This document shows positions 1-64,000 of a DNA stretch of 64,000 bases, piece by piece. The stretch comes from Thiemannella venezuelensis. Lineage in GTDB: Bacteria > Actinomycetota > Actinomycetes > Streptosporangiales > Streptosporangiaceae. Position 1 is the first letter of the stretch, and each line of letters opens with the position of its first letter. The DNA lies in assembly GCF_014203605.1 (NCBI RefSeq), contig NZ_JACHJJ010000005.1, positions 186,001 through 250,000 of the forward strand. The letters run 5' to 3'. Made by a program: the position numbers and the translations under genes. The notes beneath the pieces were generated by a model. It was not told where the DNA came from. It was given only the letters and a program-made list of their open reading frames with translations, and searched no databases.

Positions 1-282
1 GCCACCGCCGTCTGCGCCAACGTCACCCTGGACCTGCGCGAGGCGCTGCTCCAGTCCGGCCACGTGACCCTCCAGGTCACCGTGATGGCGGGGACGCTCA
101 CGCTGATCGTGCCGGAGGGCGTGCGGATCGAGATGCCGGCCTCGTCCTTCATGGGCGGGAAGAAGAACCAGGTCCCGCCCTCCCCGGACGGGCCGGTCAT
201 CGAGATCACCGGGACCGTCGCCCTGGGCAGCATCGTCGCCAAGTCCCCCAAGCGGCCCCGCCGCCCCTGGTTCCGCCGCTGA
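1..282 (+). CDS. C-terminal fragment of a DUF1707-type envelope protein (partial)
   Basis: The frame is open from the first base and ends in TGA at 280-282, so 93 residues of a longer protein are visible. The visible part is a Val/Leu-rich beta-strand pattern (LTLIVPEGVRIEM at residues 33-45) followed by a basic Pro/Arg tail ending PRRPWFRR. This resembles the beta-rich C-terminal half of actinobacterial proteins that pair an N-terminal DUF1707 segment with a LiaF/YvqF-like sheet. The N-terminal half lies outside the window, so the family call is an inference. The gene converges on glpX across a GC-rich hairpin. Confidence 0.5.
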   Translation, partial: ATAVCANVTLDLREALLQSGHVTLQVTVMAGTLTLIVPEGVRIEMPASSFMGGKKNQVPPSPDGPVIEITGTVALGSIVAKSPKRPRRPWFRR

Positions 283-318
283 CCGGAGTTCCGCCGCCGG
301 CCTGGCGACCGGGCGGGC

Positions 319-355
319 GGGGGCCCGCGCCCGTCCGGGCGAGGCACGGGCCCCC
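319..355. terminator. Hairpin between convergent genes
   Basis: A 9-bp perfect stem (GGGGGCCCG at 319-327 pairing with 347-355), extended inward after one mismatch by GCC/GGC. It sits between two convergent stop codons and has no U-tract, as is common for actinomycete terminators. It is likely bidirectional. Confidence 0.45.
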
Positions 356-402
356 GGCCGCGCTGCGGGCGCCGTGCCGGACGGGACCGCTCCCGGCGGG
401 CG

Positions 403-1437
403 TCAGACCGCGGTGTCGAAGTTGATCGCGCTGTAGGCGCGCAGCTTCCAGAGCTGGTGCTCGCTCTCGATCTTGCGGATCGTGCCGGACCGGCCGCGCA
501 TGACCAGGGAGTTGGTCACGGCGTGGCCGCCCCGGTAGCGCACGCCCTGCATGATCTCGCCGTCGGTGATCCCGGTCGCCGCGAAGAACACGTCGTCGGA
601 CCTGACCAGGTCGTCGGTGGTCAGCGTGGCGTCCAGGTCGAGCCCCGCGTCCAGCGCCCGGCGGCGCTCGGCGTCGTCCTGCGGCCAGAGCCTGCCCTGG
701 ATCACGCCGCCCAGGCACTTGAGCGCGCAGGCCGCGATGATGCCCTCGGGCGTGCCGCCGATGCCGAGCATCAGGTCGACGCCGGTGCCCCCCCGGGCCG
801 CCATGATCGCGCCGGCCACGTCGCCGTCGGTGATGAGCTTGATCCGCGCGCCGGTCTCCCGGATCTCCCTGATGATCTTCTCGTGCCGGGGCCGGTCGAG
901 GATGACCACGGTGACGTCCGAGGACTCGCCGCCCTTGGCCCGCGCCACCGCGGCGATGTTGTCGGCCACCGGCGCGTTGATGTCCACCGAGGAGGCCGCC
1001 TCCGGGCCGGTCACCAGCTTGTCCATGTAGAAGACGGCCGAGGGGTCGTACATCGAGCCGCGCTCGCTGACCGCGATGACCGAGACGGCGTTCGGCATGC
1101 CCAGCGCGGTGAGCCGGGTGCCGTCGATCGGGTCCACCGCCACGTCGCACTCGGCGCCGCTGCCGTCGCCCACGGACTCGCCGTTGTAGAGCATCGGCGC
1201 GTTGTCCTTCTCCCCCTCGCCGATCACCACGACGCCGTTCATCGAGACCGTGTTGATCAGCTGGCGCATCGCGTTGACGGCCGCCCCGTCGGCGCCGTTC
1301 TTGTCACCGCGCCCCACCCAGCGGGCCGCGGCCATCGCGGCCGCCTCGGTCACCCGGACCAGTTCGAGGGCCAGGTTGCGATCAGGCGCGTGCTCGCCCG
1401 TGGCGAGGGCGGCGGGGACGGACGTCTGCTCGGACAT
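403..1437 (-). CDS. glpX: Class II fructose-1,6-bisphosphatase GlpX
   Basis: This 344-residue protein is the type II fructose-1,6-bisphosphatase of gluconeogenesis, hydrolysing fructose 1,6-bisphosphate to fructose 6-phosphate in the cytoplasm. Family hallmarks are visible: the metal-binding [16 protein letters not shown] segment, the [12 protein letters not shown] motif, and [18 protein letters not shown] in the second half. The ATG at 1437 is chosen because GAGAGGGG lies just upstream and homologues begin near the following [12 protein letters not shown] region. The frame continues upstream to 1563, but that extension is not conserved-looking. The gene is divergent from a TetR gene. Most actinomycetes rely on GlpX for this step. 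Confidence 0.95.
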
Positions 1438-1544
1438 GGCGGAAAGCCCCTCTCGTGGATTCTGACCTCGATCGTAGTTGCCCCCTCCTGACCGGGCGGA
1501 GGAGGATAATGTGTGGCCACTATGAGCAGCTACAGGAACGGCCG

Positions 1545-2138
1545 GTGACGAGGGTGACCGCACGGACGTCCGAGCGGGGCGCCGCCACGCGGGTCGCGCT
1601 CCTGGCGGCGGCCAGGGAGACCTTCGTCACGAGCGGGTTCGCCGAGGCGGGCGTCACCGACGTGGTGGCGCGCGCCGGCGCGAGCGTGGGCAGCCTCTAC
1701 CACCACTTCTCCGGCAAGGCCGACCTCTACCTCACGCTCTTCGAGGAGTTCCAGGCCCGGCAGACCCAGCGGACCAAGCAGGCGGTGCAGGAGGCCAGGA
1801 CCGGCGGCGAGACCGACCCGATGCGGTTGTTCGTCGCCGGAGCCCGCGCCTACCTGGAGGGCTGCCTGGCCGAGCGCGAGCTCTCCGCCCTGTTCCTGCG
1901 CGGCGACGGCCCGCCCGGCTTCGAGATCATCATGCGCGACCGGCTCCGCCAGTGGGCCAAGCGCAACGCCACCCTGTTCGAGGGCGACGAGGGGGCGCTG
2001 GTCGTGGTCCTCACCGGCGCGCTCGCCGCCGCGGTCTCCGAGGTCGCCCTCTCCGAGGACGAGGACGCCTCCCGCAGGCTCGCCGACGACGTGCTGGCCA
2101 TCATCGGGCAGATCCACCGCCCCGCGGAGCGCCCCTGA
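1545..2138 (+). CDS. TetR-family transcriptional regulator
   Basis: A TetR-type repressor of about 197 residues. The N-terminal HTH is clear: [19 protein letters not shown] followed by [20 protein letters not shown], the recognition-helix signature of the family. The C-terminal ligand domain ([32 protein letters not shown]) is helical and divergent, so the inducer is unknown. The GTG at 1545 has AGGA about eight bases upstream. An in-frame ATG at 1509 with GGAGG only three bases before it would add 12 residues and cannot be excluded. The gene is divergent from glpX, 107 bases apart, so it may act on the shared intergenic region. That target is inference. Confidence 0.85.
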
Positions 2139-2162
2139 CAGCGGACCACCCGCCGGGGCGGG

Positions 2163-2168
2163 TAGTCT
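2163..2168 (+). promoter_or_regulatory. Leaderless-type -10 box for the DUF4245 gene
   Basis: TAGTCT lies exactly eight bases before the GTG at 2177, and no Shine-Dalgarno sequence is present. Transcription would start at or next to the start codon. Confidence 0.55.
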
Positions 2169-2176
2169 CGCCACTC

Positions 2177-2764
2177 GTGCAACGGTTCACTCAGGGTTTC
2201 TACGGCTACGCCTTCGCGATGGCGGTCTGCCTCGCCGGCGTCCTGGCCTTCCTGTTCGTCACCCCGTACAGCACCACTCCGCACATCCCCCGGGTGGACT
2301 ACACGATCGACGTGGCCAACATGCGCCGCGCCGCGCCGTACCAGGTCTGGACGCCGGAGCCGGTGCCGGCGGGCTGGATCCCCAACAGCTCCCGGATGAC
2401 GGACGCCAAGGGCGTGGTGACCTGGCGGCTCGGCTTCGCCACGGCCGAGCAGAAGCACGCCATGCTCATCCAGAGCGACGAGAGGCCGGCGGCCGAGTTC
2501 GCCAACCGGATGGCCAACAGCGACCGGGCCACCGGCACCGTCCAGATCGCCGGCGAGACCTGGGAGCAGCGCTACCGCGAGGACAAGAACCAGCGCTCGC
2601 TGGTACGGCTCCTGCCCGACGCCACCCTCGTCGTCACCGGCACCGCCGGGTGGGACGAGCTCACCGCCCTGGCGACCTCCCTCAAGCAGCAGCCCAAGCC
2701 CGCCGGGAGCCCCGCCCCCACGGCCACTCCCGTTCCCGCGGCCACCCCCACCGCCACGGGCTGA
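2177..2764 (+). CDS. DUF4245 membrane-anchored protein
   Basis: A 195-residue protein with one N-terminal membrane segment (FAMAVCLAGVLAFLFV, about residues 13-28) followed by an extracytoplasmic domain with the DUF4245 pattern: VDYTIDVANMRRAAPYQVWTP, then TWRLGFAT, ERPAAEFANRM and a Trp-containing TWEQRY strand. The tail is Pro/Ala/Thr-rich. The function of DUF4245 is unknown; the family is actinobacterial and commonly sits next to glpX, as here. The GTG start is supported by a -10 box eight bases upstream and by the placement of the membrane segment near the N-terminus. Confidence 0.8.
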   Translation: MQRFTQGFYGYAFAMAVCLAGVLAFLFVTPYSTTPHIPRVDYTIDVANMRRAAPYQVWTPEPVPAGWIPNSSRMTDAKGVVTWRLGFATAEQKHAMLIQSDERPAAEFANRMANSDRATGTVQIAGETWEQRYREDKNQRSLVRLLPDATLVVTGTAGWDELTALATSLKQQPKPAGSPAPTATPVPAATPTATG

Positions 2765-2804
2765 GGCGGCCGGCGTCCCGGTCGTCCGCGTTCCGGAGAC
2801 CGCG

Positions 2805-2810
2805 TATCCT
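2805..2810 (+). promoter_or_regulatory. Leaderless-type -10 box
   Basis: TATCCT ends eight bases before the ATG at 2819, with no ribosome-binding site between. This is the same geometry as at 2163, 10512 and 50390. Confidence 0.55.
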
Positions 2811-2818
2811 CCGTCGGC

Positions 2819-3199
2819 ATGCGCAGCGTCCGCCTTGAGAGTCCTTTCTACAACGTCACCGACGACCCGAAGCGGGTCATCGGCGACTTCCTGGGCTTCG
2901 CCCTCTCCCCGGGATGCGTCTCCGAGCAGCCCCTGGCCGAGGAGCTCGCCGAGAGCTTCGGTCCCGGAGGGCGGGGGATGCGCCTGCCCGTCTTCGTGGC
3001 CTACCGGGCCGAGGAGGCGGACGACGTTCCCGAGGAGTTCGGCGACCGGTTCACGGAGGAGATCGGCCGCAGGGAGCTCTGGGTGCTCACGAACCTCATG
3101 CCGGGCAGGACGCCGGACTCGGTCGTCATCGAGGGCCCGGAGCTGCGGCACCTGCTCGCCGACGCCTTCCGGCAGCGCGCCGCGGCGCTCTCCCCCTGA
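2819..3199 (+). CDS. Hypothetical protein, 126 aa
   Basis: I do not recognise this family. The protein is acidic, soluble-looking and has no signal peptide or membrane segment. Readable blocks are LESPFYNVTDDPKRVIGDFL near the start, then FVAYRAEEADDVPEEFGDRF and ELWVLTNLMPGRTPDSVVIE. The charged, weakly alternating pattern suggests a compact alpha/beta domain. It is transcribed from its own leaderless-type promoter 54 bases after the DUF4245 gene and converges on xseB. Confidence 0.7.
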   Translation: MRSVRLESPFYNVTDDPKRVIGDFLGFALSPGCVSEQPLAEELAESFGPGGRGMRLPVFVAYRAEEADDVPEEFGDRFTEEIGRRELWVLTNLMPGRTPDSVVIEGPELRHLLADAFRQRAAALSP

Positions 3200-3250
3200 G
3201 CCGGGCGCGTTCCGGGACGGCACGCCGACTCGGAGCCGTCCGGGGAGGAA

Positions 3251-3280
3251 CCCGCGGCGGCCCGCGTCCGGAGCCGCGGG
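3251..3280. terminator. Possible bidirectional terminator hairpin
   Basis: CCCGCGGC (3251-3258) pairs perfectly with GCCGCGGG (3273-3280) across a 14-base loop, between the convergent 126-aa gene and xseB. There is no U-tract. Confidence 0.35.
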
Positions 3281-3290
3281 CCTCGTGGCC

Positions 3291-3350
3291 GGCGGCTCGG
3301 CGCGGCCGTACGGGACCGGCGGCGGCTCGGCGCGGCCGTACGGGACCGGC
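3291..3350. repeat. Perfect 30-bp tandem duplication
   Basis: Bases 3291-3320 and 3321-3350 are identical 30-mers, each containing GCGCGGCCGTACGGGACCGG. They lie in the intergenic stretch just downstream of the xseB stop codon and look like a recent slippage duplication. Confidence 0.9.
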
Positions 3351-3353
3351 GGC

Positions 3354-3578
3354 TCAGAAGGGGGAGTCGGGGTCGGGCTGGCCGCGCCTGGCCATGGCGG
3401 CGGCGAGCTTCACGCGGGCGCCCTGGAGCCACTCCTCGCAGATCGCCGCCAGCTTCTCGCCCCGTTCCCAGAGCTCGATCGACTGCTCCAGCGTCAGCCC
3501 GCCCGCCTCAAGGCGGCGGACCACCTCGGTCAGCTCCTCGCGCGCCTGCTCGTACGACGGTGTCTTCTCATCGGCCAC
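3354..3578 (-). CDS. xseB: Exodeoxyribonuclease VII small subunit
   Basis: A 74-residue protein with the helical XseB signature: PSYEQAREELTEVVRRLEAG, then LTLEQSIELWERGEKLA and CEEWLQGARVKL. It assembles in multiple copies with XseA to form exonuclease VII, which degrades single-stranded DNA in both directions during repair. The start is GTG at 3578, six bases after a TAGGGT -10-like box, so this gene has its own promoter. xseA normally lies directly upstream, but here a plus-strand acetyltransferase gene separates the two subunits. Confidence 0.92.
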   Translation of the reverse strand: MADEKTPSYEQAREELTEVVRRLEAGGLTLEQSIELWERGEKLAAICEEWLQGARVKLAAAMARRGQPDPDSPF

Positions 3579-3584
3579 GGGTCA

Positions 3585-3590
3585 ACCCTA
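3585..3590 (-). promoter_or_regulatory. Leaderless-type -10 box for xseB
   Basis: On the minus strand TAGGGT is followed after six bases by the GTG start at 3578. No Shine-Dalgarno sequence is present. Confidence 0.5.
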
Positions 3591-3628
3591 GACGGTGGGA
3601 CGGGTGGGGCGGCTGGGAGAATCGGGGG

Positions 3629-4099
3629 GTGAACGTGCGCGACGCGATCCCCGGCGACATCCCCGAGCTGGTCCGCCTCCGGCAGATCCTGGCCGACCGC
3701 ATGGCCCTGGACGGCGCCTTCCCGATCGAGAGCCGCTGGCAGGAGGCCTACGCCGAGAGCCTGGAGGAGCGGCTCGGCTCCTCCGACACGGCCGTCTACG
3801 TCGTGGACGCCTCCGCGGGCGGTCTGGCCGCCTGCGGGATCGGCCTCATCTTCGACCGCTTCCCCGGGCCGAGCCTGCCCGACGGCCGGTACGGCTACAT
3901 CCAGGGCATGACCACCGACCCCGGCCACCGGCGGCGCGGGCACAGCCGGGCCATCATGGGCGCGCTCATGGACTGGTACCGGACGAAGGGCATCCGCAAG
4001 GTGGACCTGCACGCCACCTCCGACGGCGAGCCGCTCTACCGGCAGTTCGGCTTCGTCGAGGACGGCTACCCCTCGCTCACGTGGCGGGCCCCCTCCTGA
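3629..4099 (+). CDS. GNAT-family N-acetyltransferase
   Basis: A 156-residue single-domain GNAT enzyme. The acetyl-CoA-binding motif A is visible as YIQGMTTDPGHRRRGHSRAI, with the R/Q-x-x-G-x-A-like turn RRRGHS, followed by the helix IMGALMDWYRTKGIRKVDLHA and the family's LYRQFGF ending. The acceptor substrate cannot be inferred. The GTG start at 3629 is six bases after a GAGAAT hexamer. The gene is inserted in opposite orientation between xseA and xseB. Its last 27 bases recur, with two mismatches, over the 3' end of xseA, suggesting that its arrival duplicated a short target segment. Confidence 0.88.
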   Translation: MNVRDAIPGDIPELVRLRQILADRMALDGAFPIESRWQEAYAESLEERLGSSDTAVYVVDASAGGLAACGIGLIFDRFPGPSLPDGRYGYIQGMTTDPGHRRRGHSRAIMGALMDWYRTKGIRKVDLHATSDGEPLYRQFGFVEDGYPSLTWRAPS

Positions 4100-4145
4100 C
4101 CTCGGTTCCCGCTCCCGGGCTCACGTGGCGGGATCCCTCCTGACC
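4075..4145. repeat. 27-bp direct repeat at the GNAT/xseA junction
   Basis: Bases 4075-4101 and 4119-4145 match at 25 of 27 positions (core CTCACGTGGCGGG, then CCCTCCTGACC). The first copy contains the acetyltransferase stop codon, and the second contains the reverse-strand stop of xseA. Confidence 0.85.
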
Positions 4146-5329
4146 GTGATCTTCTCGTCCGGGAAGCGGAGGGTGAGCCCGTCGCCGGGGGAGACCTCGG
4201 CCGCGCGCCGTACGACCTCGCCCGAAGGGCGCTGCACGATCGCGTAGCCGCGCTCCAGGGTGGCGGCGGGGGAGAGGGCGACCAGGCGGGCGCGGAGATG
4301 CCCCAGGGAGTCGTGGGCGCGGTCCAGGGAGCCGGCGAGTGAGCGCCGCGCCCGGTCGCGCAGCTGCTCGGCCTGCTCGGCCCTGCGCTCGATCTCGCGG
4401 ACCGGGTCGGCGAGGGACGGCCGGGAGCGCGTCGCGGTCAGCCAGGCCGTCTCGCGGTCCAGCCAGCCGCCCGCCACCCGGCGCCCCCGGTCGCGGAGCT
4501 GGCGCACCAGCGTGAGCTGCTCGCCGACGTCCGGCACGACCTTCTTCGCCGCGTCGGTGGGCGTCGAGGCCCGCACGTCGGCGACCAGGTCGAGCAGCGG
4601 GCTGTCCTGCTCGTGGCCGATCGCGCTGACCACCGGAGTACGGCACGCGGCCACCGCCCTGACCAGCGCCTCGTCGGAGAAGGGCAGCAGGTCCTCCATC
4701 GACCCGCCGCCCCGCGCGATCACGATCACATCGATCTCGCCGTCCGCGTCGAACTTGCGCAGCGCCTCGGTGACCTCGCCGACGGCGTACGGCCCCTGCA
4801 CGGCGACCGGCTCCACCTTGAACCGCACGGCGGGCCAGCGCCGCCGCGAGTTCTCCAGCACGTCGCGCTCGGCCGCGGAGTCCCGGCCGCAGACCAGCCC
4901 GATCGCGGCGGGCAGGAACGGCAGGCGGCGCTTGCGGTCGGCGGCGAAGAGGCCCTCGGCGGCGAGGACCTGGCGCAGCCGCTCCAGCCGGGCCAGCAGC
5001 TCGCCGACGCCGACCGGGCGCATCTCCAGCGCGGTGAACGCGAAGGAGCCCCGGTTGACCCAGAAGTCCGGCTTCAGGTTCATGACGACCCGGGCGCCGT
5101 CCACCGGCCGGGGGACGGTCGCCTCGTAGACTCCGCGCGGGCAGGTGACCTTGGCGGACATGTTGGCCACCGGGTCGCGCAACGTCAGGAACACCGTGCC
5201 GCCGCGCGCGGTCAGCTCGGTGATCTGCCCCTCGACCCAGACGGTGCCGAGCTTGCCGATCCAGCCGCCGACCATCTGCAGCACGGTGCGGACCGGCAGC
5301 GGCTGCTCCGGTGTGGTCTTCGCGCTCAT
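4121..5329 (-). CDS. xseA: Exodeoxyribonuclease VII large subunit
   Basis: A 402-residue XseA. The N-terminal OB-fold ([24 protein letters not shown] split over residues 31-54) binds ssDNA. The central catalytic domain contains [34 protein letters not shown] and [16 protein letters not shown], which carry the conserved metal/active-site residues. A coiled-coil and the GYAIVQ strand follow. With XseB it forms exonuclease VII. The ATG at 5329 lies six bases after a TAAGGT box. The C-terminal end overlaps a short duplication shared with the neighbouring acetyltransferase gene. Confidence 0.95.
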
Positions 5330-5335
5330 GCGAAG

Positions 5336-5341
5336 ACCTTA
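5336..5341 (-). promoter_or_regulatory. Leaderless-type -10 box for xseA
   Basis: The minus strand reads TAAGGT followed by six bases and the ATG of xseA. No ribosome-binding site is visible. Confidence 0.5.
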
Positions 5342-5355
5342 CGCGCAGGGGTCGG

Positions 5356-6459
5356 CTACTCGGCGGCCTCCAGCTTGGCCAGCCGGTTCTCGTACATGCG
5401 CACGACCTCGGGCCGGGCCGCGGTGGCCTGCTCGTAGGCGATCAGATCCTTGATCTGATCGGCGCTCTTGCCGCGCATGCGGGCGCGCAGCGAGGCGACG
5501 GTGAGGTCGGCGTAGCCGGGCAGCGGCTCGGCGGGCACGGCCGCGGCCCCGGCCCCGACGGTCTCGGCCCCCGTCTCGGTCGCGGCGGTCCCGGTCTCGG
5601 AGGCCTTGGTCTCGGAGGCCTTGGTCGCGGCGGCGGTCTTCGCAGCCTTCGCGGGCTTCGTGCTCCTGGCCGTCTTCGCGGGCTTCGGCTTGGCGGTCTC
5701 CGCGGTCTCCGCGGTCTCCGCCGCCTTCGGCCTGGCGGTCCTCGGCCTGGCGGGCTTGGTCTTCACGACCTCGACCGCGGCGGCGTCGGCCGTCTTCGGC
5801 TTGGCGACCTCGACCTCGGCCACCTCGACCTCCACGGCGGGAGGCGCGGCGATCCCGGTCTCAGGTCCGGCGCTCTCCGGCGTGGTGCTCTCCGGAGCGG
5901 CGGTCTCCGGCGTGGTCACGGCCGTCGCCTGCCCCACGGTCTCCGGCTTCGCGGTCTCCGGCTCCACGGTCTCCGGCTTCGCGGTGTCCGCCTCGACGGC
6001 GGACGCCGCCCGCTCCGGGGCATCGGCGGGCTCGGACTTCGCCGGGGCGTAGATGACCGGCTCGGGCCGGGTCTTGGTCCCGTCGGCCGCGCTCCCGCTC
6101 GCGGAGGGCTCGGCCGCGCTCGCGGAGGGCTCGGCCGTGGCCGGGGTCTCGGCTCCGGCGCCGTTCCCGGCCCGGGCGGTCTTGGACTTCGCGGGGGAGA
6201 AGATGACCGGCGCGCGGCGGGCCGGCTTCTCCTCGGCCGCCTGCTCCGCGGTCTCCCCGGCCTCGCCCAGCTGATCGGCGGCGGTGGTGCGGGTCTCTTC
6301 GAGCGCCTCGTCGCTGCCGCCGAGGCGCTTGAGCCGGGTGCGGACCCGGTCGCCGAGCAGCAGCGCCTGGCCGACCCCGCTCAGCGTGGCCTGCAGCATG
6401 TGAAGCGGCAGGTCTTTGGCCTTCCCCGCGATGGTGCGGAAGAGGTCGGGGACTGACAT
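5356..6459 (-). CDS. Lipid-droplet-associated-type protein with long Ala/Pro/Glu/Lys linker
   Basis: A 367-residue protein with two conserved ends and a low-complexity middle. The N-terminus (MSVPDLFRTIAGKAKDLPLH, then a helix with MLQATLSGVGQALLLGDRVR) and the C-terminus (YADLTVASLRARMRGKSADQ, then IKDLIAYEQATAARPEVVRMYENRL) match actinobacterial proteins encoded between xseA and ispH. In mycobacteria that position is occupied by a protein reported on lipid droplets. The middle, about residues 60-310, is built of AKPETVEPET- and AKPKPAK-like repeats and is probably disordered. Family members are usually near 200 residues, so the linker is expanded here. GGGAGACGAA precedes the ATG. Confidence 0.7.
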   Translation of the reverse strand: MSVPDLFRTIAGKAKDLPLHMLQATLSGVGQALLLGDRVRTRLKRLGGSDEALEETRTTAADQLGEAGETAEQAAEEKPARRAPVIFSPAKSKTARAGNGAGAETPATAEPSASAAEPSASGSAADGTKTRPEPVIYAPAKSEPADAPERAASAVEADTAKPETVEPETAKPETVGQATAVTTPETAAPESTTPESAGPETGIAAPPAVEVEVAEVEVAKPKTADAAAVEVVKTKPARPRTARPKAAETAETAETAKPKPAKTARSTKPAKAAKTAAATKASETKASETGTAATETGAETVGAGAAAVPAEPLPGYADLTVASLRARMRGKSADQIKDLIAYEQATAARPEVVRMYENRLAKLEAAE

Positions 6460-6557
6460 TTCGTCTCCCTGGGAGGTCTGTATTGGACGTCTAGTCTGGC
6501 AAGATCAGGGCGTGCGAGGTCAAGGGGCACATGAGCGGACCCCATGGGCACTCCACG

Positions 6558-6563
6558 TAGCAT
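6558..6563 (+). promoter_or_regulatory. Leaderless-type -10 box for ispH
   Basis: TAGCAT lies six bases before the ispH ATG at 6570. The intervening AAGAAC has no Shine-Dalgarno character. Confidence 0.5.
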
Positions 6564-6569
6564 AAGAAC

Positions 6570-7538
6570 ATGACTTCAAAGACCCGCGCGACCCGTCGTG
6601 TACTTGTGGCGAAGCCCCGTGGTTACTGCGCGGGGGTCGACCGGGCCGTCCAGGCCGTCGAGAAGGCTCTGGAGCAGTACGGCGCGCCGATCTACGTCCG
6701 CAAGCAGATCGTCCACAACACCCACGTGGTGAAGACGCTGGAGGAGCGCGGAGCGATCTTCGTCGAGGAGACCGAGCAGGTTCCCGAGGGCGCCATCGTG
6801 GTCTTCTCCGCGCACGGAGTCTCCCCCGCCGTCCACCAGGAGGCGGCCCGGCGCAGCCTGAAGACGATCGACGCGACCTGCCCGCTGGTCACCAAGGTCC
6901 ACAACGAGGCCAGGCGCTTCGCCTCCCAGGACTACGACATCCTGCTCATCGGCCACGAGGGCCACGAGGAGGTCGAGGGCACCGCGGGCGAGGCCCCCGA
7001 CCACATCCAGCTCGTCGACGGCCTCGACGCGGTCGGCTCCGTCCAGGTGAAGGACCCCGGGCGGCTGGTGTGGCTCTCGCAGACCACCCTCTCGGTGGAC
7101 GAGACGATCGAGACGGTCTCCCGGCTCAAGGAGCGGTTCCCGAACCTGATCGACCCGCCGAGCGACGACATCTGCTACGCCACCCAGAACCGCCAGGTCG
7201 CGGTGAAGGAGATCGCCGCCGAGGCCGAGCTGGTCATCGTCGTCGGCTCGGAGAACTCCTCCAACTCCAAGCGCCTGGTCGAGGTCGCCCTGGACCACGG
7301 GGCCGACGCCTCCTACCTGGTCGACGACGCCTCGTTCATCAAGGACGAATGGCTCGACGGCGTCACCACCGTGGGGGTCACCAGCGGCGCCTCGGTCCCC
7401 GACGAGCTGGTCGCCGGGGTCCTGGCCCGCCTGGCCGGGCACGGCTTCGACGACGTCGAGGAGGTGCACTCCGTCGAGGAGAGCGTGCGCTTCGCCCTCC
7501 CGCACGAGCTCCGCAAGGACCTGCGGGCCACCGGCTGA
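6570..7538 (+). CDS. ispH: 4-hydroxy-3-methylbut-2-enyl diphosphate reductase (IspH/LytB)
   Basis: A 322-residue IspH, the last enzyme of the MEP isoprenoid pathway, reducing HMBPP to IPP and DMAPP with an iron-sulfur cluster. The three cluster cysteines lie in [11 protein letters not shown] (N-terminus), [14 protein letters not shown] (middle) and [10 protein letters not shown] (C-terminal third). The catalytic histidines lie in [15 protein letters not shown] and SAHGVSP, and the catalytic Glu region is [12 protein letters not shown]. The length is normal for the family. It is transcribed divergently from the lipid-droplet-type gene and convergently with a DUF6542-like gene. Confidence 0.97.
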
Positions 7539-7552
7539 CCGGTCCCTCTCCG

Positions 7553-7580
7553 CCGTGCGCCGCCGACCGGAGGCGCACGG
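7553..7580. terminator. Bidirectional terminator hairpin after ispH
   Basis: CCGTGCGCC (7553-7561) pairs perfectly with GGCGCACGG (7572-7580) across a 10-base loop, 15 bases after the ispH stop codon and between convergent genes. Confidence 0.5.
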
Positions 7581-7639
7581 GACCGCCCCGCCGTACGGCT
7601 CCGAGCGGATGGCGGGATCGCGGGAGGGGGCGGCCGGGG

Positions 7640-8164
7640 CTATCGGCCCTCGCGCGGCGTGCCGTACACCCTGGGCTCGAAGTAGCCCTCGGGCTCGGGG
7701 GCGAATCCCGTGTCGTCGCCGTTCCTCGGGCGCGGGACGGCGGGGCCGGCGGTGCGGATCTCCTCCCGGAGCTCGCGGACGCACCGCGTCAGCCCGCGCC
7801 GCCAGGCGACGACCAGGACCAGCGCCGAACCTGTGAACAGCCACGGCGCCCCGCCGGACAGCGCCGTGAACATGCCGAGGCCGAAGGCCTGGACCGGCGA
7901 GGGCGCGCTCAGGGCCCGGAGCGCCTCCGCGACCAGGGCCGCGGAGAAGAAGATCAGCGGCGGGGAGACCACGAGCGAGAGCAGGTCCCGCGGGTTGACC
8001 AGCAGGACCGCGCCCGCGCAGCCCGCCACGAAGGCCAGGCCGACCGCGGCCGGGAGCCCGAGCAGGGCGTGCAGCAGGCTGCCCGTCAGGGTGACCGCCA
8101 GTACGAAGGCCACCGCGCCCCGCGCGGTCAGCCGGATGCCCGATGCCCGGTTCCGCTCACTCAT
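7640..8164 (-). CDS. DUF6542-like integral membrane protein
   Basis: A 174-residue membrane protein with four predicted hydrophobic helices: AVAFVLAVTLTGSLLHALLG, VGLAFVAGCAGAVLLV, LLSLVVSPPLIFFSAALV and LGMFTALSGGAPWLFTGSAL with its continuation. A cytoplasmic tail rich in Arg, Pro and Gly ends EPRVYGTPREGR. This architecture and its position next to ispH fit the actinobacterial DUF6542 family, whose function is unknown. The ATG at 8164 is preceded by GAGGTG. The frame extends upstream to 8242 without a good start. Confidence 0.7.
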   Translation of the reverse strand: MSERNRASGIRLTARGAVAFVLAVTLTGSLLHALLGLPAAVGLAFVAGCAGAVLLVNPRDLLSLVVSPPLIFFSAALVAEALRALSAPSPVQAFGLGMFTALSGGAPWLFTGSALVLVVAWRRGLTRCVRELREEIRTAGPAVPRPRNGDDTGFAPEPEGYFEPRVYGTPREGR

Positions 8165-8245
8165 GCGATCACCTCGCCAGTCGCCCCCCTCGGCCCGCCC
8201 CGCGGTTTCCAGTGTCCGACTCCCCTCGGTCCAAGGAAACACCTT

Positions 8246-9550
8246 TCATGGCAGGTCGTTGGCCAACTTACCGTTCAAGGGGGAGACGAGGGACGGGCTT
8301 GACTCCTCTTCTCCCAGCAATTCAGGTGAGGTGAGCGCCCGGGGCAGCTCCTCGACCGGCGCCGGACCGTCGAGCTCGCCGTCGACCAGGCCCAGCTCGT
8401 TCAGCTTCCGGGCGCTCACCAGGACCCGCGTCTCCAGGGAGCCGACCGCCCGGTTGTAGGACTCCACGGCCCGGCCCAGCGAGCGGCCCACCGCGTCCAG
8501 GTTCCGGCCCATCGTGCCCAGGCGCTCGTAGAGTTCCTTGCCCAGCTCGAAGACCGCGCGGGCGTTCTCGCCGAGTGCGGCCTGCTGCCAGGCGTACTGC
8601 GCGGTGCGGAGCATGGTGATCAGGGTGGTGGGGGTGGCGATGTGCACGCGGCGGCGCATGGCGTGCTCCAGCAGGCCGGGGTCGCGCTCCAGCGCGGGGG
8701 CGAGGAAGGCCTCTCCCGGGATGAAGAGCACGACGAACTCCGGGGCGGGGTTGAACGCCTGCCAGTAGGCCTTGGCGGCCAGCCGGTCCACGTGCTCGCG
8801 CACGTGCCGGGCGTGGGCGCCGAGCCGCTCGGACCGGTGGCCGGGGTCGGCGGACTCGGCCGCCTCCAGGTAGGCGGCCAGGGAGACCTTGGAGTCGACC
8901 ACGATGTTCTTGCCGCCCGCGAGCCGTACGACCATGTCGGGGCGGAGCGTCCCGTCGGCGGTGGCCGCGCTCGCCTGCTCGTCGAAGTCGCAGAAGCGCT
9001 GCATCCCGGCGATCTCGGCGACCCTGCGGAGCTGGAGCTCGCCCCAGCGGCCCTGGGCGTCGGGCCGCTGCAGGGCCCGGACCAGCGCGGTCGTCTGCGT
9101 GCGGAGCCGGTCGTTGCTCTCCCGGACGATGTCGATGTGCCTGGTCAGTTCGGCGTGGGCCGCGCGCTGCCCCGCCTGCGTGTCGCGGAGCTGCGCCTCG
9201 ACCCGGGACAGGGTGTCCTTCAACGGCTCGATCAGGTGCTCGACGGCCTGCTTGCGCTGCTCCAGCTCCCCGGCCGCCTCGGCGCGCCCGGCGGCCATCC
9301 GGGTCTCGGCCAGCTCCAGGAAGCGCAGGTTGTTGACGTCGAGGGCACGGGCCGACAGCGCCTGGAACCGCTCGGTGAGCTGCCCCTCGACGTAGGCGAC
9401 CTTCTCCTCGGCCGCCCTGGCGCGGGCCTCGGCGTCGGCCAGGCGGACGGCGGCGTCCGAGGCTCCGGCCCCGGCGCGCGCCCGGCCCAGCAGGAACCCG
9501 ATCGCGAGTCCCGCGGCGAGTCCCACGGACAGCTGGAAGACGAGCGCCAT
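8246..9550 (-). CDS. rmuC: DNA recombination protein RmuC
   Basis: A 434-residue RmuC-family protein. It starts with a membrane-anchor helix (MALVFQLSVGLAAGLAIGFL), continues with a long coiled coil of Ala/Glu/Arg heptads to about residue 160, and then has the conserved RmuC nuclease-like core. Landmarks are RWGELQLRRVAEIAGM, VDSKVSLAAYLEA, VVLFIPGEAFLAPALE and TLITMLRTAQYAWQQ. RmuC limits rearrangements at inverted repeats. The ATG at 9550 is chosen because GGGGGATGG lies at good spacing; the ATG at 9559 has no room for a ribosome-binding site. Confidence 0.93.
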   Translation of the reverse strand: MALVFQLSVGLAAGLAIGFLLGRARAGAGASDAAVRLADAEARARAAEEKVAYVEGQLTERFQALSARALDVNNLRFLELAETRMAAGRAEAAGELEQRKQAVEHLIEPLKDTLSRVEAQLRDTQAGQRAAHAELTRHIDIVRESNDRLRTQTTALVRALQRPDAQGRWGELQLRRVAEIAGMQRFCDFDEQASAATADGTLRPDMVVRLAGGKNIVVDSKVSLAAYLEAAESADPGHRSERLGAHARHVREHVDRLAAKAYWQAFNPAPEFVVLFIPGEAFLAPALERDPGLLEHAMRRRVHIATPTTLITMLRTAQYAWQQAALGENARAVFELGKELYERLGTMGRNLDAVGRSLGRAVESYNRAVGSLETRVLVSARKLNELGLVDGELDGPAPVEELPRALTSPELLGEEESSPSLVSPLNGKLANDLP

Positions 9551-9692
9551 GACATCCATCCCCCGAATGATCCCAGGGCCGGCCGGCCCCGGCGGCCCGA
9601 CACGCCTTCGGACCGGCTGCCGCATTCCACTTGTGCTGAAGCATCCTGTCACTCAAAGTTCTGTATTGAACACGGAAAGTGGGGGATTTGCG

Positions 9693-10514
9693 GTGAGCGC
9701 ACGCGACTGGGGGTCGACGGCGGTGCCGGCGCTGGGGGTGACCGCCGTGGTGACGGTGATCGTGGTGGCGGTGACGGGGGTGTTCATCGCCGGGAGGGCG
9801 GAGCCGAGACCCGAGGCGGTGCGGGCGGAGACGCCCGCGACCGGGTTCGCCTGGAGGCAGGGGGCCTGCGTCGGCAGGAACGGCTCGGTGTTCCGGCTGG
9901 TCCCGTGCGGGGAGGCCGACGGGAGGGTGATCTCCGTGGTGGGCGGACGCCCGGCGGACTGCCCCGGCGAGACCGACGAGATCGTCAGGATCAGGGTCGC
10001 GTCCGAGACCGGGGAGCAGTTCTCCCCGAGCCTGCGGACCGACCGTACGGCGTGCGTGCGCAACCTCCGGCAGCCGCATCCCGGGGACCCGGGGGAGGGC
10101 GGCGGGGTCCTGCGCCCGGGCGACTGCCTGGCGCTGCGCGGCGGGGAGCGGCCCTGCTCCGCGAGCGGCTGGTACGGGAGGGTGCTGGCGCTGGTGGACC
10201 GGACGGACGAGTGCCCGAGGCGTGCGCTCGACGCGCTCCTCGTCGACGAGCGGTCGATCGCGTGCCTGGGCGAGGGCCGCCGGATGCTCTCCGTGGGAGA
10301 CTGCGTGGTCAGGCCGGCGGGGCGGAAGGTGAGCCGTGAGGCGCTCTCCAGCACGTCGTGCGGTTCCTCCCGCGCCTGGGCGGAGGTGACCGGCAGGGTG
10401 GTCTCCCGCGGGCGCTGCCCCGAGGGGTCCGACCGCTACCTGAAGGTGCGCGAGCCCGGAGTCCGGCGTCCCGTGACCTGCCTGCGGCGAGTGGCACTTC
10501 ACGGCTCCCCGTAG
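9693..10514 (+). CDS. Anchored extracellular protein with three Cys-rich LppU-like repeats
   Basis: A 273-residue protein with a single N-terminal membrane helix (VPALGVTAVVTVIVVAVTGV) and an outside domain built of three similar units. Each begins G-(A/D)-C (GACVGRNG, GDCLALRG, GDCVVRPA), continues to a second Cys and a G-R-V strand (DGRVISVV, YGRVLALV, TGRVVSRG), and ends in a third Cys (DCPG, ECPR, RCPE). This pattern resembles extracellular LppU-type domains of actinomycetes. The function is unknown, and the even Cys spacing suggests disulfides. The GTG at 9693 has GGGGGA six bases upstream. The gene is divergent from rmuC and ends 11 bases before ychF. Confidence 0.75.
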   Translation: MSARDWGSTAVPALGVTAVVTVIVVAVTGVFIAGRAEPRPEAVRAETPATGFAWRQGACVGRNGSVFRLVPCGEADGRVISVVGGRPADCPGETDEIVRIRVASETGEQFSPSLRTDRTACVRNLRQPHPGDPGEGGGVLRPGDCLALRGGERPCSASGWYGRVLALVDRTDECPRRALDALLVDERSIACLGEGRRMLSVGDCVVRPAGRKVSREALSSTSCGSSRAWAEVTGRVVSRGRCPEGSDRYLKVREPGVRRPVTCLRRVALHGSP

Positions 10515-10517
10515 ACT
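10512..10517 (+). promoter_or_regulatory. Leaderless-type -10 box for ychF
   Basis: TAGACT overlaps the stop codon of the upstream gene and ends eight bases before the GTG of ychF. This implies a start inside the upstream gene's end rather than only read-through. Confidence 0.55.
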
Positions 10518-10525
10518 CGGGTCGC

Positions 10526-11614
10526 GTGAGCCTGAGCATCGGTATCGTCGGACTGCCCAACGTCGGCAAGTCCACGCTTTTCAACGCGCTGACCAAGACC
10601 GCCAACGCACTGGCGGCGAACTACCCGTTCGCCACCATCGAGCCCAACGTGGGCATCGTCGGCGTGCCCGACGCGCGCCTGGAGAAGCTGGCCGAGATCT
10701 TCGGCTCCGCGAAGATCCTGCCGGCGAAGGTCGAGTTCGTCGACATCGCGGGTCTGGTCAAGGGGGCCTCGGAGGGGCAGGGGCGGGGCAACCAGTTCCT
10801 CGCCAACATCCGCGAGACCGACGCGATCTGCCAGGTCATCCGGGTCTTCAGCGACCCGGACGTGACCCACGTGGACGGCGCGGTCGCCCCCGAGCGCGAC
10901 ATCGAGACGATCAACACCGAGCTCATCCTCGCCGACCTGCAGACGCTGGAGAAGGCGATCCCGCGCCTGCAGAAGGAGGCCAGGACCAACAAGGACCGCA
11001 AGGCCGCGCTGGACGCCGCCGAGGCGGCCTCCAAGCTCCTCGACGGCGGCACGACGCTGTACGCCGGGGCCAAGGGCGCCGGGATCGACCTGGCGGACCT
11101 GCGCGACCTGCACCTGCTGACCGCCAAGCCGTTCCTGTACGCCTTCAACCTCGACGCCGACGAACTGGTCGACGCGGAGCTGCGCGGCAGGCTCTCGGCG
11201 CTCGTCGCACCGGCCGAGGCGGTTTTCCTGGACGCCAAGATCGAGTCGGAGCTGGTGGAGCTCTCCGACGAGGAGGCGCTGGAGCTGCTCCAGTCCGTCG
11301 GGCAGGAGGAGTCCGGCCTGGCGCAGCTCGCCCGGGTCGGGTTCGAGACCCTCGGCCTGCAGACCTACCTGACGGCGGGCCCGAAGGAGACCCGCGCCTG
11401 GACGATCCGCAAGGGCGCGACCGCCCCCGAGGCCGCCGGGGTGATCCACACCGACTTCCAGCGCGGCTTCATCAAGGCGGAGATCGTCTCCTTCGACGAG
11501 CTGGTGGAGGCGGGCTCCATCGCCGCGGCCCGGCAGGCGGGCAAGGCCCGCATCGAGGGCAAGGACTACGTGATGCGCGACGGCGACGTGGTGGAGTTCC
11601 GCTTCAACGTGTGA
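10526..11614 (+). CDS. ychF: Redox-regulated ATPase YchF (Obg-like GTPase/ATPase)
   Basis: A 362-residue TRAFAC-class P-loop protein. Visible motifs are the P-loop GIVGLPNVGKSTLFNALT at the N-terminus, the G2/G3 region VDIAGLVKGASEGQGRGNQF, the central helical insertion around LQKEARTNKDRKAALDAAEA, and the C-terminal TGS domain (TYLTAGPKETRAW to GKDYVMRDGDVVEFRFNV). YchF binds ribosomes and hydrolyses ATP in translation and stress adaptation. The length is standard. A strong hairpin follows at 11689. Confidence 0.97.
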   Translation: MSLSIGIVGLPNVGKSTLFNALTKTANALAANYPFATIEPNVGIVGVPDARLEKLAEIFGSAKILPAKVEFVDIAGLVKGASEGQGRGNQFLANIRETDAICQVIRVFSDPDVTHVDGAVAPERDIETINTELILADLQTLEKAIPRLQKEARTNKDRKAALDAAEAASKLLDGGTTLYAGAKGAGIDLADLRDLHLLTAKPFLYAFNLDADELVDAELRGRLSALVAPAEAVFLDAKIESELVELSDEEALELLQSVGQEESGLAQLARVGFETLGLQTYLTAGPKETRAWTIRKGATAPEAAGVIHTDFQRGFIKAEIVSFDELVEAGSIAAARQAGKARIEGKDYVMRDGDVVEFRFNV

Positions 11615-12051
11615 GCGGCCGCCGGACACGCCGGTCTCATCAGGCGGACACATCGATCCCACCGCTCCGGCGCTCCGCCCCCACCGGGAACGGGCGCGGT
11701 CCAGCCGACCGCGCCCGTTCTTCGCGTTGTGACCCTGAGTCACGTTCTTTCGCCCGTTCCCGGCCAAAGGTGCAGGTCGCGACAGTCCCAGTGCTTTACC
11801 GATACCAATGGGTGGCGTTTGGGTAACCGGAGCCTGCGCTGGCCAGGTGTAACGCGCGATGTGCCGCCTGTACGGGGATCCGGGACGGTTGCAGATCCGG
11901 TTTGCTCAGTGAGGGCGATGCCTGCAGCATGGGCGTGGTTTTCCTGGAACAATCGGCAGGGCGGTTAAGGTAATCACTTCACCATGGCTAACGGGATCGG
12001 GAGTAATACGACACCGCGCCAGCCGGGGGAATCGGCGCGAGCGGAGGCGTG
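11615..12051. other. Intergenic region between ychF and the T4SS-like operon
   Basis: This stretch holds the ychF terminator (11689-11719), a small perfect inverted repeat GTGAC-N5-GTCAC at 11729-11743, and then about 300 bases less GC-rich than the genes around it, presumably the operon promoter region. I see no convincing -35/-10 pair and no supported small gene. The ribosome-binding site GGAGG at 12043-12047 belongs to the next gene. Confidence 0.5.
11689..11719 (+). terminator. Terminator of ychF
   Basis: A perfect 12-bp stem (AACGGGCGCGGT at 11689-11700 with 11708-11719) and a 7-base loop, followed by CTTCGCGTTGT. This isolates ychF from the downstream operon. Confidence 0.75.
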
Positions 12052-13083
12052 ATGGTTCGAAGGTCAACCGCCCAGCGGGATCCGCGGATCGCTGGCGACC
12101 CTGATCTTTCGGCATACCCAGAAGCGTTCGACGATCCCGAGTCCGGGCGCGCTCCCGCGCGCGGGCGGGGCGTGCCGCGCCGCGGCCGGTGGTCCGGTGG
12201 AGGCGGGCGCTGGCTGGTGTGGACCGGCCGCGTCGTTCTATGGGCGTTAATTGTGGTTATCGTGGTAAATGGGGTCCGTGCACCTTTTGAGCGATTCACT
12301 CAGCAGGGAGCGACCGGTCAGCCCGCCGCCACCTCGGCCGATCTGGGATTCCCGGTCACCCAGGGCACCTCTTTCGCCAGCCAGTTCGCCGCCGTCTATC
12401 TGAATTTCGACGCCGTGCGCGCGGAGGAGCGGGCCGGGCGGCTGGCGCCCTTCCTGCCCGACGGGGCCGATCCGAAGTTCGGCTGGGACGGCCTCGGCAG
12501 GATGAGCGCCGGGGCGATCCAGCCGTACGGCATCGAGGTCGCCGACGCGCAGAACGCCGTCGTGACGCTGATGTTCCAGGCCGGCGACCGCCGCCAGCTC
12601 CTGTCCGTGCCGGTCTTCCACGACGGCCAGGACGGCAGGTTCGTCGTCTCGGGGCGGCCGGGCATCCTGCCCGCGCCGACGAGGGCTGCCCTGCCCGCGC
12701 TCGCCGGGCCCGATCGGGACGAGGCCGCCGAACAGGAGCTCCGCACCCCCATGGCCAACTTCTTCAAGGCCTACGCCGCGAGCGACACCGCCTCCCTGCA
12801 GCAGTACGCCGCCGACGGGGTCACCCTGGAGGGGTTCGGCGGCGCGTTCACCTTCGTGGAGCTCAAGGAACTGGTCGTGCCCCTTCCCGCCGCGGCGACC
12901 AGGGAGGTGACCGCCACGGTCGTGTGGGGCGTGCCCACCGGGGCGGCGCCGTCCGCGCAGCCCACCGGCGACCCGGGGGAGATGAGCGGGAAGCTGGAGC
13001 AGTCCTACGTCCTCACCGTGGTCGAGCAGGGCGGCAAATGGTTCGTCAGGAGCATCGGCGGCGCCGGACGGTCCGTGGGGTGA
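12052..13083 (+). CDS. TcpC-like conjugation/T4SS membrane protein
   Basis: A 343-residue bitopic protein. An Arg/Gly-rich cytoplasmic N-terminus is followed by one membrane helix (WLVWTGRVVLWALIVVIVVN, about residues 54-73) and two extracytoplasmic NTF2-like domains. The first is around ASQFAAVYLNFDAV, and the second around MANFFKAYAASDTASLQQYA with the ending KWFVRSIGG. This matches TcpC of Gram-positive conjugation systems, a VirB8-like scaffold. The ATG at 12052 has GGAGG four bases upstream; the overlapping GTG at 12049 is too close to it. It is the first gene of a seven-gene same-strand operon. Confidence 0.8.
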   Translation: MVRRSTAQRDPRIAGDPDLSAYPEAFDDPESGRAPARGRGVPRRGRWSGGGGRWLVWTGRVVLWALIVVIVVNGVRAPFERFTQQGATGQPAATSADLGFPVTQGTSFASQFAAVYLNFDAVRAEERAGRLAPFLPDGADPKFGWDGLGRMSAGAIQPYGIEVADAQNAVVTLMFQAGDRRQLLSVPVFHDGQDGRFVVSGRPGILPAPTRAALPALAGPDRDEAAEQELRTPMANFFKAYAASDTASLQQYAADGVTLEGFGGAFTFVELKELVVPLPAAATREVTATVVWGVPTGAAPSAQPTGDPGEMSGKLEQSYVLTVVEQGGKWFVRSIGGAGRSVG

Positions 13084-13207
13084 CGCATGATCGAACAGTG
13101 CCAGTCCACAGCGAACAGAGCCCCCCTGACCGGCGCGCCGGCGGCGCGGGCGCCTCGCGCGCGCCCGGCCGCCCGGCACCCGCGATCATGAGCACGGAGG
13201 ACGAGAC

Positions 13208-13519
13208 GTGACCCTGAAGACCATCCTGCTGAGCGTGATCGACCTCGCGCAGCAGCAGCAGCCGACCGGCCAGCCCACCGCCCCCCCGGCCGGCGTGAAC
13301 ACCGAGGGCCTGGCCGACTTCCTCCGCCGGTTCTTCGCCCCGCTCTTCCTCGTCATCGTCTCGGTGGTGGCGCTGTTCTTCCTGTTCACGCGGGAGATCA
13401 CCCGGTTCGTGCAGTTCATCATCCTGGCCATCGCCATCGGTGTGATCTTCTACGTGCCCAACATCATCGAGGTGACGGCCAAGGCGATCGCAGGAGCCCT
13501 GGGCATCACGGGAGGCTGA
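13208..13519 (+). CDS. Small two-helix membrane protein of the T4SS-like operon
   Basis: A 103-residue protein with two hydrophobic helices (APLFLVIVSVVALFFLFT and VQFIILAIAIGVIFYVPNII) separated by a short charged turn, after a Gln/Pro-rich N-terminus. The size, topology and position between TcpC- and TcpE-like genes suggest the role played by TcpD/VirB2-like small membrane components, but there is no diagnostic motif. The start is GTG at 13208 with GGAGG seven bases upstream. The 124-base gap after the first gene shows no terminator. Confidence 0.75.
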   Translation: MTLKTILLSVIDLAQQQQPTGQPTAPPAGVNTEGLADFLRRFFAPLFLVIVSVVALFFLFTREITRFVQFIILAIAIGVIFYVPNIIEVTAKAIAGALGITGG

Positions 13520-13565
13520 GACCGCCGGAGCGCGGCCGGAGAGCGAGAAGGGAGAGGAGGAACGC

Positions 13566-15998
13566 GTGGACCTGCCCACATATACCAATATCTGGCGGAT
13601 CGAGAAGCGGCTCTACAAGCTGTACGACCTACGGCTGCCGATGCCGCTTCCGATCGTCTGGATCGGTGTGTTCGTGGGTGTGATCGCGCCGTGGTCGCTG
13701 CTGCTCGCCCTGGCCGGACTGCCCTTCGACGCCCCCTGGCACGTGGTCTACCTGGTGCCGCCGGGAGTGGTGACCTGGCTCTCCACCCGGCCGGTGATCG
13801 AGAGCAAGCGGCTCACCGAGCTGCTCCAGTCGCAGGTGCGCTACCTCGGCGAGCCGCGGACCTGGTGCCGGATGGCCCCCGCGGCGGAGCCCGCGGAGAT
13901 CACACTGACCGGCCGGGTCTGGCGGACCGCCCCCCGGCCCGCGCAGGTCCGCGTCAAGGCCGCCCGCCGGGCCCGCCACGCCCAGCCCAAGCGGGCCGGC
14001 GCCCCCCAGCGGGCCGGCGTGCCCCTCCGGGAGGTCCGCCCCGCCGTGGCGGCCGCGGCCGCGGCCGCCGCAACCGCTCCGGTCACCCGGGACCGCGTCG
14101 TCTGGAGCTCGCCCTCCACCTCCCGCGCCGCGACCGCTCCGGCCCCGGGCCGGGCGGTCCCGGCCGCCGAGGCCCCGCTCTCCCTGGAGACGCCCCTGCC
14201 CGTGACCTGGGCCGCACCGCCTGCCCCCATCGCACCGGCCGCTCTCACCGGATCCGGGACCGATCGGGCCGCACCGGCCGGGGAGGCCGTCCCCGCCGCG
14301 CAGGCCGAGCCCGCCCCCCAGGCCGAACCGGCCCCTGCCGCGCGGGCCGAACCCGGGACCGCCCCCGCCGCGCGGAGCGGGAACGAGACCGCCCCCGCCG
14401 CGCAGGCCGGGCCGGAGCCCCTCCCGCAGGAGGCGCCCGCCGGGCCGGACCCGGCGCAGGCCGGGCCCGCCCCCTCCGCCACGCCGTCCGGTGAGCCCGC
14501 AGGACCGGCGGCCCCGGGTACGGCCCGGCAGGAGAAGGCGCCGGCCGCGCGTACGGCCCCGATCGACACCGAGGCGCTGCGCCGCCTCCGGAAGCTGGCC
14601 GTCTCCGCCGAGAAGACCGCGGACGAGAAGACCTCGGACGAGAAGACCGCGGATCCGGTGGAGCCCGCCGAGAGGACCGAGCGGCCCGCCAGGCCGCGGA
14701 TCGTTCCGCAGTTCACCGCACCGGCTCCGGCCGGGCCGCGCGCCGCCGGATCACAGGCGGAGACGGACGAGGACCTCCGGGCCCAGCACCGCAAGGGCCA
14801 GCCGCCCCCGGCGGGGCAGGGCGCTGGCGCGGGCCGTACGGAGCGGAGGTCTCCCGCGGAGCGGCCGGCGGCTCCCGCGGAGCGGCCGGTGACGCCCGCC
14901 GAGCACGGAACCGGCGGCGAGCGGAAGCCGTGGCCGCCGGAGCGGCCCGCGATCGTGCCGGGCAACGTCTCGATCAGGGCCGTGCCCCCGGGCCCCGCGG
15001 CCCAGGGTGACCCGGGACCGCCGGTGCCCGGGCCGGGGCGGGCCGAGCCCGCGCGGGAGGCCAGGGTCCGCCGGGTGGAGGCGGTCGTCGGCCGCGACTC
15101 CGAAGGGGGATGGCGGCGGCTGGCCCAGGTGGTGATGGGACCGGGGAGCGGGAGCCGCACGGACGGGTCGGAGGTCGACGAGGTCCGGACCCGGGGGGTC
15201 TTCAGCGGGAGCCGCAGGGTGATCGTCCTGGGCTGCACCGGAGGCGCGGGCCAGACCACGACGGCCCTCATGCTCGGCCACACCCTCGCCCGCCACCGCG
15301 AGGACCGGGTGCTCGCGATCGACGCCGGCGCCGGACCGCACTCCCTGTCCAGCCGGATCCGGGGCGAGTCGCCCGAGACGCTGGGCTCCCTGCTGGCGGG
15401 CCTGGACGACGTCCACGGCTACCTGGGCATGCGCGCCTACACCAGCCGCTGCGCCTCGGGCCTGGAGGTCCTGGCGGGCGACACGGGGCCGGGAGCCGAG
15501 CAGCGGCTGGCGGACCGCACGCTCTTCTCCGACCAGCGGCTCGGCCAGGCCATGGACGCGCTGGACCCGCACTACAAGCTGGTCGTGGTGGACCCCGCCG
15601 CGGCGCTGGCCGCGCGCGTCCTGCCCTACGCCGACCAGCTGGTCCTGGTCGTCCCGGCCAGCGAGGACGGGCCGGACGCGGTCGCGATGACCTACGAGTG
15701 GCTCGACGGGCACGGCTGCGCCCACCTGCGCCGCAGGGCGGTCATGGTCGTCAACGGGGTGAGCCGCCGCAGCATGGGCGACGTGGAGCAGGCGGAGGCG
15801 GTCGCGCGCGGCAGGTGCCGGGCGATCGTCAGGGTGCCCTGGGAGGACGAGCTGGCCCCCGGCCGGTCCGACCGGGTGGAACCGTCCCACCTGCGGGCGC
15901 CGGGCCGCCGGGCCTACCTCGCGCTGGCCGGGGTGGTGGTGTCCGGCTTCGGAGCGGCGCGGACGGCGCGGACGAGCGAGGAGGAAGTGGCCCAGTGA
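13566..15998 (+). CDS. TcpE-like membrane domain fused to a degenerate ParA/MinD-type ATPase
   Basis: An 810-residue protein with three parts. Residues 1-115 have two membrane helices (MPLPIVWIGVFVGVIAPWSL and the WHVVYLVPPGVVTWL region) after TYTNIWRIEKRLYKLYD, a TcpE-like module. Residues 116-540 are a Pro/Ala/Glu-rich linker. Residues 545-800 follow a MinD/ParA fold: P-loop-like GCTGGAGQTTTALMLGHTLA, VLAIDAGAG, YKLVVVDPAAAL and ADQLVLVVPASEDGPDAV. The P-loop lysine is replaced by Gln (Q563) and the ParA signature lysine by Thr558, so ATP hydrolysis is doubtful. GGAGG precedes the GTG start. Confidence 0.8.
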   Translation: MDLPTYTNIWRIEKRLYKLYDLRLPMPLPIVWIGVFVGVIAPWSLLLALAGLPFDAPWHVVYLVPPGVVTWLSTRPVIESKRLTELLQSQVRYLGEPRTWCRMAPAAEPAEITLTGRVWRTAPRPAQVRVKAARRARHAQPKRAGAPQRAGVPLREVRPAVAAAAAAAATAPVTRDRVVWSSPSTSRAATAPAPGRAVPAAEAPLSLETPLPVTWAAPPAPIAPAALTGSGTDRAAPAGEAVPAAQAEPAPQAEPAPAARAEPGTAPAARSGNETAPAAQAGPEPLPQEAPAGPDPAQAGPAPSATPSGEPAGPAAPGTARQEKAPAARTAPIDTEALRRLRKLAVSAEKTADEKTSDEKTADPVEPAERTERPARPRIVPQFTAPAPAGPRAAGSQAETDEDLRAQHRKGQPPPAGQGAGAGRTERRSPAERPAAPAERPVTPAEHGTGGERKPWPPERPAIVPGNVSIRAVPPGPAAQGDPGPPVPGPGRAEPAREARVRRVEAVVGRDSEGGWRRLAQVVMGPGSGSRTDGSEVDEVRTRGVFSGSRRVIVLGCTGGAGQTTTALMLGHTLARHREDRVLAIDAGAGPHSLSSRIRGESPETLGSLLAGLDDVHGYLGMRAYTSRCASGLEVLAGDTGPGAEQRLADRTLFSDQRLGQAMDALDPHYKLVVVDPAAALAARVLPYADQLVLVVPASEDGPDAVAMTYEWLDGHGCAHLRRRAVMVVNGVSRRSMGDVEQAEAVARGRCRAIVRVPWEDELAPGRSDRVEPSHLRAPGRRAYLALAGVVVSGFGAARTARTSEEEVAQ

Positions 15999-16068
15999 TC
16001 CCCAGGGCGCGAGAAGGCACGGAGAGGGCCGCCTGCGGCGGCCGCGGGCGGCCTGCGGAGGGGTCGGC

Positions 16069-18564
16069 ATGAGCAGCCGGGCGTCACGGGCGCGCAGCCG
16101 CCTCGCCGTCCGGTACTTCGACGACCGGATCCTGCTGACCGACTCGGCGGCGTGGGCCTACTTCCGGCTGCCGACCGTGAGCTACGAGTTCATCACCCCC
16201 GAGGAGCGGGAGGCGCTGGCCACCAACATCACGATCGCGCTCGCCGCGATCAGGATGCCGGACGCCGAGGTGCACCTGCGGGTGGCGCACCGCACCTACC
16301 CCGCGGCGGAGTGGGCGATGGCGCTCAACGCCACCTCCGACGAGGGCACGGGCTGGCGCGAGTACCTGGAGGAGATGTACCGGCACGTCTGGGCGAAGGA
16401 CTTCTGGAGCAAGGAGGTCTACCTCGGCGTACGGCTCGGCCCGCGCGGCGCGCAGCTCGGCACCGGGGTGCTCGCCCAGCTCTTCGGCTTCTACCAGCGC
16501 GGCGAGAAGGCCCTGGGCATCGAGGACGACCAGATCCCCAAGGGCGAGATCGCCAAGTGGACCGACCAGGCCGAGCGGCTCGGCAGGGCGCTGGGCGCCA
16601 GCGCCCTGTACGCCCGGCACGCCGCCTCCACCGAGCTCGCCTGGCTCTTCCAGCACGCCGCGACCGGCTCCCTCGGCGACCCGCCCGCCTCGGCCAGCCC
16701 GAAGCGGCGCTGGGGCAAGGGGGAGATCGAGTCGCTGGTCGAGGGGCAGATCCACAACGGCAGGTCGCTGCTGAGGATCGAGCAGCCGTACGGCGACTCC
16801 TACGTCGCGCACCTGTCCTTCGCCCGCTTCCCCGACCTGATGCCGTTCCCCGACGGCGAGCCGTGGATGCACTACGCCGACCAGCTGCCCTTCCCGGTCG
16901 AGATCAGCTCCCGGATGCGGCTGATCTCCCCGGTCAAGGCCAGCAAGGACGTGGCGCGCAAGCTCGCCCACGCCCGCGACATGGACATCCACATCCGGGA
17001 GGCGGGCGCGGAGGCGCCGCTGGCGCTGGCCGAGCAGATCGACGCCGCCCGGATGCTGGAGCACGGCATCACCAAGGAGCGCCTGCCGTTCGTGTACGGC
17101 TGGCACCGGCTGATCGTCTCCGCCCCGACCGAGGAGATCTGCGTGCAGCGGGTCGAGGCGGTCGTGGAGCACTACCGCGACATGGGCATCGACATCGTCA
17201 ACTCCACCGGCGACCAGTTCTCGCTGTTCTGCGAGGCGCTGCCCGGCGAGCGGGTCCGGGTCAACGCCTACGCGCAGCGGCAGCCGCTGCGCACCATCGC
17301 GGGCGGCATGGCGACGGCGACCGTGGACCTCGGCGACCGGGTGGACGAGACGAACGCCGGCTGGCTGGGGCCGTACGTGGGGGAGACCCTGGGCCGGGCC
17401 CGCAGCATCGTGCACTTCGACCCGCTGGTGGCGGCGGCCCGGAACCGGCCGACGGCCATCGCGATCACCGGTGAGCCGGGCGGCGGCAAGACGACGCTGG
17501 CGCTGCTGATGATCTACCAGATGGCGATGCGCGGGGTCACGGTCGCGGTGATCGACCCCAAGGGCGACGCCGACTCGCTGGTCGAGCTGCTGAAGCAGCG
17601 GGGCAGGAAGGCGCGGATCATCCCGCTCGGCTCGGCCGCGCCCGGACTGCTCGACCCGTTCTCGTTCGGCGACGACCTCGCGGCCAAGAAGACGATGGCC
17701 ACCGAGACCCTGCGGCTGCTGCTGCCGCGCATGTCGGAGGAGCGCGAGTCGGCGATGATCCAGGCGGTCGCGGCGGTCTCCAACGGCGACGACCCCTCGC
17801 TCGGCAAGGTCGTCGACCACCTGGAGCAGGCCGAGGACGCCGCCTCCAAGAACCTGGGGGCCGTGCTCCGCTCGATGTCGGAGATGCACCTGGCCCGGCT
17901 CTGCTTCGACCCCTCCGGCGGCGACCAGATCGACACCGAGGGCTGGACCACGGTCTTCACCCTCGGCGGGCTGACCCTCCCGGACGCCTCCACCGGCCGC
18001 GACGACTACTCCTACGAGCAGCGCCTGTCGGTGGCGCTGCTCTACCTGGTCGCCCAGTTCGCCCGGGGCCTGATGAACGGCCTGGACCGGCGGACGCCCA
18101 AGGCCATCTTCCTGGACGAGGCGTGGGCGATCACCTCCACGCCGGAGGGTGCCAAGCTGGTGCCCGAGGTGAGCCGGATGGGCCGCTCACGCAACACCGC
18201 GCTCGTCCTGGTCTCGCAGAACGCCGGCGACCTGCTCAACGAGCAGGTGACGAACTGCCTGTCGTCGGTGTTCGCCTTCCGCTCCACCGAACGGGTCGAG
18301 GTGGAGCACGTGATGGCGCTGCTCGGGGTCGACCCCTCCGAGGAGCACAAGGCGGTGCTGCGCTCGCTGGGCAACGGCGAGTGCGTCTTCCGCGATCTGG
18401 ACGGCCGCGCGGGCCGTATCGGGGTGGACCTGATCTCGGGCGAGCTGCTGCGCTGGCTCGACACCAACCCCACCCACGACAAGCCGGTCGAGAACGTGCA
18501 TGATCTTTCCGGGGGCGACAGAGTCGGCAGGCCGGGGGCTTCGGCGCTGGAGGTGCGGTCATGA
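16069..18564 (+). CDS. VirB4/TcpF-like conjugation ATPase
   Basis: An 831-residue ATPase that would energise the secretion channel. The N-terminal half (about residues 1-450) carries the VirB4/TraC-like region. The C-terminal motor has Walker A GEPGGGKTT (K474), VIDPKGDADSLVELLKQ, Walker B AIFLDEAWAI (D683, E684), and the VSRMGRSRNTALVLVSQNAGD motif typical of the VirB4/HerA group. There are no membrane segments. GGAGGGG lies five bases before the ATG. The stop overlaps the next start as ATGA, so the two are translationally coupled. Unlike the upstream MinD-like protein, all ATPase motifs are intact. Confidence 0.88.
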   Translation: MSSRASRARSRLAVRYFDDRILLTDSAAWAYFRLPTVSYEFITPEEREALATNITIALAAIRMPDAEVHLRVAHRTYPAAEWAMALNATSDEGTGWREYLEEMYRHVWAKDFWSKEVYLGVRLGPRGAQLGTGVLAQLFGFYQRGEKALGIEDDQIPKGEIAKWTDQAERLGRALGASALYARHAASTELAWLFQHAATGSLGDPPASASPKRRWGKGEIESLVEGQIHNGRSLLRIEQPYGDSYVAHLSFARFPDLMPFPDGEPWMHYADQLPFPVEISSRMRLISPVKASKDVARKLAHARDMDIHIREAGAEAPLALAEQIDAARMLEHGITKERLPFVYGWHRLIVSAPTEEICVQRVEAVVEHYRDMGIDIVNSTGDQFSLFCEALPGERVRVNAYAQRQPLRTIAGGMATATVDLGDRVDETNAGWLGPYVGETLGRARSIVHFDPLVAAARNRPTAIAITGEPGGGKTTLALLMIYQMAMRGVTVAVIDPKGDADSLVELLKQRGRKARIIPLGSAAPGLLDPFSFGDDLAAKKTMATETLRLLLPRMSEERESAMIQAVAAVSNGDDPSLGKVVDHLEQAEDAASKNLGAVLRSMSEMHLARLCFDPSGGDQIDTEGWTTVFTLGGLTLPDASTGRDDYSYEQRLSVALLYLVAQFARGLMNGLDRRTPKAIFLDEAWAITSTPEGAKLVPEVSRMGRSRNTALVLVSQNAGDLLNEQVTNCLSSVFAFRSTERVEVEHVMALLGVDPSEEHKAVLRSLGNGECVFRDLDGRAGRIGVDLISGELLRWLDTNPTHDKPVENVHDLSGGDRVGRPGASALEVRS

Positions 18565-21008
18565 GAGGCTCTGACGAGGAGCTGGAGGGTTCCCGCGAAG
18601 GCCGGTCCGCCGGGTGGCCGGGCGCGCGGGTGATCAGGCGGGCCGCCGCGGGGCCGGGCGCCCGGGAGACCGGGCGTGCGGTCGGGCGGAGCGGGGAACG
18701 GACCGGCGGGCGGCGGGTGCGCAGGCGGATCGCCGTCGCGCTGCTGGCCTTCACCGCCTTCATGGCGCTGCCGCTGGTGTTCCCCGCGGGCGGGTCCGTC
18801 GCCGCCGCGGCCCCCTGCGACCTCTCGCCCGACCTGGCGCCCGAGATCGTCGGCGGCGGGGTGGACGGCCTGGTCAAGCCGCCGCCGCCGGAGGGCGCCG
18901 CGCAGCCCGGCACGCAGACGAACTACGCGACCTACGGCATGAGCGGGCAGTTCTGGCACACCCACCAGCTCGGCTGCGACGACGTGACCGCGGTGCTGGG
19001 CAACGCCTGGGCCAACACGGTCTTCTCCTGGGCCAAGGCCCTGGACCGGCTGACCATCACGACCTACCAGGCGGCGGCCACCGAGGGCCCGCTGGAGTCG
19101 ATCAAGAGCGTCGTCGACGACATGGTCAAGCGGCTCTCCGAGGCGATGTACTGGCCCTACCTGCGGCCGATCGTGATCCTCGGGGCGATCTGGCTGGCGT
19201 GGTACGGGCTGATCCGCAAGCGCGCGACCACGACCGCCGAGGGCGTCATCTGGATGGTCCTCGCGGTCACCGTCGCGGTCTGGTTCTTCAGCCGCCCCGG
19301 CGACCTGACCGGCCTGGGCAAGGTCGTCACCGACAAGACGGGCGAGGTCGTGAACTCGGCCTTCTCCGGCCTGCCCGGCGCGGGCGGGGCGTCGTGCCTG
19401 CCGGCCAAGGGGGAGGGCAGCCCGCAGGCGATGCCGGGCGGCTACGGCCGCAGCGGCGTCCCGGCCGTGGAGCAGAACGCCGACGCGCTCTGGTCCACCC
19501 TGGTCTGCAAGCCGTGGCTGATGGGCCAGTTCGGCACCGCCGACCCCGCGGCCCCCATCGTGAAGACCTTCGGCGCCAAGACACTGGACATCCAGGCGCT
19601 CGACGCCGCCGAGCAGCAGGCCACCCAGACCCCCAACAGCAGCGCCCACCAGGCCCGCTACGAGGAGGAGGTCGCCAAGTACCTGGAGAGCAACCCGGTC
19701 TTCTTCCTCTTCCAGGGCAAGGACTGGACCAGCCGGCTGGGCATCGCGATCGGCGCGCTCCTGGCCGCGATGGTCGCCGGTCTGCTGATCTTCCTGGTGG
19801 CGGTCTCGCTCCTGGTGCTCAAGGTCGGGTTCCTGCTGCTGCTGATCATGGCGCCGGTCTTCCTGCTGATCGGCGTGCACCCGGGCTCCGGCCGGATCAT
19901 CGCGATGCGCTGGGTGGAGATGCTGGTCGGCACGCTGCTGCGGCAGGCGGTCCTCGCCCTCGTGCTGGGCGTGCTGGTGTACGGCTACGCGCTGATCATC
20001 TCCACCGCGATGCCGTGGGGCATGCAGGTCATGTTCATGGCGCTGCTGACGATCGCGGTCTTCTTCTACCGGAGGCCGTTCCAGCACCTGTTCGCCTCCA
20101 TGGACGGCCACACGTTCACCACCCGCATGCTGGGCGAGGCCGCCAGCGCGCCCACCCTGCAGCGGACGGCGGGCATCCTGCCCCCGGTCGCGGTGGCCAG
20201 GGTCGGCCGCTGGGGCATGCGCAAGGCGGAGCCCGTCCTCCAGGCGGCCGCGATCGCCGGGGGCGTGTCCGCCGGCGCGGCGGCGGCCGTCGCGCAGGGC
20301 AAGGGCCGGGGCGAGGAGAGCGGCGCGGCGGGTACGCCCTCCGGCACCCGGGTCCCGGTCACCGCGCAGCCCGCGCCGCTGGACACCGACGCCCAGGCCG
20401 GCGGGCGGCGCAAGGCGGTGGGCCGCCCGGTCACCGCCCCGCGCACCGGCGCGGCGCCGCCGCTCAACCTCTCCGGCGGCCGTACGGCGGGCGGCGTGCC
20501 CCCCGCGCGGACCGGCGGGTCCGCCTCGCGCGGCGGGGGCGGCGGCTGGTTCGGCGGCAGGTCCGGCGGGGGCTGGGCCTCCCAGGGCGGTTCCGGCCCG
20601 GCCAGTGCGCCGCGCCCGGCCTCCTCTGGCGGTTCCCGGAGCTCCTCGGGGTCCGGCGGGAGCATCTTCGGCGGCGGTTCGCGGGGCTCCTCGGGTTCGG
20701 GCGGTTCGCGCGGGAGCGCCTCCCGCGGCTCCTCCTCGGGGTCCGGCGGGAGCATCTTCGGCGGCGGTTCGCGTGGATCCTCCGGGTCCGGTGGTTCCCG
20801 GAGCTCCTCGGGGTCCGGCGGGAGCATCTTCGGCGGCGGTTCCCGGGGTTCCTCGGGTTCGGGCGGTTCGCGCCGAGACTCCGGCGGCGGAGGCCGGGAG
20901 TCCGAGGCGCCGCCGCTCTGGCTGTCCGGCCGGTCCGACCGGGGACGGCGGGCCGATGAGGCTCCGGCGCCGTTCTGGCTCCGCCCGGCCAACCCGGACA
21001 AGGACTGA
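18561..21008 (+). CDS. Polytopic VirB6/TrbL-like T4SS membrane protein with Gly/Ser-rich tail
   Basis: An 815-residue membrane protein. A basic N-terminus leads into a signal/anchor helix (AVALLAFTAFMALPLVF, about residues 58-74). After an extracytoplasmic Cys-containing segment come helices near YLRPIVILGAIWLAWYGLI, VIWMVLAVTVAVWFF, ALLAAMVAGLLIFLVAVSLL, VGFLLLLIMAPVFLLIGV, LALVLGVLVYGYALII and VMFMALLTIAVFFY. This is the arrangement of VirB6/TrbL/TcpH channel proteins. The last 200 residues are disordered, with three [16 protein letters not shown] units. It overlaps the ATPase gene by four bases. Confidence 0.82.
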   Translation: MRGSDEELEGSREGRSAGWPGARVIRRAAAGPGARETGRAVGRSGERTGGRRVRRRIAVALLAFTAFMALPLVFPAGGSVAAAAPCDLSPDLAPEIVGGGVDGLVKPPPPEGAAQPGTQTNYATYGMSGQFWHTHQLGCDDVTAVLGNAWANTVFSWAKALDRLTITTYQAAATEGPLESIKSVVDDMVKRLSEAMYWPYLRPIVILGAIWLAWYGLIRKRATTTAEGVIWMVLAVTVAVWFFSRPGDLTGLGKVVTDKTGEVVNSAFSGLPGAGGASCLPAKGEGSPQAMPGGYGRSGVPAVEQNADALWSTLVCKPWLMGQFGTADPAAPIVKTFGAKTLDIQALDAAEQQATQTPNSSAHQARYEEEVAKYLESNPVFFLFQGKDWTSRLGIAIGALLAAMVAGLLIFLVAVSLLVLKVGFLLLLIMAPVFLLIGVHPGSGRIIAMRWVEMLVGTLLRQAVLALVLGVLVYGYALIISTAMPWGMQVMFMALLTIAVFFYRRPFQHLFASMDGHTFTTRMLGEAASAPTLQRTAGILPPVAVARVGRWGMRKAEPVLQAAAIAGGVSAGAAAAVAQGKGRGEESGAAGTPSGTRVPVTAQPAPLDTDAQAGGRRKAVGRPVTAPRTGAAPPLNLSGGRTAGGVPPARTGGSASRGGGGGWFGGRSGGGWASQGGSGPASAPRPASSGGSRSSSGSGGSIFGGGSRGSSGSGGSRGSASRGSSSGSGGSIFGGGSRGSSGSGGSRSSSGSGGSIFGGGSRGSSGSGGSRRDSGGGGRESEAPPLWLSGRSDRGRRADEAPAPFWLRPANPDKD
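20642..20842 (+). repeat. Three perfect 39-bp repeats inside the VirB6-like gene
   Basis: Identical 39-base copies lie at 20642-20680, 20732-20770 and 20804-20842, encoding SSGSGGSIFGGGS. The spacing differs between copies, and the segments between them are also Ser/Gly-rich. Confidence 0.9.
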
Positions 21009-21010
21009 CG

Positions 21011-21667
21011 ATGGCCGACAGCGGTGGCCGCCGGGGCGTCGTCTTCGCGGTTCTCGTCGGGGTGCTCGCGGTGGTCGGCGTCTACCTGACCTTGTCGGGG
21101 CCCGAGAGCGGCCAGGAGCCCCTGCCCGCTCCGGTGGGCGCCGGCCGTACGGTGCCGGGGGCGCCGGTGAGCGCGGAGCCGTCGCGGCCGGCGGCGACGG
21201 CGAGCGACGCGCCCTTCGACGTCTACTCCTACCTGCCGATGAGCAAGCAGGAGCTGGCCGCCGCAGCCGACTACGCCGAGCGGTTCACCGCCGAGTACGG
21301 GACCTACCGCCACGACGAGGACCCGGTGGCCTACGGGGAGCGGCTGCGCGGCTACGCCACGGCCGAGTTCGCCGACGCGCTGGTGCGGTCCCGCACCAGC
21401 GCGGGGTTCGCCGAGGCCAACCGGGCCGACCAGGTGGTCTCCACCGGCTCGGCGAAGGTGAAGGAGATCCGGCAGATCCAGGACTCCTCGGTGGTGTTCG
21501 TGGTCGTCGCCACCGAGCAGGTCACGGCCGCGAGCGGACCGCGGGACCGCACCGACGAGTACGCCGTCACGCTCGTCCCGGTCGGCTCCGACTGGCGGGT
21601 GCACGACCTCCAGCCGGCCGCCGACGGCCAGGAGGGGGACGAGCGGCAGGGAGAGACGGGCGGATGA
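21011..21667 (+). CDS. Membrane-anchored NTF2-like accessory protein of the T4SS-like operon
   Basis: A 218-residue protein with one N-terminal anchor helix (VVFAVLVGVLAVVGVYLTL, about residues 9-27), a Pro/Ala linker, and an extracytoplasmic domain from about residue 75. That domain begins with a helix (AAAADYAERFTAEYGTY) and continues with a strand-rich half (VVFVVVATEQVT, EYAVTLVPVGSDWRVHDLQP). This is an NTF2/VirB8-like layout, similar in idea to TcpC, so it may be a second scaffold subunit. No enzyme motif is present. It starts two bases after the preceding stop and overlaps the next start by four bases. Confidence 0.75.
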   Translation: MADSGGRRGVVFAVLVGVLAVVGVYLTLSGPESGQEPLPAPVGAGRTVPGAPVSAEPSRPAATASDAPFDVYSYLPMSKQELAAAADYAERFTAEYGTYRHDEDPVAYGERLRGYATAEFADALVRSRTSAGFAEANRADQVVSTGSAKVKEIRQIQDSSVVFVVVATEQVTAASGPRDRTDEYAVTLVPVGSDWRVHDLQPAADGQEGDERQGETGG

Positions 21668-22755
21668 ACGGGACCGGGAAGGGCCGGATCGCGCTGGTCG
21701 CCGCGGTCGCCGGGCTCTGCCTGCTCACCCTGATCATGGCGCCGATGGTGATGGTGAGCAGCTTCCCCTCCTTCATGGGCGGAGGCAGCCTGCCGGACTG
21801 CGAGGAGCCCGCGGAGCAGGCGGACGACCAGTCCGAGACGGCGGCCTCCGACATCCCGCAGGAGTACCTCGAGCTCTACCGCGAGCACGGCGAGAAGGTC
21901 GGCGTGCAGTGGAACGTGCTCGCCGGGGTCGGCAAGCGGGAGACCGACCACGGACGCTCCACGCTCCCGGGGGTCCGGAGCGGGACCAACCACGCCGGGG
22001 CGGCCGGGCCGATGCAGTTCCTGATCAGCACCTGGGGCGGCGCGGCGAAGATCAAGATTCCGTCGGAGTTCAACGGCTACGCCTCCGACGGCGACGGCGA
22101 CGGCTGGGCCGACGTCTACAACCCGGCCGACGCCATCCTGGGCGCGGCGAAGATGCTCAAGCGCAACGGGGCGCCGGAGAACGTACGGCGGGCGCTGTTC
22201 GTCTACAACCGGGCCTGGTGGTACGTGGACCAGGTCATGGAGATCGCCGCGAAGTACGCCAGGAGCGGCGAGGTCGGCGCCCCGCCGCAGGCGGAGCCCG
22301 CCTGCGACCCGTCGCTGGTCGCCGCGGCCCCCAACGACGTGGTGGCCGGGATCCTGGACTACGCACTGGCCCAGCGCGGCAAGCCGTACCTGTGGGGCGG
22401 CACCGGACCGGACGCCTTCGACTGCTCGGGGATCGTCTACATGGCGTACCGGAGCGTCGGCCTGACGATCCCGCGCACCACCTTCGGCCAGTGGCCGTTC
22501 GGGGTGAAGATCGCCGCGGGTGAGGAGCAGGCCGGGGACCTGGTCTTCTTCAACTCCGGTCCCGGCACCGGCCCCGACCGGCCGGGGCACGTGGGCATGG
22601 TGGTCTCGCCGGGCAAGATGATCGAGGCCCGATGCCGCCTCTGCGGTCCGATCAAGGTCACGACCTACCGGGACCGCGAGGGGATCGTCGGCTTCACCCG
22701 GCCGCTGCAGAACCCCGGGGTCCTGGCCCAGCTCGAACTCAGGGAGCAGGGCTGA
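21664..22755 (+). CDS. Bifunctional lytic transglycosylase / NlpC-P60 endopeptidase (TcpG-like)
   Basis: A 363-residue secreted or membrane-anchored cell-wall hydrolase, the wall-opening component of Gram-positive conjugation machines. An anchor helix (IALVAAVAGLCLLTLIMAPM) is followed by an SLT-type lysozyme domain with catalytic Glu93 in GVGKRETDHG, plus AGPMQFLISTWG and NPADAILGAAKML. An NlpC/P60 domain follows, with C254 in DCSGIVYMAY and H309 in GHVGMVV, and QAGDLVFF between them. The ATG at 21664 overlaps the upstream TGA as ATGA. It is the last gene of the operon. Confidence 0.9.
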   Translation: MNGTGKGRIALVAAVAGLCLLTLIMAPMVMVSSFPSFMGGGSLPDCEEPAEQADDQSETAASDIPQEYLELYREHGEKVGVQWNVLAGVGKRETDHGRSTLPGVRSGTNHAGAAGPMQFLISTWGGAAKIKIPSEFNGYASDGDGDGWADVYNPADAILGAAKMLKRNGAPENVRRALFVYNRAWWYVDQVMEIAAKYARSGEVGAPPQAEPACDPSLVAAAPNDVVAGILDYALAQRGKPYLWGGTGPDAFDCSGIVYMAYRSVGLTIPRTTFGQWPFGVKIAAGEEQAGDLVFFNSGPGTGPDRPGHVGMVVSPGKMIEARCRLCGPIKVTTYRDREGIVGFTRPLQNPGVLAQLELREQG

Positions 22756-22772
22756 GCCAGGCGTCCATGGGA

Positions 22773-22778
22773 CAGAAT
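22773..22778 (+). promoter_or_regulatory. Leaderless-type -10-like box for the Nudix gene
   Basis: CAGAAT ends eight bases before the ATG at 22787, the geometry of the TANNNT boxes elsewhere. The first base deviates from consensus. Confidence 0.4.
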
Positions 22779-22786
22779 CAGGGGCC

Positions 22787-23179
22787 ATGGAGAGAGTCGT
22801 CGTGGGGGCCGCGATCGTCGACCCGGAGGGCAGGCTGCTGGCCGCGCAGCGCGCCGAGCCGCCGGAGCTGGCCGGAGGCTGGGAGTTTCCCGGAGGGAAG
22901 GTCGATCCGGGCGAGGACGACCACGCGGCGCTGGTCCGGGAGTGCGAGGAGGAACTCGGCGTCCTGATCGAGGTGGGGGAGCGGATCGGCGGCGACTGGC
23001 CGCTGAGCGGGGGCTACGTGCTCCGGGTCTGGCTCGCGGCGATCGTGCGGGGGGAGCCGGAGGCCAAGGAGCACCTGGCCCTGCGCTGGCTCGCGATGGA
23101 CGAGCTGGACGACGTGACCTGGCTTCCCGCGGACCTGCCGATCGTGCATGCCGTACGGGACCGGCTCGGAGAGGATTGA
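22787..23179 (+). CDS. Nudix hydrolase, MutT-like
   Basis: A 130-residue single-domain Nudix protein. It has an unbroken Nudix box, running from GGWEFPGGKVDPGED through ALVRECEEELGV (G-x5-E-x7-R-E-x2-E-E-x-G), which binds the divalent metal. AQRAEPPELAG precedes it, and WLAMDELDDVTWLPAD forms the typical MutT C-terminal strand/helix. The likely role is removal of oxidised nucleoside triphosphates such as 8-oxo-dGTP. It is monocistronic in appearance and follows the T4SS-like operon by 31 bases. Confidence 0.92.
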   Translation: MERVVVGAAIVDPEGRLLAAQRAEPPELAGGWEFPGGKVDPGEDDHAALVRECEEELGVLIEVGERIGGDWPLSGGYVLRVWLAAIVRGEPEAKEHLALRWLAMDELDDVTWLPADLPIVHAVRDRLGED

Positions 23180-23256
23180 AAGGTAACTCATGGTGACATA
23201 ACAGCTACTGGGCGTGCTTGTTTCGTGCGTCTGAACCGGGGGATCGGAGACGTGCG

Positions 23257-24918
23257 GTGGGGAAGACAACCGGATGGCTGAAGCGTGCCGTGCTCGCGTC
23301 GGCGGTGGGGGCCGGCGTGTTCGTCCCGGGCGGCACGCTGGCGGACGCATCCGCCGCGGGCTCCGCCGCCCCCGGTCTCCCCGTCACCTCGGGACTGCCC
23401 CGCACGGGGGACCTCCCCGTACGGCTCCAGGCGCCGGCCGGCGCCGCGGCCGGGTACGGGAGGAGGCCCTGGGCCCCCACGCCTCCCGCGCCTCCTGTGC
23501 CGCCGGAGGTGCCCACCGCTCCAGAGACGCCTCAGGCACCCGAGACGTCCGAGTGGTCCGAGGACGTGGAGACGCCGGACTGGTCGGATACGTCAGAGTG
23601 GTTCGGGACATCCGAGTGGTCCGAGCTGCCGGAATGGCCGGAGCTGCCCGAGTGGCCGTCGATGCCGGAGTGGCCCGAGGTGCCGGAGGGCGGCGCCCCG
23701 CCGACGCCCTCTCCCGCTCCCTCTCCGGGCATGCCCGTTCCCGGATCGCCCTTCCCCGCGGGGATCGGTGACCCGGCCTCCTCCTTTCCCGGCCTCGCGT
23801 GCCTCTACGCGCTCCAGGAAGGCGGCATGGCCGTCCCGCCGGTGCCGCCCGTCCCTCCCATCCCGCCGCTCCCGGACAGGCCGCCCCACAGGCCGGGCAC
23901 GCCTCCGGACAAGCCCGGGCCCCCGGCGAAACCCAAGCCTTCGGGACGGCCCGTGCCGCCGGAGAGGCCGGAGCCGCCCGTGCTCCTCCCGGCCTATCCG
24001 GGGACGGAGGGACTTCTCTGGACGGAAGGGTTTCTCTGGACGGAGGGACTGCCGTCGTCAGGAGACCCGGAGGAGCGGTGGCTGCCGGAAGAGTGCGAGC
24101 ACCTGCAGGTCGCGCCGTCGATCCCGGTTCTCCCGGGGGCGCCGTCCCCGGTCCCGTCCCCGGTGGAGGAGACCGGTCCCGACGCCGGGGCCCCGGTGGC
24201 GCCGCAGCAGGAGCGGCCGGGGCAGAAGACGGGGAAGAAGGGGCCTCGCTGGTACGGCGGGCCGAAGCAGGACAGGGCGGAAGGCGTCAGGGACGGGCGG
24301 AGGCACCCCCGCTGGGCGGGGGACCGGGGGGGACCGCCCGGAGGGCCCCGCAACGGCGGTGGAAGGGACGTGATCCTGCCGGAGAGCGAGATCCTGGAGG
24401 GCTTCGTGCCGGGCGCAGCCGGCCTGGGAGCCGACCCGGGGGCCACGAGAGCCCCCCGGCCCCTGGACCCCGGGAGCCCTTATGCCGCCCCCCTGCCCGT
24501 CGCGCCGCCCGTCGCGCCGCCCGTCGCGCCGCCGGTCGCGCCCGTCCTCCCGCCGATGCCCGCTTTCCCGTCGGCCGCGCCGGGGCAGGCGCCCTGGGGG
24601 CACTGGGCCCCCTGGCCGTGGGGCGTCCCCCCGATCCAGATGCCGCCCGCCGTACCCTCCCCGGCCGCCCCGCCGTCGTTCCCGGAACGGGCGCCGGCGC
24701 AGAGCGCCCCGCTGCCCCTGAAGACCGCGGTCCCGGTGCCGGAGGCCGAGCCTCCGCGACGGGAGATGGAGGCCGTGGGCCAGTCGAGCCCGATCCTGAC
24801 AGGGCTACGGGGTCTTCCCGTTGCGGTGATCGCGATCGGAGGGCTGCTGTGCCTGTTGTGGCTGCAGGCGAGGATGCATCGGAGGCGTGCGCATCGGCGT
24901 CCCTCCCACGTGAGATGA
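23257..24918 (+). CDS. Proline-rich surface protein with Trp-Pro repeats and C-terminal anchor
   Basis: A 553-residue protein not matching a family I know. It has an N-terminal signal sequence (LKRAVLASAVGAGVFVPGGT), a run of acidic Trp repeats (about residues 88-143, such as SEWSELPEWPELPEWPSMPE), long PPVPP stretches, a basic RRHPRWAGDRGGPPGGP patch, repeats of PVAPPVAPPVAP, and a C-terminal helix (LPVAVIAIGGLLCLLWL) followed by Arg/His. The helix-plus-basic tail resembles a sortase signal, but no LPxTG is present, so it is more likely a membrane-anchored wall-spanning stalk. The GTG start has GGAGA seven bases upstream. Confidence 0.75.
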   Translation: MGKTTGWLKRAVLASAVGAGVFVPGGTLADASAAGSAAPGLPVTSGLPRTGDLPVRLQAPAGAAAGYGRRPWAPTPPAPPVPPEVPTAPETPQAPETSEWSEDVETPDWSDTSEWFGTSEWSELPEWPELPEWPSMPEWPEVPEGGAPPTPSPAPSPGMPVPGSPFPAGIGDPASSFPGLACLYALQEGGMAVPPVPPVPPIPPLPDRPPHRPGTPPDKPGPPAKPKPSGRPVPPERPEPPVLLPAYPGTEGLLWTEGFLWTEGLPSSGDPEERWLPEECEHLQVAPSIPVLPGAPSPVPSPVEETGPDAGAPVAPQQERPGQKTGKKGPRWYGGPKQDRAEGVRDGRRHPRWAGDRGGPPGGPRNGGGRDVILPESEILEGFVPGAAGLGADPGATRAPRPLDPGSPYAAPLPVAPPVAPPVAPPVAPVLPPMPAFPSAAPGQAPWGHWAPWPWGVPPIQMPPAVPSPAAPPSFPERAPAQSAPLPLKTAVPVPEAEPPRREMEAVGQSSPILTGLRGLPVAVIAIGGLLCLLWLQARMHRRRAHRRPSHVR

Positions 24919-24952
24919 GGCGAGGGGCATATGGGCTGAGAGCGGTGACATG

Positions 24953-24974
24953 TCATGTGATGTGCATCACATGA
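24953..24974. promoter_or_regulatory. CRP/FNR-type operator
   Basis: A perfect 10-bp inverted repeat with a 2-base centre (TCATGTGATG-TG-CATCACATGA). It contains TGTGA-N6-TCACA at 24956-24971, an exact match to the CRP-family consensus. It lies 35 bases after one proline-rich gene and 430 bases before the next. Confidence 0.7.
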
Positions 24975-25150
24975 TTTTGTCATGGGCGGCTGTCCCGCGT
25001 TTGTGATCAGCGTCAACGTTGAGAGCCCGTGCCCATATCGCTATATCCGGATATCCGCCTCATTTGAGATGTATGCGGTCGAGGCCTTTTCGGGTTAGAC
25101 CTCCCGGGACCTTATGTGGACTCCTGTGGGAACACCGTCTGGGCTTCCGT

Positions 25151-25193
25151 CCGCGAGGTGCAGACCGGACCCCTTCCGGTCTGCACCTCGCGG
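25151..25193. terminator. Strong 19-bp hairpin
   Basis: Bases 25151-25169 (beginning CCGCGAGGTGCAGACCGG) pair perfectly with 25175-25193 across a 5-base loop. There is no U-tract. It may terminate the upstream proline-rich gene or read-through from it; an RNA-level role is also possible. Confidence 0.5.
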
Positions 25194-25402
25194 GCGGGAG
25201 GCCCGTGGGCTCGGGACCCGCGGCCAGGGGGATGCAGCGGTCCCGCTCCGGCCCGTACGCAGGCTCTGAGGGCGTCGGCGGGGCGGTGTGACAGTGTCCG
25301 AGGCAGGGCTGTGACCTGTAGCGTAAAGGGTGCTTTGCTGTTACTTTTCCCCGGCTAGGATTTCTTCGATATGAGTCGCTCGGGGATTGCACGGAGGCAC
25401 CG

Positions 25403-26896
25403 GTGACGAGATCTCGCCGTAGGGCAGCAGCCTCGGCCGTGCTCGTGTCCCTGGGGCTGGCCGGAACGGTCACGTTCGCCGCCGCCTCGCTCACCGGCTC
25501 CCACCCGGCCGACGCGGCCACCCGGCTGGTCGCCGCCGACCCGTCGGAGATCCCCGGCTGCGACGTCGATCCCGCGGCCGAGTGCTCCGAGGAGCCCACA
25601 CCGATCGTCACGGTCACGATCACCCACAACCCGGGGGACCCCGAGCCCCGGCCCACGACCACCTCGACGGGCCAGGTGACGGTGACCGCCACGGTCACCG
25701 TCCCCCCGACGACGCCTCCCGCCACGACGCCTCCCGCGACGACCGCCCCGCCGGCCACGACGCCCCCGGTCCAGGTGCCGACCTCGGCACCCGTCGTCGA
25801 GCCGCCGCCGGTGACCCCCTCGACCACCGATCCCGAGGTGGTTTTCCCCAGCACCGAGCAGACGCCGACCGCCCTGCCGACCGCCTCGGCCGAGCCGACG
25901 GGCGGTGCGTCCGCGGAACCCGATCCCGCGACGGCGCCCTATGTGATCCGCAACGCGAACTCGGACTACAACACGACCGCCCTCAGCCGCCAGCTCGGCA
26001 TCCTGGCGCTGATCCTGGTCCTGCTCGTGGTGTTCGCCATTCTGATCTTCGAGGGCAGGCTGCGCCGCCTGGCGCACGCCGCCGCCGTCCGCCGGGCGGG
26101 ACCCCGTCCCGCCGACCCCTCGGGCTACCCCGCGGGGCCCGGGTTCACCTCCCCCGGATTCCCGCACGCGGCCTACCAGGGCGGTGCGGCGTACGCGCCG
26201 ATCATCAGCTTCGTCCCGATGCAGATGTACCCGCCGGTCTACCCGGAGGCCTACCCCACCGACCAGTACCCCCAGCCTGAGCCGTACCCCCAGCCCTACG
26301 ACCAGCCGACGGTCTACGCACCGCCTCCCACCGGTCCCTTCGACCGGCCGCCCTACCCCCCGGAGGGCACCGCGGCCTTCCACGGCGGGCACCCGGTGCC
26401 GTACGGCGGCCCGCAGGGGCACCCCGGCGACCTGCCCGGAGCTCCGCCTCCCCCTGCCTTCGGCGACTTCCCCGCCGATCCCTTCCCCCGGGACCCCGCG
26501 CTCCAGGGACCGCCTCCCCAGGGTCCCGCCGACCGCTTCCCGGAGGACCCGGGTCTCGCCCGGCCCGCGCCCGGCCCTGCCGTCTCGTCGCCGATGTTCC
26601 ACGACCAGCCGCCCTTCGGCCCTCGGGCCCAGAGCGGTCCCGCGCCTCAGGAGGGCGCTGCGCCGTTCGGCGGTCCCCCGCCGTTCGGTGGTCCCATGCC
26701 TCAGGACGGCCCTGCGCCGTTCGGCGGTCCCATGCCTCAGGACGGTCCCCCGCCGTTCGGCGGCCCGCCCCCCGCGGGACCGTCCACGAGCCTCACCGGT
26801 ACGGCGGTCTACCCGATCCCCGGCGAGGGCGCGATGCACCCGCAGGCGGACCCGCCGGGGAAGAAGCGCGGTCTCTTCCGCCGCAAGCAGGACTGA
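25403..26896 (+). CDS. Thr/Pro-rich extracellular, single-pass protein with long Pro/Gly/Tyr cytoplasmic tail
   Basis: A 497-residue protein without a recognised domain. A signal peptide (SAVLVSLGLAGTVTFAAAS) precedes a Thr/Pro/Val region (TVTATVTVPPTTPPATTPPA) that looks like a glycosylated wall stalk. A membrane helix follows near residues 197-216 (LGILALILVLLVVFAILIFE), then a 280-residue cytoplasmic tail of YP, PP and FGG motifs. The tail includes near-identical GPMPQDGPAPFGGPMPQDG units and ends KKRGLFRRKQD. GGAGG precedes the GTG. It shares its stalk-like design with the preceding proline-rich protein. Confidence 0.72.
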   Translation: MTRSRRRAAASAVLVSLGLAGTVTFAAASLTGSHPADAATRLVAADPSEIPGCDVDPAAECSEEPTPIVTVTITHNPGDPEPRPTTTSTGQVTVTATVTVPPTTPPATTPPATTAPPATTPPVQVPTSAPVVEPPPVTPSTTDPEVVFPSTEQTPTALPTASAEPTGGASAEPDPATAPYVIRNANSDYNTTALSRQLGILALILVLLVVFAILIFEGRLRRLAHAAAVRRAGPRPADPSGYPAGPGFTSPGFPHAAYQGGAAYAPIISFVPMQMYPPVYPEAYPTDQYPQPEPYPQPYDQPTVYAPPPTGPFDRPPYPPEGTAAFHGGHPVPYGGPQGHPGDLPGAPPPPAFGDFPADPFPRDPALQGPPPQGPADRFPEDPGLARPAPGPAVSSPMFHDQPPFGPRAQSGPAPQEGAAPFGGPPPFGGPMPQDGPAPFGGPMPQDGPPPFGGPPPAGPSTSLTGTAVYPIPGEGAMHPQADPPGKKRGLFRRKQD

Positions 26897-26971
26897 GTCC
26901 GCGGAGCGGCCCCGCGGCAGGCGGGGCGCCGGGCCGCGGAGCCGCCGCGGCATCCCTGCGAAGACGGGAAC

Positions 26972-26999
26972 GGCCGGCCGCACCCGAGTGCGACCGGCC
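26972..26999. terminator. Bidirectional terminator between a convergent gene and sdhB
   Basis: A 12-bp stem with one mismatch (GGCCGGCCGCAC at 26972-26983 against 26988-26999) and a 4-base loop, lying between convergent genes. Confidence 0.6.
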
Positions 27000-27053
27000 T
27001 CCTGGAAACCCCGCCGGGCCGCCGGAACGCAGTCCTGCGGCCCGGGGCGGCCG

Positions 27054-27821
27054 TCAGCCCTTCGACCCTGACCCGGAACGCTTGAAGATCTTGTTCCCCA
27101 GCCAGACCAGCGGGTCGTACCTGCGGTCGACGACGCGCTCCTTCATCGGGATCAGCGCGTTGTCGGTGATCTTGATGTGCTCCGGGCAGACCTCGGTGCA
27201 GCACTTGGTGATGTTGCAGTACCCGAGCCCGTGCTCCTCCTGCGCCGCGTCCTTGCGGTCGGCCACGTCGTAGGGGTGCATGTCCAGCTCGGCGATCCGC
27301 ATCAGGAAGCGCGGCCCGGCGAAGTTGGTCTTGTTCTCCTCGTGGTCGCGGATCACGTGGCAGACGTTGTTGCACATGAAGCACTCGATGCACTTGCGGA
27401 ACTCCTGGCTCCGCTCGACGTCGATCTGCTGCATGCGGTACTCGCCCGGCTTCACGCTCGCCGGAGGGGTGAAGGACGGGATCTCCCGTGCCTTCTGGTA
27501 GTTGAACGACACGTCCGTGACCAGGTCCTTGATCACCGGGAACGTCCGCATGGGCGTCACGGTGATCGTCTCGTCCTCCGTGAAGGTGGACATCCGGGTC
27601 ATGCAGCCCAGCCGCGGCTTGCCGTTGATCTCCATTGAGCACGACCCGCACTTGCCGGCCTTGCAGTTCCACCGTACGGCCAGGTCGGGAGCCTGGGTGG
27701 CCTGGAGCCTGTGGATGATGTCGAGGACGACCTCGCCCTCGTTCACCTCCACGGTGAAGTCCTCCAGCTTCCCCTCGCCGCCCTCGCCGCGCCACACGCG
27801 GAACTTCGCCTTGTACCCCAT
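27054..27821 (-). CDS. sdhB: Succinate dehydrogenase iron-sulfur subunit (Sdh1 type)
   Basis: A 255-residue SdhB carrying three Fe-S clusters. The 2Fe-2S ligands are in NCKAGKCGSCSMEINGKPRL, and the 4Fe-4S/3Fe-4S ligands are in CIECFMCNNVCHVI and CNITKCCTEVCPEHI. It passes electrons from the flavoprotein to the cytochrome b subunit in the membrane. It is the last gene of a minus-strand sdhC-sdhA-sdhB operon, four bases after sdhA. The sequence style, with KCCTEVCPEHIKITDNALIP, differs strongly from the second SdhB in this window and fits the mycobacterial Sdh1 type. Confidence 0.95.
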   Translation of the reverse strand: MGYKAKFRVWRGEGGEGKLEDFTVEVNEGEVVLDIIHRLQATQAPDLAVRWNCKAGKCGSCSMEINGKPRLGCMTRMSTFTEDETITVTPMRTFPVIKDLVTDVSFNYQKAREIPSFTPPASVKPGEYRMQQIDVERSQEFRKCIECFMCNNVCHVIRDHEENKTNFAGPRFLMRIAELDMHPYDVADRKDAAQEEHGLGYCNITKCCTEVCPEHIKITDNALIPMKERVVDRRYDPLVWLGNKIFKRSGSGSKG

Positions 27822-27825
27822 GGCT

Positions 27826-29718
27826 CTACTCCCTCACCAGCGCGTCGAAGTCGGCCAGCTCTTCCTCGGTGATGTACTTCTTCAGCTCGGCCCGGTCGAA
27901 CAGCGTGATCAGGTCGTCGCGCATGGCGGGCTGGGCCTTCTCCTCGACGGTGACCGCGGACCCGTCGGGGGAGGCGCCGCAGACCAGCAGCCTGCGCCGC
28001 CACTCGGCCGACATCCCGGGGAAGTCGTCGCGGGTGTGGCCGCCGCGGCTCTCCTCGCGCAGCAGCGCCGCGCGGGCCACGCACTCGGAGACCAGCAGCA
28101 TGTTGCGCAGGTCGAGGGCGAGGTGCCAGCCGGGGTTGTAGATCCGGCCGCCCGCCGCGCCGGCGCCCTTGGCCCGCTCCTTGAGCTTCTCCACGGCCTC
28201 CAGAGCCTGGGTGACCTCGCCGGCGTTGCGGATGATACCGACCAGCTCGTTCATCGTGCGCTGCAGCTCGTGGTGGACCTCGTACGGGTTCTCGCCGTCG
28301 CGCTCCAGCGGTGCCAGCGCCTCGGCCTTCGCCGCGGCCACCGACTCCTCCGAGACCGCGGGCCGGGCCTTCAGCCCGTCCACGTACGCAGAGGCCCCGG
28401 CGCCCGCCCGGCGGCCGAAGACCAGCAGGTCGGACAGGGAGTTGCCGCCGAGCCGGTTGGAGCCGTGCATGCCGCCGGAGACCTCGCCCGCCGCGAACAG
28501 GCCGGGTACGGCCGCCGCCCCGGTGTCGGCGTCGACTTCGACGCCGCCCATGATGTAGTGGCAGGTCGGGCCGACCTGCATCGGCTCCTTGGTGATGTCG
28601 ACGTCCGCCAGCTCCTTGAACTGGTGGTGCATCGAGGGCAGCCGCCGGATGATCTCGGCGGCCGGGAGCCGGGTGGAGACGTCGAGGTAGACGCCGCCCT
28701 GGGGCGAGCCGCGCCCGGCCTTGACCTCGGCGTTGATGGCGCGGGCCACCTCGTCGCGGGGGAGCAGCTCCGGAGGGCGGCGGTTGTTGGCCTGGTCGGT
28801 GTACCAGCGGTCGCCCTCCTCCTCGGTCGTGGCGTACTTGTCCTTGAACACGTCCGGGATGTAGTCGAACATGAAGCGCCTGCCCTCGGAGTTGCGCAGC
28901 ACGCCGCCGTCACCGCGGACCGACTCGGTGACGAGGATGCCGCGGACCGACGGCGGCCAGACCATCCCGGTCGGGTGGAACTGGATGAACTCCATGTTGA
29001 TCAGCTTCGCCCCGGCCAGCAGCGCCAGCGCGTGGCCGTCCCCGGTGTACTCCCAGGAGTTGGAGGTGACCACGTAGGACTTGCCGATCCCGCCGGTGGC
29101 CAGCACGATCGCGGGGGCGTCGAACAGGATGAGCCTGCCGTTCTCCCGCCAGTAGCCGAAGGCGCCGGAGATCGCGTCGCCGCTCTTGAGCAGGCGGGTG
29201 ACCGTGCACTCCTGGAAGACCTTGATGTAGGCCTCGGCGTCGCCGTGCAGCTTCTCGTCCTCCTGCTGGAGCGCGACCACGCGCTGCTGCAGGGTGCGGA
29301 TCAGCTCCAGGCCGGTGCGGTCTCCGACGTGGGCCAGCCGGGGGTACTCGTGCCCGCCGAAGTTGCGCTGGCTGATCTTGCCGTCCTTGGTGCGGTCGAA
29401 CAGCGCGCCCCACGCCTCCAGCTCCCAGACCCGGTCCGGGGCCTCCTTGGCGTGCAGCTCGGCCATCCGCCAGTTGTTGAGGAACTTGCCGCCGCGCATG
29501 GTGTCGCGGAAGTGCACCATCCAGTTGTCGTCGCTGTTGACGTTGCCCATGGCCGCGGCCGCGCCGCCCTCGGCCATGACGGTGTGCGCCTTGCCGAACA
29601 GCGACTTGCAGACGATCGCGGTGCGCTTGCCCTGCTGCCGGGCCTCGATGGCCGCCCGCAGTCCTGCCCCGCCGGCGCCGATGACGACGACGTCGTATTC
29701 GTGACGCTCGATTTCCAT
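27826..29718 (-). CDS. sdhA: Succinate dehydrogenase flavoprotein subunit (Sdh1 type)
   Basis: A 630-residue FAD-containing subunit oxidising succinate to fumarate. It has the N-terminal dinucleotide-binding motif VVIGAGGAGLRAAIEARQQG, then KAHTVMAEGGAAAAMGN around the flavin-linked His. Further landmarks are FIQFHPTGMVWPPSVRGILV, CHYIMGGVEVDADTGAA and GLFAAGEVSGGMHGSNRLGG. It sits 16 bases after sdhC and four before sdhB. The HTVMAEGG form, in place of SHTVAAQGG, separates it from classical SdhA. Confidence 0.96.
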   Translation of the reverse strand: MEIERHEYDVVVIGAGGAGLRAAIEARQQGKRTAIVCKSLFGKAHTVMAEGGAAAAMGNVNSDDNWMVHFRDTMRGGKFLNNWRMAELHAKEAPDRVWELEAWGALFDRTKDGKISQRNFGGHEYPRLAHVGDRTGLELIRTLQQRVVALQQEDEKLHGDAEAYIKVFQECTVTRLLKSGDAISGAFGYWRENGRLILFDAPAIVLATGGIGKSYVVTSNSWEYTGDGHALALLAGAKLINMEFIQFHPTGMVWPPSVRGILVTESVRGDGGVLRNSEGRRFMFDYIPDVFKDKYATTEEEGDRWYTDQANNRRPPELLPRDEVARAINAEVKAGRGSPQGGVYLDVSTRLPAAEIIRRLPSMHHQFKELADVDITKEPMQVGPTCHYIMGGVEVDADTGAAAVPGLFAAGEVSGGMHGSNRLGGNSLSDLLVFGRRAGAGASAYVDGLKARPAVSEESVAAAKAEALAPLERDGENPYEVHHELQRTMNELVGIIRNAGEVTQALEAVEKLKERAKGAGAAGGRIYNPGWHLALDLRNMLLVSECVARAALLREESRGGHTRDDFPGMSAEWRRRLLVCGASPDGSAVTVEEKAQPAMRDDLITLFDRAELKKYITEEELADFDALVRE

Positions 29719-29734
29719 GTGAAGTTCAGATCCC

Positions 29735-30529
29735 TTAAGCGAACGCGAAGGTGAGGACGCCCTTGGCGACCAGCCGGACGTACAGGTCGGCGCCCATGAC
29801 CGAGAACATCGAGACCAGCGCCAGCTCCTGGTGCTTGGCGTTGAGCTTGGAGACGAAGCCCCACGCGCGGTACCGGACCGGGTGCTTGGAGAAGTGGTTC
29901 AGCCGCCCGGCGGTGATGTGCCGGCAGGAGTGGCACGAGAGCGTGTACAGGTTGATCAGGATCGCGTTGCCGATCAGGACCCAGGTGCCGACGCCGCCCG
30001 GCTTCTCGATGAGCGCCTTCACCGCGTCGTAGGCGAGGATCAGGCCGACCACGATCGCCGCGTAGAAGAAGTAGCGGTGGACGTTCTGCAGGATCAGCGG
30101 GAAGCGGGACTCGCCGGTGTACTTGGTGTGCGGCTCGTTGACCGCGCAGGCCGGGGGCGAGAGCCAGAAACCCCGGTAGTAGGCCTTGCGGTAGTAGTAG
30201 CAGGTGAAGCGGAAGCCCGCGGGCAGGCCCAGGATGAGCAGGCCGGGCGGCCAGGTGTACCAGTCGCCGAGCGGCGCCCAGCCGAACAGCCGCGCGTCCT
30301 CGGGGCAGACCGCCTCCGCCAGGCACGGCGAGGCGAACGGCGCGTGGTACGGCGCGACGAAGAAATCCGTATCGAAGATCGCCCACGTCGCGTAGACGAG
30401 GAACGCCGTGAAGATGATGAAAGTGACCAGCGGGTAGCGCCACCACTGGTCGGTTCGCAGGGTGCGCTCCCGGATCTGAGCGCGCTGCCTTCTCGCCGGG
30501 GCCGGGCTGTCGGCCGCTGTCTGGGTCAT
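29735..30529 (-). CDS. sdhC: Succinate dehydrogenase membrane (cytochrome b-like) subunit, Sdh1 type
   Basis: A 264-residue polytopic protein anchoring the Sdh1 complex. Five hydrophobic segments are visible, beginning PLVTFIIFTAFLVYATWAIF and including FYAAIVVGLILAYDA and TWVLIGNAILINLYTLSC. Possible haem or quinone-site histidines lie in QNVHRYFFYA, CHSCRHITAG and LNHFSKHP. No separate SdhD is present, as usual for this type. The ATG at 30529 has GAGGT upstream. The promoter region carries a CRP-like site 144 bases before the start codon. Confidence 0.88.
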   Translation of the reverse strand: MTQTAADSPAPARRQRAQIRERTLRTDQWWRYPLVTFIIFTAFLVYATWAIFDTDFFVAPYHAPFASPCLAEAVCPEDARLFGWAPLGDWYTWPPGLLILGLPAGFRFTCYYYRKAYYRGFWLSPPACAVNEPHTKYTGESRFPLILQNVHRYFFYAAIVVGLILAYDAVKALIEKPGGVGTWVLIGNAILINLYTLSCHSCRHITAGRLNHFSKHPVRYRAWGFVSKLNAKHQELALVSMFSVMGADLYVRLVAKGVLTFAFA

Positions 30530-30672
30530 CGGTGACCTCTCCACCTCCCGCGGACCCTGTTCGCCGAAGGGTCCGGGTCGCTTCAGTCGTGCCGCGCGCC
30601 GGGCGAGACCGGGCCGGCTCACATGCGCGCGCCTATTGGTGGGGGATACGTTACGACGCTGCCCAGCGGTTA

Positions 30673-30688
30673 TGTGAGAAGCATCACT
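30673..30688. promoter_or_regulatory. CRP/GlxR-type site upstream of the sdh1 operon
   Basis: TGTGA-N6-TCACT matches the CRP-family consensus at nine of ten positions. It is in the intergenic region that must hold the sdhC promoter. In corynebacteria the CRP homologue GlxR is known to control the sdh operon, so a similar link is plausible here. Confidence 0.6.
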
Positions 30689-30749
30689 CACATTTTCGTC
30701 GGCCCGGTGTGATTCCCGTCACGTCGGGAACGGAGAGATGCCGGAACGG

Positions 30750-31190
30750 TCAGGCGGAGTTGGGCAGTTTGACCACCGTCACGAAGAAGTCGTCGATCCG
30801 CCGGACGATGCTGATGAACTGGTCGAAGTCCACGGGCTTGGAGACATAGGCGTTGGCGTGCAGGTCGTAGCTGCGCAGGATGTCCTCCTCGGCCTCGGAG
30901 GTGGTCAGCACGACCACGGGGATCCGGCGCAGGCTCCCGTCGGCCTTTATGTCCTGGAGCACCTCGCGGCCGTCCTTGCGGGGCAGGTTGAGGTCGAGCA
31001 GGATCAGGTCGGGCGTGGGCGCGTCGGCGTACTCGCCCTCCTTGCGGAGGAAGGCCATGGCCTGCTCGCCGTCGTTGACGACGTGCAGCTTGTTCCTGAG
31101 CTTGTTGAGCTCGAAGGCCTCGCGGGTCAGCAGGATGTCTCCCGGGTCGTCCTCGACGAGGAGCACGTCGATCCAGCGGAGCTCGTTCAT
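30750..31190 (-). CDS. Single-domain response regulator, Rcp1-like
   Basis: A 146-residue receiver domain with no output domain. The acidic pocket is [10 protein letters not shown], the phosphoacceptor is D66 in [13 protein letters not shown], the switch Thr lies in [13 protein letters not shown], and the conserved Lys in [11 protein letters not shown]. The D-P-G-D-I spacing and the long alpha-1 insert ([20 protein letters not shown]) are typical of Rcp1-type regulators paired with phytochrome-like or PAS kinases. No kinase is in the window. GGAGG precedes the ATG. It lies downstream of, and on the same strand as, the receiver-phosphatase gene, 73 bases away. Confidence 0.92.
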
Positions 31191-31263
31191 TCGCGCCTCC
31201 CAGCGGAACGCCGTCCCGCGGTTCGATGGTTGGTCGTTCATCCTCCCGTACTTTCCGGGAAGC

Positions 31264-32418
31264 TCACCTGGCGCCGCCCCGGGAGAGGTGCACGGCCGCC
31301 AGGTCGTCGTTGAGCGGGTCCTCGTTCAGCTCGACGACCCGCTCGATGAGCCGGTCGAGATGGATCCCGCCCTGCTCGCCGACGAGCCGCTGCAGGCCCT
31401 CGGTGCCCAGCAGGTCGGGTCCGCCGCCCACGGTGGCCTCGATCAGGCCGTCGGTGTAGAGCAGCACGGACCACTCCTCGCCGAGCGGCACGTCGATGGG
31501 GGTCCATTCCACGTCCTGGAAGATGCCCAGCGGAGGACCGGACGGGGTGCCCGGCACGACCTCGATCGTGCCGCCGCGGATCAGCAGCGGCGGCGGGTGG
31601 CCGACCACGTGCATCCGGGCGCGGTGCAACCCCGGGTCCACCGCCATCGTGCAGAGCGTGGTGAAGATCTCGGTGGACTTGCGTTCGAGGCGGAGCACCG
31701 AGTCGAGGGTCTGCAGGATCTCGTTGCCGGTGTGCCCGGCCAGCACCAGGGTCCGCCAGGCGATCCGCAGCGCCACGCCCAGCGCGGCCTCGTCGGGACC
31801 GTGCCCGCAGACGTCGCCGACCACCACGTGCACGGAGCCGTCGGGGCTCTGCACCGTGTCCCAGAAGTCCCCGGCGAGCAGCGCGCGCCGGCGGCCGGGC
31901 AGGTATCGGGCCTCGTGGTGCAGGAGCCCCGGATCCAGCAGGGGCACCGGGAGCAGGCCGTGCTCCAGGCGGGCGTTCTCCTTGGCCGTCAGCTCGGCCT
32001 CGACCAGCCGGAGGTGGGTCAGGTCGGCGCGCTTGCGCTCGATCGCGTAGCGGACCGCCCGCACCAGGAGCCGCGCGTCGATGTCCTGCTTGATCAGGAA
32101 GTCCTGCGCCCCCGCCGCGACGGCCTTCACGCCCACGTGCGAGTCGTTGAGCCCGGTCAGCACGAGCACGGCCGCGTGCGGCGCCATCTCCAGCACCTGC
32201 TGGAGAGCGATCAGCCCGTCCGCGTCGGGAAGGGAGAGGTCCACCAGGACGCACCTGACCTCGTCGGTCAACCGGACCCGGCTCTCCGCCAGGCTGCGCA
32301 CCCAAATGATCTTCGGTGGGTTCTCCGCCTGGCCGAGCAACTCCTCCACGAGGAAGGCATCGCCCGCGTCGTCCTCGATGAGGAGGAGCGTGAGCGTTTC
32401 GTTGGGAGGGGCGGTCAC
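31264..32418 (-). CDS. Receiver domain fused to SpoIIE/RsbU-type PP2C phosphatase
   Basis: A 384-residue two-domain protein. Residues 8-125 form a receiver ([12 protein letters not shown], phosphoacceptor D60 in [24 protein letters not shown], and FLIKQD at the Lys position). Residues 150-384 form a PPM phosphatase of the SpoIIE class, with metal ligands in [10 protein letters not shown] and [14 protein letters not shown], then [11 protein letters not shown] and [10 protein letters not shown]. Such proteins dephosphorylate anti-anti-sigma factors in response to a kinase. The GTG at 32418 has GAGG upstream. It forms a two-gene signalling unit with the Rcp1-like regulator. Confidence 0.92.
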
Positions 32419-32542
32419 TGCGCCTCTTCTTCTCGATCTAAGGGGACAGGTGTTCGACCCTATGAACAATAGTGGGCCGGAACCCGCCGCGGAGGGGAGT
32501 GCACCGGGCACCGGTCACCCGCGGGGGGCCTCCCGCACCGGT

Positions 32543-33274
32543 TCACGCCCTCCACCGGGAGGGGACGGTGAAGCGCGTACGGAGGATCCCGGCGATGTCG
32601 TCATCGAGGACCAGGGCCGCTCCCGGTGCGTCCAGCGTCCGTACCATCGCGTACAGCACATCGGCATGCGGCTGCCGGAGTAGGGCTTCTGCCCGGATCT
32701 GGGCGCGCTGATGTTCCCCACTGGAGAGCAGCCGCGCGTATCCGCGCAGCATGTCCTCGCAGCGGTCGAACGCATCCCTGCGGGCCCGCTCCAACTGCCA
32801 GCGGTCCAGCCGGAAGGTCGCAATGGTCGCCTCGCCCTTCCGGGTCTTGGCTCGATAGCGCCCGGTGTTCAGGACGAGCTGAAGATGGTCGTAAGGGTCT
32901 TCCGCGGACGGATCGACGAGCAGGCAGGCACCAGTGAGAGGGTCGCACGGGTACTCAGCTCGTTTGGCGTTGCTGTTGCAGTATTCGCAGGCCAGGAAAT
33001 GGTTGAGCCAGTCGAACGCCCGTAGCGGAGCCAGCTTGATCGGCTCGAAGTGGTCGATCGCGGTGCCGAGACTGTCTCCGCAGTACATGCAGCGCTCTAT
33101 CCCAGGTGCCATGGGCTGAAGTGCTTCACGCAGCGCTGTGCGGTCCGCGGCCGCGTTCTTCCAGCGAGAGCGGGCTGCGACTCCACCGGCCGAGCAGGTG
33201 CGAAGATGCTCGGTGTGCGCGCTGAGCCGGTCGGCCAGCTCCGCAGGGAGAGCCGGGCGGGCCAGCGGGATCAC
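32543..33274 (-). CDS. HNH endonuclease, PtuB-like (Septu-type defence)
   Basis: A 243-residue nuclease. The HNH core is complete: a zinc-knuckle pair CMYCGDS, the catalytic IDHFEPIK, then LNHFLACEYCNSNAKRA with the second Cys pair and Asn. A helical C-terminus with many Arg follows (RLDRWQLERARRDAFDRCED). Its GTG start overlaps the stop of the AAA ATPase gene as GTGA, so the two are translationally coupled. An ATPase plus HNH nuclease in this order is the composition of Septu (PtuA-PtuB), known from phage-defence work. The assignment is by architecture. Confidence 0.8.
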   Translation of the reverse strand: MIPLARPALPAELADRLSAHTEHLRTCSAGGVAARSRWKNAAADRTALREALQPMAPGIERCMYCGDSLGTAIDHFEPIKLAPLRAFDWLNHFLACEYCNSNAKRAEYPCDPLTGACLLVDPSAEDPYDHLQLVLNTGRYRAKTRKGEATIATFRLDRWQLERARRDAFDRCEDMLRGYARLLSSGEHQRAQIRAEALLRQPHADVLYAMVRTLDAPGAALVLDDDIAGILRTRFTVPSRWRA

Positions 33275-34578
33275 GAATCGTCTCCGAGGGCCCTGGAGAC
33301 CTCCCGGACACGAGTGGCCGGCGAACTCTTCAGCTCCGTGCTGAGCCGCCTGTACTCGGCCGCTTCGACGGGCGTCGCGGTTCCTTCGAGCACCTTGATC
33401 TCGAGGTCCCCGAGATCTTCGCGGAGTTCGTCCGCGCGGGGGGAGTAGGGGGAGTCCACGCCGAACAACTCCGTCACGATGGCGTCGTCGCCGCTGCCGT
33501 ACACGATCCGGCGGTAGAGGTCCTCGTCCGCGACCGCCGGGGGTGCCTGCTCGTCCGGTCCGGGAAGCCGGATGAGGCCGCCGGGGCTGGCGCTCTGGCA
33601 GATGTACGGGCTGTGCGTGGTGACGATGAACTGGATCTTCGGGAAATGAGTCTTCAGCCACTCGCCGATCTTCTGTTGCCAGCTCACATGAAGGTGTGCG
33701 TCTACCTCATCGATCAATACGACTCCCGGGTAGGGGAGCGTGGGAACGTCGTCCCGCTCTTCGATCTCCAGCGAACCGTATGCGCCATGGAGTTGCCGGA
33801 CGATGTCGAGCACCAGAGCTGTCACCGTTCGGTACCCGTCGCTCATCTGGCGTAGCGGGACCTCCTTCGATCCTCGCTGGACCCACAATCCGTCGGAATC
33901 GACGTGACGAATGCGGAGACCGTCGGGAAGGAGGCCATCCGCCAGCAGGCGCAGTACGGAGTCGAGAAGGGCAATGGCCTTCGGACGCTTTTCAAGGCGG
34001 TACAGGTGCTGCTCGACGAGCCAGCTGACGCCTTCGACCAGTGGTTCGTCTTCGTTGAAGAGAGTGCGCGATGTTTGGTGGTGGGTCCACCTGCCGGTGC
34101 CCGGTCGCCCTATCTCAGGGTTTGACAGCCTGCGGAAGGGGCCGTAACCGGCCAGGAACCATCCACGTGATTTCGGCGACCATAGTGTGTAGAGGCGGGT
34201 GTCGTCCTGGGGCCAGGAGGGAAGTCCGTCTTGACCCCATTGCAGCGTGGACCATATCGGATCGGGATATCCGGCATAGGTGAAGAGATCGTCCGCCGCG
34301 TCATCGGCCAGATCGTATGTCAGTTTGACCCGGATGCCGGCGTCGACGGGTTCAGCCGTCGCTCCGAGCCAGAGGTCGGCGAATGATCCGATGGGATTGC
34401 GGGGTCCAGAGACAGCCAGTGCAATGGCCTGTAGCAGAGTGGTTTTCCCGGAACCGTTACGGCCCGCGAGCACCGTCCAGCCGGCGAAAGAGCCATCGGG
34501 CCGGGTGAAGTCCAGGTCGACTTGGCGCGATCCAGAAAAGCCCCGTACGCCGGAGATCTGCAGATTCGCGACGTACAT
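33271..34578 (-). CDS. SMC/RecF-type AAA ATPase, PtuA-like
   Basis: A 435-residue ABC-type ATPase of the AAA_21/RecF class. Walker A is GRNGSGKTT (K45), after the typical LQISGVRGFSG start. The signature-like segment is QMSDGYRT, Walker B is GVVLIDEVDAHLH (D290, E291), and the switch His is in FIVTTHSPYIC. No transmembrane or long coiled-coil segment is present. Codon use is less GC-biased than in flanking housekeeping genes, suggesting transfer. It overlaps the HNH gene by four bases. A Septu-like defence role is inferred from the pair. Confidence 0.82.
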   Translation of the reverse strand: MYVANLQISGVRGFSGSRQVDLDFTRPDGSFAGWTVLAGRNGSGKTTLLQAIALAVSGPRNPIGSFADLWLGATAEPVDAGIRVKLTYDLADDAADDLFTYAGYPDPIWSTLQWGQDGLPSWPQDDTRLYTLWSPKSRGWFLAGYGPFRRLSNPEIGRPGTGRWTHHQTSRTLFNEDEPLVEGVSWLVEQHLYRLEKRPKAIALLDSVLRLLADGLLPDGLRIRHVDSDGLWVQRGSKEVPLRQMSDGYRTVTALVLDIVRQLHGAYGSLEIEERDDVPTLPYPGVVLIDEVDAHLHVSWQQKIGEWLKTHFPKIQFIVTTHSPYICQSASPGGLIRLPGPDEQAPPAVADEDLYRRIVYGSGDDAIVTELFGVDSPYSPRADELREDLGDLEIKVLEGTATPVEAAEYRRLSTELKSSPATRVREVSRALGDDS

Positions 34579-34683
34579 GTCGTCCTCTCGTTCACACGCG
34601 GGGGTGCTTGGGCTAGGTGGTGTGCAAGCCTCACTCTAGGCTTGAGGCTGTTCAGATGTCCTGGTTGCTGAGCGGTCAGGGCA

Positions 34684-35616
34684 TCAGTCTGCGGCGATCA
34701 GCTCGACGCCCTCGGGGAGGCTGCCGTCGTGGGCGGCCTCGGCGAGGAAGAACAGCAGCGTGGCCCGGAACGCCTGGGCGGCGCGGGTGGGCTCGACGTC
34801 CTTGCGGTGCGCGATGGCGATCGTACGGCGCAGGCCGGGCGGGGCCAGGGGGGTCCCGGTCAGCCCGGGGCGGCCGTCCAGCACCATCGAGGGGACGAGC
34901 GCGATGCCCAGCCCCGCCTCCACGAAGCGGAGCACGGCGTCCATCTCCCCGCCCTCCACCGCGAAGCGCGGCTCGAACCCGGCCTGGCGGCACGCGCCGA
35001 GCGTGGCCTCCCGCAGGTCGTACCCGTGCCGGAACATGACCATCGGCTGCCCGCGCAGCTCCTGGATGCGCAGGTACGGCCTGCGCGCGCGCGAGGTCGA
35101 GGGGGAGACGACGACCAGGTCCTCCCGGAGGATCTCCTCGGTGACCAGGGAGGGGTCGTCGCTCTGCAGCGGCATGATGATCATCGCCAGGTCGAGCTGG
35201 CCGCGGGCCAGGGTGCGGACCAGGTCGCGGGAGCCGCTCTCCTCCACCAGCAGCTCGATCCCGGGGTAGGCGCGGTGGAACCTGGCCAGCGCGTCGGCCA
35301 GCAGGCCCGCGTAGAGCGAGGGCGTGGCGCCCAGCCTGACCCGGCCCCGGCGCAGCCCGGCCAGCTCCCCGACCTCGCGCCGGGCGGTCTCGGCGTCGGC
35401 CAGCATGCGGCGGGCCAGCGGGAGCAGCGCCTCCCCGGCGGGGGTGAGCGTGACGTTGCCCCGGGCGCGGCTGAAGAGCGGCGCGCCGAGCTCGGCCTCC
35501 AGCGCCTTGATCTGCTTGCTCAGCGACGGCTGGGCGACGCGCATCCGCTCGGCGGCCTGGGTGAAGTGCCGGGCCTCGGCGACCGCCACGAAGTAGGCCA
35601 GTTGCTGGAGCTGCAC
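34684..35616 (-). CDS. LysR-family transcriptional regulator
   Basis: A 310-residue LysR regulator. The N-terminal winged helix is textbook (MQLQQLAYFVAVAEARHFTQ, then AAERMRVAQPSLSKQIKALE and LGAPLFSRARGNVTLTPAGE). The effector domain follows (RVRLGATPSLYAGLLADALA, GLGIALVPSMVL). It is divergent from the sdhCAB operon with about 220 bases between starts, the usual arrangement for a LysR protein acting on its neighbour. Control of sdhCAB is therefore likely but unproven, and the co-inducer is unknown. Confidence 0.93.
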   Translation of the reverse strand: MQLQQLAYFVAVAEARHFTQAAERMRVAQPSLSKQIKALEAELGAPLFSRARGNVTLTPAGEALLPLARRMLADAETARREVGELAGLRRGRVRLGATPSLYAGLLADALARFHRAYPGIELLVEESGSRDLVRTLARGQLDLAMIIMPLQSDDPSLVTEEILREDLVVVSPSTSRARRPYLRIQELRGQPMVMFRHGYDLREATLGACRQAGFEPRFAVEGGEMDAVLRFVEAGLGIALVPSMVLDGRPGLTGTPLAPPGLRRTIAIAHRKDVEPTRAAQAFRATLLFFLAEAAHDGSLPEGVELIAAD

Positions 35617-35837
35617 GTTTCCCTAGCGTACGGCTGCCGCGGCCGCCGGCCCGGAGCGCCCCCGGGCCGAGGCGCCCGCCGGCCGCGAACGCTGTGAGTT
35701 TCCTCGCACTCGTGATCCTGACCACGGTGTATAAGCCCTGTGTAAGCAGAGTGAATAGCCATCGGCTATGGAAACCACGCCTGCCATGACTTGGACGGGA
35801 CCAAAGTCCCTTTCCTAGCGTCGTGAAGGTGACTGCC

Positions 35838-36605
35838 ATGATTGAGCGCGGAACCTCCACCGCGCCGGTTGACCCCCCAGCGGGCACGCCCGCCAAGCCG
35901 GTGACGACCGGGACAACGCGCAGGAAGAGCGTGGGGTTCCTGGGTTCCTCCAACGGGAGGAAGGCCGTGATGGCCGTCACGGGCGCCGTCCTGGTGCTCT
36001 TCCTCGTCGGCCACATGACCGGCAACCTCAAGGCCTTCTTCGGCGCCGCCTCGTTCAACGAGTACGCGAACTTCCTGCGCACCATGGGCGAGCCGCTCCT
36101 GCCCTACCGGGTCGCGCTCACTCTCGTGGAGGTCGTGCTCGGCGCCTGCATCGTCCTGCACATGTGGTCGGCGGTCTCGCTGGCCCGCCGGGCGGGCAAG
36201 GCCCGGCCGGTCAAGTACGCGGCGAAGCGCAAGTCCCAGGCGGGCGGCTACGCCGTGCACACCATGCGCTACGGCGGCGTCGTCATCCTGCTCTTCGTGA
36301 TCTACCACCTGCTCGACCTGACGTTCGGCACGGTCAACCCGGCCGGCTGGGACGGCACGCCGTACGAGCGGCTGGTGGCGGGCTTCGCTCCCGAGCGCTG
36401 GTGGGTCACCCTCTTCTACGCGGTCGCCGTCGTCATGGTCGGCCTGCACCTGCGCCACGGCCTGTGGAGCGCCTTCCAGACCCTCGGCCTGGCGAGCGGG
36501 CGCAGCTACCGCCCGCTGAAGGGCGCCGCCGCCGCGATCTCCGCGGTGCTGGTCCTCGGCTTCCTGGTGGTCCCCGTGGCGGTCATGAGCGGAGTGATCA
36601 AGTGA
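35838..36605 (+). CDS. sdhC: Succinate dehydrogenase cytochrome b subunit
   Basis: A 255-residue membrane anchor of the second SDH/fumarate-reductase-type complex. Five helices are visible: [77 protein letters not shown] and [17 protein letters not shown]. The haem-ligand-type histidines lie in [23 protein letters not shown] and [13 protein letters not shown]. The ATG at 35838 follows AAGGTG; an in-frame GTG at 35823 is less likely. sdhA follows directly. Confidence 0.93.
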
Positions 36606-36670
36606 GCAAGCGCGGCGAGCGAACCAAGAAGAACAGCCGCTCCGCGGACGTGATCGACGAAGGAGGGCGC

Positions 36671-38595
<1,925 letters not shown>

Positions 38596-38599
<4 letters not shown>

Positions 38600-39333
38600 A
38601 CCTCACCCTCAAGGTCTGGCGCCAGAACGGCCCGCAGGACAAGGGCCGCATGGTCACCTACCGGGTCGAGGACGTGTCCCCGGACATGTCCTTCCTGGAG
38701 ATGCTGGACGTGCTCAACGAGCGGCTCATCCTGGAGGGCGACGACCCGATCGCCTTCGACCACGACTGCCGCGAGGGCATCTGCGGCATGTGCGGCATGG
38801 TCATCAACGGCGTCGCCCACGGCGAGCAGGTGGCCACCACCACCTGCCAGCTGCACATGCGGCACTTCGAGGACAACGCGGTCATCACCATCGAGCCGTG
38901 GCGCGCCGCGCCGTTCCCGGTGGTGAAGGACCTGGTCGTGGACCGCTCGGCGTTCGACCGGATCATCCAGGCGGGCGGCTTCATCTCCGTCCCGGCCGGC
39001 TCGGCCCCCGACGCGCACAGCGTCCCGGTGAAGAAGGTCGACGCCGACGCGGCGTTCGACGCGGCCACCTGCATCGGCTGCGGCGCCTGCGTCGCCGCCT
39101 GCCCCAACGGCTCGGCCTCCCTCTTCACCGCCGCCAAGATCACCCACCTGTCCCTGCTCCCCCAGGGCCAGCCGGAGCGCGACTCCCGCGCCAAGGCCAT
39201 GGTCGAGCAGATGGACGCCGAGGGCTTCGGCGGCTGCACCAACACCGGCGAGTGCACGGCGGTCTGCCCCAAGGGCATCCCGCTGGACACCATCGCCCAG
39301 ATGAACCGCGACTACCTCCGGTCGTCGAAGTGA
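38596..39333 (+). CDS. sdhB: Succinate dehydrogenase/fumarate reductase iron-sulfur subunit
   Basis: A 245-residue Fe-S subunit. The 2Fe-2S ligands are in [20 protein letters not shown] and TCQLH, and the remaining clusters are in [19 protein letters not shown] and [18 protein letters not shown]. Its GTG overlaps the sdhA stop as GTGA, so sdhCAB is a tightly coupled operon. It differs from the other SdhB in having the [16 protein letters not shown] form, placing the two complexes in different subfamilies. A strong U-rich terminator follows. Confidence 0.95.
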
Positions 39334-39381
39334 CACGGAGACCGTAAGGTCGTCCCCACCGGGAAGCCCCGGTGGAGAACG

Positions 39382-39420
39382 CGGGCCGTACCTTCGTGGG
39401 GAGGTACGGCCCGTGTTTTC
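39382..39420 (+). terminator. Rho-independent terminator of sdhCAB
   Basis: A perfect 12-bp stem (CGGGCCGTACCT at 39382-39393 with 39402-39413), an 8-base loop, and the U-rich TGTTTTC immediately after. Confidence 0.85.
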
Positions 39421-39591
39421 TGTTGTATGGCTATTTGCCCCGAAATGCTGCTCTCAGGGTTATTTATCCTCAAGCATGTCGCGGGCCACGGCACCGTCTA
39501 CGCCGCGGCCTGGTTCAAGCGCTAACCCGCTGCTTGGATGTGAATCTTTCCGTGCTTGAATAGAAGCGGAGCGTGACGACCCTCTTTCTCA

Positions 39592-39597
39592 TAGCAT
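39592..39597 (+). promoter_or_regulatory. Leaderless-type -10 box of the HigBA-like operon
   Basis: TAGCAT ends seven bases before the toxin ATG at 39605. No ribosome-binding site is visible. Confidence 0.5.
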
Positions 39598-39604
39598 CAA
39601 CGCT

Positions 39605-39961
39605 ATGAGCTGGGGTATGGTGGAACTGGAGCCAGAGGTTCGGGAGTGGCTGGAAAGCCTCCCCGCGGACTCGTTCGCGAAGGTGGTGTTCTATGTCGAG
39701 CTGCTGGCGGCCGAGGGCCCTCTACTGGGCGAGCCCTACACGAAACAGCTCTCGGGAAAGCTACGTGAGCTCCGGTTCCACCTCAACGAGCTCGCTATGC
39801 GGATCACCTATTGGATTGCGCCTCATCGCCGGATCGTGCTCCTGACCGTGTTCCACAAGACACGTACACGCGATGATCGCGAGGTCGCACGTGCTCGGAG
39901 GGCTATGCTCCGCTGCATTGAGCAGGCACATACTCCTGACGAGGAAGAGGAGGCGGTATGA
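39605..39961 (+). CDS. RelE/HigB-type toxin (Gp49-like)
   Basis: A 118-residue toxin of the phage-derived Gp49/HigB class within the RelE/ParE fold. It shows VREWLESLPADSFAKVVFYV, then KQLSGKLRELRFHLNELAMR and the strand ITYWIAPHRRIVLLTVFHKT, with ARARRAMLRCIEQ as the C-terminal helix. The basic Arg/Lys/His cluster (FHKTRTRDD) fits ribosome-dependent mRNA cleavage. The toxin-first order with a downstream XRE antitoxin is the HigBA arrangement. The stop overlaps the antitoxin start as ATGA. The base composition is less GC-rich than in the flanking genes. Confidence 0.9.
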   Translation: MSWGMVELEPEVREWLESLPADSFAKVVFYVELLAAEGPLLGEPYTKQLSGKLRELRFHLNELAMRITYWIAPHRRIVLLTVFHKTRTRDDREVARARRAMLRCIEQAHTPDEEEEAV

Positions 39962-40251
39962 GCGAAAGCTGGCAGGAGCTCAGAGATCGCCGGATGGCCG
40001 AACCAGGTGCGGCTGAGGCGTACGAAGCTGCCAGGCTCGCTTATGAGCTGGGTAAGGCGGTGCGAGCGATGCGAGAAGAACGAGGATGGACCCAGAGCGA
40101 CCTGGCTCGTAGAGCGAGCATGACCCAATCGGCCGTGGCACGGTTCGAGGCAGGGGGCACCATGCCCACTATTCCTCTGCTGGAGCGTCTCGCCGAGGCG
40201 CTGGGGATGCGCCTGAACGTTGGATTCCAGCCACTCCGTGAAGCAAGCTGA
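39958..40251 (+). CDS. XRE-family antitoxin (HigA-like)
   Basis: A 97-residue protein with an XRE helix-turn-helix: LGKAVRAMREERGWTQSDLA, then RRASMTQSAVARFEAGGTMP and LLERLAEALGMRL. It neutralises the upstream RelE/HigB-like toxin and probably represses the operon by binding its promoter. The N-terminal 30 residues (SESWQELRDRRMAEPGAAEA) are the toxin-binding part in related antitoxins. The gene overlaps the toxin by four bases and is followed after 21 bases by another HTH gene. Confidence 0.92.
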   Translation: MSESWQELRDRRMAEPGAAEAYEAARLAYELGKAVRAMREERGWTQSDLARRASMTQSAVARFEAGGTMPTIPLLERLAEALGMRLNVGFQPLREAS

Positions 40252-40272
40252 CCGAGCGGGCAGGTGCTTGCC

Positions 40273-40536
40273 ATGGCTCATCACCCTCAAATGCCGACCG
40301 CTTCCGAGGCCGCAGACCTTTTGAAGGTGAGTCCTTCGACGCTGATCCGTCTACTGGAGCAGGGAGAGATCCCATATGAGCAAGTGGGCGAGGAGCGGCG
40401 GATGTTGCTCCGTGACGTCCTGACCTACCGTGAACGGCGGCGGCATCAGCGTCGTGAGGGGATGGACGAGCTTGTCCGGATCTCCGAGGAGATGAATCTC
40501 TACGAGATTACGGCGACGCCGCGAAGAACACGTTAA
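40273..40536 (+). CDS. Excisionase/MerR-type HTH protein, orphan antitoxin-like
   Basis: An 87-residue protein with a MerR/excisionase-like HTH (TASEAADLLKVSPSTLIRLL, EQGEIPYEQVGEERRMLLRD) and a basic-acidic C-terminal helix (YRERRRHQRREGMDELVRIS). It closely resembles the HTH part of the PIN-linked antitoxin at 55464-55919 (TREAADLLGISRPTLIKLLE). Here no PIN toxin gene follows: the next bases form a terminator and an opposing MerR gene. It may be a leftover antitoxin or an extra regulator of the HigBA-like pair. The ATG at 40273 is preferred over GTG at 40264. Confidence 0.8.
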   Translation: MAHHPQMPTASEAADLLKVSPSTLIRLLEQGEIPYEQVGEERRMLLRDVLTYRERRRHQRREGMDELVRISEEMNLYEITATPRRTR

Positions 40537-40551
40537 GGGCAAAGCGCGGAT

Positions 40552-40593
40552 GCCGCGGGCCGTACCCCTTCTGGAAGGGGTACGGCCCGCGGC
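40552..40593. terminator. 19-bp bidirectional terminator hairpin
   Basis: Bases 40552-40570 (GCCGCGGGCCGTACCCCTT) pair perfectly with 40575-40593 across a 4-base loop, between convergent stop codons. The stem core GCGGGCCGTACC is the same as in the sdhB terminator about 1.2 kb upstream. Confidence 0.8.
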
Positions 40594-40594
40594 T

Positions 40595-41503
40595 TCAGGA
40601 GTGGGCGCGGAGGGCGGCGGCGAACCATTCGAAGGCGGGGACGGTCGAGGGGAACGGCGGGTGGCCGTTGAGGACGCCCATCAGCTGCCAGTAGCGCTCC
40701 ACCCGCCGGTCGGTGAAGGTCTCGATCTCCTCCGCCAGCCGGGCGCGCTCCCCGGCGGAGGTGCCCGGGGCGAGGATCCGGTCCAGGACCGCCCCGCCCT
40801 CGGCGGAGCCGGGGGCGACGCCCGCCGCCAGCGCGGCGCCGGCGTGCTCCAGGATCGGCCCGCAGTCGTACGGCTGCCACGGCTCCTCCGACCGCGCGCC
40901 CGCCACCGCCATCTGGCGCGCCCGCAGCCGGAAGCCCTCGTCCGTGACGAGCCCGGAGAGCTCGATCCAGGCGTCCACCTGCTCAGGGGTCGGGTCGTCG
41001 GGCAGTTCGGCGGGGAGCTGCCGCATCGCCTGTGCGATGTGCGCTCCCGGCGCGCCGGGGTCGAGGCCCTCGAAGGCGCGGTCGACGAAGTCGTCGATCA
41101 GGCGCTGCCGCTCCTGTGCGGAGAGCCGGGCCATCTCGTGCATGAGTCTCATCTCCTCGGTCGTGCTTCCGTGCCGGGCGACCGACCGCAGCACCGCCCG
41201 GCGCAGCCGCAGGACGCGGATCTCCGCGTCGAGGGCGTCGGCGTGCGTCCTGGCGACCTCGGCCACCGTGGCCTGCCCGTCCAGCACCCGCTGCACCGTC
41301 TCCAGGCCCAGGCCCAGCTCGCGCAGGGTCCGGACCAGTTCCAGCCGGGCCACCGCCCCGGCGTCGTAGAGCCGGTGGCCGCCGTGCGAACGGTGGGTCG
41401 GCGGCAGGAGGCCGGTGTCGGACCAGAAGCGGATGGTGCGCACCGTCAGGCCGGTGCAGTGGGAGAGCTGCCCGATGGTGAACAGCTCGGTGCGGTCGGT
41501 CAC
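40595..41503 (-). CDS. MerR-family transcriptional activator
   Basis: A 302-residue MerR regulator. The N-terminal winged HTH is clear (FTIGQLSHCTGLTVRTIRFW, then SDTGLLPPTHRSHGGHRLYD and LELVRTLRELGLGLETVQRV), followed by a dimerisation coiled coil (DALDAEIRVLRLRRAVL). The 180-residue C-terminal domain is helical and likely binds a drug-like ligand; it has no metal-binding Cys motif. The GTG start lies six bases after a GAGGAT -10 box in a promoter with the 19-bp spacer characteristic of MerR control, so autoregulation is probable. Confidence 0.92.
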   Translation of the reverse strand: MTDRTELFTIGQLSHCTGLTVRTIRFWSDTGLLPPTHRSHGGHRLYDAGAVARLELVRTLRELGLGLETVQRVLDGQATVAEVARTHADALDAEIRVLRLRRAVLRSVARHGSTTEEMRLMHEMARLSAQERQRLIDDFVDRAFEGLDPGAPGAHIAQAMRQLPAELPDDPTPEQVDAWIELSGLVTDEGFRLRARQMAVAGARSEEPWQPYDCGPILEHAGAALAAGVAPGSAEGGAVLDRILAPGTSAGERARLAEEIETFTDRRVERYWQLMGVLNGHPPFPSTVPAFEWFAAALRAHS

Positions 41504-41509
41504 GAGACG

Positions 41510-41540
41510 ATCCTCAATCCTCCAGCGGCTGGAGGTTCAA
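41510..41540 (-). promoter_or_regulatory. MerR-type autoregulated promoter with operator
   Basis: Reading the minus strand, -35 TTGAAC (41540-41535) and -10 GAGGAT (41515-41510) are separated by 19 bases. The spacer carries the inverted repeat CCTCCAGC-N-GCTGGAGG (41519-41535). The overlong spacer with a centred palindrome is the hallmark of MerR-activated promoters. Confidence 0.75.
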
Positions 41541-41582
41541 ACCGTTTTCCTCCCGTCGCCCCGTGCACGCCGGCATCGTGGG

Positions 41583-42663
41583 TCAGGGCAGGGCCAGGCG
41601 GATGCCGTTGGCCTCGGCCTCCAGTGCGTCACGGAAGGCGTTGGTGCGGGTGAGATCGGACTCCGCCGTGCTCCGGTCGGAGAAGTCGATCCGGGCGGTG
41701 TAACGGCGGGCGAAGGAGAGCACACCGATGAGCGCGCCGAAGCCGTCGTTGTGCGTCGCGCTCTTGAGCGCGGCGAGATAGTTGACGCGGTAGACCGTCG
41801 GCACGATGACGCGCACCTCGCCTCCGGCGACGAGCTCGGCGTTCATCATGATCCGGGCGACTCGCCCGTTGCCGTCGTCGAACGGATGCACCTCCGTCAC
41901 CAGGAACAAGGGCAGCAGGCGGCGGCGCACACTGTCGGCGGGGAGGCTGGGGAGTACGTCCGGAGGGGCGTCGTGGAGCGCGGTCGCCAGCTTCTCCAGT
42001 TTCTCCATCCGGGACGGGTCGTACGGAGATCCGGTGGCCCGTGCGCGCAGCACCACCGACTCCAGGCCGCCGCCGTCGTGGGTCGCCAGAACAGAGGAGA
42101 GGAGGGTGTCGAGAACCCTCATCTCCGGTTCACGGCGGATGGACGGCGCGATGTCCCTGGCCGCGTCGCGCAGAGCGCTCAGCCCTTCCTCGCCCCGCTG
42201 CCGCATCAGCCGGTCCACCCACTCTTCCAACTCCCGCCGGGACAGGCAGCGCTCCGCCTGCCTGGAGCCGGAACCGGACAGGTTGTCCAGGAGACCTCTG
42301 GCGATGGAACTCATCCACAGGCCGTCGGGCAGCGCCATGTCCCCGGGGGCGGGGCCCGGCCCCGGCCGGGGCCGGATCGTCACCCCCGGCAGGGCGAGCG
42401 CATTGCGTCGTGCGTGGATCGTAGAGGGACCCGTCGGACGGCAGGCCGCCGGTGACGACCGACCTGTCACCGATCACCGCCCCGGGGAACTCGTGGGCGA
42501 CGATCCGCCACAGGTGGCGGCTGACGACCGTCTCGGCGGTCTCGGAGACCTGGGAGGTGTAGATTCCGCGGGCCAGGCGCCGTAGGGTCCCCCGCCGGGC
42601 CGCGCGGGTGAGGACCGCGGTGTCCGACTCGTCGGCGAACACGACTTCAGGCCAGACGGACAT
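41583..42663 (-). pseudogene. Fic-family protein with N-terminal AbiEi-like winged helix, frameshifted
   Basis: Two frames together make a plausible 359-residue protein. The first (from ATG 42663, GAGG upstream) reads SVWPEVVFADESDTAVLTRA, RRLARGIYTSQVSETAETVV and VIGDRSVVTGGLPSDGSLY, an AbiEi-type winged-helix region. After one extra base at about 42420 the second frame continues IHARRNALALPGVTIRPRPG, then LLDNLSGSGS and the complete Fic motif HPFDDGNGRVAR with its downstream helices. Fic enzymes transfer AMP or similar groups to target proteins. Without the extra base the frames join exactly. Either the gene is broken, or the base is a sequencing error, or frameshifting occurs. Confidence 0.8.
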
Positions 42664-42673
42664 GCGCACCTCG

Positions 42674-42742
42674 CCGGTCGGTTTTCCTGCCAGCTTAGCG
42701 ACGCCCGGTCAGCTTTCCTGCGCCTCCGGTCAGCTTTCCTGC
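42674..42742 (-). repeat. Three 17-bp direct repeats upstream of the Fic gene
   Basis: CCGGTCAGCTTTCCTGC occurs exactly at 42705-42721 and 42726-42742 and, with three mismatches, at 42674-42690. The repeats begin ten bases upstream of the Fic start codon and may be operators or a local duplication of the leader. Confidence 0.75.
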
Positions 42743-42777
42743 AGACCTGTTCCGCTCTCGGGTGGTACGGCCCGCCG

Positions 42778-43338
42778 TCAGGCGAGTGCGGCGACGATCT
42801 CCCGGCGCAGGGCGGCGAGGTCGATGCCGGCATCGGCGATGACGCGGGCGCCGAGGCCCTCGCCTTCGCGCAGGATGCCGAGCAGGAGGTGGCCGTCGGC
42901 GATGTCGCGGTGCTTGAGGTTGATGGCCTCGCGCAGTGAGAGCTCCAGCGACTTCTTCGCCCGTGGGGTGAAGGGGATGTGGCGGCCGCCGAACGGGCGG
43001 CCCCGGCGGTCCAGGCGCGGGGGGCGGTCCAGCGCGCCGGGGCCGAAGGCCGCCTCGACCTTCTCCCTGATGGCCGACAGGTCGATGCCGATCGACTCCA
43101 GAGCCTCGACGTCGAGGTCGCTGTCGGTCTGGGCGGGGACCAGCGCGGTGACCGCCTCGACGGCCCTGGCGTGGTCGAGGCCGTGCCGGTCCAGCACCCG
43201 GGCCGAGAGGCTCTCCGGCTGGCCGAGGAGTCCCAGGAGGATGTGCTCGGTGCCGATGTAGTGGTGCCTGAGCCGCCGGGCGTTGTCCTGGGCGAGGACG
43301 ACGGCCTGGCGGGCTTCGCGATGGAAGCGTTCGAACAT
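42778..43338 (-). CDS. Stand-alone Clp N-terminal-domain protein
   Basis: A 186-residue protein made only of Clp N-domain repeats, with no AAA module. The first repeat is MFERFHREARQAVVLAQDNA with HHYIGTEHILLGLLGQPES, and the second is PFTPRAKKSLELSLREAINL with IADGHLLLGILREGEGLGAR, joined by a charged linker. In ClpC this domain binds substrates and adaptors; a free copy could act as an adaptor or decoy. GGAG precedes the ATG at 43338. It is two bases downstream of a small HTH gene and presumably co-regulated with it. Confidence 0.88.
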   Translation of the reverse strand: MFERFHREARQAVVLAQDNARRLRHHYIGTEHILLGLLGQPESLSARVLDRHGLDHARAVEAVTALVPAQTDSDLDVEALESIGIDLSAIREKVEAAFGPGALDRPPRLDRRGRPFGGRHIPFTPRAKKSLELSLREAINLKHRDIADGHLLLGILREGEGLGARVIADAGIDLAALRREIVAALA

Positions 43339-43340
43339 GG

Positions 43341-43574
43341 TTACTTCTCCCTTCTCAGGAGCCCCCGGCCCCCCGCGTACTTCTTGTGCACCGCCTGCCG
43401 GGAGACCTCCAGGCAGTAGGCGATCTCCTGCCAGGACCATCCCTGCTCGCGTGCGTTCTCGACCTGAAGGGCCTCCAGGCGGTCGACCAGCATCCGCAGC
43501 GCCCGTACGGCCCGCAGGCCGACGGCGGGGTCGCGGCTGCCGGCGTCGGAGGCCAGCTGCGCCGTATCGCTCAT
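43341..43574 (-). CDS. Small helix-turn-helix regulator paired with the Clp-N protein
   Basis: A 77-residue DNA-binding protein. The HTH is GWSWQEIAYCLEVSRQAVHK, followed by KYAGGRGLLRREK, and it is preceded by a helix VRALRMLVDRLEALQVENAR for dimerisation. The same HTH/Clp-N gene pair is common in actinomycetes. The ATG at 43574 abuts the first of three TGTCAA-N6-TTGAC inverted repeats, so this protein is the natural candidate to bind them and autoregulate. That binding is inference. Confidence 0.82.
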   Translation of the reverse strand: MSDTAQLASDAGSRDPAVGLRAVRALRMLVDRLEALQVENAREQGWSWQEIAYCLEVSRQAVHKKYAGGRGLLRREK

Positions 43575-43575
43575 A

Positions 43576-43600
43576 GATGTCAATTTAGGTTGACGTCATC
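43576..43600. promoter_or_regulatory. Operator copy 1 (TGTCAA-N6-TTGACG)
   Basis: TGTCAA at 43578-43583 and TTGACG at 43590-43595 form an inverted repeat with one mismatch, directly upstream of the small HTH gene. Confidence 0.7.
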
Positions 43601-43603
43601 CTC

Positions 43604-43627
43604 ATGTCAACCCTGGTTGACGTCATC
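43604..43627. promoter_or_regulatory. Operator copy 2 (TGTCAACC-N2-GGTTGACG)
   Basis: The second copy of the same inverted repeat, with TGTCAA at 43605-43610 and TTGACG at 43617-43622. It starts 27 bases after copy 1. Confidence 0.7.
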
Positions 43628-43644
43628 CTCCACCGGTCTCGCCC

Positions 43645-43668
43645 TGATGTCAATTTCAGTTGACATCA
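43645..43668. promoter_or_regulatory. Operator copy 3 (perfect TGATGTCAA-N6-TTGACATCA)
   Basis: The best copy, with 9-bp perfect arms around TTTCAG. It is closest to the ABC exporter gene, whose ATG is at 43722, so one factor may control both divergent units. The TTGACA half could double as a -35 element. Confidence 0.75.
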
Positions 43669-43721
43669 AGAGGGAAAATGGTTTGCTGACCAGCACGTAT
43701 CTTTGCCAGCCTGGAACGGCT

Positions 43722-45422
43722 ATGCGCTCCTTACCTGTCGCCGATCCCGGCACCCCCGACGCCCGCTCGCCCATCCGCTACCTGCTCTGGACCGCCCGCT
43801 GCCAGGCAGGCGCCCTGGCCGTCGGCATCGGCTACGCCATCGTGTGGTGGATCGCGATGGCGCTGGTGCCCATCGCGGTCGGCGCGGGCATCGACGCCGT
43901 CCGGACCAAGGACACGCAGGCGCTGCTGACCTCCGGCGCGGCGGTGCTGGTCCTGGGCGCCGTGCAGGCGGTCACGGGCACCCTGCGGCACCGGATGGCC
44001 GTCTTCAACTGGCTCAGCGCCGCCTACCGGACCGTCCAGGTCACCGCCCGGCAGGCGACCCGGCTGGGCGCGACGCTGCCCAGGCGCGTGTCCACCGGCG
44101 AGGTGGTCAGCGTCGGCAACTCCGACATCGCCCACATCGGCAACGCGATGGACATCCTGCTGCGCGCCGTCGGCTCGCTGTTCGCCATCGCCGCGATGAC
44201 CGTCATCCTGATCCGGATCTCCCCGCCGCTGGGCCTGATGGTGCTGGTCGGCGTGCCGGTCATGACGGTCGCCGTCGCGCCGCTGCTCCGCCCGCTCCAC
44301 CGGCGCCAGCGCGACCACCGCGAGCTGCAGGGCGAGCTGTCCACCCGGGCCGCCGACATCGTCGCGGGGCTGCGCGTGCTGCGCGGCGTCGGCGGCGAGC
44401 AGGTCTTCGCCGGCCGCTACGCCGCCGAGTCGCAGAAGGTACGGCACGCGGGCGTGCGGGTGGCCGCGGCCGAGTCGGTGCTGGAGGGCGCGCAGATCCT
44501 GCTGCCCGGCCTGCTGATCGCCGGGGTGACCTGGCTGGGCGCGGCCTTCGCGCTCCAGGAGAGGATCTCCCCAGGAGAGCTCGTCGCCTTCTACGGCGCC
44601 GCCGTCTTCCTGATCGCCCCCATGCGGACCCTCACCGAGGCGGCCGACAAGCTGGCCAAGGGCCACGTCGCCGCCGGCCGGGTGGTCCGGATCCTGAACC
44701 TGGAGCCCGAGGTGACCGGCGGCGCCGCACGCCCCGGCGCGGCGCACTCCGGCGGCCTGCTGCGCGACGTGGCCTCCGGCGCCGCGGTCCGCCCCGGGAT
44801 CTTCACCGCCGTCGCGGCGGCCGTCCCCGAGGAGGCCATCGCCGTCGCCGACCGGCTCGGCCGCTACACCGACGGCGACGTGGACTTCGGCGACGTTCCG
44901 CTGGACACGCTGCCGCTGGCCGAGGTGCGCCGCCGGATCCTGGTGGCCGACAACGGCGCCGCCCTGTTCGCCGGGCGGCTCAGGGACGAGCTGGACGTCA
45001 CCGGGCAGGCCTCGGACGAGGACCTCGCCGCCGCACTGCGCGCGGCCTGCGCCGAGGACATCGTCGAGGCGCTCCCGGACGGCCTGGACGGCCGGGTCGC
45101 CGAGGCGGGCCGGGAGTTCTCCGGCGGCCAGCGGCAGCGGCTCCGGCTCGCCCGCGCGCTGGCGGCCGACCCGGAGGTGCTCATCCTGGTCGAGCCCACC
45201 AGCGCCGTCGACGCGCACAGCGAGGCCCGCATCGCCGACCGGCTGGCCGCGACCCGGGCGGGCCGCACCACGCTGGTCTGCACGACCAGCCCGCTGGTGC
45301 TCGACCGCGCCGACCACGTGATCTACATCGAGGAGGGCGTCGTGCAGGCCCAGGGCACCCACCGGGAGCTGCTGGCCTCCGCGCCCGCCTACACCGCCAC
45401 CGTCACCCGAGGGGAGGACTGA
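43722..45422 (+). CDS. ABC exporter half-transporter A, NBD without Walker A
   Basis: A 566-residue fused membrane-ATPase protein. Residues 20-330 are the six-helix exporter domain, including GALAVGIGYAIVWWIAMALV and AVGSLFAIAAMTVILI. The nucleotide-binding domain is degenerate: where the P-loop should be it reads RPGIFTAVAAAVPEEAIAVA with no GxxGxGKS/T, Walker B is VLILVEPTSAVD (Val for Asp), and the switch region VCTTSP lacks His. The ABC signature FSGGQRQRLRLARAL is perfect. It must therefore function only in a heterodimer with the next gene. GGAA lies six bases before the ATG. Confidence 0.88.
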   Translation: MRSLPVADPGTPDARSPIRYLLWTARCQAGALAVGIGYAIVWWIAMALVPIAVGAGIDAVRTKDTQALLTSGAAVLVLGAVQAVTGTLRHRMAVFNWLSAAYRTVQVTARQATRLGATLPRRVSTGEVVSVGNSDIAHIGNAMDILLRAVGSLFAIAAMTVILIRISPPLGLMVLVGVPVMTVAVAPLLRPLHRRQRDHRELQGELSTRAADIVAGLRVLRGVGGEQVFAGRYAAESQKVRHAGVRVAAAESVLEGAQILLPGLLIAGVTWLGAAFALQERISPGELVAFYGAAVFLIAPMRTLTEAADKLAKGHVAAGRVVRILNLEPEVTGGAARPGAAHSGGLLRDVASGAAVRPGIFTAVAAAVPEEAIAVADRLGRYTDGDVDFGDVPLDTLPLAEVRRRILVADNGAALFAGRLRDELDVTGQASDEDLAAALRAACAEDIVEALPDGLDGRVAEAGREFSGGQRQRLRLARALAADPEVLILVEPTSAVDAHSEARIADRLAATRAGRTTLVCTTSPLVLDRADHVIYIEEGVVQAQGTHRELLASAPAYTATVTRGED

Positions 45423-45427
45423 GCCGG

Positions 45428-47221
45428 ATGAGCAGGAAGATCCTGCCGGTCGCCGACCAGGCACAGGTCCGGGCCTACGCCCGGCGGCTCACGCTGAAGT
45501 ACCCCCGGGAGCTGGCGGCGGCGCTGGCCCTGCACGGGCTGGCCGCCGCCGCCGGGCTGGTGGTGCCGTGGCTGCTGGGCGGGCTCGTCAGGGACATCGA
45601 GGGCGGAGCCGGGGCCGACCCCGCCGCGGTGGCCCTGGCCGTCGCGGGCTTCCTGACCGCGCAGGCCGTGCTGGTCAGGTTCGCGGTCCTGGCCTCCTCC
45701 CGGCTCGGCGAGAAGGTCCTCGCCGAGCTGCGCGAGGAGTTCGTGGGCCGGGTGCTCGGCCTGCCGCTCTCCACGGTCGAGCGCGCCGGGTCGGGCGACC
45801 TGATCAGCCGGACCTCGCGGGACGTGGACTCGCTCTCGCGCACCGTACGGCACGCCGTCCCCGAGACGCTGATCGCGGTGGTCACCATCACGATCAGCGT
45901 CGGCGCGCTGGCGCTGGCCGGGCCGCTGCTGATACTGCCCGCGCTCTGCTCCGTGCCGCTGCTGTGGTTCACCACCCGGTGGTACCTCAGGCGGGCCAGG
46001 GACGGCTACCTCCGCGAGAGCGCCGCCTACGCCGACATGACCGACGGCCTGGCCGAGACGGTCAACGGCGCCCGCGCGATCGAGGCCCTCGGCCTGCAGG
46101 AGCGCCGCCACCGGCGCACCGACGACGACATCGCCCGCTCCTGGGCGGCCGAGCGCTACACCCTCGGCCTGCGCACGGTCTGGTTCCCCGCGGTGGACTT
46201 CGGCTTCGTGCTCCCCGTCGCCGTGACGCTGGTGACCGGCGGCCTGTTCTACATCGAGGGCTGGGTCTCACTGGACCAGGCCGTCATGGCCGTGCTCTAC
46301 GTGCAGCAGCTCGCCGACCCGGTCGACCGGCTGCTCACGTGGATCGACGAGCTCCAGGTCGGCGGGGCCTCGATGGCCCGGCTGCTGGGCATCGCGGAGG
46401 TGCCCGACGACCGCGAGGAGGGCTCCGGCGTCCCCGACGGGGAGGAGCTGCGGGCCGGCGGCGTGCGCTACGCCTACCGCGAGGGCCACGACGTGCTGCA
46501 CGGCATCGACCTGACGGTCCGGCCGGGGGAGCGGCTGGCCATGGTCGGGCCGTCCGGCGCGGGCAAGTCCACGCTGGGCCGCCTGCTGGCCGGAATCCAC
46601 GGCCCGCGCGAGGGCTCCGTCACGGTCGGCGGCACCCCGCTGGTCGAGCTCCCCCTGGACGACCTGCGCGGCCACGTGGCCCTGGTCACCCAGGAGCACC
46701 ACGTGTTCCGGGGCACGCTCCGCGACAACGTGCTGATCGCCCGGCCGGACGCCGACGACGCCCGGGTCCGGGAGTGCCTGGAGGCGGTGGACGCCTGGGG
46801 CTGGGTCGAGGCCCTGCCCGGCGGCCTGGACACCCCCGTCGGGTCGGGCGGCGAGACCGTCTCCCCGGCCCAGGCGCAGCAGCTCGCCCTGGCCCGCCTG
46901 GTCCTGGCCGACCCGCACACCCTGGTCCTCGACGAGGCGACCTCGCTGATCGACCCCCGGGCCGCCCGGGACCTGGAGCGCTCGCTGGCGGCCGTCCTCG
47001 ACGGCCGGACCGTGATCGCCATCGCGCACCGCCTCTACACGGCGCACGACGCCGACCGGGTCGCGGTGGTCGAGGACGGCCGGATCAGCGAGCTCGGCTC
47101 CCACGACGAGCTCGTCGCCGCCGGCGGCTCCTACGCCGCCCTGTGGAGCAGCTGGCACGGCACCCCCCGGGACGCCGCCGCGCCGGGCCTGGACGGAACC
47201 GGTTCGCTCGTGAGCCGGTGA
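45428..47221 (+). CDS. ABC exporter half-transporter B, degenerate signature motif
   Basis: A 597-residue ABC exporter. The membrane domain spans about residues 25-320, and the NBD has intact Walker A MVGPSGAGKSTLGRLLAG, Q-loop VALVTQEHHVFRG, Walker B TLVLDEATSLID and switch AIAHRLY. Its signature is VSPAQAQQLALAR instead of LSGGQ. Paired with half-transporter A, this gives one complete ATP site (its Walker motifs plus the partner's LSGGQ) and one dead site. It starts five bases after the first gene, with GGAGG upstream. The substrate is unknown; genes of this class export peptides, lipids or drugs. Confidence 0.9.
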   Translation: MSRKILPVADQAQVRAYARRLTLKYPRELAAALALHGLAAAAGLVVPWLLGGLVRDIEGGAGADPAAVALAVAGFLTAQAVLVRFAVLASSRLGEKVLAELREEFVGRVLGLPLSTVERAGSGDLISRTSRDVDSLSRTVRHAVPETLIAVVTITISVGALALAGPLLILPALCSVPLLWFTTRWYLRRARDGYLRESAAYADMTDGLAETVNGARAIEALGLQERRHRRTDDDIARSWAAERYTLGLRTVWFPAVDFGFVLPVAVTLVTGGLFYIEGWVSLDQAVMAVLYVQQLADPVDRLLTWIDELQVGGASMARLLGIAEVPDDREEGSGVPDGEELRAGGVRYAYREGHDVLHGIDLTVRPGERLAMVGPSGAGKSTLGRLLAGIHGPREGSVTVGGTPLVELPLDDLRGHVALVTQEHHVFRGTLRDNVLIARPDADDARVRECLEAVDAWGWVEALPGGLDTPVGSGGETVSPAQAQQLALARLVLADPHTLVLDEATSLIDPRAARDLERSLAAVLDGRTVIAIAHRLYTAHDADRVAVVEDGRISELGSHDELVAAGGSYAALWSSWHGTPRDAAAPGLDGTGSLVSR

Positions 47222-47249
47222 GAGCTCGCTGAGGGCCCGCCGGACCGGG

Positions 47250-49319
47250 CTAACCGATGCCGAGGGACTTCTTGAGGAAGTCGACCTGGAGAAGGAGCAG
47301 GTTCTCCGCCACGACCTCCTGCGGGGTCATGTGGGTCACCCCGGACAGCGGGAGCACGCTGTGCGGGCGGCCCGCCGCCAGCAGCGCCGACGAGAGCCGC
47401 AGCGTGTGCGCGGCGACCACGTTGTCGTCGGCCAGGCCGTGGACCAGCAGCAGCGGGCGGTCGAGCTTCTCGGCGTCGGCGAACAGCGACGAGCCGTCGT
47501 AGTGGCCCTCGTCCGGGTGGCCGAGGTAGCGCTCGGTGTAGCAGGTGTCGTAGAGGCGCCAGTCGGTCACCGGCGCCCCGGCGACGGCCGCGTGGAACAC
47601 GTCGGGACGGCGCATCACGGCCAGGGCCGCCAGGTAGCCGCCGAAGGACCAGCCGCGGATCGCGACCCGGGACAGGTCGAGGTCGTCGGGATACTGCGCG
47701 GCGGCGGCGTGCAGGGCGTCGACCTGGTCCTCCAGGACCGGTCCCGCCAGGTCGTGCAGGACGGCCCGCTCGAAGGCGGGGCCGCGGCCGGGGGTGCCCC
47801 GGCCGTCGGCCACGACCACCGCGAAGCCCTGGTCGGCGAACCACTGGCTGGTCAGGAAGGCTCCGGAGGCGGCCAGGACGCGCTGGGCGTGCGGCCCGCC
47901 GTACGGGTCCATGAGGATCGGCAGCCTCGCCGAGCCGGGTACGTGGTCCGAGGGCAGGACCACCGCGGTGGACAGGCCGCGCTCGCCCGCGCGGATCAGG
48001 GAGACCCGCAGGTCGAGACCGGGGCGCTCGGCGTGCGAGGAGATGTGGCCGCGCGGGGTGTTGTGGTGCAGGACCTGGACCGCGGTGCCCTCGCCGGAGA
48101 GGGTCTGGCCGGTGAGCACGAGGGTGCCGCCCGCGGTGCGGCCGCTGTAGACGCCTCCCTCGGAGGGCCCGACCAGGGTGATGCCGCCGTCGCGGTAGGC
48201 CCACAGGGCGATCTCGGCCGGGTCGCCGCCGCTGGCCCGGAAGAGCACGGTGCCGCCCTCGACGTCCAGGACCTCCCGGACCTGGAGGGTAGGCGGGGTG
48301 ACGGGCGCGTCGCCGACGACCAGCCGCCGCCCGCCGTCGGCGTCGGCCATCCAGACGAGGGCGCCGTCGGGCAGGTGCCGGGGCACGCCGGCGGCGATCT
48401 CCACCCAGGCGGCGTCGGTGTCCTCGCGGACGAGGGCGGTCGCGCCGGTCGCGGGGTCGACCTCCAGCAGCTTCATCGAGCGCTGGTCGCGCGAGAGGGT
48501 GACGATCACCAGGCCGTGGTCGTCCCAGTGGGCGGTGACGAGGTACTCGTCGGTGAAGGGGACGGGGACGCGCGAGCCGCTCAGGCCGAGGACGAAGAGC
48601 TCGACCCGGGCGTTCGGCGTGCCCGCGGCGGGGTAGCGCTGCTCGGCGGCGGGCCGGGCCGGGTTGGCCGGGTCGGCGATGAACCAGGTGTGCACCGGGG
48701 ACTCGTCGGCCCGCGCGACCAGCACGGCGTCGCCCGAGGGCGACCACCAGTAGCCGCGCATGCGGTTCATCTCCTCGGCCGCGACGAACTCCGCCAGGCC
48801 GTACGTCACCTCGGGGGCCTCGGGGCGGGCCAGCGCGTGGTCCACCTCGTCCTGCAGGTCCTGGACGTGGAACGCGCCGCCGGTCACGTAGCCGACGTGG
48901 CCGCCGCCGGGGGACAGGCGCGGGTCGACCACCGGGCCGGGCGTGGTGAGGCGGCGCACGCCTCCGGACCGCAGGTCCGCCACGTAGAGCCCGCCGGCCA
49001 GGGCGAAGGCCGCGGTGGTCACCGCGGTGTCGGTGCTGTAGGCGACGATGCCGCCGGCCTGCTCCCGGCTCCGCTCGCGGCGCGCCCGCTCCTCCGGCGG
49101 CAGGTCGTCCTCGTCCGCGGCCAGCGTGCGCGGGTCGACGACCAGCCGCTCCAGGCCGCTCGCGACGTCGAACTCCCACAGGCAGGTGATCGGGTCGGAG
49201 CCGCCCTTCGTCCGCAGGAAGACGACCCGGGAACCGTCCGGCGCGATCGTGAAGCCGCGCGGGACTCCGAGGGTGAAACGGCGGGTCCTGGCATGGAGGC
49301 GAGGGAAGCTCTCACTCAT
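47250..49319 (-). CDS. S9-family prolyl oligopeptidase (dipeptidyl-peptidase IV-like)
   Basis: A 689-residue serine peptidase. The N-terminal 420 residues form a beta-propeller (TIAPDGSRVVFLRTKGGSDP, LSPGGGHVGYVTGG, YWWSPSGDAVLVAR). The C-terminal alpha/beta hydrolase has the nucleophile in IRGWSFGGYLAALAV (Ser near residue 557), Asp in LLVHGLADDNVV and His in LSGVTHMTPQE. There is no signal peptide, so it is cytoplasmic. The ATG at 49319 is seven bases after a CAGGAT box; an upstream ATG at 49328 is inside that box. It converges with the ABC exporter. Confidence 0.93.
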   Translation of the reverse strand: MSESFPRLHARTRRFTLGVPRGFTIAPDGSRVVFLRTKGGSDPITCLWEFDVASGLERLVVDPRTLAADEDDLPPEERARRERSREQAGGIVAYSTDTAVTTAAFALAGGLYVADLRSGGVRRLTTPGPVVDPRLSPGGGHVGYVTGGAFHVQDLQDEVDHALARPEAPEVTYGLAEFVAAEEMNRMRGYWWSPSGDAVLVARADESPVHTWFIADPANPARPAAEQRYPAAGTPNARVELFVLGLSGSRVPVPFTDEYLVTAHWDDHGLVIVTLSRDQRSMKLLEVDPATGATALVREDTDAAWVEIAAGVPRHLPDGALVWMADADGGRRLVVGDAPVTPPTLQVREVLDVEGGTVLFRASGGDPAEIALWAYRDGGITLVGPSEGGVYSGRTAGGTLVLTGQTLSGEGTAVQVLHHNTPRGHISSHAERPGLDLRVSLIRAGERGLSTAVVLPSDHVPGSARLPILMDPYGGPHAQRVLAASGAFLTSQWFADQGFAVVVADGRGTPGRGPAFERAVLHDLAGPVLEDQVDALHAAAAQYPDDLDLSRVAIRGWSFGGYLAALAVMRRPDVFHAAVAGAPVTDWRLYDTCYTERYLGHPDEGHYDGSSLFADAEKLDRPLLLVHGLADDNVVAAHTLRLSSALLAAGRPHSVLPLSGVTHMTPQEVVAENLLLLQVDFLKKSLGIG

Positions 49320-49326
49320 GCGGTCC

Positions 49327-49332
49327 ATCCTG
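49327..49332 (-). promoter_or_regulatory. Leaderless-type -10-like box for the S9 peptidase
   Basis: The minus strand reads CAGGAT, then seven bases, then the ATG at 49319. Confidence 0.4.
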
Positions 49333-49473
49333 CCAGTTCCGGGCCGCGTCCCAGGGTGTCTGCGGGCACACGTCCGGGCCGCGGCTCCCGGGCGGCCCGG
49401 GCGGGGGCCGGAGCCGGCTCCCGCCGCTGCGGGCATGACTTCTCCCGGTACGCCCGCCACGTCCCGGCCCCGA

Positions 49474-49479
49474 TACCCT
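49474..49479 (+). promoter_or_regulatory. Leaderless-type -10 box for mshB
   Basis: TACCCT ends seven bases before the ATG. A GGAGG lies inside that gap, so a short-leader start is also possible. Confidence 0.45.
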
Positions 49480-49486
49480 CGGAGGC

Positions 49487-50392
49487 ATGAATGACCGGCG
49501 CCTGCTGCTCGTGCACGCCCATCCCGACGACGAGACGATCGGCACCGGGGCCACCATGGCGCGGTACGCCGCCGAGGGCGCCCGCGTCACCCTCGTCACC
49601 TGCACGCTGGGCGAGGAGGGGGAGGTCATCCCGGCAGAGCTCGCCCACCTGGCCGCCGACCGCGACGACACCCTGGGCGGGCACCGCGTCGGCGAGCTCG
49701 CCGCGGCGTGCAAGGCGCTCGGCGTCACCGACCACCGCTTCCTGGGCGGCCCCGGCCGCTGGCGCGACTCGGGGATGATGGGCGCGGCGTCCAACCACCG
49801 CGCGGACGCCTTCTGGCAGGCCGACCTCGACGAGGCCGCCGGGGAACTGGCCGCGGTGATCCGCGAGGTGCGGCCCCAGGTCCTCGTCACCTACGACGAG
49901 AACGGCTTCTACGGCCACCCCGACCACATCCAGGCCCACCGCGTCTCCCGGCGGGCCTTCGAGCTGGCCGCCGACCCCGCCTTCGGCGAGGGGGAGCCGT
50001 GGCGGATCGCCAAGTTCTACCTCACCGCGGTGACCAGGTCGTCGATGCGCCGGGCGGCCGAGGCGATGCGCGAGGCGGGGACCCGGTTCCTGGTGGAGGA
50101 CGTCGACGACCTGCCGTACGGCTGCGCGGACCGGGACGTCACCACCGAGATCGACGCCCGCCCGTACGTCGGCGCCAAGCTCGACGCGATGCGCGCGCAC
50201 GCCACCCAGATCAGCGTGGACGCGCCCTGGTTCGCGCTGTCCAACGACATCGGCCAGGAGGCGCTCGGGGTCGAGCACTTCATCCTGCGCGCCGGGGTGC
50301 CCGGCCCCGCGGGGCCGGGGGCACCGGTCGAGGCGGGCGGCATCGGCGAGCCGTACGACCGCGAGAACGATCTCTTCGCGGGGATCGGCTAG
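49487..50392 (+). CDS. mshB: Mycothiol biosynthesis deacetylase MshB
   Basis: A 301-residue LmbE-family zinc deacetylase acting on GlcNAc-inositol in mycothiol synthesis. The zinc/catalytic motif [18 protein letters not shown] is at the N-terminus, the second zinc His is in [14 protein letters not shown], and [15 protein letters not shown] and [11 protein letters not shown] match MshB rather than the related Mca. Mycothiol is the actinobacterial glutathione substitute, which supports the taxonomic placement. The TAG stop is part of the next gene's -10 box. Confidence 0.95.
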
Positions 50393-50395
50393 CCT
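50390..50395 (+). promoter_or_regulatory. Leaderless-type -10 box using the mshB stop codon
   Basis: TAGCCT includes the mshB TAG and ends eight bases before the ATG at 50404. Confidence 0.5.
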
Positions 50396-50403
50396 CGGTG
50401 GTC

Positions 50404-50847
50404 ATGATGGAGCAGGTCCCCGGGGTGGAGCGGCCGGCCGCGGCGCGCACCGCGGTGACGTACGCCGTGCTCGTCGTCCCCGGTCTCCTGGCGGGCGTGC
50501 TGGGGGGTTTCCACCACTCGTGGTACCTCCGGCCCGTCCCGGTCTCGGCCCTCGGCTGGGTGGCGCTGCTCTTCGCGCTCTGCTACGGCGTCGGCCGGAT
50601 GCTGGGCGGCAAGGCGCCCGCCCTGGCGCCCGCGGCCGGCTGGATCCTGGTCACGATGCTCTGGCTCTCCCAGCGTCCGGAGGGCGACCTGATCGTCGCC
50701 AACGACCTGTCCGGCTACGTCTACCTGTACGGAGGCATGCTCGCCGTCATGGCGGGCGTCCTGCTCGCCCCGTCGAGGGGCGGCGGGTCGTGGCTGCTCA
50801 CCCAGCACTCCTACGGCCGCGCCCCGGTCCATCCGGATCCGTCCTGA
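50404..50847 (+). CDS. DUF6113-like integral membrane protein
   Basis: A 147-residue protein with four membrane helices: VTYAVLVVPGLLAGVLGGFH, ALGWVALLFALCYGVGRML, ALAPAAGWILVTMLWL and GYVYLYGGMLAVMAGVLLA. The loop SQRPEGDLIVANDLSGY before the last helix is characteristic of the actinobacterial family (DUF6113) found beside mshB. Function is unknown. Two consecutive ATG codons begin the frame (50404, 50407), and the first fits the eight-base spacing to the -10 box. Confidence 0.72.
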   Translation: MMEQVPGVERPAAARTAVTYAVLVVPGLLAGVLGGFHHSWYLRPVPVSALGWVALLFALCYGVGRMLGGKAPALAPAAGWILVTMLWLSQRPEGDLIVANDLSGYVYLYGGMLAVMAGVLLAPSRGGGSWLLTQHSYGRAPVHPDPS

Positions 50848-50852
50848 TTACC

Positions 50853-50858
50853 TAAGGT
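50853..50858 (+). promoter_or_regulatory. Leaderless-type -10 box for the flavin reductase
   Basis: TAAGGT lies seven bases before the GTG at 50866. The region CTGATTACCTAAGG is unusually AT-rich for its surroundings. Confidence 0.5.
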
Positions 50859-50865
50859 AGTCTCC

Positions 50866-51363
50866 GTGCAGACAGAGCATCGAGCCGACAGGGACGCCTA
50901 CCGCAGGGCCGTGGGGCGGTTCGCGACCGGCATCACCATCGTCACCACCCGGCGCGACGGGGCCGACTACGCGATGACCGTCAACTCCTTCGCCTCGGTC
51001 TCCCTCGACCCGCTGCTCGCGCTGTTCTGCGTGGAGAAGATCGCCCGCTTCCACGACGCCGTGCTGGAGACCGGGGTGTGGGGCGTGTCGATCCTGAGCG
51101 ACACCGCCGAGGACGCCTCCCGCTTCTTCGCCCACCGGGGACGTCCGCTGGAGGGCCAGCTCGCGGGCCACCCGCACCACCACGGCGAGCTCGGCGTCGC
51201 GCTGTTCGACGACGCCCTGGCCACCGTCGAGTGCCGCACCGCGGCGGTCCACGACGGCGGCGACCACTCCATCGTGGTCGGCGAGGTGGTCGCGGTGGCC
51301 ACCCCGGCCGACGGCGCGCCCCTGCTCTACCACGAGGGCCGCTACCGCAGACTGTCCGGATAG
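50866..51363 (+). CDS. Flavin reductase-like FMN-binding protein
   Basis: A 165-residue flavin_reduct (HpaC/RutF-like) split-barrel protein. It shows AVGRFATGITIVTTRRDGAD, then AMTVNSFASVSLDPLLALFC, VWGVSILSDTAED and the C-terminal VVVGEVVAVATP...LLYHEGRYRRL, which carries the conserved His/Glu/Gly positions. Members supply reduced FMN to a partner monooxygenase or bind FMN on their own. No monooxygenase is adjacent, so the partner is unknown. Confidence 0.92.
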   Translation: MQTEHRADRDAYRRAVGRFATGITIVTTRRDGADYAMTVNSFASVSLDPLLALFCVEKIARFHDAVLETGVWGVSILSDTAEDASRFFAHRGRPLEGQLAGHPHHHGELGVALFDDALATVECRTAAVHDGGDHSIVVGEVVAVATPADGAPLLYHEGRYRRLSG

Positions 51364-51365
51364 CG

Positions 51366-51371
51366 CACAAT
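51366..51371 (+). promoter_or_regulatory. Possible leaderless-type -10 box
   Basis: CACAAT ends seven bases before the ATG at 51379. The first base deviates from consensus. Confidence 0.35.
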
Positions 51372-51378
51372 CGCCGGT

Positions 51379-51813
51379 ATGCGACGGTGGCATCGGGTGC
51401 GGCGGGTCCTCAACTACGCGAACCTGTCGACCCCGCTGGGCCTGCTGGTGGCCCGCCTCGGCCGCGCCCGCCTGGCGCCCGGCCCCTGCGGGCTCGTCCT
51501 CGGGTACGGCTACCGCCTGCCGTTCCCGGTCGCCGGGGCCTTCACCCTCGGCAACGTGGTCCTGACCAAGCACCCGGAGGGCCACCTCACCGGCCACCTG
51601 CTCCGCCACGAGGACCGGCACGCCTCGCAGTACGCGGCCTGCGCCGGGCTGCCGATGCTCCCGCTCTACCTCGTCGCGGTGGCCGTCTCGTTCCTGGTCT
51701 GCGGGAACCAGGCCTCGTGGAACGTCTTCGAGCGGCTGGCGAACCTGGAGGACGGCAACTACCCCCGCACGCCGCCCTGGTGGGCCCGGACCAGGCCGGG
51801 CCCGCCGGAGTGA
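51379..51813 (+). CDS. Uncharacterised protein with HExxH motif and one hydrophobic helix
   Basis: A 144-residue protein. The sequence GHLLRHEDRHASQYAACAGL contains HEDRH, an HExxH pattern as in zinc metallopeptidases, with a downstream helix LPMLPLYLVAVAVSFLVC and a conserved-looking NVFERLANLEDGNYP tail in which a Glu could be the third ligand. The N-terminus is Arg-rich. The family is not known to me. A peptidase role is only suggested by the motif, and the motif alone is weak evidence. Confidence 0.65.
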   Translation: MRRWHRVRRVLNYANLSTPLGLLVARLGRARLAPGPCGLVLGYGYRLPFPVAGAFTLGNVVLTKHPEGHLTGHLLRHEDRHASQYAACAGLPMLPLYLVAVAVSFLVCGNQASWNVFERLANLEDGNYPRTPPWWARTRPGPPE

Positions 51814-51873
51814 CGGCCGGTCGCGGCGCCGGTCGGGCCGCTCCCGTGGCTGCTCCCGTGGCCGCTCGCGCGA

Positions 51874-54459
51874 CTACGGGGCCGGGGACGAGCCCGGCAG
51901 GAGCGTGAGCGTGTTCACCGCGGCCTTCCTGACCGACTCCTCGCGGGAGAGCATGGGCGTGGTCCGCCCGCTCGCCCACAGCGGCGCCTGGTCGGCGTAG
52001 TTGTCGTGGAAGGCGTGGCCGGAGGCGCCGGTCAGGTTGATCCACCGCGACCGGTCGAGGTCGGCCAGGTCGACGACCATCCGCATGGACGGCAGCCAGC
52101 CCACCGCGTAGTCCTCCTGGACGTCCCAGCCCGCGGCGTTGACGGCATCGTCGTTGCCGCTCACCGGGAACGGACCCCGGTTGAACAGCCACTCGACCGG
52201 GGCGATCCCGGAGGTGCCCAGCGACTGGTGGGTCAGCGTCAGGGAGTGCAGGTCGCCCCAGCGCCACGCCGCCGCGTCCGGGCCGAGGCGGGCGCTCAGC
52301 TCGTCGTAGGCCAGGGCCACGGCCCGGCGCAGCATGTCGTCCCTGGTCTCCTCGCGGCCGGTCGTGGCGGTGTCGTCCCAGAACGGGTCGGTCTCCCGCT
52401 CCAGCATGACGCGGACCACCTCGAACCAGCGGTCGCCGCCGCCCGGCCGGGCGCCCTCGGGCAGGTCGTCGTTGAACGTCTGGACCAGCAGGTGCCGCCA
52501 GACGGCGTTGAAGTACATCGCCGGGGCCGAGTCCATGCCCTGCGAGCCGTCCCAGCCGCGCAGCAGCTCGCGGGCGTCCTTCGCGGGCCCGGCCAGGTCG
52601 AGCTCCATCAGCCGGGGCACCAGGAAGCCGGCGAAGCCGTTGCGGCTGTCCTGCTGCAGGCCGCCCATGTCCTCGGCGCCGACCTTGCCGCCGTCCTTCA
52701 GCGCGTCCCGGAGCAGGTCCAGGATGCGCTGGGAGCGGTAGCCGTACGCCCAGTCCTTCGTGAGCAGGTGCGGGTAGCGCCCGGGGTCGACGACCGCGTT
52801 GTTCGCGGTCACGATGTAGCCCTCCGGCGGGTTGTAGAGGCTGGGCAGCTCGTCGAAGGGGATCGTGCCCTGCCAGGCGTACTCGCCGGTCCAGCCGGGG
52901 ACCGGCCAGGTGCCGTCGCCCCGGGTCCTGACCGGGATCCGGCCGGGGGCCTGGTAGCCGATGTTGCCGTCGACGTCGGCGTAGACCAGGTTCTGCGCGG
53001 GCACGTCGAAGCTGCTCGCCGCGGCGCGGAACTCCTGCCAGTTCTGCGCGGAGCCGAGCGCGAAGATCGCGTCCGCGCTCCGGCCGGGCTCCAGCGCGGT
53101 CCACCTGAGCGCGACCGCGTCGGCCGTCTCGCCCGCCACCCCGGCCGCGCCGGGCAGCGCCTTCTCCACGTCCTCCATGACGTCGGAGATGATCGGCCCG
53201 TGCGCGGTGTCGCGGACCACCAGCCGGACCGGGTCGCCCCCGGCGACCCGGATCGTCTCGGTCCGGACGGTGAGCGGCCTCCACTCGCCCGTCATCAGGT
53301 AGGAGTCGTCCTTGACCTTCTCCATGTACAGGTCGGCGACGTCGGGACCGAGGTTCGTGAAGCCCCACGCGATCCGGTCGTTGTGCCCGATGATCACGCC
53401 CGGCACTCCGGAGAAGGTGAACCCGGTGACGTCGAACGGGCACGCCGCGCTCTTCTTCCGGCAGTGCAGCCCGGCCTGGTACCAGACCGAGGGCAGCGCG
53501 GCCGACAGGTGCGGGTCGTTGGCCAGCAGCGGCTTGCCCGAGGCGGTGTGCGCCCCGCTGACCACCCAGGAGTTGGAGCCGATGCCGCTGCCGCCCGCGG
53601 GGTCGCCCAGCAGGCTCGGAACGGCCCTGACGGCCGCCGAGGCACGGGCCAGCGCCCCGGCGGCGGGCTGGTCGTCCGGCCGCCGGGTGACGCTCTTCCT
53701 CGGCTCCTCGTCCTGGTCGAAACGCCCCTCGGCGACCGAGCCCTGGGTCACGATCGGCTGGTGGCCGGCGAACGGGTAGCCGGGCCAGAGCTGCTCGACC
53801 CGCTCGCGCGGCAGCTCCGCCGCCGCGAGCGCCCGGCCGATCTCGTCGCTCATGTTGGAGCGCAGGTCCCAGGCCATCGCCTTGAGCCAGGCCAGGGAGT
53901 CGGCCGGGGTCCACGGCTCGGGCTCGTAGCCGGAGTTGGTCAGCTTGAGCACGCCGTACTCCAGGCTCCTGGCGAAGGAACCCGGATTCCGCTCCAGCCA
54001 GGAGTTCACGCCTCTGGCGTAGGCGTCGAGGTGGTGCCGGGTCGTCTCGGCCAGCATCGGCAGCTCCTGCTCGGCCACCTTCCGCCAGCCCATGGTCCGG
54101 ATGACCTTGTCCTCGGTGAGCGTCGCCGCGCCGAACATCTCCGAGAGCCGCCCGGAGGTCACGTGCCGGCGGAAGTCCATCTCGAAGAAGCGGTCCTGGG
54201 CGTGGACGTACCCCTGGGCGAGGAACAGGTCCTCCGGCGAGTCCGCATAGATGTGAGGAATGCCGTTCCCATCCCGGTAGACGGTGACTTTTCCTACCAG
54301 GCCGTCCACCGTGAGCTCACCCGAGAGCTGCGGGAACGACGCGCGCACGTTCCACACGACCACCCCGCCGAGGGCCAGCCCGAGCACCACCAGAACGGTG
54401 AGCGCCCGCGCGAGCCAGGTCAGCGGCCGGGGCATCCAGGCATACGGCCGGAACCTCAC
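51874..54459 (-). CDS. Penicillin acylase-family N-terminal-nucleophile amidohydrolase
   Basis: An 861-residue membrane-anchored Ntn hydrolase. An N-terminal helix (ARALTVLVVLGLALGGVVVW) exports it. The alpha part has VYRDGNGIPHIYADSPEDLF and QGYVHAQDRFFEMDFRRHV. Self-cleavage is expected at GIG-SNSWVVSGAHTASG, leaving Ser295 as nucleophile, followed by PLLANDPHL and the beta-chain core with WGFTNLGPDVADLY and VTANNAVVD. Substrates may be acyl-homoserine lactones, beta-lactams or other amides. The GTG at 54459 has GGAGGAGG five bases upstream and is preferred to ATG 54474. Confidence 0.92.
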   Translation of the reverse strand: MRFRPYAWMPRPLTWLARALTVLVVLGLALGGVVVWNVRASFPQLSGELTVDGLVGKVTVYRDGNGIPHIYADSPEDLFLAQGYVHAQDRFFEMDFRRHVTSGRLSEMFGAATLTEDKVIRTMGWRKVAEQELPMLAETTRHHLDAYARGVNSWLERNPGSFARSLEYGVLKLTNSGYEPEPWTPADSLAWLKAMAWDLRSNMSDEIGRALAAAELPRERVEQLWPGYPFAGHQPIVTQGSVAEGRFDQDEEPRKSVTRRPDDQPAAGALARASAAVRAVPSLLGDPAGGSGIGSNSWVVSGAHTASGKPLLANDPHLSAALPSVWYQAGLHCRKKSAACPFDVTGFTFSGVPGVIIGHNDRIAWGFTNLGPDVADLYMEKVKDDSYLMTGEWRPLTVRTETIRVAGGDPVRLVVRDTAHGPIISDVMEDVEKALPGAAGVAGETADAVALRWTALEPGRSADAIFALGSAQNWQEFRAAASSFDVPAQNLVYADVDGNIGYQAPGRIPVRTRGDGTWPVPGWTGEYAWQGTIPFDELPSLYNPPEGYIVTANNAVVDPGRYPHLLTKDWAYGYRSQRILDLLRDALKDGGKVGAEDMGGLQQDSRNGFAGFLVPRLMELDLAGPAKDARELLRGWDGSQGMDSAPAMYFNAVWRHLLVQTFNDDLPEGARPGGGDRWFEVVRVMLERETDPFWDDTATTGREETRDDMLRRAVALAYDELSARLGPDAAAWRWGDLHSLTLTHQSLGTSGIAPVEWLFNRGPFPVSGNDDAVNAAGWDVQEDYAVGWLPSMRMVVDLADLDRSRWINLTGASGHAFHDNYADQAPLWASGRTTPMLSREESVRKAAVNTLTLLPGSSPAP

Positions 54460-54580
54460 AAAGCCCTCCTCCATGACACGTCCCAGCAAGTCTGGCAGCC
54501 CCCCGGCACCCGGGCACCCCGCCCGCAGGAGGAAGGCGCGGAGGATCACCCCGGCGCGCGGGAGCGTCCTGCCCGTCCGC

Positions 54581-54586
54581 CAGAAT
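54581..54586 (+). promoter_or_regulatory. Leaderless-type -10-like box for rraA
   Basis: CAGAAT ends seven bases before the ATG at 54594. It overlaps the alternative ATG at 54585, arguing against that start. Confidence 0.4.
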
Positions 54587-54593
54587 GCGGCGC

Positions 54594-55073
54594 ATGGACT
54601 TCACGACCGCCGACCTGATCGACGCCCACGGTGACATCCTGGCGAGCTGCGTGACGCAGTTCCGCTCGTACGGCCTGCGCCCCCGCTTCGCGGGTCCCGT
54701 CGCCACCGTCCGCTGCCTGCAGGACAACGCCCTGGTCAAGCAGGTCCTGGCCACCCCCGGCGAGGGCCGGGTCCTGGTAGTGGACGGCGCGGGCTCGCTG
54801 CGCACCGCCCTGATGGGCGACCTGATCGCAGCCTCGGCCGTGGCCTCCGGCTGGTCCGGCGTCGTCATCAACGGCGCCGTCCGCGACACCGCCGCCTTCG
54901 CCACGCTCGACCTGGGCATCAAGGCCCTCGGCTCCAACCCCCGCAAGAGCGCCAAGAACGGCGTGGGCGAGCTCGACGTACCGGTCACCTTCGGCGAGGT
55001 CACCTTCGTCCCGGGCGCCTGGCTCTACAGCGACGAGGACGGCATCGTCGTCAGCCCGCACGCCCTGCTGTAA
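54594..55073 (+). CDS. rraA: RraA-like protein (ribonuclease E inhibitor / HMG-aldolase fold)
   Basis: A 159-residue RraA-family protein. Conserved blocks are [76 protein letters not shown] and [20 protein letters not shown]. Enterobacterial RraA inhibits RNase E; many homologues instead are aldolases cleaving 4-hydroxy-4-methyl-2-oxoglutarate, and the GDL plus R-D residues of that active site are present. The start codon at 54594 is taken from the promoter geometry. Confidence 0.93.
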
Positions 55074-55103
55074 CAACCATGTCGTCGACAGGGGCGGAGC
55101 AGT

Positions 55104-55391
55104 TCACAGCGGGTCCGGCGTGAAGATGTCGGCGGCGGTGACGGTGAGGATGTCGGGGGCCGCGTTGGTGACCGACTCGCGGGCGCAGATGGCGTAGGCG
55201 AGGTCGTCCGGGCTGCCGGTCAGTTCGGTCGTCTTGGCGGCGAGTTTGCGGCAGAGCCGTGCCGCGTCCACTTCGCGGGTCCACTTGGACTCGCCGACCA
55301 TGATCGGCGTCTTCGTGCGGTTGCGCCGTCCGATGACCACCGCGTCGATCTGGTCCTGCCCGTCGGCACGCCACGGTGCTGGGCCGCCCGG
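55104..55391 (-). pseudogene. Remnant of a DUF234-type ATPase C-terminus
   Basis: About 95 codons in one frame encode the nuclease-fold-like C-terminal domain of archaeal-type AAA ATPases (DUF234): APWRADGQDQIDAVVIGRRN, then TPIMVGESKWTREVDAARLC and DDLAYAICARESVTN. The D...E-x-K pattern (QIDAVV, GESKW) is the PD-(D/E)xK-like core. No ATPase domain lies upstream; the frame breaks into the promoter region of the HTH gene. This is a decayed fragment of a larger gene. Confidence 0.65.
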
Positions 55392-55463
55392 GTGCGGCAC
55401 CGTGCTTGCACTTTTTGCACTTCGTCTGAGATTCTGGAAACGAGCCGAAGGAAGGAGTGTGTC

Positions 55464-55919
55464 GTGACGACCGCAGCCAACGCCTTGATGCCCGATCCGG
55501 ACGAGGCTCATGCCCTCGAAAAAGTGACGCGTGTGCTGCACTGCCAGGTGCGCCCGCGGTTGCGGCTCGTCCATGAGGGCGCCGAAGCCGATCTCCCTCC
55601 CTCTCTCGCCTCCGCGCTGGTCCGGATCGCCGAGCTGATGGCGGCGGGCCGAGGGGTGGCCATCGTTCCTGTGGACCGGGAACTGACCACCAGGGAAGCT
55701 GCGGACCTGCTCGGCATCTCCCGGCCGACATTGATCAAACTTCTCGAAGACGGTGAGATCGGGTTCACCCGGCCCAACAACAGCCGCCGCATTCCCCTGC
55801 ACGAGGTCCTCGACTACAAGGAACGTCGCAGCCGTCGGCGCAAGGCGCTCCTCGACGAGATGACCACCGACGCCATCGACGCGGGTTTCTACGACATGCC
55901 GTCTTCGGACGCCGGGTGA
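55464..55919 (+). CDS. HTH antitoxin paired with a PIN-domain toxin
   Basis: A 151-residue DNA-binding antitoxin. The N-terminal part is helical (PDEAHALEKVTRVLHCQVRP), and the C-terminal part has an excisionase/MerR-like HTH (LTTREAADLLGISRPTLIKL, LEDGEIGFTRPNNSRRIPLH) and a basic helix (DYKERRSRRRKALLDEMTTD). The toxin gene follows after nine bases. GGAAGGAG is at good spacing from the GTG at 55464. Two TTGCACTT direct repeats lie about 45 bases upstream and could be its operator. A similar but shorter HTH gene is at 40273-40536. Confidence 0.87.
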   Translation: MTTAANALMPDPDEAHALEKVTRVLHCQVRPRLRLVHEGAEADLPPSLASALVRIAELMAAGRGVAIVPVDRELTTREAADLLGISRPTLIKLLEDGEIGFTRPNNSRRIPLHEVLDYKERRSRRRKALLDEMTTDAIDAGFYDMPSSDAG

Positions 55920-55928
55920 TGCGCGCCC

Positions 55929-56363
55929 ATGACCATCGCAGTCCTCGATGCGAATGTGCTCATCCCCAACGCCCTGTGTGATCTACTCCTCCGACTCGCC
56001 GAGGAGGACCTTCTCCAGCCACGGTGGTCGCCCCACATCATGGAGGAGATGCAGCGGCATTTGCCCTCGGCCGACCCGCAGGCCCTCCGCCGTCGCGTCA
56101 ACGCCATGAACACGGCCTTCGAGGACGCCATGGTGATCGGGTATGACGAATTGATCGTTCAGATGACCGACCATCCCAAAGACCGGCACGTTCTGGCGGC
56201 GGCGATTCGGGCGGACGCCGATCTGATCATCACATGCAATCTCCGGGACTTTCCGGCGGAGTCCTGCGATCTCCATGGCATCGAGGTGCAGCATCCTGAT
56301 GACTTCCTGCTCGATCTTCTCGAACGGGAACCCGCCGCGATCCACCGGGTGATCCTTCAGTAG
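55929..56363 (+). CDS. PIN-domain toxin, apparently truncated by an amber codon
   Basis: A 144-residue PIN-domain ribonuclease. Acidic catalytic residues are in AVLDANVLIPNALCDLLLRL (first Asp), HIMEEMQRHL, DHPKDRHVLAAAIRADADLI and TCNLRDFPAE, with HPDDFLLDLLEREP near the end. The frame stops at TAG (56361-56363), but the same frame stays open for another 50 codons (56364-56513, TAA to 56516). That stretch reads RFGPKLTPVEIVHYLSTAGA, then RFAARLLARF, which looks like the C-terminal helix of this PIN subfamily. A recent nonsense mutation or read-through is likely. Confidence 0.88.
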   Translation: MTIAVLDANVLIPNALCDLLLRLAEEDLLQPRWSPHIMEEMQRHLPSADPQALRRRVNAMNTAFEDAMVIGYDELIVQMTDHPKDRHVLAAAIRADADLIITCNLRDFPAESCDLHGIEVQHPDDFLLDLLEREPAAIHRVILQ

Positions 56364-56605
56364 TCGGACGCGACTGGGCGATTCGGTCCGAAGCTGACAC
56401 CGGTAGAGATCGTGCACTACCTGTCGACAGCAGGAGCCAAACGTTTCGCTGCCCGCCTGCTCGCTCGATTTGCAGACGGCCATGATCGATCCGTGGGGAT
56501 CGTTTCCGAAGAGTAACGTCCGACAGAGCTTTCTCGCTCCGGCCGTCTGGGCAAGGGCGCCTGAAGTGTGTCGAGCCCATGGCCGCTACGGCAGATCAGA
56601 GCAGC

Positions 56606-56656
56606 ACTGACGGAGGAGGTAACTTACATCTCAGGTAAGTTACCTCCTCCGTCAGT
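56606..56656. terminator. 22-bp perfect hairpin between PIN and GNAT genes
   Basis: Bases 56606-56627 pair perfectly with 56635-56656 across a 7-base loop. The arm contains GGAGGAGGTAACTTAC. Its place between convergent genes suggests a bidirectional terminator, though it lacks a U-tract. Confidence 0.65.
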
Positions 56657-56667
56657 TACATATCGCG

Positions 56668-57147
56668 TCAGGTGAGCACCGTCTCCCGGACCACCGAGTG
56701 CATCGCGAAGCCGTTGCGTTCGAAGAAGCGGGCGGCCGCCTCGTTGCTCGCGTAGGCGGTCACCCCGGCGTACTGCGCCCCGTGGCCGCGCGCCCAGGAC
56801 CGGAACTCCTCCACCAGCCGGGCGCCGATCTTCCGGCCGCGGTAGTGAGGCTGCACGTAGACACTCCCCAGGGTGGCCACCATGACCGGGCGCATCGGGG
56901 TCGGGCCGGACAACGACCCGGTCAGGTGGCCGATGACCCGGCCGCCGTCGTCGGCCACCAGCACCAGGCGGTCGGGGTCGCCCACCGCGTTCGCGAACGT
57001 GGCCTCGCCGTACTCCCTCGGCCAGTTCACGTTCAGCGCCGGGTCACGGGTCCCCGCGTCCTCGGCGAACAGCGCCGCGCTGCAGGCCACCACACCGTCG
57101 AGATCTCCCGCTCCCGCGGGCCGTACCACAACACCGGTCTCAGTCAT
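56668..57147 (-). CDS. GNAT-family N-acetyltransferase
   Basis: A 159-residue GNAT enzyme. It has the N-terminal VVVRPAGAGDLDGVVACSAA, the central sheet VMVATLGSVYVQPHYRGRKI with the acetyl-CoA-binding RGRKIG turn, and the C-terminal GVTAYASNEAAARFFERNGF typical of the family. The substrate is unknown. The ATG at 57147 lies seven bases after TAACGT and is chosen over an upstream in-frame start at 57177 for that reason. It is convergent with the PIN toxin gene. Confidence 0.9.
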   Translation of the reverse strand: MTETGVVVRPAGAGDLDGVVACSAALFAEDAGTRDPALNVNWPREYGEATFANAVGDPDRLVLVADDGGRVIGHLTGSLSGPTPMRPVMVATLGSVYVQPHYRGRKIGARLVEEFRSWARGHGAQYAGVTAYASNEAAARFFERNGFAMHSVVRETVLT

Positions 57148-57154
57148 GGTCGGG

Positions 57155-57160
57155 ACGTTA
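57155..57160 (-). promoter_or_regulatory. Leaderless-type -10 box for the GNAT gene
   Basis: The minus strand reads TAACGT, then seven bases, then the ATG at 57147. No Shine-Dalgarno sequence is present. Confidence 0.5.
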
Positions 57161-57216
57161 CCGACCGGCACTGACATTCCGGCCGGTCGGTCCGGATCGT
57201 GGATCCGGCCGCGTGC

Positions 57217-58020
57217 TCAGGACCGGCCGATCTCCGCGGGCAGGTCGAGGGCGAGGATCTGGTCGAGGTGGAGGAAGGCCTCGAAGCGGGAGCCGGGGGC
57301 GACCGACTCGTCCCGCTCCAGCTCGTCCACCAGACGCAGTGTCCGCGGGGTGCCGAGGTCGTCGCGGAGGGCGTCCTCGATCGCGGCGACCCGCTCGGCG
57401 GGCATCGGGGCGCTGGGCGCCTCCGACCACGTCGCGACCCGGGAGCGCCAGAACCGCAGGGTCGCGTCGGCGGCACGCAGGGTGTCCCAGGTGAGCTCCG
57501 CGTCCTCGCGGTAGTGGTGCCCCAGCAGCGCCAGCCGCACCGCCAGCGGATCGAGCCCCGCCTCCACCACCTCCCGGAGCCGTACGGCCCCGCCTCCGTC
57601 CCGCCCCGCGGGGAGCTCCCGGCCCTCGAAGCGCAGCCGCCCGGCCCGGACCCGCCGGACCACGCCGTCCCGGAGGCCCGGGTCGAGGAGCACCGCTCCG
57701 CTCCCGTCCTCCGCGGAGACGAACCCGGCCACCGGTCCGGCCACCTCGTCCGCCCGCAGCGAGCGGTCCGGAGGCCGCACGTTCAGCGCCGGCATGTCGT
57801 CCGCGGACGTCTCCCCGTCGGTCACACGGCAGGCCAGCACCCGCACCCGGTGCCGCTCGGCGATCCGCCTGATCAGGTCGGCCAGCAGGAGAGGGCGGAG
57901 ATCCCCCAGATGGACCCGGTGGCGGGCCGGCGGGCCGACGGCGTACAGCCGCAGGGAACGGGCGCCCTCGGGGACGACCGGCTCGGTCAGGCCGCTGTGC
58001 GTGTCATGGAGCCGAAGCAT
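57217..58020 (-). CDS. Shortened cysteinyl-tRNA synthetase/MshC-like protein
   Basis: A 267-residue protein that follows the CysRS/MshC pattern in miniature. The start LRLHDTHSGLTEPV leads to SLRLYAVGPPARHRVHLGDL and RPLLLADLIRRIAERHRVRV, corresponding to the catalytic YVCGPTVY...HIGN region. The zinc-binding Cys is absent and HIGN reads HLGD. No KMSKS loop is visible. The end has LDPLAVRLALLGHHYREDAE and the helical tail of CysRS. It probably lacks aminoacylation activity. Its function is unknown. It starts six bases after a TAGTCT box. Confidence 0.7.
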   Translation of the reverse strand: MLRLHDTHSGLTEPVVPEGARSLRLYAVGPPARHRVHLGDLRPLLLADLIRRIAERHRVRVLACRVTDGETSADDMPALNVRPPDRSLRADEVAGPVAGFVSAEDGSGAVLLDPGLRDGVVRRVRAGRLRFEGRELPAGRDGGGAVRLREVVEAGLDPLAVRLALLGHHYREDAELTWDTLRAADATLRFWRSRVATWSEAPSAPMPAERVAAIEDALRDDLGTPRTLRLVDELERDESVAPGSRFEAFLHLDQILALDLPAEIGRS

Positions 58021-58026
58021 GGGTCG

Positions 58027-58032
58027 AGACTA
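58027..58032 (-). promoter_or_regulatory. Leaderless-type -10 box for the CysRS-like gene
   Basis: The minus strand reads TAGTCT, then six bases, then the ATG at 58020. Confidence 0.5.
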
Positions 58033-58104
58033 ACCCGGCGGTCCGCGCCCGTTCCGTGACGGGCGCGGACAGGTGACGCGGGCGGATCGGGTGACGCGGG
58101 CGGG

Positions 58105-59952
58105 TCAGGCGGTGCCCTCCAGGTAGGCGAGGATTTCGCGGTCGCCGCGGTCGCGGAGCCGGGCCACGACCTCGTCCCGGGTGCAGCCGTCGGGCAGGCC
58201 GATGCGCGCGCCGATCAGGCGCAGGCCCTCCGCCTCCGAGGCCACCGGGGCGGTGTAGCCGATCAGGTGCAGCGCCCGGTTCAGCGCCGGGATGCCCGGC
58301 AGCGCCGCGGGCAGGTAGCGGGTGAGCAGCTCGCCGCCGTCGGAGACCGTCAGGAAGACGTGGTCGCCCTCGGCGGCGTTGGAGGAGGCCAGGACCGGGC
58401 GGATGGAGCCCATGGTCGGCTGGTTGTGCCAGCTGATCACCACGTCGCCCGAGGGGGTGGAGGCGGTGAGCTGGCCCCCCGGGGCCATGCCGAGGTACGC
58501 GGCGAACCCGGTGGGCAGCGGGGAGCCGGAGCCGCGCAGGTGCTCGGCGTTGACGTCCACCCGGTGCCACCAGCGCCCGTCCCGGCTGCGGAAGCAGCGC
58601 CGGGTCGCCGAGACGTCCCGGCGCGGCTGGTAGTCGGCCGGCTCGGTCCCTGCCACCCGGATCCACCCGCGCTGGGTGCGCTCGAAGCCGGGGCCGCCCG
58701 CGTAGGCGCGCACCGAGCTCTCGCTCACGTCGTAGCGCCCGGTCAGGTTGGCGACGATCGTGTTGACCGAGGCCTCGCCCCCGGCCCGCTCGATCTCTCT
58801 GACGATCATCTCGCGGATGCCCAGGTACTGCTCGCCGCCCCAGCGGGCCAGGCCGTACTTGTTGCGGTCCAGCCGGAGGAACCGGTCGTCGGCGGTGAGC
58901 TGGTTGCGGATGCCGACCAGGCTGTAGTCCTCGCCGATGCGCTCCTGGATCTCCTCGGGGGTCAGGGCGTTGCCGGCCACCGCGAGCACGGCCTCCGCCT
59001 TGTCGTTGACGCTGCGCGGCCAGGGCACCACGTGGTCCTCCAGCACGCGCAGCTGCGGAACGGAGAGCAGCCAGCGCTCGGCCACGTCCTCGCGGATGCC
59101 GAGCTGGCTGACCAGGGTGACGGCCTCCGGCAGCGGGCGCGGCCCGTCGGTGAACAGCTGCCGGGTCTTCTCCCGCAGCTCGTCGGCGCCGCCCGCGACC
59201 AGCCACCCGTCCACCTGGTCGTAGCCGGTCAGCAGGGTCCGCACGAACCGCCAGGCCGGGATGGTGAGCGTGGCCAGGTCGGTGCGGTGCCAGGGCACCG
59301 CCGCGGCCAGGTCGTCGGCCGGTACGGCGGAGCCGAGCCGGCCGCGCAGCCACGACACGTGCGCCACCAGCGGGGCCGCCTCCGGGCCCGCCAGCCAGGC
59401 CTCGACGTGGTCGCGCAGGTCGCGCTCGATCTGCCGGATGCGCTCCCGCGTCACCGAGAACCGCTGGGCCAGCTCGTCCAGGGTCACCCGCTGGGAGGCG
59501 TAGAGCCGGTCCCTGGCGATGGCCCGCTGCCGGTCGTCCAGAGAGGTGAAGACCTCGTCGATCAGCTCGGGCAGCGGCCGGTCGGGCCGGGAGGAGCGGG
59601 CCGGGGCGGCGCCGTCCTCGGCGACGGGTTCGAGCAGTCGCTCCAGCACCCCGGTGAAGAGCCGGTGCACCGCCTCGCGGCCGAGCGCCTCGGGGGTGCT
59701 CGCGCTCGCGGCCGGGTCGGCGAACCTGAGCAGGGGGAGGACGTCGCCGAGCACCAGATGCCCCCAGCAGGCGAGGGCCAGGTCGGCGAGCCGTCCGGCG
59801 ACCTCGGAGGTCCCCACGGTGGAGCAGGCCCGCTCCAGCGGGATTGCCTGCCACCACGCCTCGGGGAGACGGGTGTCGGTTGCGATCGGCGCTACCTGGC
59901 CGGGAGAGGTCCAGCGCAGGGGTGGCGCGATGTCGCTCAGGCTGAGGTTCAT
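58105..59952 (-). CDS. Sigma-region-4-like HTH protein (paralogue B of the helicase operon)
   Basis: A 615-residue protein. Residues 136-180 match the sigma-70 region 4 pattern (TLDELAQRFSVTRERIRQIE is the HTH with the IRQIE ending). A middle region (330-470) looks like winged-helix domains (NALTPEEIQERIGEDYSLVG, GGEASVNTIVANLTGRYDVS). The C-terminal domain (480-615) begins RRCFRSRDGRWWHRVDVNAE and has PLPTGFAAYLGMAPGG. The C-terminal domain is shared with the gene at 62069. It is the third gene of a minus-strand operon, 49 bases after the helicase. I do not know a described function; transcription control or defence is possible. Confidence 0.75.
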   Translation of the reverse strand: MNLSLSDIAPPLRWTSPGQVAPIATDTRLPEAWWQAIPLERACSTVGTSEVAGRLADLALACWGHLVLGDVLPLLRFADPAASASTPEALGREAVHRLFTGVLERLLEPVAEDGAAPARSSRPDRPLPELIDEVFTSLDDRQRAIARDRLYASQRVTLDELAQRFSVTRERIRQIERDLRDHVEAWLAGPEAAPLVAHVSWLRGRLGSAVPADDLAAAVPWHRTDLATLTIPAWRFVRTLLTGYDQVDGWLVAGGADELREKTRQLFTDGPRPLPEAVTLVSQLGIREDVAERWLLSVPQLRVLEDHVVPWPRSVNDKAEAVLAVAGNALTPEEIQERIGEDYSLVGIRNQLTADDRFLRLDRNKYGLARWGGEQYLGIREMIVREIERAGGEASVNTIVANLTGRYDVSESSVRAYAGGPGFERTQRGWIRVAGTEPADYQPRRDVSATRRCFRSRDGRWWHRVDVNAEHLRGSGSPLPTGFAAYLGMAPGGQLTASTPSGDVVISWHNQPTMGSIRPVLASSNAAEGDHVFLTVSDGGELLTRYLPAALPGIPALNRALHLIGYTAPVASEAEGLRLIGARIGLPDGCTRDEVVARLRDRGDREILAYLEGTA

Positions 59953-60001
59953 TGAGGTCCAACCGGCAAAGGGGAATGTATCCGCAGTTCAGAGTATGTG
60001 G

Positions 60002-62065
60002 TCAGGTAGGGAGAAAAGGGCTGGCACGTCCGGAATAGGACACGTAGAGCACCTCCTCGGCCCGGGTGCAGGCCACGTAGAGCAGGCCGCGTTCGCGCTG
60101 GAGGTCGTGCGCCCGGGCCGAGGGATCCTCCCCGGCCGGGGTGAGCGAGTCGGGGGCGGGCACGATGCCGTCGGAGACGCCGATCACGGCGACCCGCCGG
60201 AACTCCAGGCCCTTCATGCCGTGCAGCGTGGTCACCCGCACTCCCGTCTCCCGCAGGGCGGCCCTGGCGTCCCGGACGAGCTCCGCGGTCCGCGCGGCGA
60301 CGCCGATCTCCCCGGGGGGGACGCCGTCCTGGAGCCACTGCGCGACGTGCGCGGCCAGACCGCTCAGCTCGTCCTGCGGCGATCCGTAGGCGCGGACCAT
60401 CGGGCGCGGGCCGTGCCGCATGGAGCGGAAGCCGTACAGCTCCTGGACCCCGGCCACCAGCCCGTCCGCCGGTCCGCCCCCGCGCAGCCGCACCCCCCAG
60501 GAGAGGATCTCCTGCGGGAGCCGGTACGACACCTGCAGCAGCCGCTGGTCGGCGTCGATCCCCACCGTGCCCAGAGCCACCCGGGTGTCGAAGACGCGCT
60601 GGTGCGGGTCGCCCACGATGAACAGGTCGTCCGGCGCGTACGGCACCGCCGCGCGCAGCAGCCGCCACTGCGTGGGGTGCAGGTCCTGCGCCTCGTCCAC
60701 CACGATGTGCCGGTACGGCTCCCGCCGGGGCTCCGCCTCCTCCAGCAGGTCGCCGGTGGTCTGGCCGAGCAGGGTCGCCGCCTCGGCGGCGAGCTGGAGC
60801 AGGGTCCGCCTGCCGCGCTCGGCCAGCCGCCCGGTGACGTGCCCGACGGCCTGCCAGACGGCGGTGCGCTGCTCGGCGGAGAGGTCGACGGCGCGGCCGG
60901 CGCGCGGGGCGGCCAGATACTCGTCCAGGGTGCGGAGGTTCTGCGCCAGGATCACCTGCTCCCACTCGCGCAGCAGGAACGCCGGGCCGTACTCGCCGCT
61001 CGCCTCCCGCCAGAGCGCGGTCAGCTCGCCCGAGCCGACCAGCGAGGGCGGGCGGTCCTCCGCCTCGGCGACGATGCGGTGGGCGAGCCGGTCCACGTTC
61101 CCGACCTCGACGCGCTTGCGCACCACCTCGTCCTCGATCAGCAGGTCGAGCCTGGCCGACAGGTCGGCGCTCAGCCCCTGGGAGAAGGCGACCAGCAGGA
61201 CCGGGCCGGAGCCGTTCCTGGCCAGGTGGGCCGCGCGGTGCAGGGCGACGAGGGTCTTGCCGGTCCCCGCCCCGCCGGTGACCAGGAGCGGCCGGTCGTA
61301 GGAGTCCCAGTGGGCCAGCCGGTGCTGCGGCGGGTGCAGGAACACGCACCAGCCGGGTGCGTCCAGCACGTGGTTCAGCTCTCGAGGGCCGTCGACGAAG
61401 ACCGCCCGGTCCGGGCTGCGCCGGAGCGCGGCGGCGAGGTCGTCGAGCTCCTCGGGGCCGATCGGGCCGGTGCCGGCGACCGCGCGGTGGTTCTCCAGCT
61501 CCCGCCAGGCCCCGGCCACCGACTCGCCCCGGGCCAGCGCGGCCAGGGGCGCGTACTGGGTGGGCGGCAGCAGCGGCTCCAGCGCCTCCAGGGTCAGCTC
61601 GTCGGTGATCTGCCGGAGCAGCGGGAGGAACCTGTGGTCGATCCCCAGCTCGCCCAGGTCGGTGTCGCAGACCTGGGCGAACAGCCGGGCCCGGGACGCC
61701 GCGGCCGCCCTGCGGACGGCCGGCTCCACCCGCTCCAGCGCCGCGGCGTCCCACAGCTCGGCCACGCCGAGCACGGGGTTGACCCCGAAGCGCAGGCGCT
61801 GGGCGTAGGCCCAGGCCTCGGCGTCCGGCAGGACGGTCAGCAGCCAGTAGACGTCCCGCTGCCTGATCACGACGCCGCGGTGCCGGTCTGCGAGGCGGAG
61901 CGTCGCGACCCGGTCGTCCCTGGCCCCCCTGACCCGCTCCGGGTGCGGTCCGCCCGAGGTGTTCTGCAGGAACCGGCGTACGGCGACCACCGCGTCCCGG
62001 CGCACCGGCTGGGCCAGGGCGCCGAGCTCCGCGGGGAACCGGGGGGAGAGGGCGAGTCGGGGCAT
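60002..62065 (-). CDS. UvrD/Rep-type helicase with RelE/ParE-like N-terminal domain
   Basis: A 687-residue superfamily 1 helicase. Motif I is LLVTGGAGTGKTLVALHRAA (Lys near 270), motif II HIVVDEAQDLHPTQWRLL, motif III LFIVGDPHQRVFDTR, motif IV VSYRLPQEI, motif V TTLHGMKGLEFRRVAVIGV and motif VI RGLLYVACTRAEEVLYVSYS. The first 100 residues (DAVVAVRRFLQNTSGGPHPE, then VATLRLADRHRGVVIRQRDV and WLLTVLPDAEAWAYAQRLRF) resemble a RelE/ParE toxin fold, an arrangement I recall for some DNA helicases. It starts three bases after the stop of the upstream paralogue, so the operon is tightly coupled. Confidence 0.85.
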   Translation of the reverse strand: MPRLALSPRFPAELGALAQPVRRDAVVAVRRFLQNTSGGPHPERVRGARDDRVATLRLADRHRGVVIRQRDVYWLLTVLPDAEAWAYAQRLRFGVNPVLGVAELWDAAALERVEPAVRRAAAASRARLFAQVCDTDLGELGIDHRFLPLLRQITDELTLEALEPLLPPTQYAPLAALARGESVAGAWRELENHRAVAGTGPIGPEELDDLAAALRRSPDRAVFVDGPRELNHVLDAPGWCVFLHPPQHRLAHWDSYDRPLLVTGGAGTGKTLVALHRAAHLARNGSGPVLLVAFSQGLSADLSARLDLLIEDEVVRKRVEVGNVDRLAHRIVAEAEDRPPSLVGSGELTALWREASGEYGPAFLLREWEQVILAQNLRTLDEYLAAPRAGRAVDLSAEQRTAVWQAVGHVTGRLAERGRRTLLQLAAEAATLLGQTTGDLLEEAEPRREPYRHIVVDEAQDLHPTQWRLLRAAVPYAPDDLFIVGDPHQRVFDTRVALGTVGIDADQRLLQVSYRLPQEILSWGVRLRGGGPADGLVAGVQELYGFRSMRHGPRPMVRAYGSPQDELSGLAAHVAQWLQDGVPPGEIGVAARTAELVRDARAALRETGVRVTTLHGMKGLEFRRVAVIGVSDGIVPAPDSLTPAGEDPSARAHDLQRERGLLYVACTRAEEVLYVSYSGRASPFLPT

Positions 62066-62068
62066 CGG

Positions 62069-64000
62069 CTACGCCAGGAGGGACTGCAGGTCGCGGTCCC
62101 CGCGCTCGCGCAGGCGGGTGAGGAGGTCGGGCAGGGTCACCGGTCCGCTCATCCCGACGCGGGTGGCGACGACGCGTGCGGCGTGCTCGGGGGTCTCGCA
62201 GGGCGCGGTGTAGCCCACCAGGCGCAGCGCCCGCACGATCGGCTCCACTCCCGATCCCGCGGCGGGCAGGTGCCTGGCGCGCAGCACCCCCTCGTCGGAC
62301 AGCGTAAGGAACAGGTGACTTCCCTCCTTGGCGCCCGCGTCCCGCAGCAGCGGGCCGAGCGAGTCCAGAACCGGCCGGTCCCGCCAGCTCAGGGTCAGCT
62401 CGCCCACCGCGCTGCTGACCGTACGGCCGCCGCCGGGGGCCATGCCCAGGTAGGCGGCGAACCCGGTGGGCAGCGGGCACTCGGCGCCCTCGACGTGCTC
62501 GGCGGTGACGTCGATCCTCAGCCACCAGCGGCCGTCCGGCTGGCGGAAGCAGCGCCGGGTGAGCGCCACGTCCTTGAGCGGGCGGAACGGGGACCGGGCC
62601 TGCCCGGGCGCTCCGGCGGGCTCCTCGGCCGGACCGGGCTCCGAGGGCTCTCCGGCCGGTTCCCGGACCGGTCCCCGGTCCGGTTCCGGCGCGGGCTCCC
62701 GGTCCGGTTCCGGCGCGGGCTCCCGGTCCGGTTCCGGCGCGGGCTCCCGGTCCGGTTCCGGCGCGGGCTCCCGGACCGGTCCGGGGTCCGGTGCCGGCAG
62801 GGGTTCCCGGACGGGTTCCCAGGGCGCCTCCCCGGCCGGCCTCCCGGCCAGGGCCGTCGCCTGCGCCGTGCCGTTGAGGCGAAGGGCCGCGGGGTCGTTC
62901 GCGCCGAGGATGCGCAACTGCGGGACGTTCTCCAGCCACTCCTTGGCGACCTCGGGATGGATGCCGAGGGAGGAGATCAGCTCCAGGGCGCGGCCGACGG
63001 TCGGGCGCTCGGCGCCGCTGATGAGATCCCGGGTGCGGTGCCGCAGGTCGGCGATGTCGCCGTCGACCAGCCAGTCGTCGACCAGGTGGTGGTCCGGGAG
63101 GGTGGCGAGCACGAACTGCCAGGCGGGCACGTCGAGGGAGCGGAGTTCGAGCGTGTGCCAGCCGGCCGCGCCGATCAGCCGGCTCCGGGGGGCCGCCTTG
63201 CCGAGGAGCGCCCGCAGCCCCGCGAGGTGCTCCCGGTACGGCTCCGCCTCGTCGGAGGCGAGCCATTCCTCCAGTCGCCGGCGCAGCTCGGCCTCGGTGT
63301 CGCGGATGACCTCGGGCCGGACCGCGAAGAGCTTGGCCAGCGCCTCGACGGCCGCGGGTTCGTCGCTGAACACCCGGTTCTGCGCGACGGCCCAGCTCGT
63401 GTCCTCCAGCCCGGTGAACACCCCGTCGAGAAGCGCGTGCAGATCCACGGGTCCGGGCGCCCGCCCGGCCTGCGGCGCCTCGGGCTCCGCCGGCGCCTCG
63501 GGTTCCGCCGGCGCCTCGGGTTCCGGCGCCGTCTCGGGCTCCGCCGTCTCGGGCTCCGCCGTCTCGGGCTCCGCGGCCGTCTCGGGCTCCGCGGCCGTCT
63601 CGGGTTCTGCGGCGGCCTCGGGCTCCGGCGTCTCGGGTTCCGGCGCCTCGGGCTCCGCGGCTGCTGCGGGTTCCGGCGCCTCGGGCTCCGCGGCCGGGGC
63701 GGCGGCCCCGGCGACGGCGGCCCCGGAGAGCGGGGGAACGCCGGGGGCCACGGCGGGAGCCGGGGCGAGGCGGGTGAAGACCGCCGAGAAGAGGGTCTGC
63801 AGGAGCGGACGGACCCGGACGAAGGGCTGGTCGCGGAGGCCGTGGCCGGTGAGGGCGAGCAGCCCGGGCCACGAGCCCGCGCGGTCGAGCGCGATGGCCG
63901 TGCAGGGCTCGTCGAGCTCCGCGGCCTCGTCGGGGTCCAGCACGTACAGGGCGGGCAGGACGTCGCCCACCGCCGCCGCGGGCCAGTGCCTCAGGGTGAT
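62069..64000 (-). CDS. Sigma-region-4-like paralogue A of the helicase operon (partial, 5' end outside window)
   Basis: An open frame runs from the window edge to TAG at 62069-62071 (643 codons visible), with WPAAAVGDVLPALYVLDPDE at the visible N-terminus aligning to WGHLVLGDVLPLLRFADP of the gene at 58105. The C-terminal domain is clearly homologous (RRCFRQPDGRWWLRIDVTAE, PLPTGFAAYLGMAPGG). The HTH is weaker (VEALAKLFAVRPEVIRDTEA), and the winged-helix section is replaced by Pro/Glu repeats, including EPAPEPDR four times and long AEPE stretches. It is therefore a divergent paralogue, the first visible gene of the operon. Confidence 0.78.
   Translation of the reverse strand: MTLRHWPAAAVGDVLPALYVLDPDEAAELDEPCTAIALDRAGSWPGLLALTGHGLRDQPFVRVRPLLQTLFSAVFTRLAPAPAVAPGVPPLSGAAVAGAAAPAAEPEAPEPAAAAEPEAPEPETPEPEAAAEPETAAEPETAAEPETAEPETAEPETAPEPEAPAEPEAPAEPEAPQAGRAPGPVDLHALLDGVFTGLEDTSWAVAQNRVFSDEPAAVEALAKLFAVRPEVIRDTEAELRRRLEEWLASDEAEPYREHLAGLRALLGKAAPRSRLIGAAGWHTLELRSLDVPAWQFVLATLPDHHLVDDWLVDGDIADLRHRTRDLISGAERPTVGRALELISSLGIHPEVAKEWLENVPQLRILGANDPAALRLNGTAQATALAGRPAGEAPWEPVREPLPAPDPGPVREPAPEPDREPAPEPDREPAPEPDREPAPEPDRGPVREPAGEPSEPGPAEEPAGAPGQARSPFRPLKDVALTRRCFRQPDGRWWLRIDVTAEHVEGAECPLPTGFAAYLGMAPGGGRTVSSAVGELTLSWRDRPVLDSLGPLLRDAGAKEGSHLFLTLSDEGVLRARHLPAAGSGVEPIVRALRLVGYTAPCETPEHAARVVATRVGMSGPVTLPDLLTRLRERGDRDLQSLLA
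62681..62776 (-). repeat. Four 24-bp tandem repeats encoding EPAPEPDR
   Basis: Copies of CGGTTCCGGCGCGGGCTCCC plus four bases lie at 62681-62704, 62705-62728, 62729-62752 and 62753-62776. Only the last has a single mismatch. In-frame 8-residue units extend a Pro/Glu linker. Confidence 0.9.

Follow-up and report, generated by a model that had tools for sequence, protein, structure and literature searches.

Among the described systems closest to the locus studied here is the anti-phage system ARMADA type II, whose protein ArmD joins a RelE-like domain to a GajB-like UvrD helicase (PMC12458937). The window, a 64,000-nucleotide stretch of the Thiemannella venezuelensis chromosome, contains three adjoining minus-strand genes (Table 1), hthA, a helicase gene and hthB, separated by 3 and 49 bp, respectively; this layout had been predicted and was borne out by the open reading frames, with the whole genome supplying the start of hthA. 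The original prediction also stated that no described system of this composition was known. Our literature searches likewise found no description of the operon, but the helicase, by its sequence a full-length homolog of ArmD, is of an already described kind (PMC12458937). The same RelE-UvrD fusion, at similar length, aligns with ArmD from end to end, but the window operon has neither the ArmB methylase nor the ArmC YprA-type helicase nearby (0/28 operon loci), and its helicase differs from ArmD in having Asp or Glu at position 81, in being flanked by predicted DNA readers and in its apparently vertical inheritance.

Other described systems resemble the locus in part. Members of the hthB family lie elsewhere beside Pbe genes of the PbeABCD/CxC-ABC ATPase-DndE systems described in PMC10853773, whereas PbeA, PbeC and PbeD were found near none of the 28 operon loci. 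When the window helicase was compared with PADLOC, GajB of Gabija, a UvrD-type helicase, came out best with a partial match (E 2.3e-27), from which the window helicase differs in its additional RelE-like N-terminus; no GajA was seen on reading the lists of neighboring genes. MzaA of MZA matched hthB in its sigma-4 segment only (E 5.4e-10 in NCBIfam, where it scored 38.7 bits and the cut-off is 800; PADLOC E 5.5e-5), with no similarity outside this segment in either scan. HelD, PcrA and UvrD have the SF1A motor fold in common with the window helicase, which differs in its RelE-like N-domain, and group III Schlafens (SLFN11/14) are alike in their SF1 part (Pfam SLFN-g3 E 0.0012; VIA Z 22.6-23.6). 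In group III Schlafens a ribonuclease-like part also precedes the helicase, but its fold differs from the RelE-like one and the likeness is one of analogy only.

Table 1. Genes and predicted domains of the operon, with the downstream neighbor, by position in the window
Feature	Residues	Position	Strand	Description and basis
Shortened second cysteinyl-tRNA synthetase-like gene		57217..58020	-	Neighbor downstream of hthB, not counted as part of the operon; NCBIfam
hthB		58105..59952	-	615 aa, predicted multi-domain DNA-binding protein; ORF list, Pfam, AF2 model
hthB, B3-like DNA-binding domain (PLPTGFAAYLGMAPGG domain)	456-551	58300..58587	-	Foldseek, VIA
hthB, winged helix	373-441	58630..58836	-	VIA Z 7-8, forkhead and BlaI/MecI winged helices
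hthB, HARE-HTH-like	314-371	58840..59013	-	Pfam E 0.007, below gathering score
hthB, sigma-70 region 4 type HTH	137-178	59419..59544	-	Pfam E 3.4e-7, above gathering score
Helicase		60002..62065	-	687 aa, ArmD-type RelE-UvrD; ORF list, Pfam, AF2, alignment
Helicase, UvrD/Rep SF1A motor	241-687	60005..61345	-	VIA, UvrD-DNA Z 33.3
Helicase, RelE/ParE-like domain	1-95	61781..62065	-	Residue 81 Asp, aligned with YoeB catalytic His
hthA		62069..64000	-	700 aa in whole genome; start 171 bases past window end

The helicase and its RelE-like N-terminus

The assignment of the central gene to the UvrD/Rep-type helicases agreed with Pfam (UvrD, E 5.3e-19), and its AF2 model had a mean pLDDT of 91. The ATPase motifs were intact in all 25 operon helicases (K270, D457 and R668), K270 corresponding to the lysine of Walker A in ArmD and D457 to the aspartate of its Walker B. 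Against the E. coli ArmD-type protein the window helicase showed 31% identity over 721 columns, end to end, and the Walker residues of that homolog, K266 and D454, carry the numbers published for ArmD (PMC12458937). In the tree, the 25 rows of operon helicases fell into a single clade with support 100; its stem is long (0.63), and it nests with 18 solo helicases (support 99). When the helicase alignment was compared with viral contigs it matched at least 80 loci, four of them at E below 1e-30.

A RelE/ParE-like fold had been predicted for the N-terminus. Pfam returned no RelE/ParE match for this part of the window helicase; the full-length AF2 model nevertheless has the RelE order of elements (strand, two helices, three strands, helix), the helicase-family profile matched RelE-type toxins weakly (2khe, E 0.0049; YoeB, E 0.056), and the protein aligns from end to end with an ArmD-type one, all of which speaks for the prediction. 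The structural search with the helicase listed no RelE chain, which is uninformative either way because helicases fill the list. The catalytic general acid is His83 in YoeB and Arg81 in RelE (PMC12620021). At position 81, which the weak profile alignment (E 0.056) equates with YoeB His83, Asp or Glu was present in 25/25 operon helicases, as against His or Arg in 59 of the 60 others; the ArmD-type proteins of E. coli and Microvirga have His there. In the 2khe alignment the family His faces Ala and the toxin His falls one column earlier, making the register against RelE-type toxins less sure; moreover, the change at position 81 counts as one evolutionary event and is therefore unreplicated. Because the residue aligned with the YoeB catalytic His is missing in all 25, an active toxin is unlikely in the operon clade, and the toxin domain of the operon helicase is, going by the alignments, probably inactive.

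The flanking hth proteins

hthB is the more conserved of the two flanking proteins, being 76-96% identical to 20 other aligned sequences, with a median of 82% (n=20) against 83% (n=19) for the neighboring aminotransferase. Sigma-70 region 4 was found by Pfam in 21/21 hthB sequences scanned, and the modeled segment superposed on sigma-A region 4 bound to -35 DNA (1ku7) with Z 6.7 and rmsd 1.9 over 71 residues. The HARE-HTH match likewise recurred in 21/21 sequences at E values up to 0.05, the best being 1.9e-4. The winged helix that follows was left without a family name since the fold is a common one. For the next domain, Foldseek ranks 3-4 and 7-10 were plant B3 domains and the N-domain of LlaJI.R1 (E 0.013-0.087), and VIA aligned it with VRN1 (Z 7.1, rmsd 2.4 over 91) and LlaJI.R1 (Z 6.6), so this C-terminal domain, common to hthA and hthB, looks like a B3 DNA-binding fold in the model. 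No B3 family was matched by Pfam in the hthB sequences scanned, the Z values of 6-8 for the B3 and winged-helix parts are moderate, the hthB AF2 model has a pTM of 0.40, and its top two Foldseek matches were to a UFL1-DDRGK1 chimera (E 4e-4, TM 0.16) that is neither B3 nor sigma-4.

That the two proteins are paralogs sharing a C-terminal domain was upheld, with 38% identity overall, rising to 47% when only the C-terminal part is compared. hthA retains both terminal domains and has low-complexity linkers rich in Pro and Glu; HARE was not detectable in it. Sigma-70 region 4 had been predicted in both paralogs, which held for hthB only, as Pfam found it in 0/16 hthA sequences. Sigma-70 region 2 had no Pfam match in either protein. 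With region 4 confined to hthB and no region 2 or other sigma-factor region in Pfam, we rejected a sigma-factor identity for hthA and hthB. hthA evolves fast, with a median identity of 54% over about two thirds of its length, which could mark an arms race. A phage origin was also rejected on the searches with the hth proteins: at E 1e-3 none of 50,697 phage records matched hthB, and the 29 pattern matches of the hth alignment in viral contigs gave no confirmed one.

Genomic setting and relatives elsewhere

The order hthA-helicase-hthB was kept in 19 of 20 fetched genomes, all chosen among hthB carriers; conservation of the trio in other genomes had been set as a test beforehand, and at this frequency the association is more than chance. 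The exception, G124, has hthB and lacks both hthA and the helicase, so hthB may work alone. The surroundings in the 20 genomes were largely shared and chromosomal. Ten defense queries were run by tblastn (PbeA, PbeC, PbeD, ArmB, ArmC, DrmB, DrmD, DrmMI and two DUF262 types, with ArmB- and ArmC-type proteins taken from an E. coli plasmid locus), and none matched at any of 28 operon loci, while 11 of 16 solo helicase loci, hand-picked rather than drawn at random from the matches listed, had a match, three of these 11 having themselves supplied queries. PADLOC also supplied names for neighboring genes. The single defense pair in the window, Septu-like, lies 23 kb from the operon. We therefore rejected a mobile defense island on the 0/28 count; by sequence the locus looks like vertically inherited core chromosome of a family of soil bacteria, which leaves present-day phage defense unproven. 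Of the defense role originally proposed, the link to defense families stands. In the neighboring cysteinyl-tRNA synthetase-like gene, a KMSKS-type motif was seen in 7/20 copies near the operon.

Outside the family, hthB relatives adjoined Pbe genes (PbeA/PbeC) in 5/18 loci, and 12/18 reader loci had neither Pbe nor DUF262 genes. A member of the hthB family directly precedes PbeA-PbeC-PbeD in four actinomycete loci, in one of which (L156) the match to the family covers only 110 residues, and lies beside PbeC-PbeA in a fifth. S. kebangsaanensis has a second, separate pairing of reader and RelE-UvrD helicase, the single locus outside the family that links the two. The Microbacterium plasmid L283 was considered as a further such pair and rejected, having helicase pieces with UvrD and PD-(D/E)XK domains and no match to the RelE-helicase profile. 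On the Arthrobacter plasmid record with a reader relative, PbeA and PbeC are each split over two reading frames, so this Pbe copy may be broken. Of the 17 plasmid records that carry a reader, the analysis covered five (H2, H4, H5, H6 and H8); the gene finder, tuned to GC-rich genes, missed genes in the lower-GC L284 and L288, which were there read as open reading frames. One set of matches comprised the best 80 of 360, and two others were a subset of all matches.

Possible roles of the locus

We give roughly even odds (about 0.5) to the locus being a domesticated immune module, that is, a core-genome, reader-guided helicase whose toxin domain is probably inactive. The bolder form, in which an immune RelE-helicase was turned into constitutive, reader-guided chromosome surveillance across a whole actinomycete lineage, is a tentative proposal with the odds somewhat against it; in it the toxin domain would have been disarmed, a reader otherwise found at a different type of immune locus would have come to flank the helicase on either side, and the whole set would have entered the core genome. 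What was computed is homology, the order of the genes, their vertical pattern, the domains and the motif states, whereas binding, complex formation, direction of action, RNase loss and physiological role are inferred. The operon helicase would have its origin in anti-phage operons, among their RelE-UvrD (ArmD-type) helicases, and hthA and hthB would belong to a multi-domain DNA-reader family with members beside PbeA/PbeC/PbeD in other actinomycetes. In an ancestor of Streptosporangium-like genera the helicase would have been fixed in the core chromosome, with hthB on one side and a diverged copy of it, hthA, on the other; the RelE-like domain would have lost the residue aligned with the YoeB catalytic acid. 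The sigma-4, HARE, winged-helix and B3 domains may let hthB bind particular sites on DNA, with hthA bridging through the N- and C-terminal domains it shares with hthB, and the pair would place the helicase on the bound DNA. There, ATP-driven 3'-5' translocation would unwind DNA or strip proteins from it, the RelE fold now serving as a docking or nucleic-acid-holding part with no ribonuclease activity.

Domestication would offer a case of defense genes turned housekeeping genes, and, if the surveillance form is true, a bacterial immune-to-housekeeping exaptation with its disarming step visible in the sequence. The comparison also ties the newly described ArmD to a DNA-reader family that accompanies PbeABCD genes, maps the domains of that family (sigma-4, HARE, winged helix, B3), and supplies natural active-looking and disarmed-looking RelE-helicases with which the role of RelE in ARMADA is directly testable.

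An alternative is a chromosomally fixed, working anti-phage system. In it the readers would recognize the DNA of invaders, using HARE for modified bases and B3 for sites, and would load the helicase for unwinding or clearing that DNA, with the RelE domain as a sensor or bearing a changed active site. ArmD, the tested relative, is a defense protein (PMC12458937), many helicase and reader relatives adjoin defense genes, the ATPase motifs are intact and hthA changes fast; however, the absence of all ten queried defense genes from the 28 operon loci, the largely shared chromosomal surroundings, the slow evolution of hthB and the replaced RelE acid position make this reading doubtful, at perhaps half the weight we give to domestication. 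A toxin-antitoxin-like unit, with a toxic RelE-helicase and the hth proteins as antitoxins or repressors, would suit the RelE-like fold and the three-base spacing, but we judged it very improbable from the position-81 counts; its partners, at 615-700 aa with several DNA-binding domains, are also unlike usual antitoxins, and the 16 solo helicase loci have no such partner. Unlikely too, and more so than the anti-phage reading, is a transcription-linked helicase, in which the sigma-4 part of hthB would touch RNA polymerase or a promoter and the helicase would clear or pull back polymerase in the manner of PcrA/UvrD or HelD. SF1 motors generally share the helicase fold, sigma-HTH-like domains also occur in the defense proteins BrxL (PMC12839542) and a DndH variant (PMC10853773), and sigma-4 is not detectable in hthA; what points toward transcription are the sigma-4 fold matches of hthB, sigma-4/beta-flap chimeras included, the HelD-polymerase structures among the helicase matches, and the RNA polymerase alpha-CTD-like domain carried by the reader relative on the Arthrobacter plasmid.

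Gene layout and domain content

ORF reading (see table) bore out the original prediction of a minus-strand operon of three genes, spaced 3 and 49 bp apart; in the source genome (8.18 Mb, 85 contigs) the window spans bases 186001-250000 of contig C5. A third paralogue of the readers hthA and hthB (predicted DNA-binding proteins flanking the helicase) lies on contig C14 with no helicase adjoining.

Features and their locations (window coordinates unless a locus or contig is named)
Feature	Location	Strand	Remarks
hthB	58105-59952	-	ORF
helicase	60002-62065	-	ORF
hthA	62069 to past window end	-	continues 171 bases beyond; 700 aa in all
third hth paralogue	L016:7970-9703		contig C14
second cysteinyl-tRNA synthetase-like gene	57217-58020	-	near operon in 19/20 fetched loci
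Septu-like pair	32543-34578	-	HNH-type (181 aa), AAA ATPase (435 aa)
toxin-antitoxin-like pair	39617-40536	+	small; Gp49-type with HTH_17
toxin-antitoxin-like pair	55464-56363	+	small; HTH_17 with PIN_3 protein
fused reader	L288:7086-10979		genome G541
reader with alpha-CTD-like domain	L284:9326-11524		Arthrobacter plasmid NZ_AP024649.1
reader region with DUF499, DUF1156 and helicase-related genes	L286:10151-21637		Mycolicibacterium vanbaalenii plasmid NZ_CP126902.1
DruE/YprA-type helicase frame	contig C46, 15394-19866		window's genome (G000)

Pfam found UvrD domains in the helicase, and the RelE/ParE-like N-terminus proposed for it was recovered in an AF2 model (38 sequences; mean pLDDT 91), the first 90 modelled residues of which run strand-helix-helix-three strands-helix, the RelE/ParE order; beyond the N-domain the structural match was to UvrD-DNA complexes (Z 33). 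A profile of the N-domain family reached RelE-type toxins weakly (2khe, E 0.0049; YoeB, 0.056; RelE3, 0.36), and 6 of 29 helicase family members had a ParE_toxin match (best E 6e-4), the window helicase not being among them in that scan. Our literature searches, with most subscription papers outside reach, found ARMADA and no description of the operon or the reader family. In the available text on ArmD, the ARMADA type II protein in which a RelE-like N-terminal domain is fused to a GajB-like UvrD helicase (PMC12458937), gene deletion or K266A ended phage protection in E. coli and D454N abolished it in part only. An E. coli plasmid locus of ARMADA-like order (DEAD helicase, methyltransferase, 2113-aa helicase, 704-aa helicase) includes an ArmD-type protein whose Walker residues fall precisely on K266 and D454 and which aligns almost end to end with the window helicase (31% identity, E 2e-95).

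Sigma-70 region 4 had been claimed for both paralogues; at E up to 0.05 it was found in 21 of 21 hthB sequences and in none of 16 hthA sequences, so the claim stands for hthB only. HARE-HTH was matched in the same 21 of 21 hthB at this cut-off (in the window hthB below the gathering score) and in none of the 16 hthA sequences scanned. The hthB model (13 sequences; pLDDT 78, pTM 0.40) resembles sigma-A region 4 on -35 DNA (1ku7, Z 6.7); its residues 373-441 resemble winged helices, and residues 456-551 resemble plant B3 domains as well as the N-domain of LlaJI.R1, a bacterial restriction protein (Foldseek E 0.013-0.087; VIA Z 6.4-7.1). The two best Foldseek matches were to a UFL1-DDRGK1 chimera over ~280 columns (TM 0.16-0.17). 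A B3-like domain is probable at residues 456-551: Z values below 8 are moderate, yet several B3 entries agree on these residues. The core of this region (EHLRGSG ... W ... GSxR) is common to 16 diverse relatives and degenerate in the window hthA. In a reader tree of 33 rows, hthA (10), hthB (10) and solo core copies (6) formed separate clades.

Conservation and inheritance of the operon

At the cut-offs used, hthA/hthB family matches occurred in 125 of 150 genomes of the order and helicase matches in 139. Among the matches listed, at least 65 of the 150 genomes had full-length hthB at ≥76% identity (our own count), and an operon-type helicase (≥64% over at least one segment) accompanied it in 64 of the 65, G124 being the sole exception. 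The genes are neighbours elsewhere, as had been supposed: the order hthA-helicase-hthB was present in 19 of 20 genomes fetched from the 65, and the other, G124 (locus L091), has hthB alone. Genera that can be named as examples are Acrocarpospora, Microbispora, Sphaerimonospora, Nonomuraea and Streptosporangium. Upstream lie SAM-methyltransferase-like, substrate-binding-protein-like, ferredoxin-like and aminotransferase genes (names mostly by inspection), and downstream a cysteinyl-tRNA synthetase-like gene; because these neighbours are largely common to the 20 genomes, they point to vertical inheritance. Measured against the window genome, hthB (n=20) and the neighbouring aminotransferase (n=19) had median identities of 82% and 83%, the helicase (n=19) one of 70% and hthA (n=20, with coverage of about two thirds) one of 54%. 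In 17 genomes of one genus (code g6) the helicase alignment was interrupted at about residues 347-418; g6 helicases grouped with Nonomuraea in the tree, and the three of this type examined were 606-619 aa long with ATPase motifs kept, one having Asp for the Walker B Glu.

The cysteinyl-tRNA synthetase-like copies near the operon had a KMSKS-type motif in 7 of 20 cases (window counted), and the other copies were shortened or altered; this second gene may be a duplicate decaying in several lineages.

Residue states of the RelE-like domain

According to the available portions of two sources, YoeB requires E46, R65 and H83 (and Y84), H83 acting as its general acid (PMC12620021, PMC2791442). By our own reading of a weak profile alignment, window positions 43, 63 and 81 correspond to the Glu, Arg and His of the YoeB chain, the step to E. 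coli YoeB numbering also being ours, and the register at position 81 is to be read with the caveat that the helicase family's His faces Ala in the 2khe alignment. Operon helicases have E at position 43 (25/25) and R at 63 (24/25); at position 81 they have D (22) or E (3), and in 60 other helicases this residue is H in 52, R in 7 and Q in one. The ArmD-type proteins of E. coli and Microvirga have E, R and H at the three positions. Position 54, R in 51 of the 60 others, is A, V, T or F in operon helicases, and position 82, D in 52 of the 60, is mostly A. All 85 helicases keep K270, D457 and R668. In the helicase tree (85 sequences; SH-aLRT support only) the operon helicases formed one clade (support 100, stem 0.63), so the position-81 change was a single event; the clade sits within a group of 43 that includes 18 solo helicases, i.e., copies outside the operon (support 99). 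From these residue states, the operon domain would be a disarmed toxin domain that has lost RNase activity.

Relatives outside the operon and a possible role

Searches for readers gave matches in 37 of 296 genomes of the class, ten of them outside family code f1, and in 6 of 396 genomes of the phylum. We considered 18 reader loci (L288-L291, five plasmid loci, L156 and eight more; L278 was excluded as too short). A reader lies directly upstream of PbeA-PbeC-PbeD in L284, L288, L334 and L156, although the match in the L156 gene covers only 110 residues; in L336 its neighbours are PbeC-PbeA, on the opposite strand. In L335 (genome G695) it adjoins a full-length DUF262 gene, 37% identical to the L103 copy, which is a further defence-type partner of a reader. 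The other 12 loci had partial helicase matches in three (L290 to ArmC, E 1e-38; L286 and L341 to DrmD) and none of the queries in nine. PADLOC identified such neighbours as PbeA (E 9e-254) and PbeC (E 0), and as PbeD (E 6e-4) in L156; the L288 PbeD-like protein, 40% identical to L156 PbeD, is without a PADLOC match. L156, from S. kebangsaanensis, continues after PbeD with a full reader, a RelE-UvrD helicase on another tree branch than the operon helicases, and a Tn3 transposase. In five loci (L304-L307 and L309; genus codes g3, g19 and g25) a solo reader is similarly placed, flanked by fatty-acid-synthesis-like and SUF-like genes (names by inspection), so the family has stable chromosomal members too.

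The L288 reader, directly before PbeA-PbeC-PbeD, carries a fused N-terminal region in which Cys/His HNH-like motifs recur (by eye), and a cysteine-desulfurase-like gene (Aminotran_5) is on the other strand. Besides sigma region 4, the L284 reader has a domain like the RNA polymerase alpha-CTD (E 8.5e-6, above gathering score). In L286 the DUF499, DUF1156 and helicase-related genes are ~1.5 kb from the reader; the available text of PMC12839542 regards systems associated with DUF499 as related to BREX.

Homology, gene order, inheritance pattern, domain content and residue states were all computed. We infer from them a reader-guided helicase built from immune parts, in which hthB would bind DNA, hthA would act as a bridge, the readers would load the motor of a helicase presumably devoid of RNase activity, and the role would be chromosome upkeep. 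Alternatively, the operon could still be a defence system. Of 16 loci with a solo RelE-UvrD helicase, three of which had themselves given query proteins, 11 matched one or more of ten defence queries in the stretch fetched, and representative PADLOC neighbours were DrmB, DrmC, DrmD, DrmMI and DUF262 types, with DruE-like (partial) and PD-T4-6-like kinase proteins in addition; the same queries matched in 0 of 28 operon loci within their fetched stretches (two window-genome stretches and the hthB-only L091 included). The operon might instead encode a polymerase-linked helicase.

Elsewhere in the window, PADLOC matched the HNH-type member of the Septu-like pair to PtuB (E 1.8e-67) and the ATPase to PtuA (E 2.9e-151).
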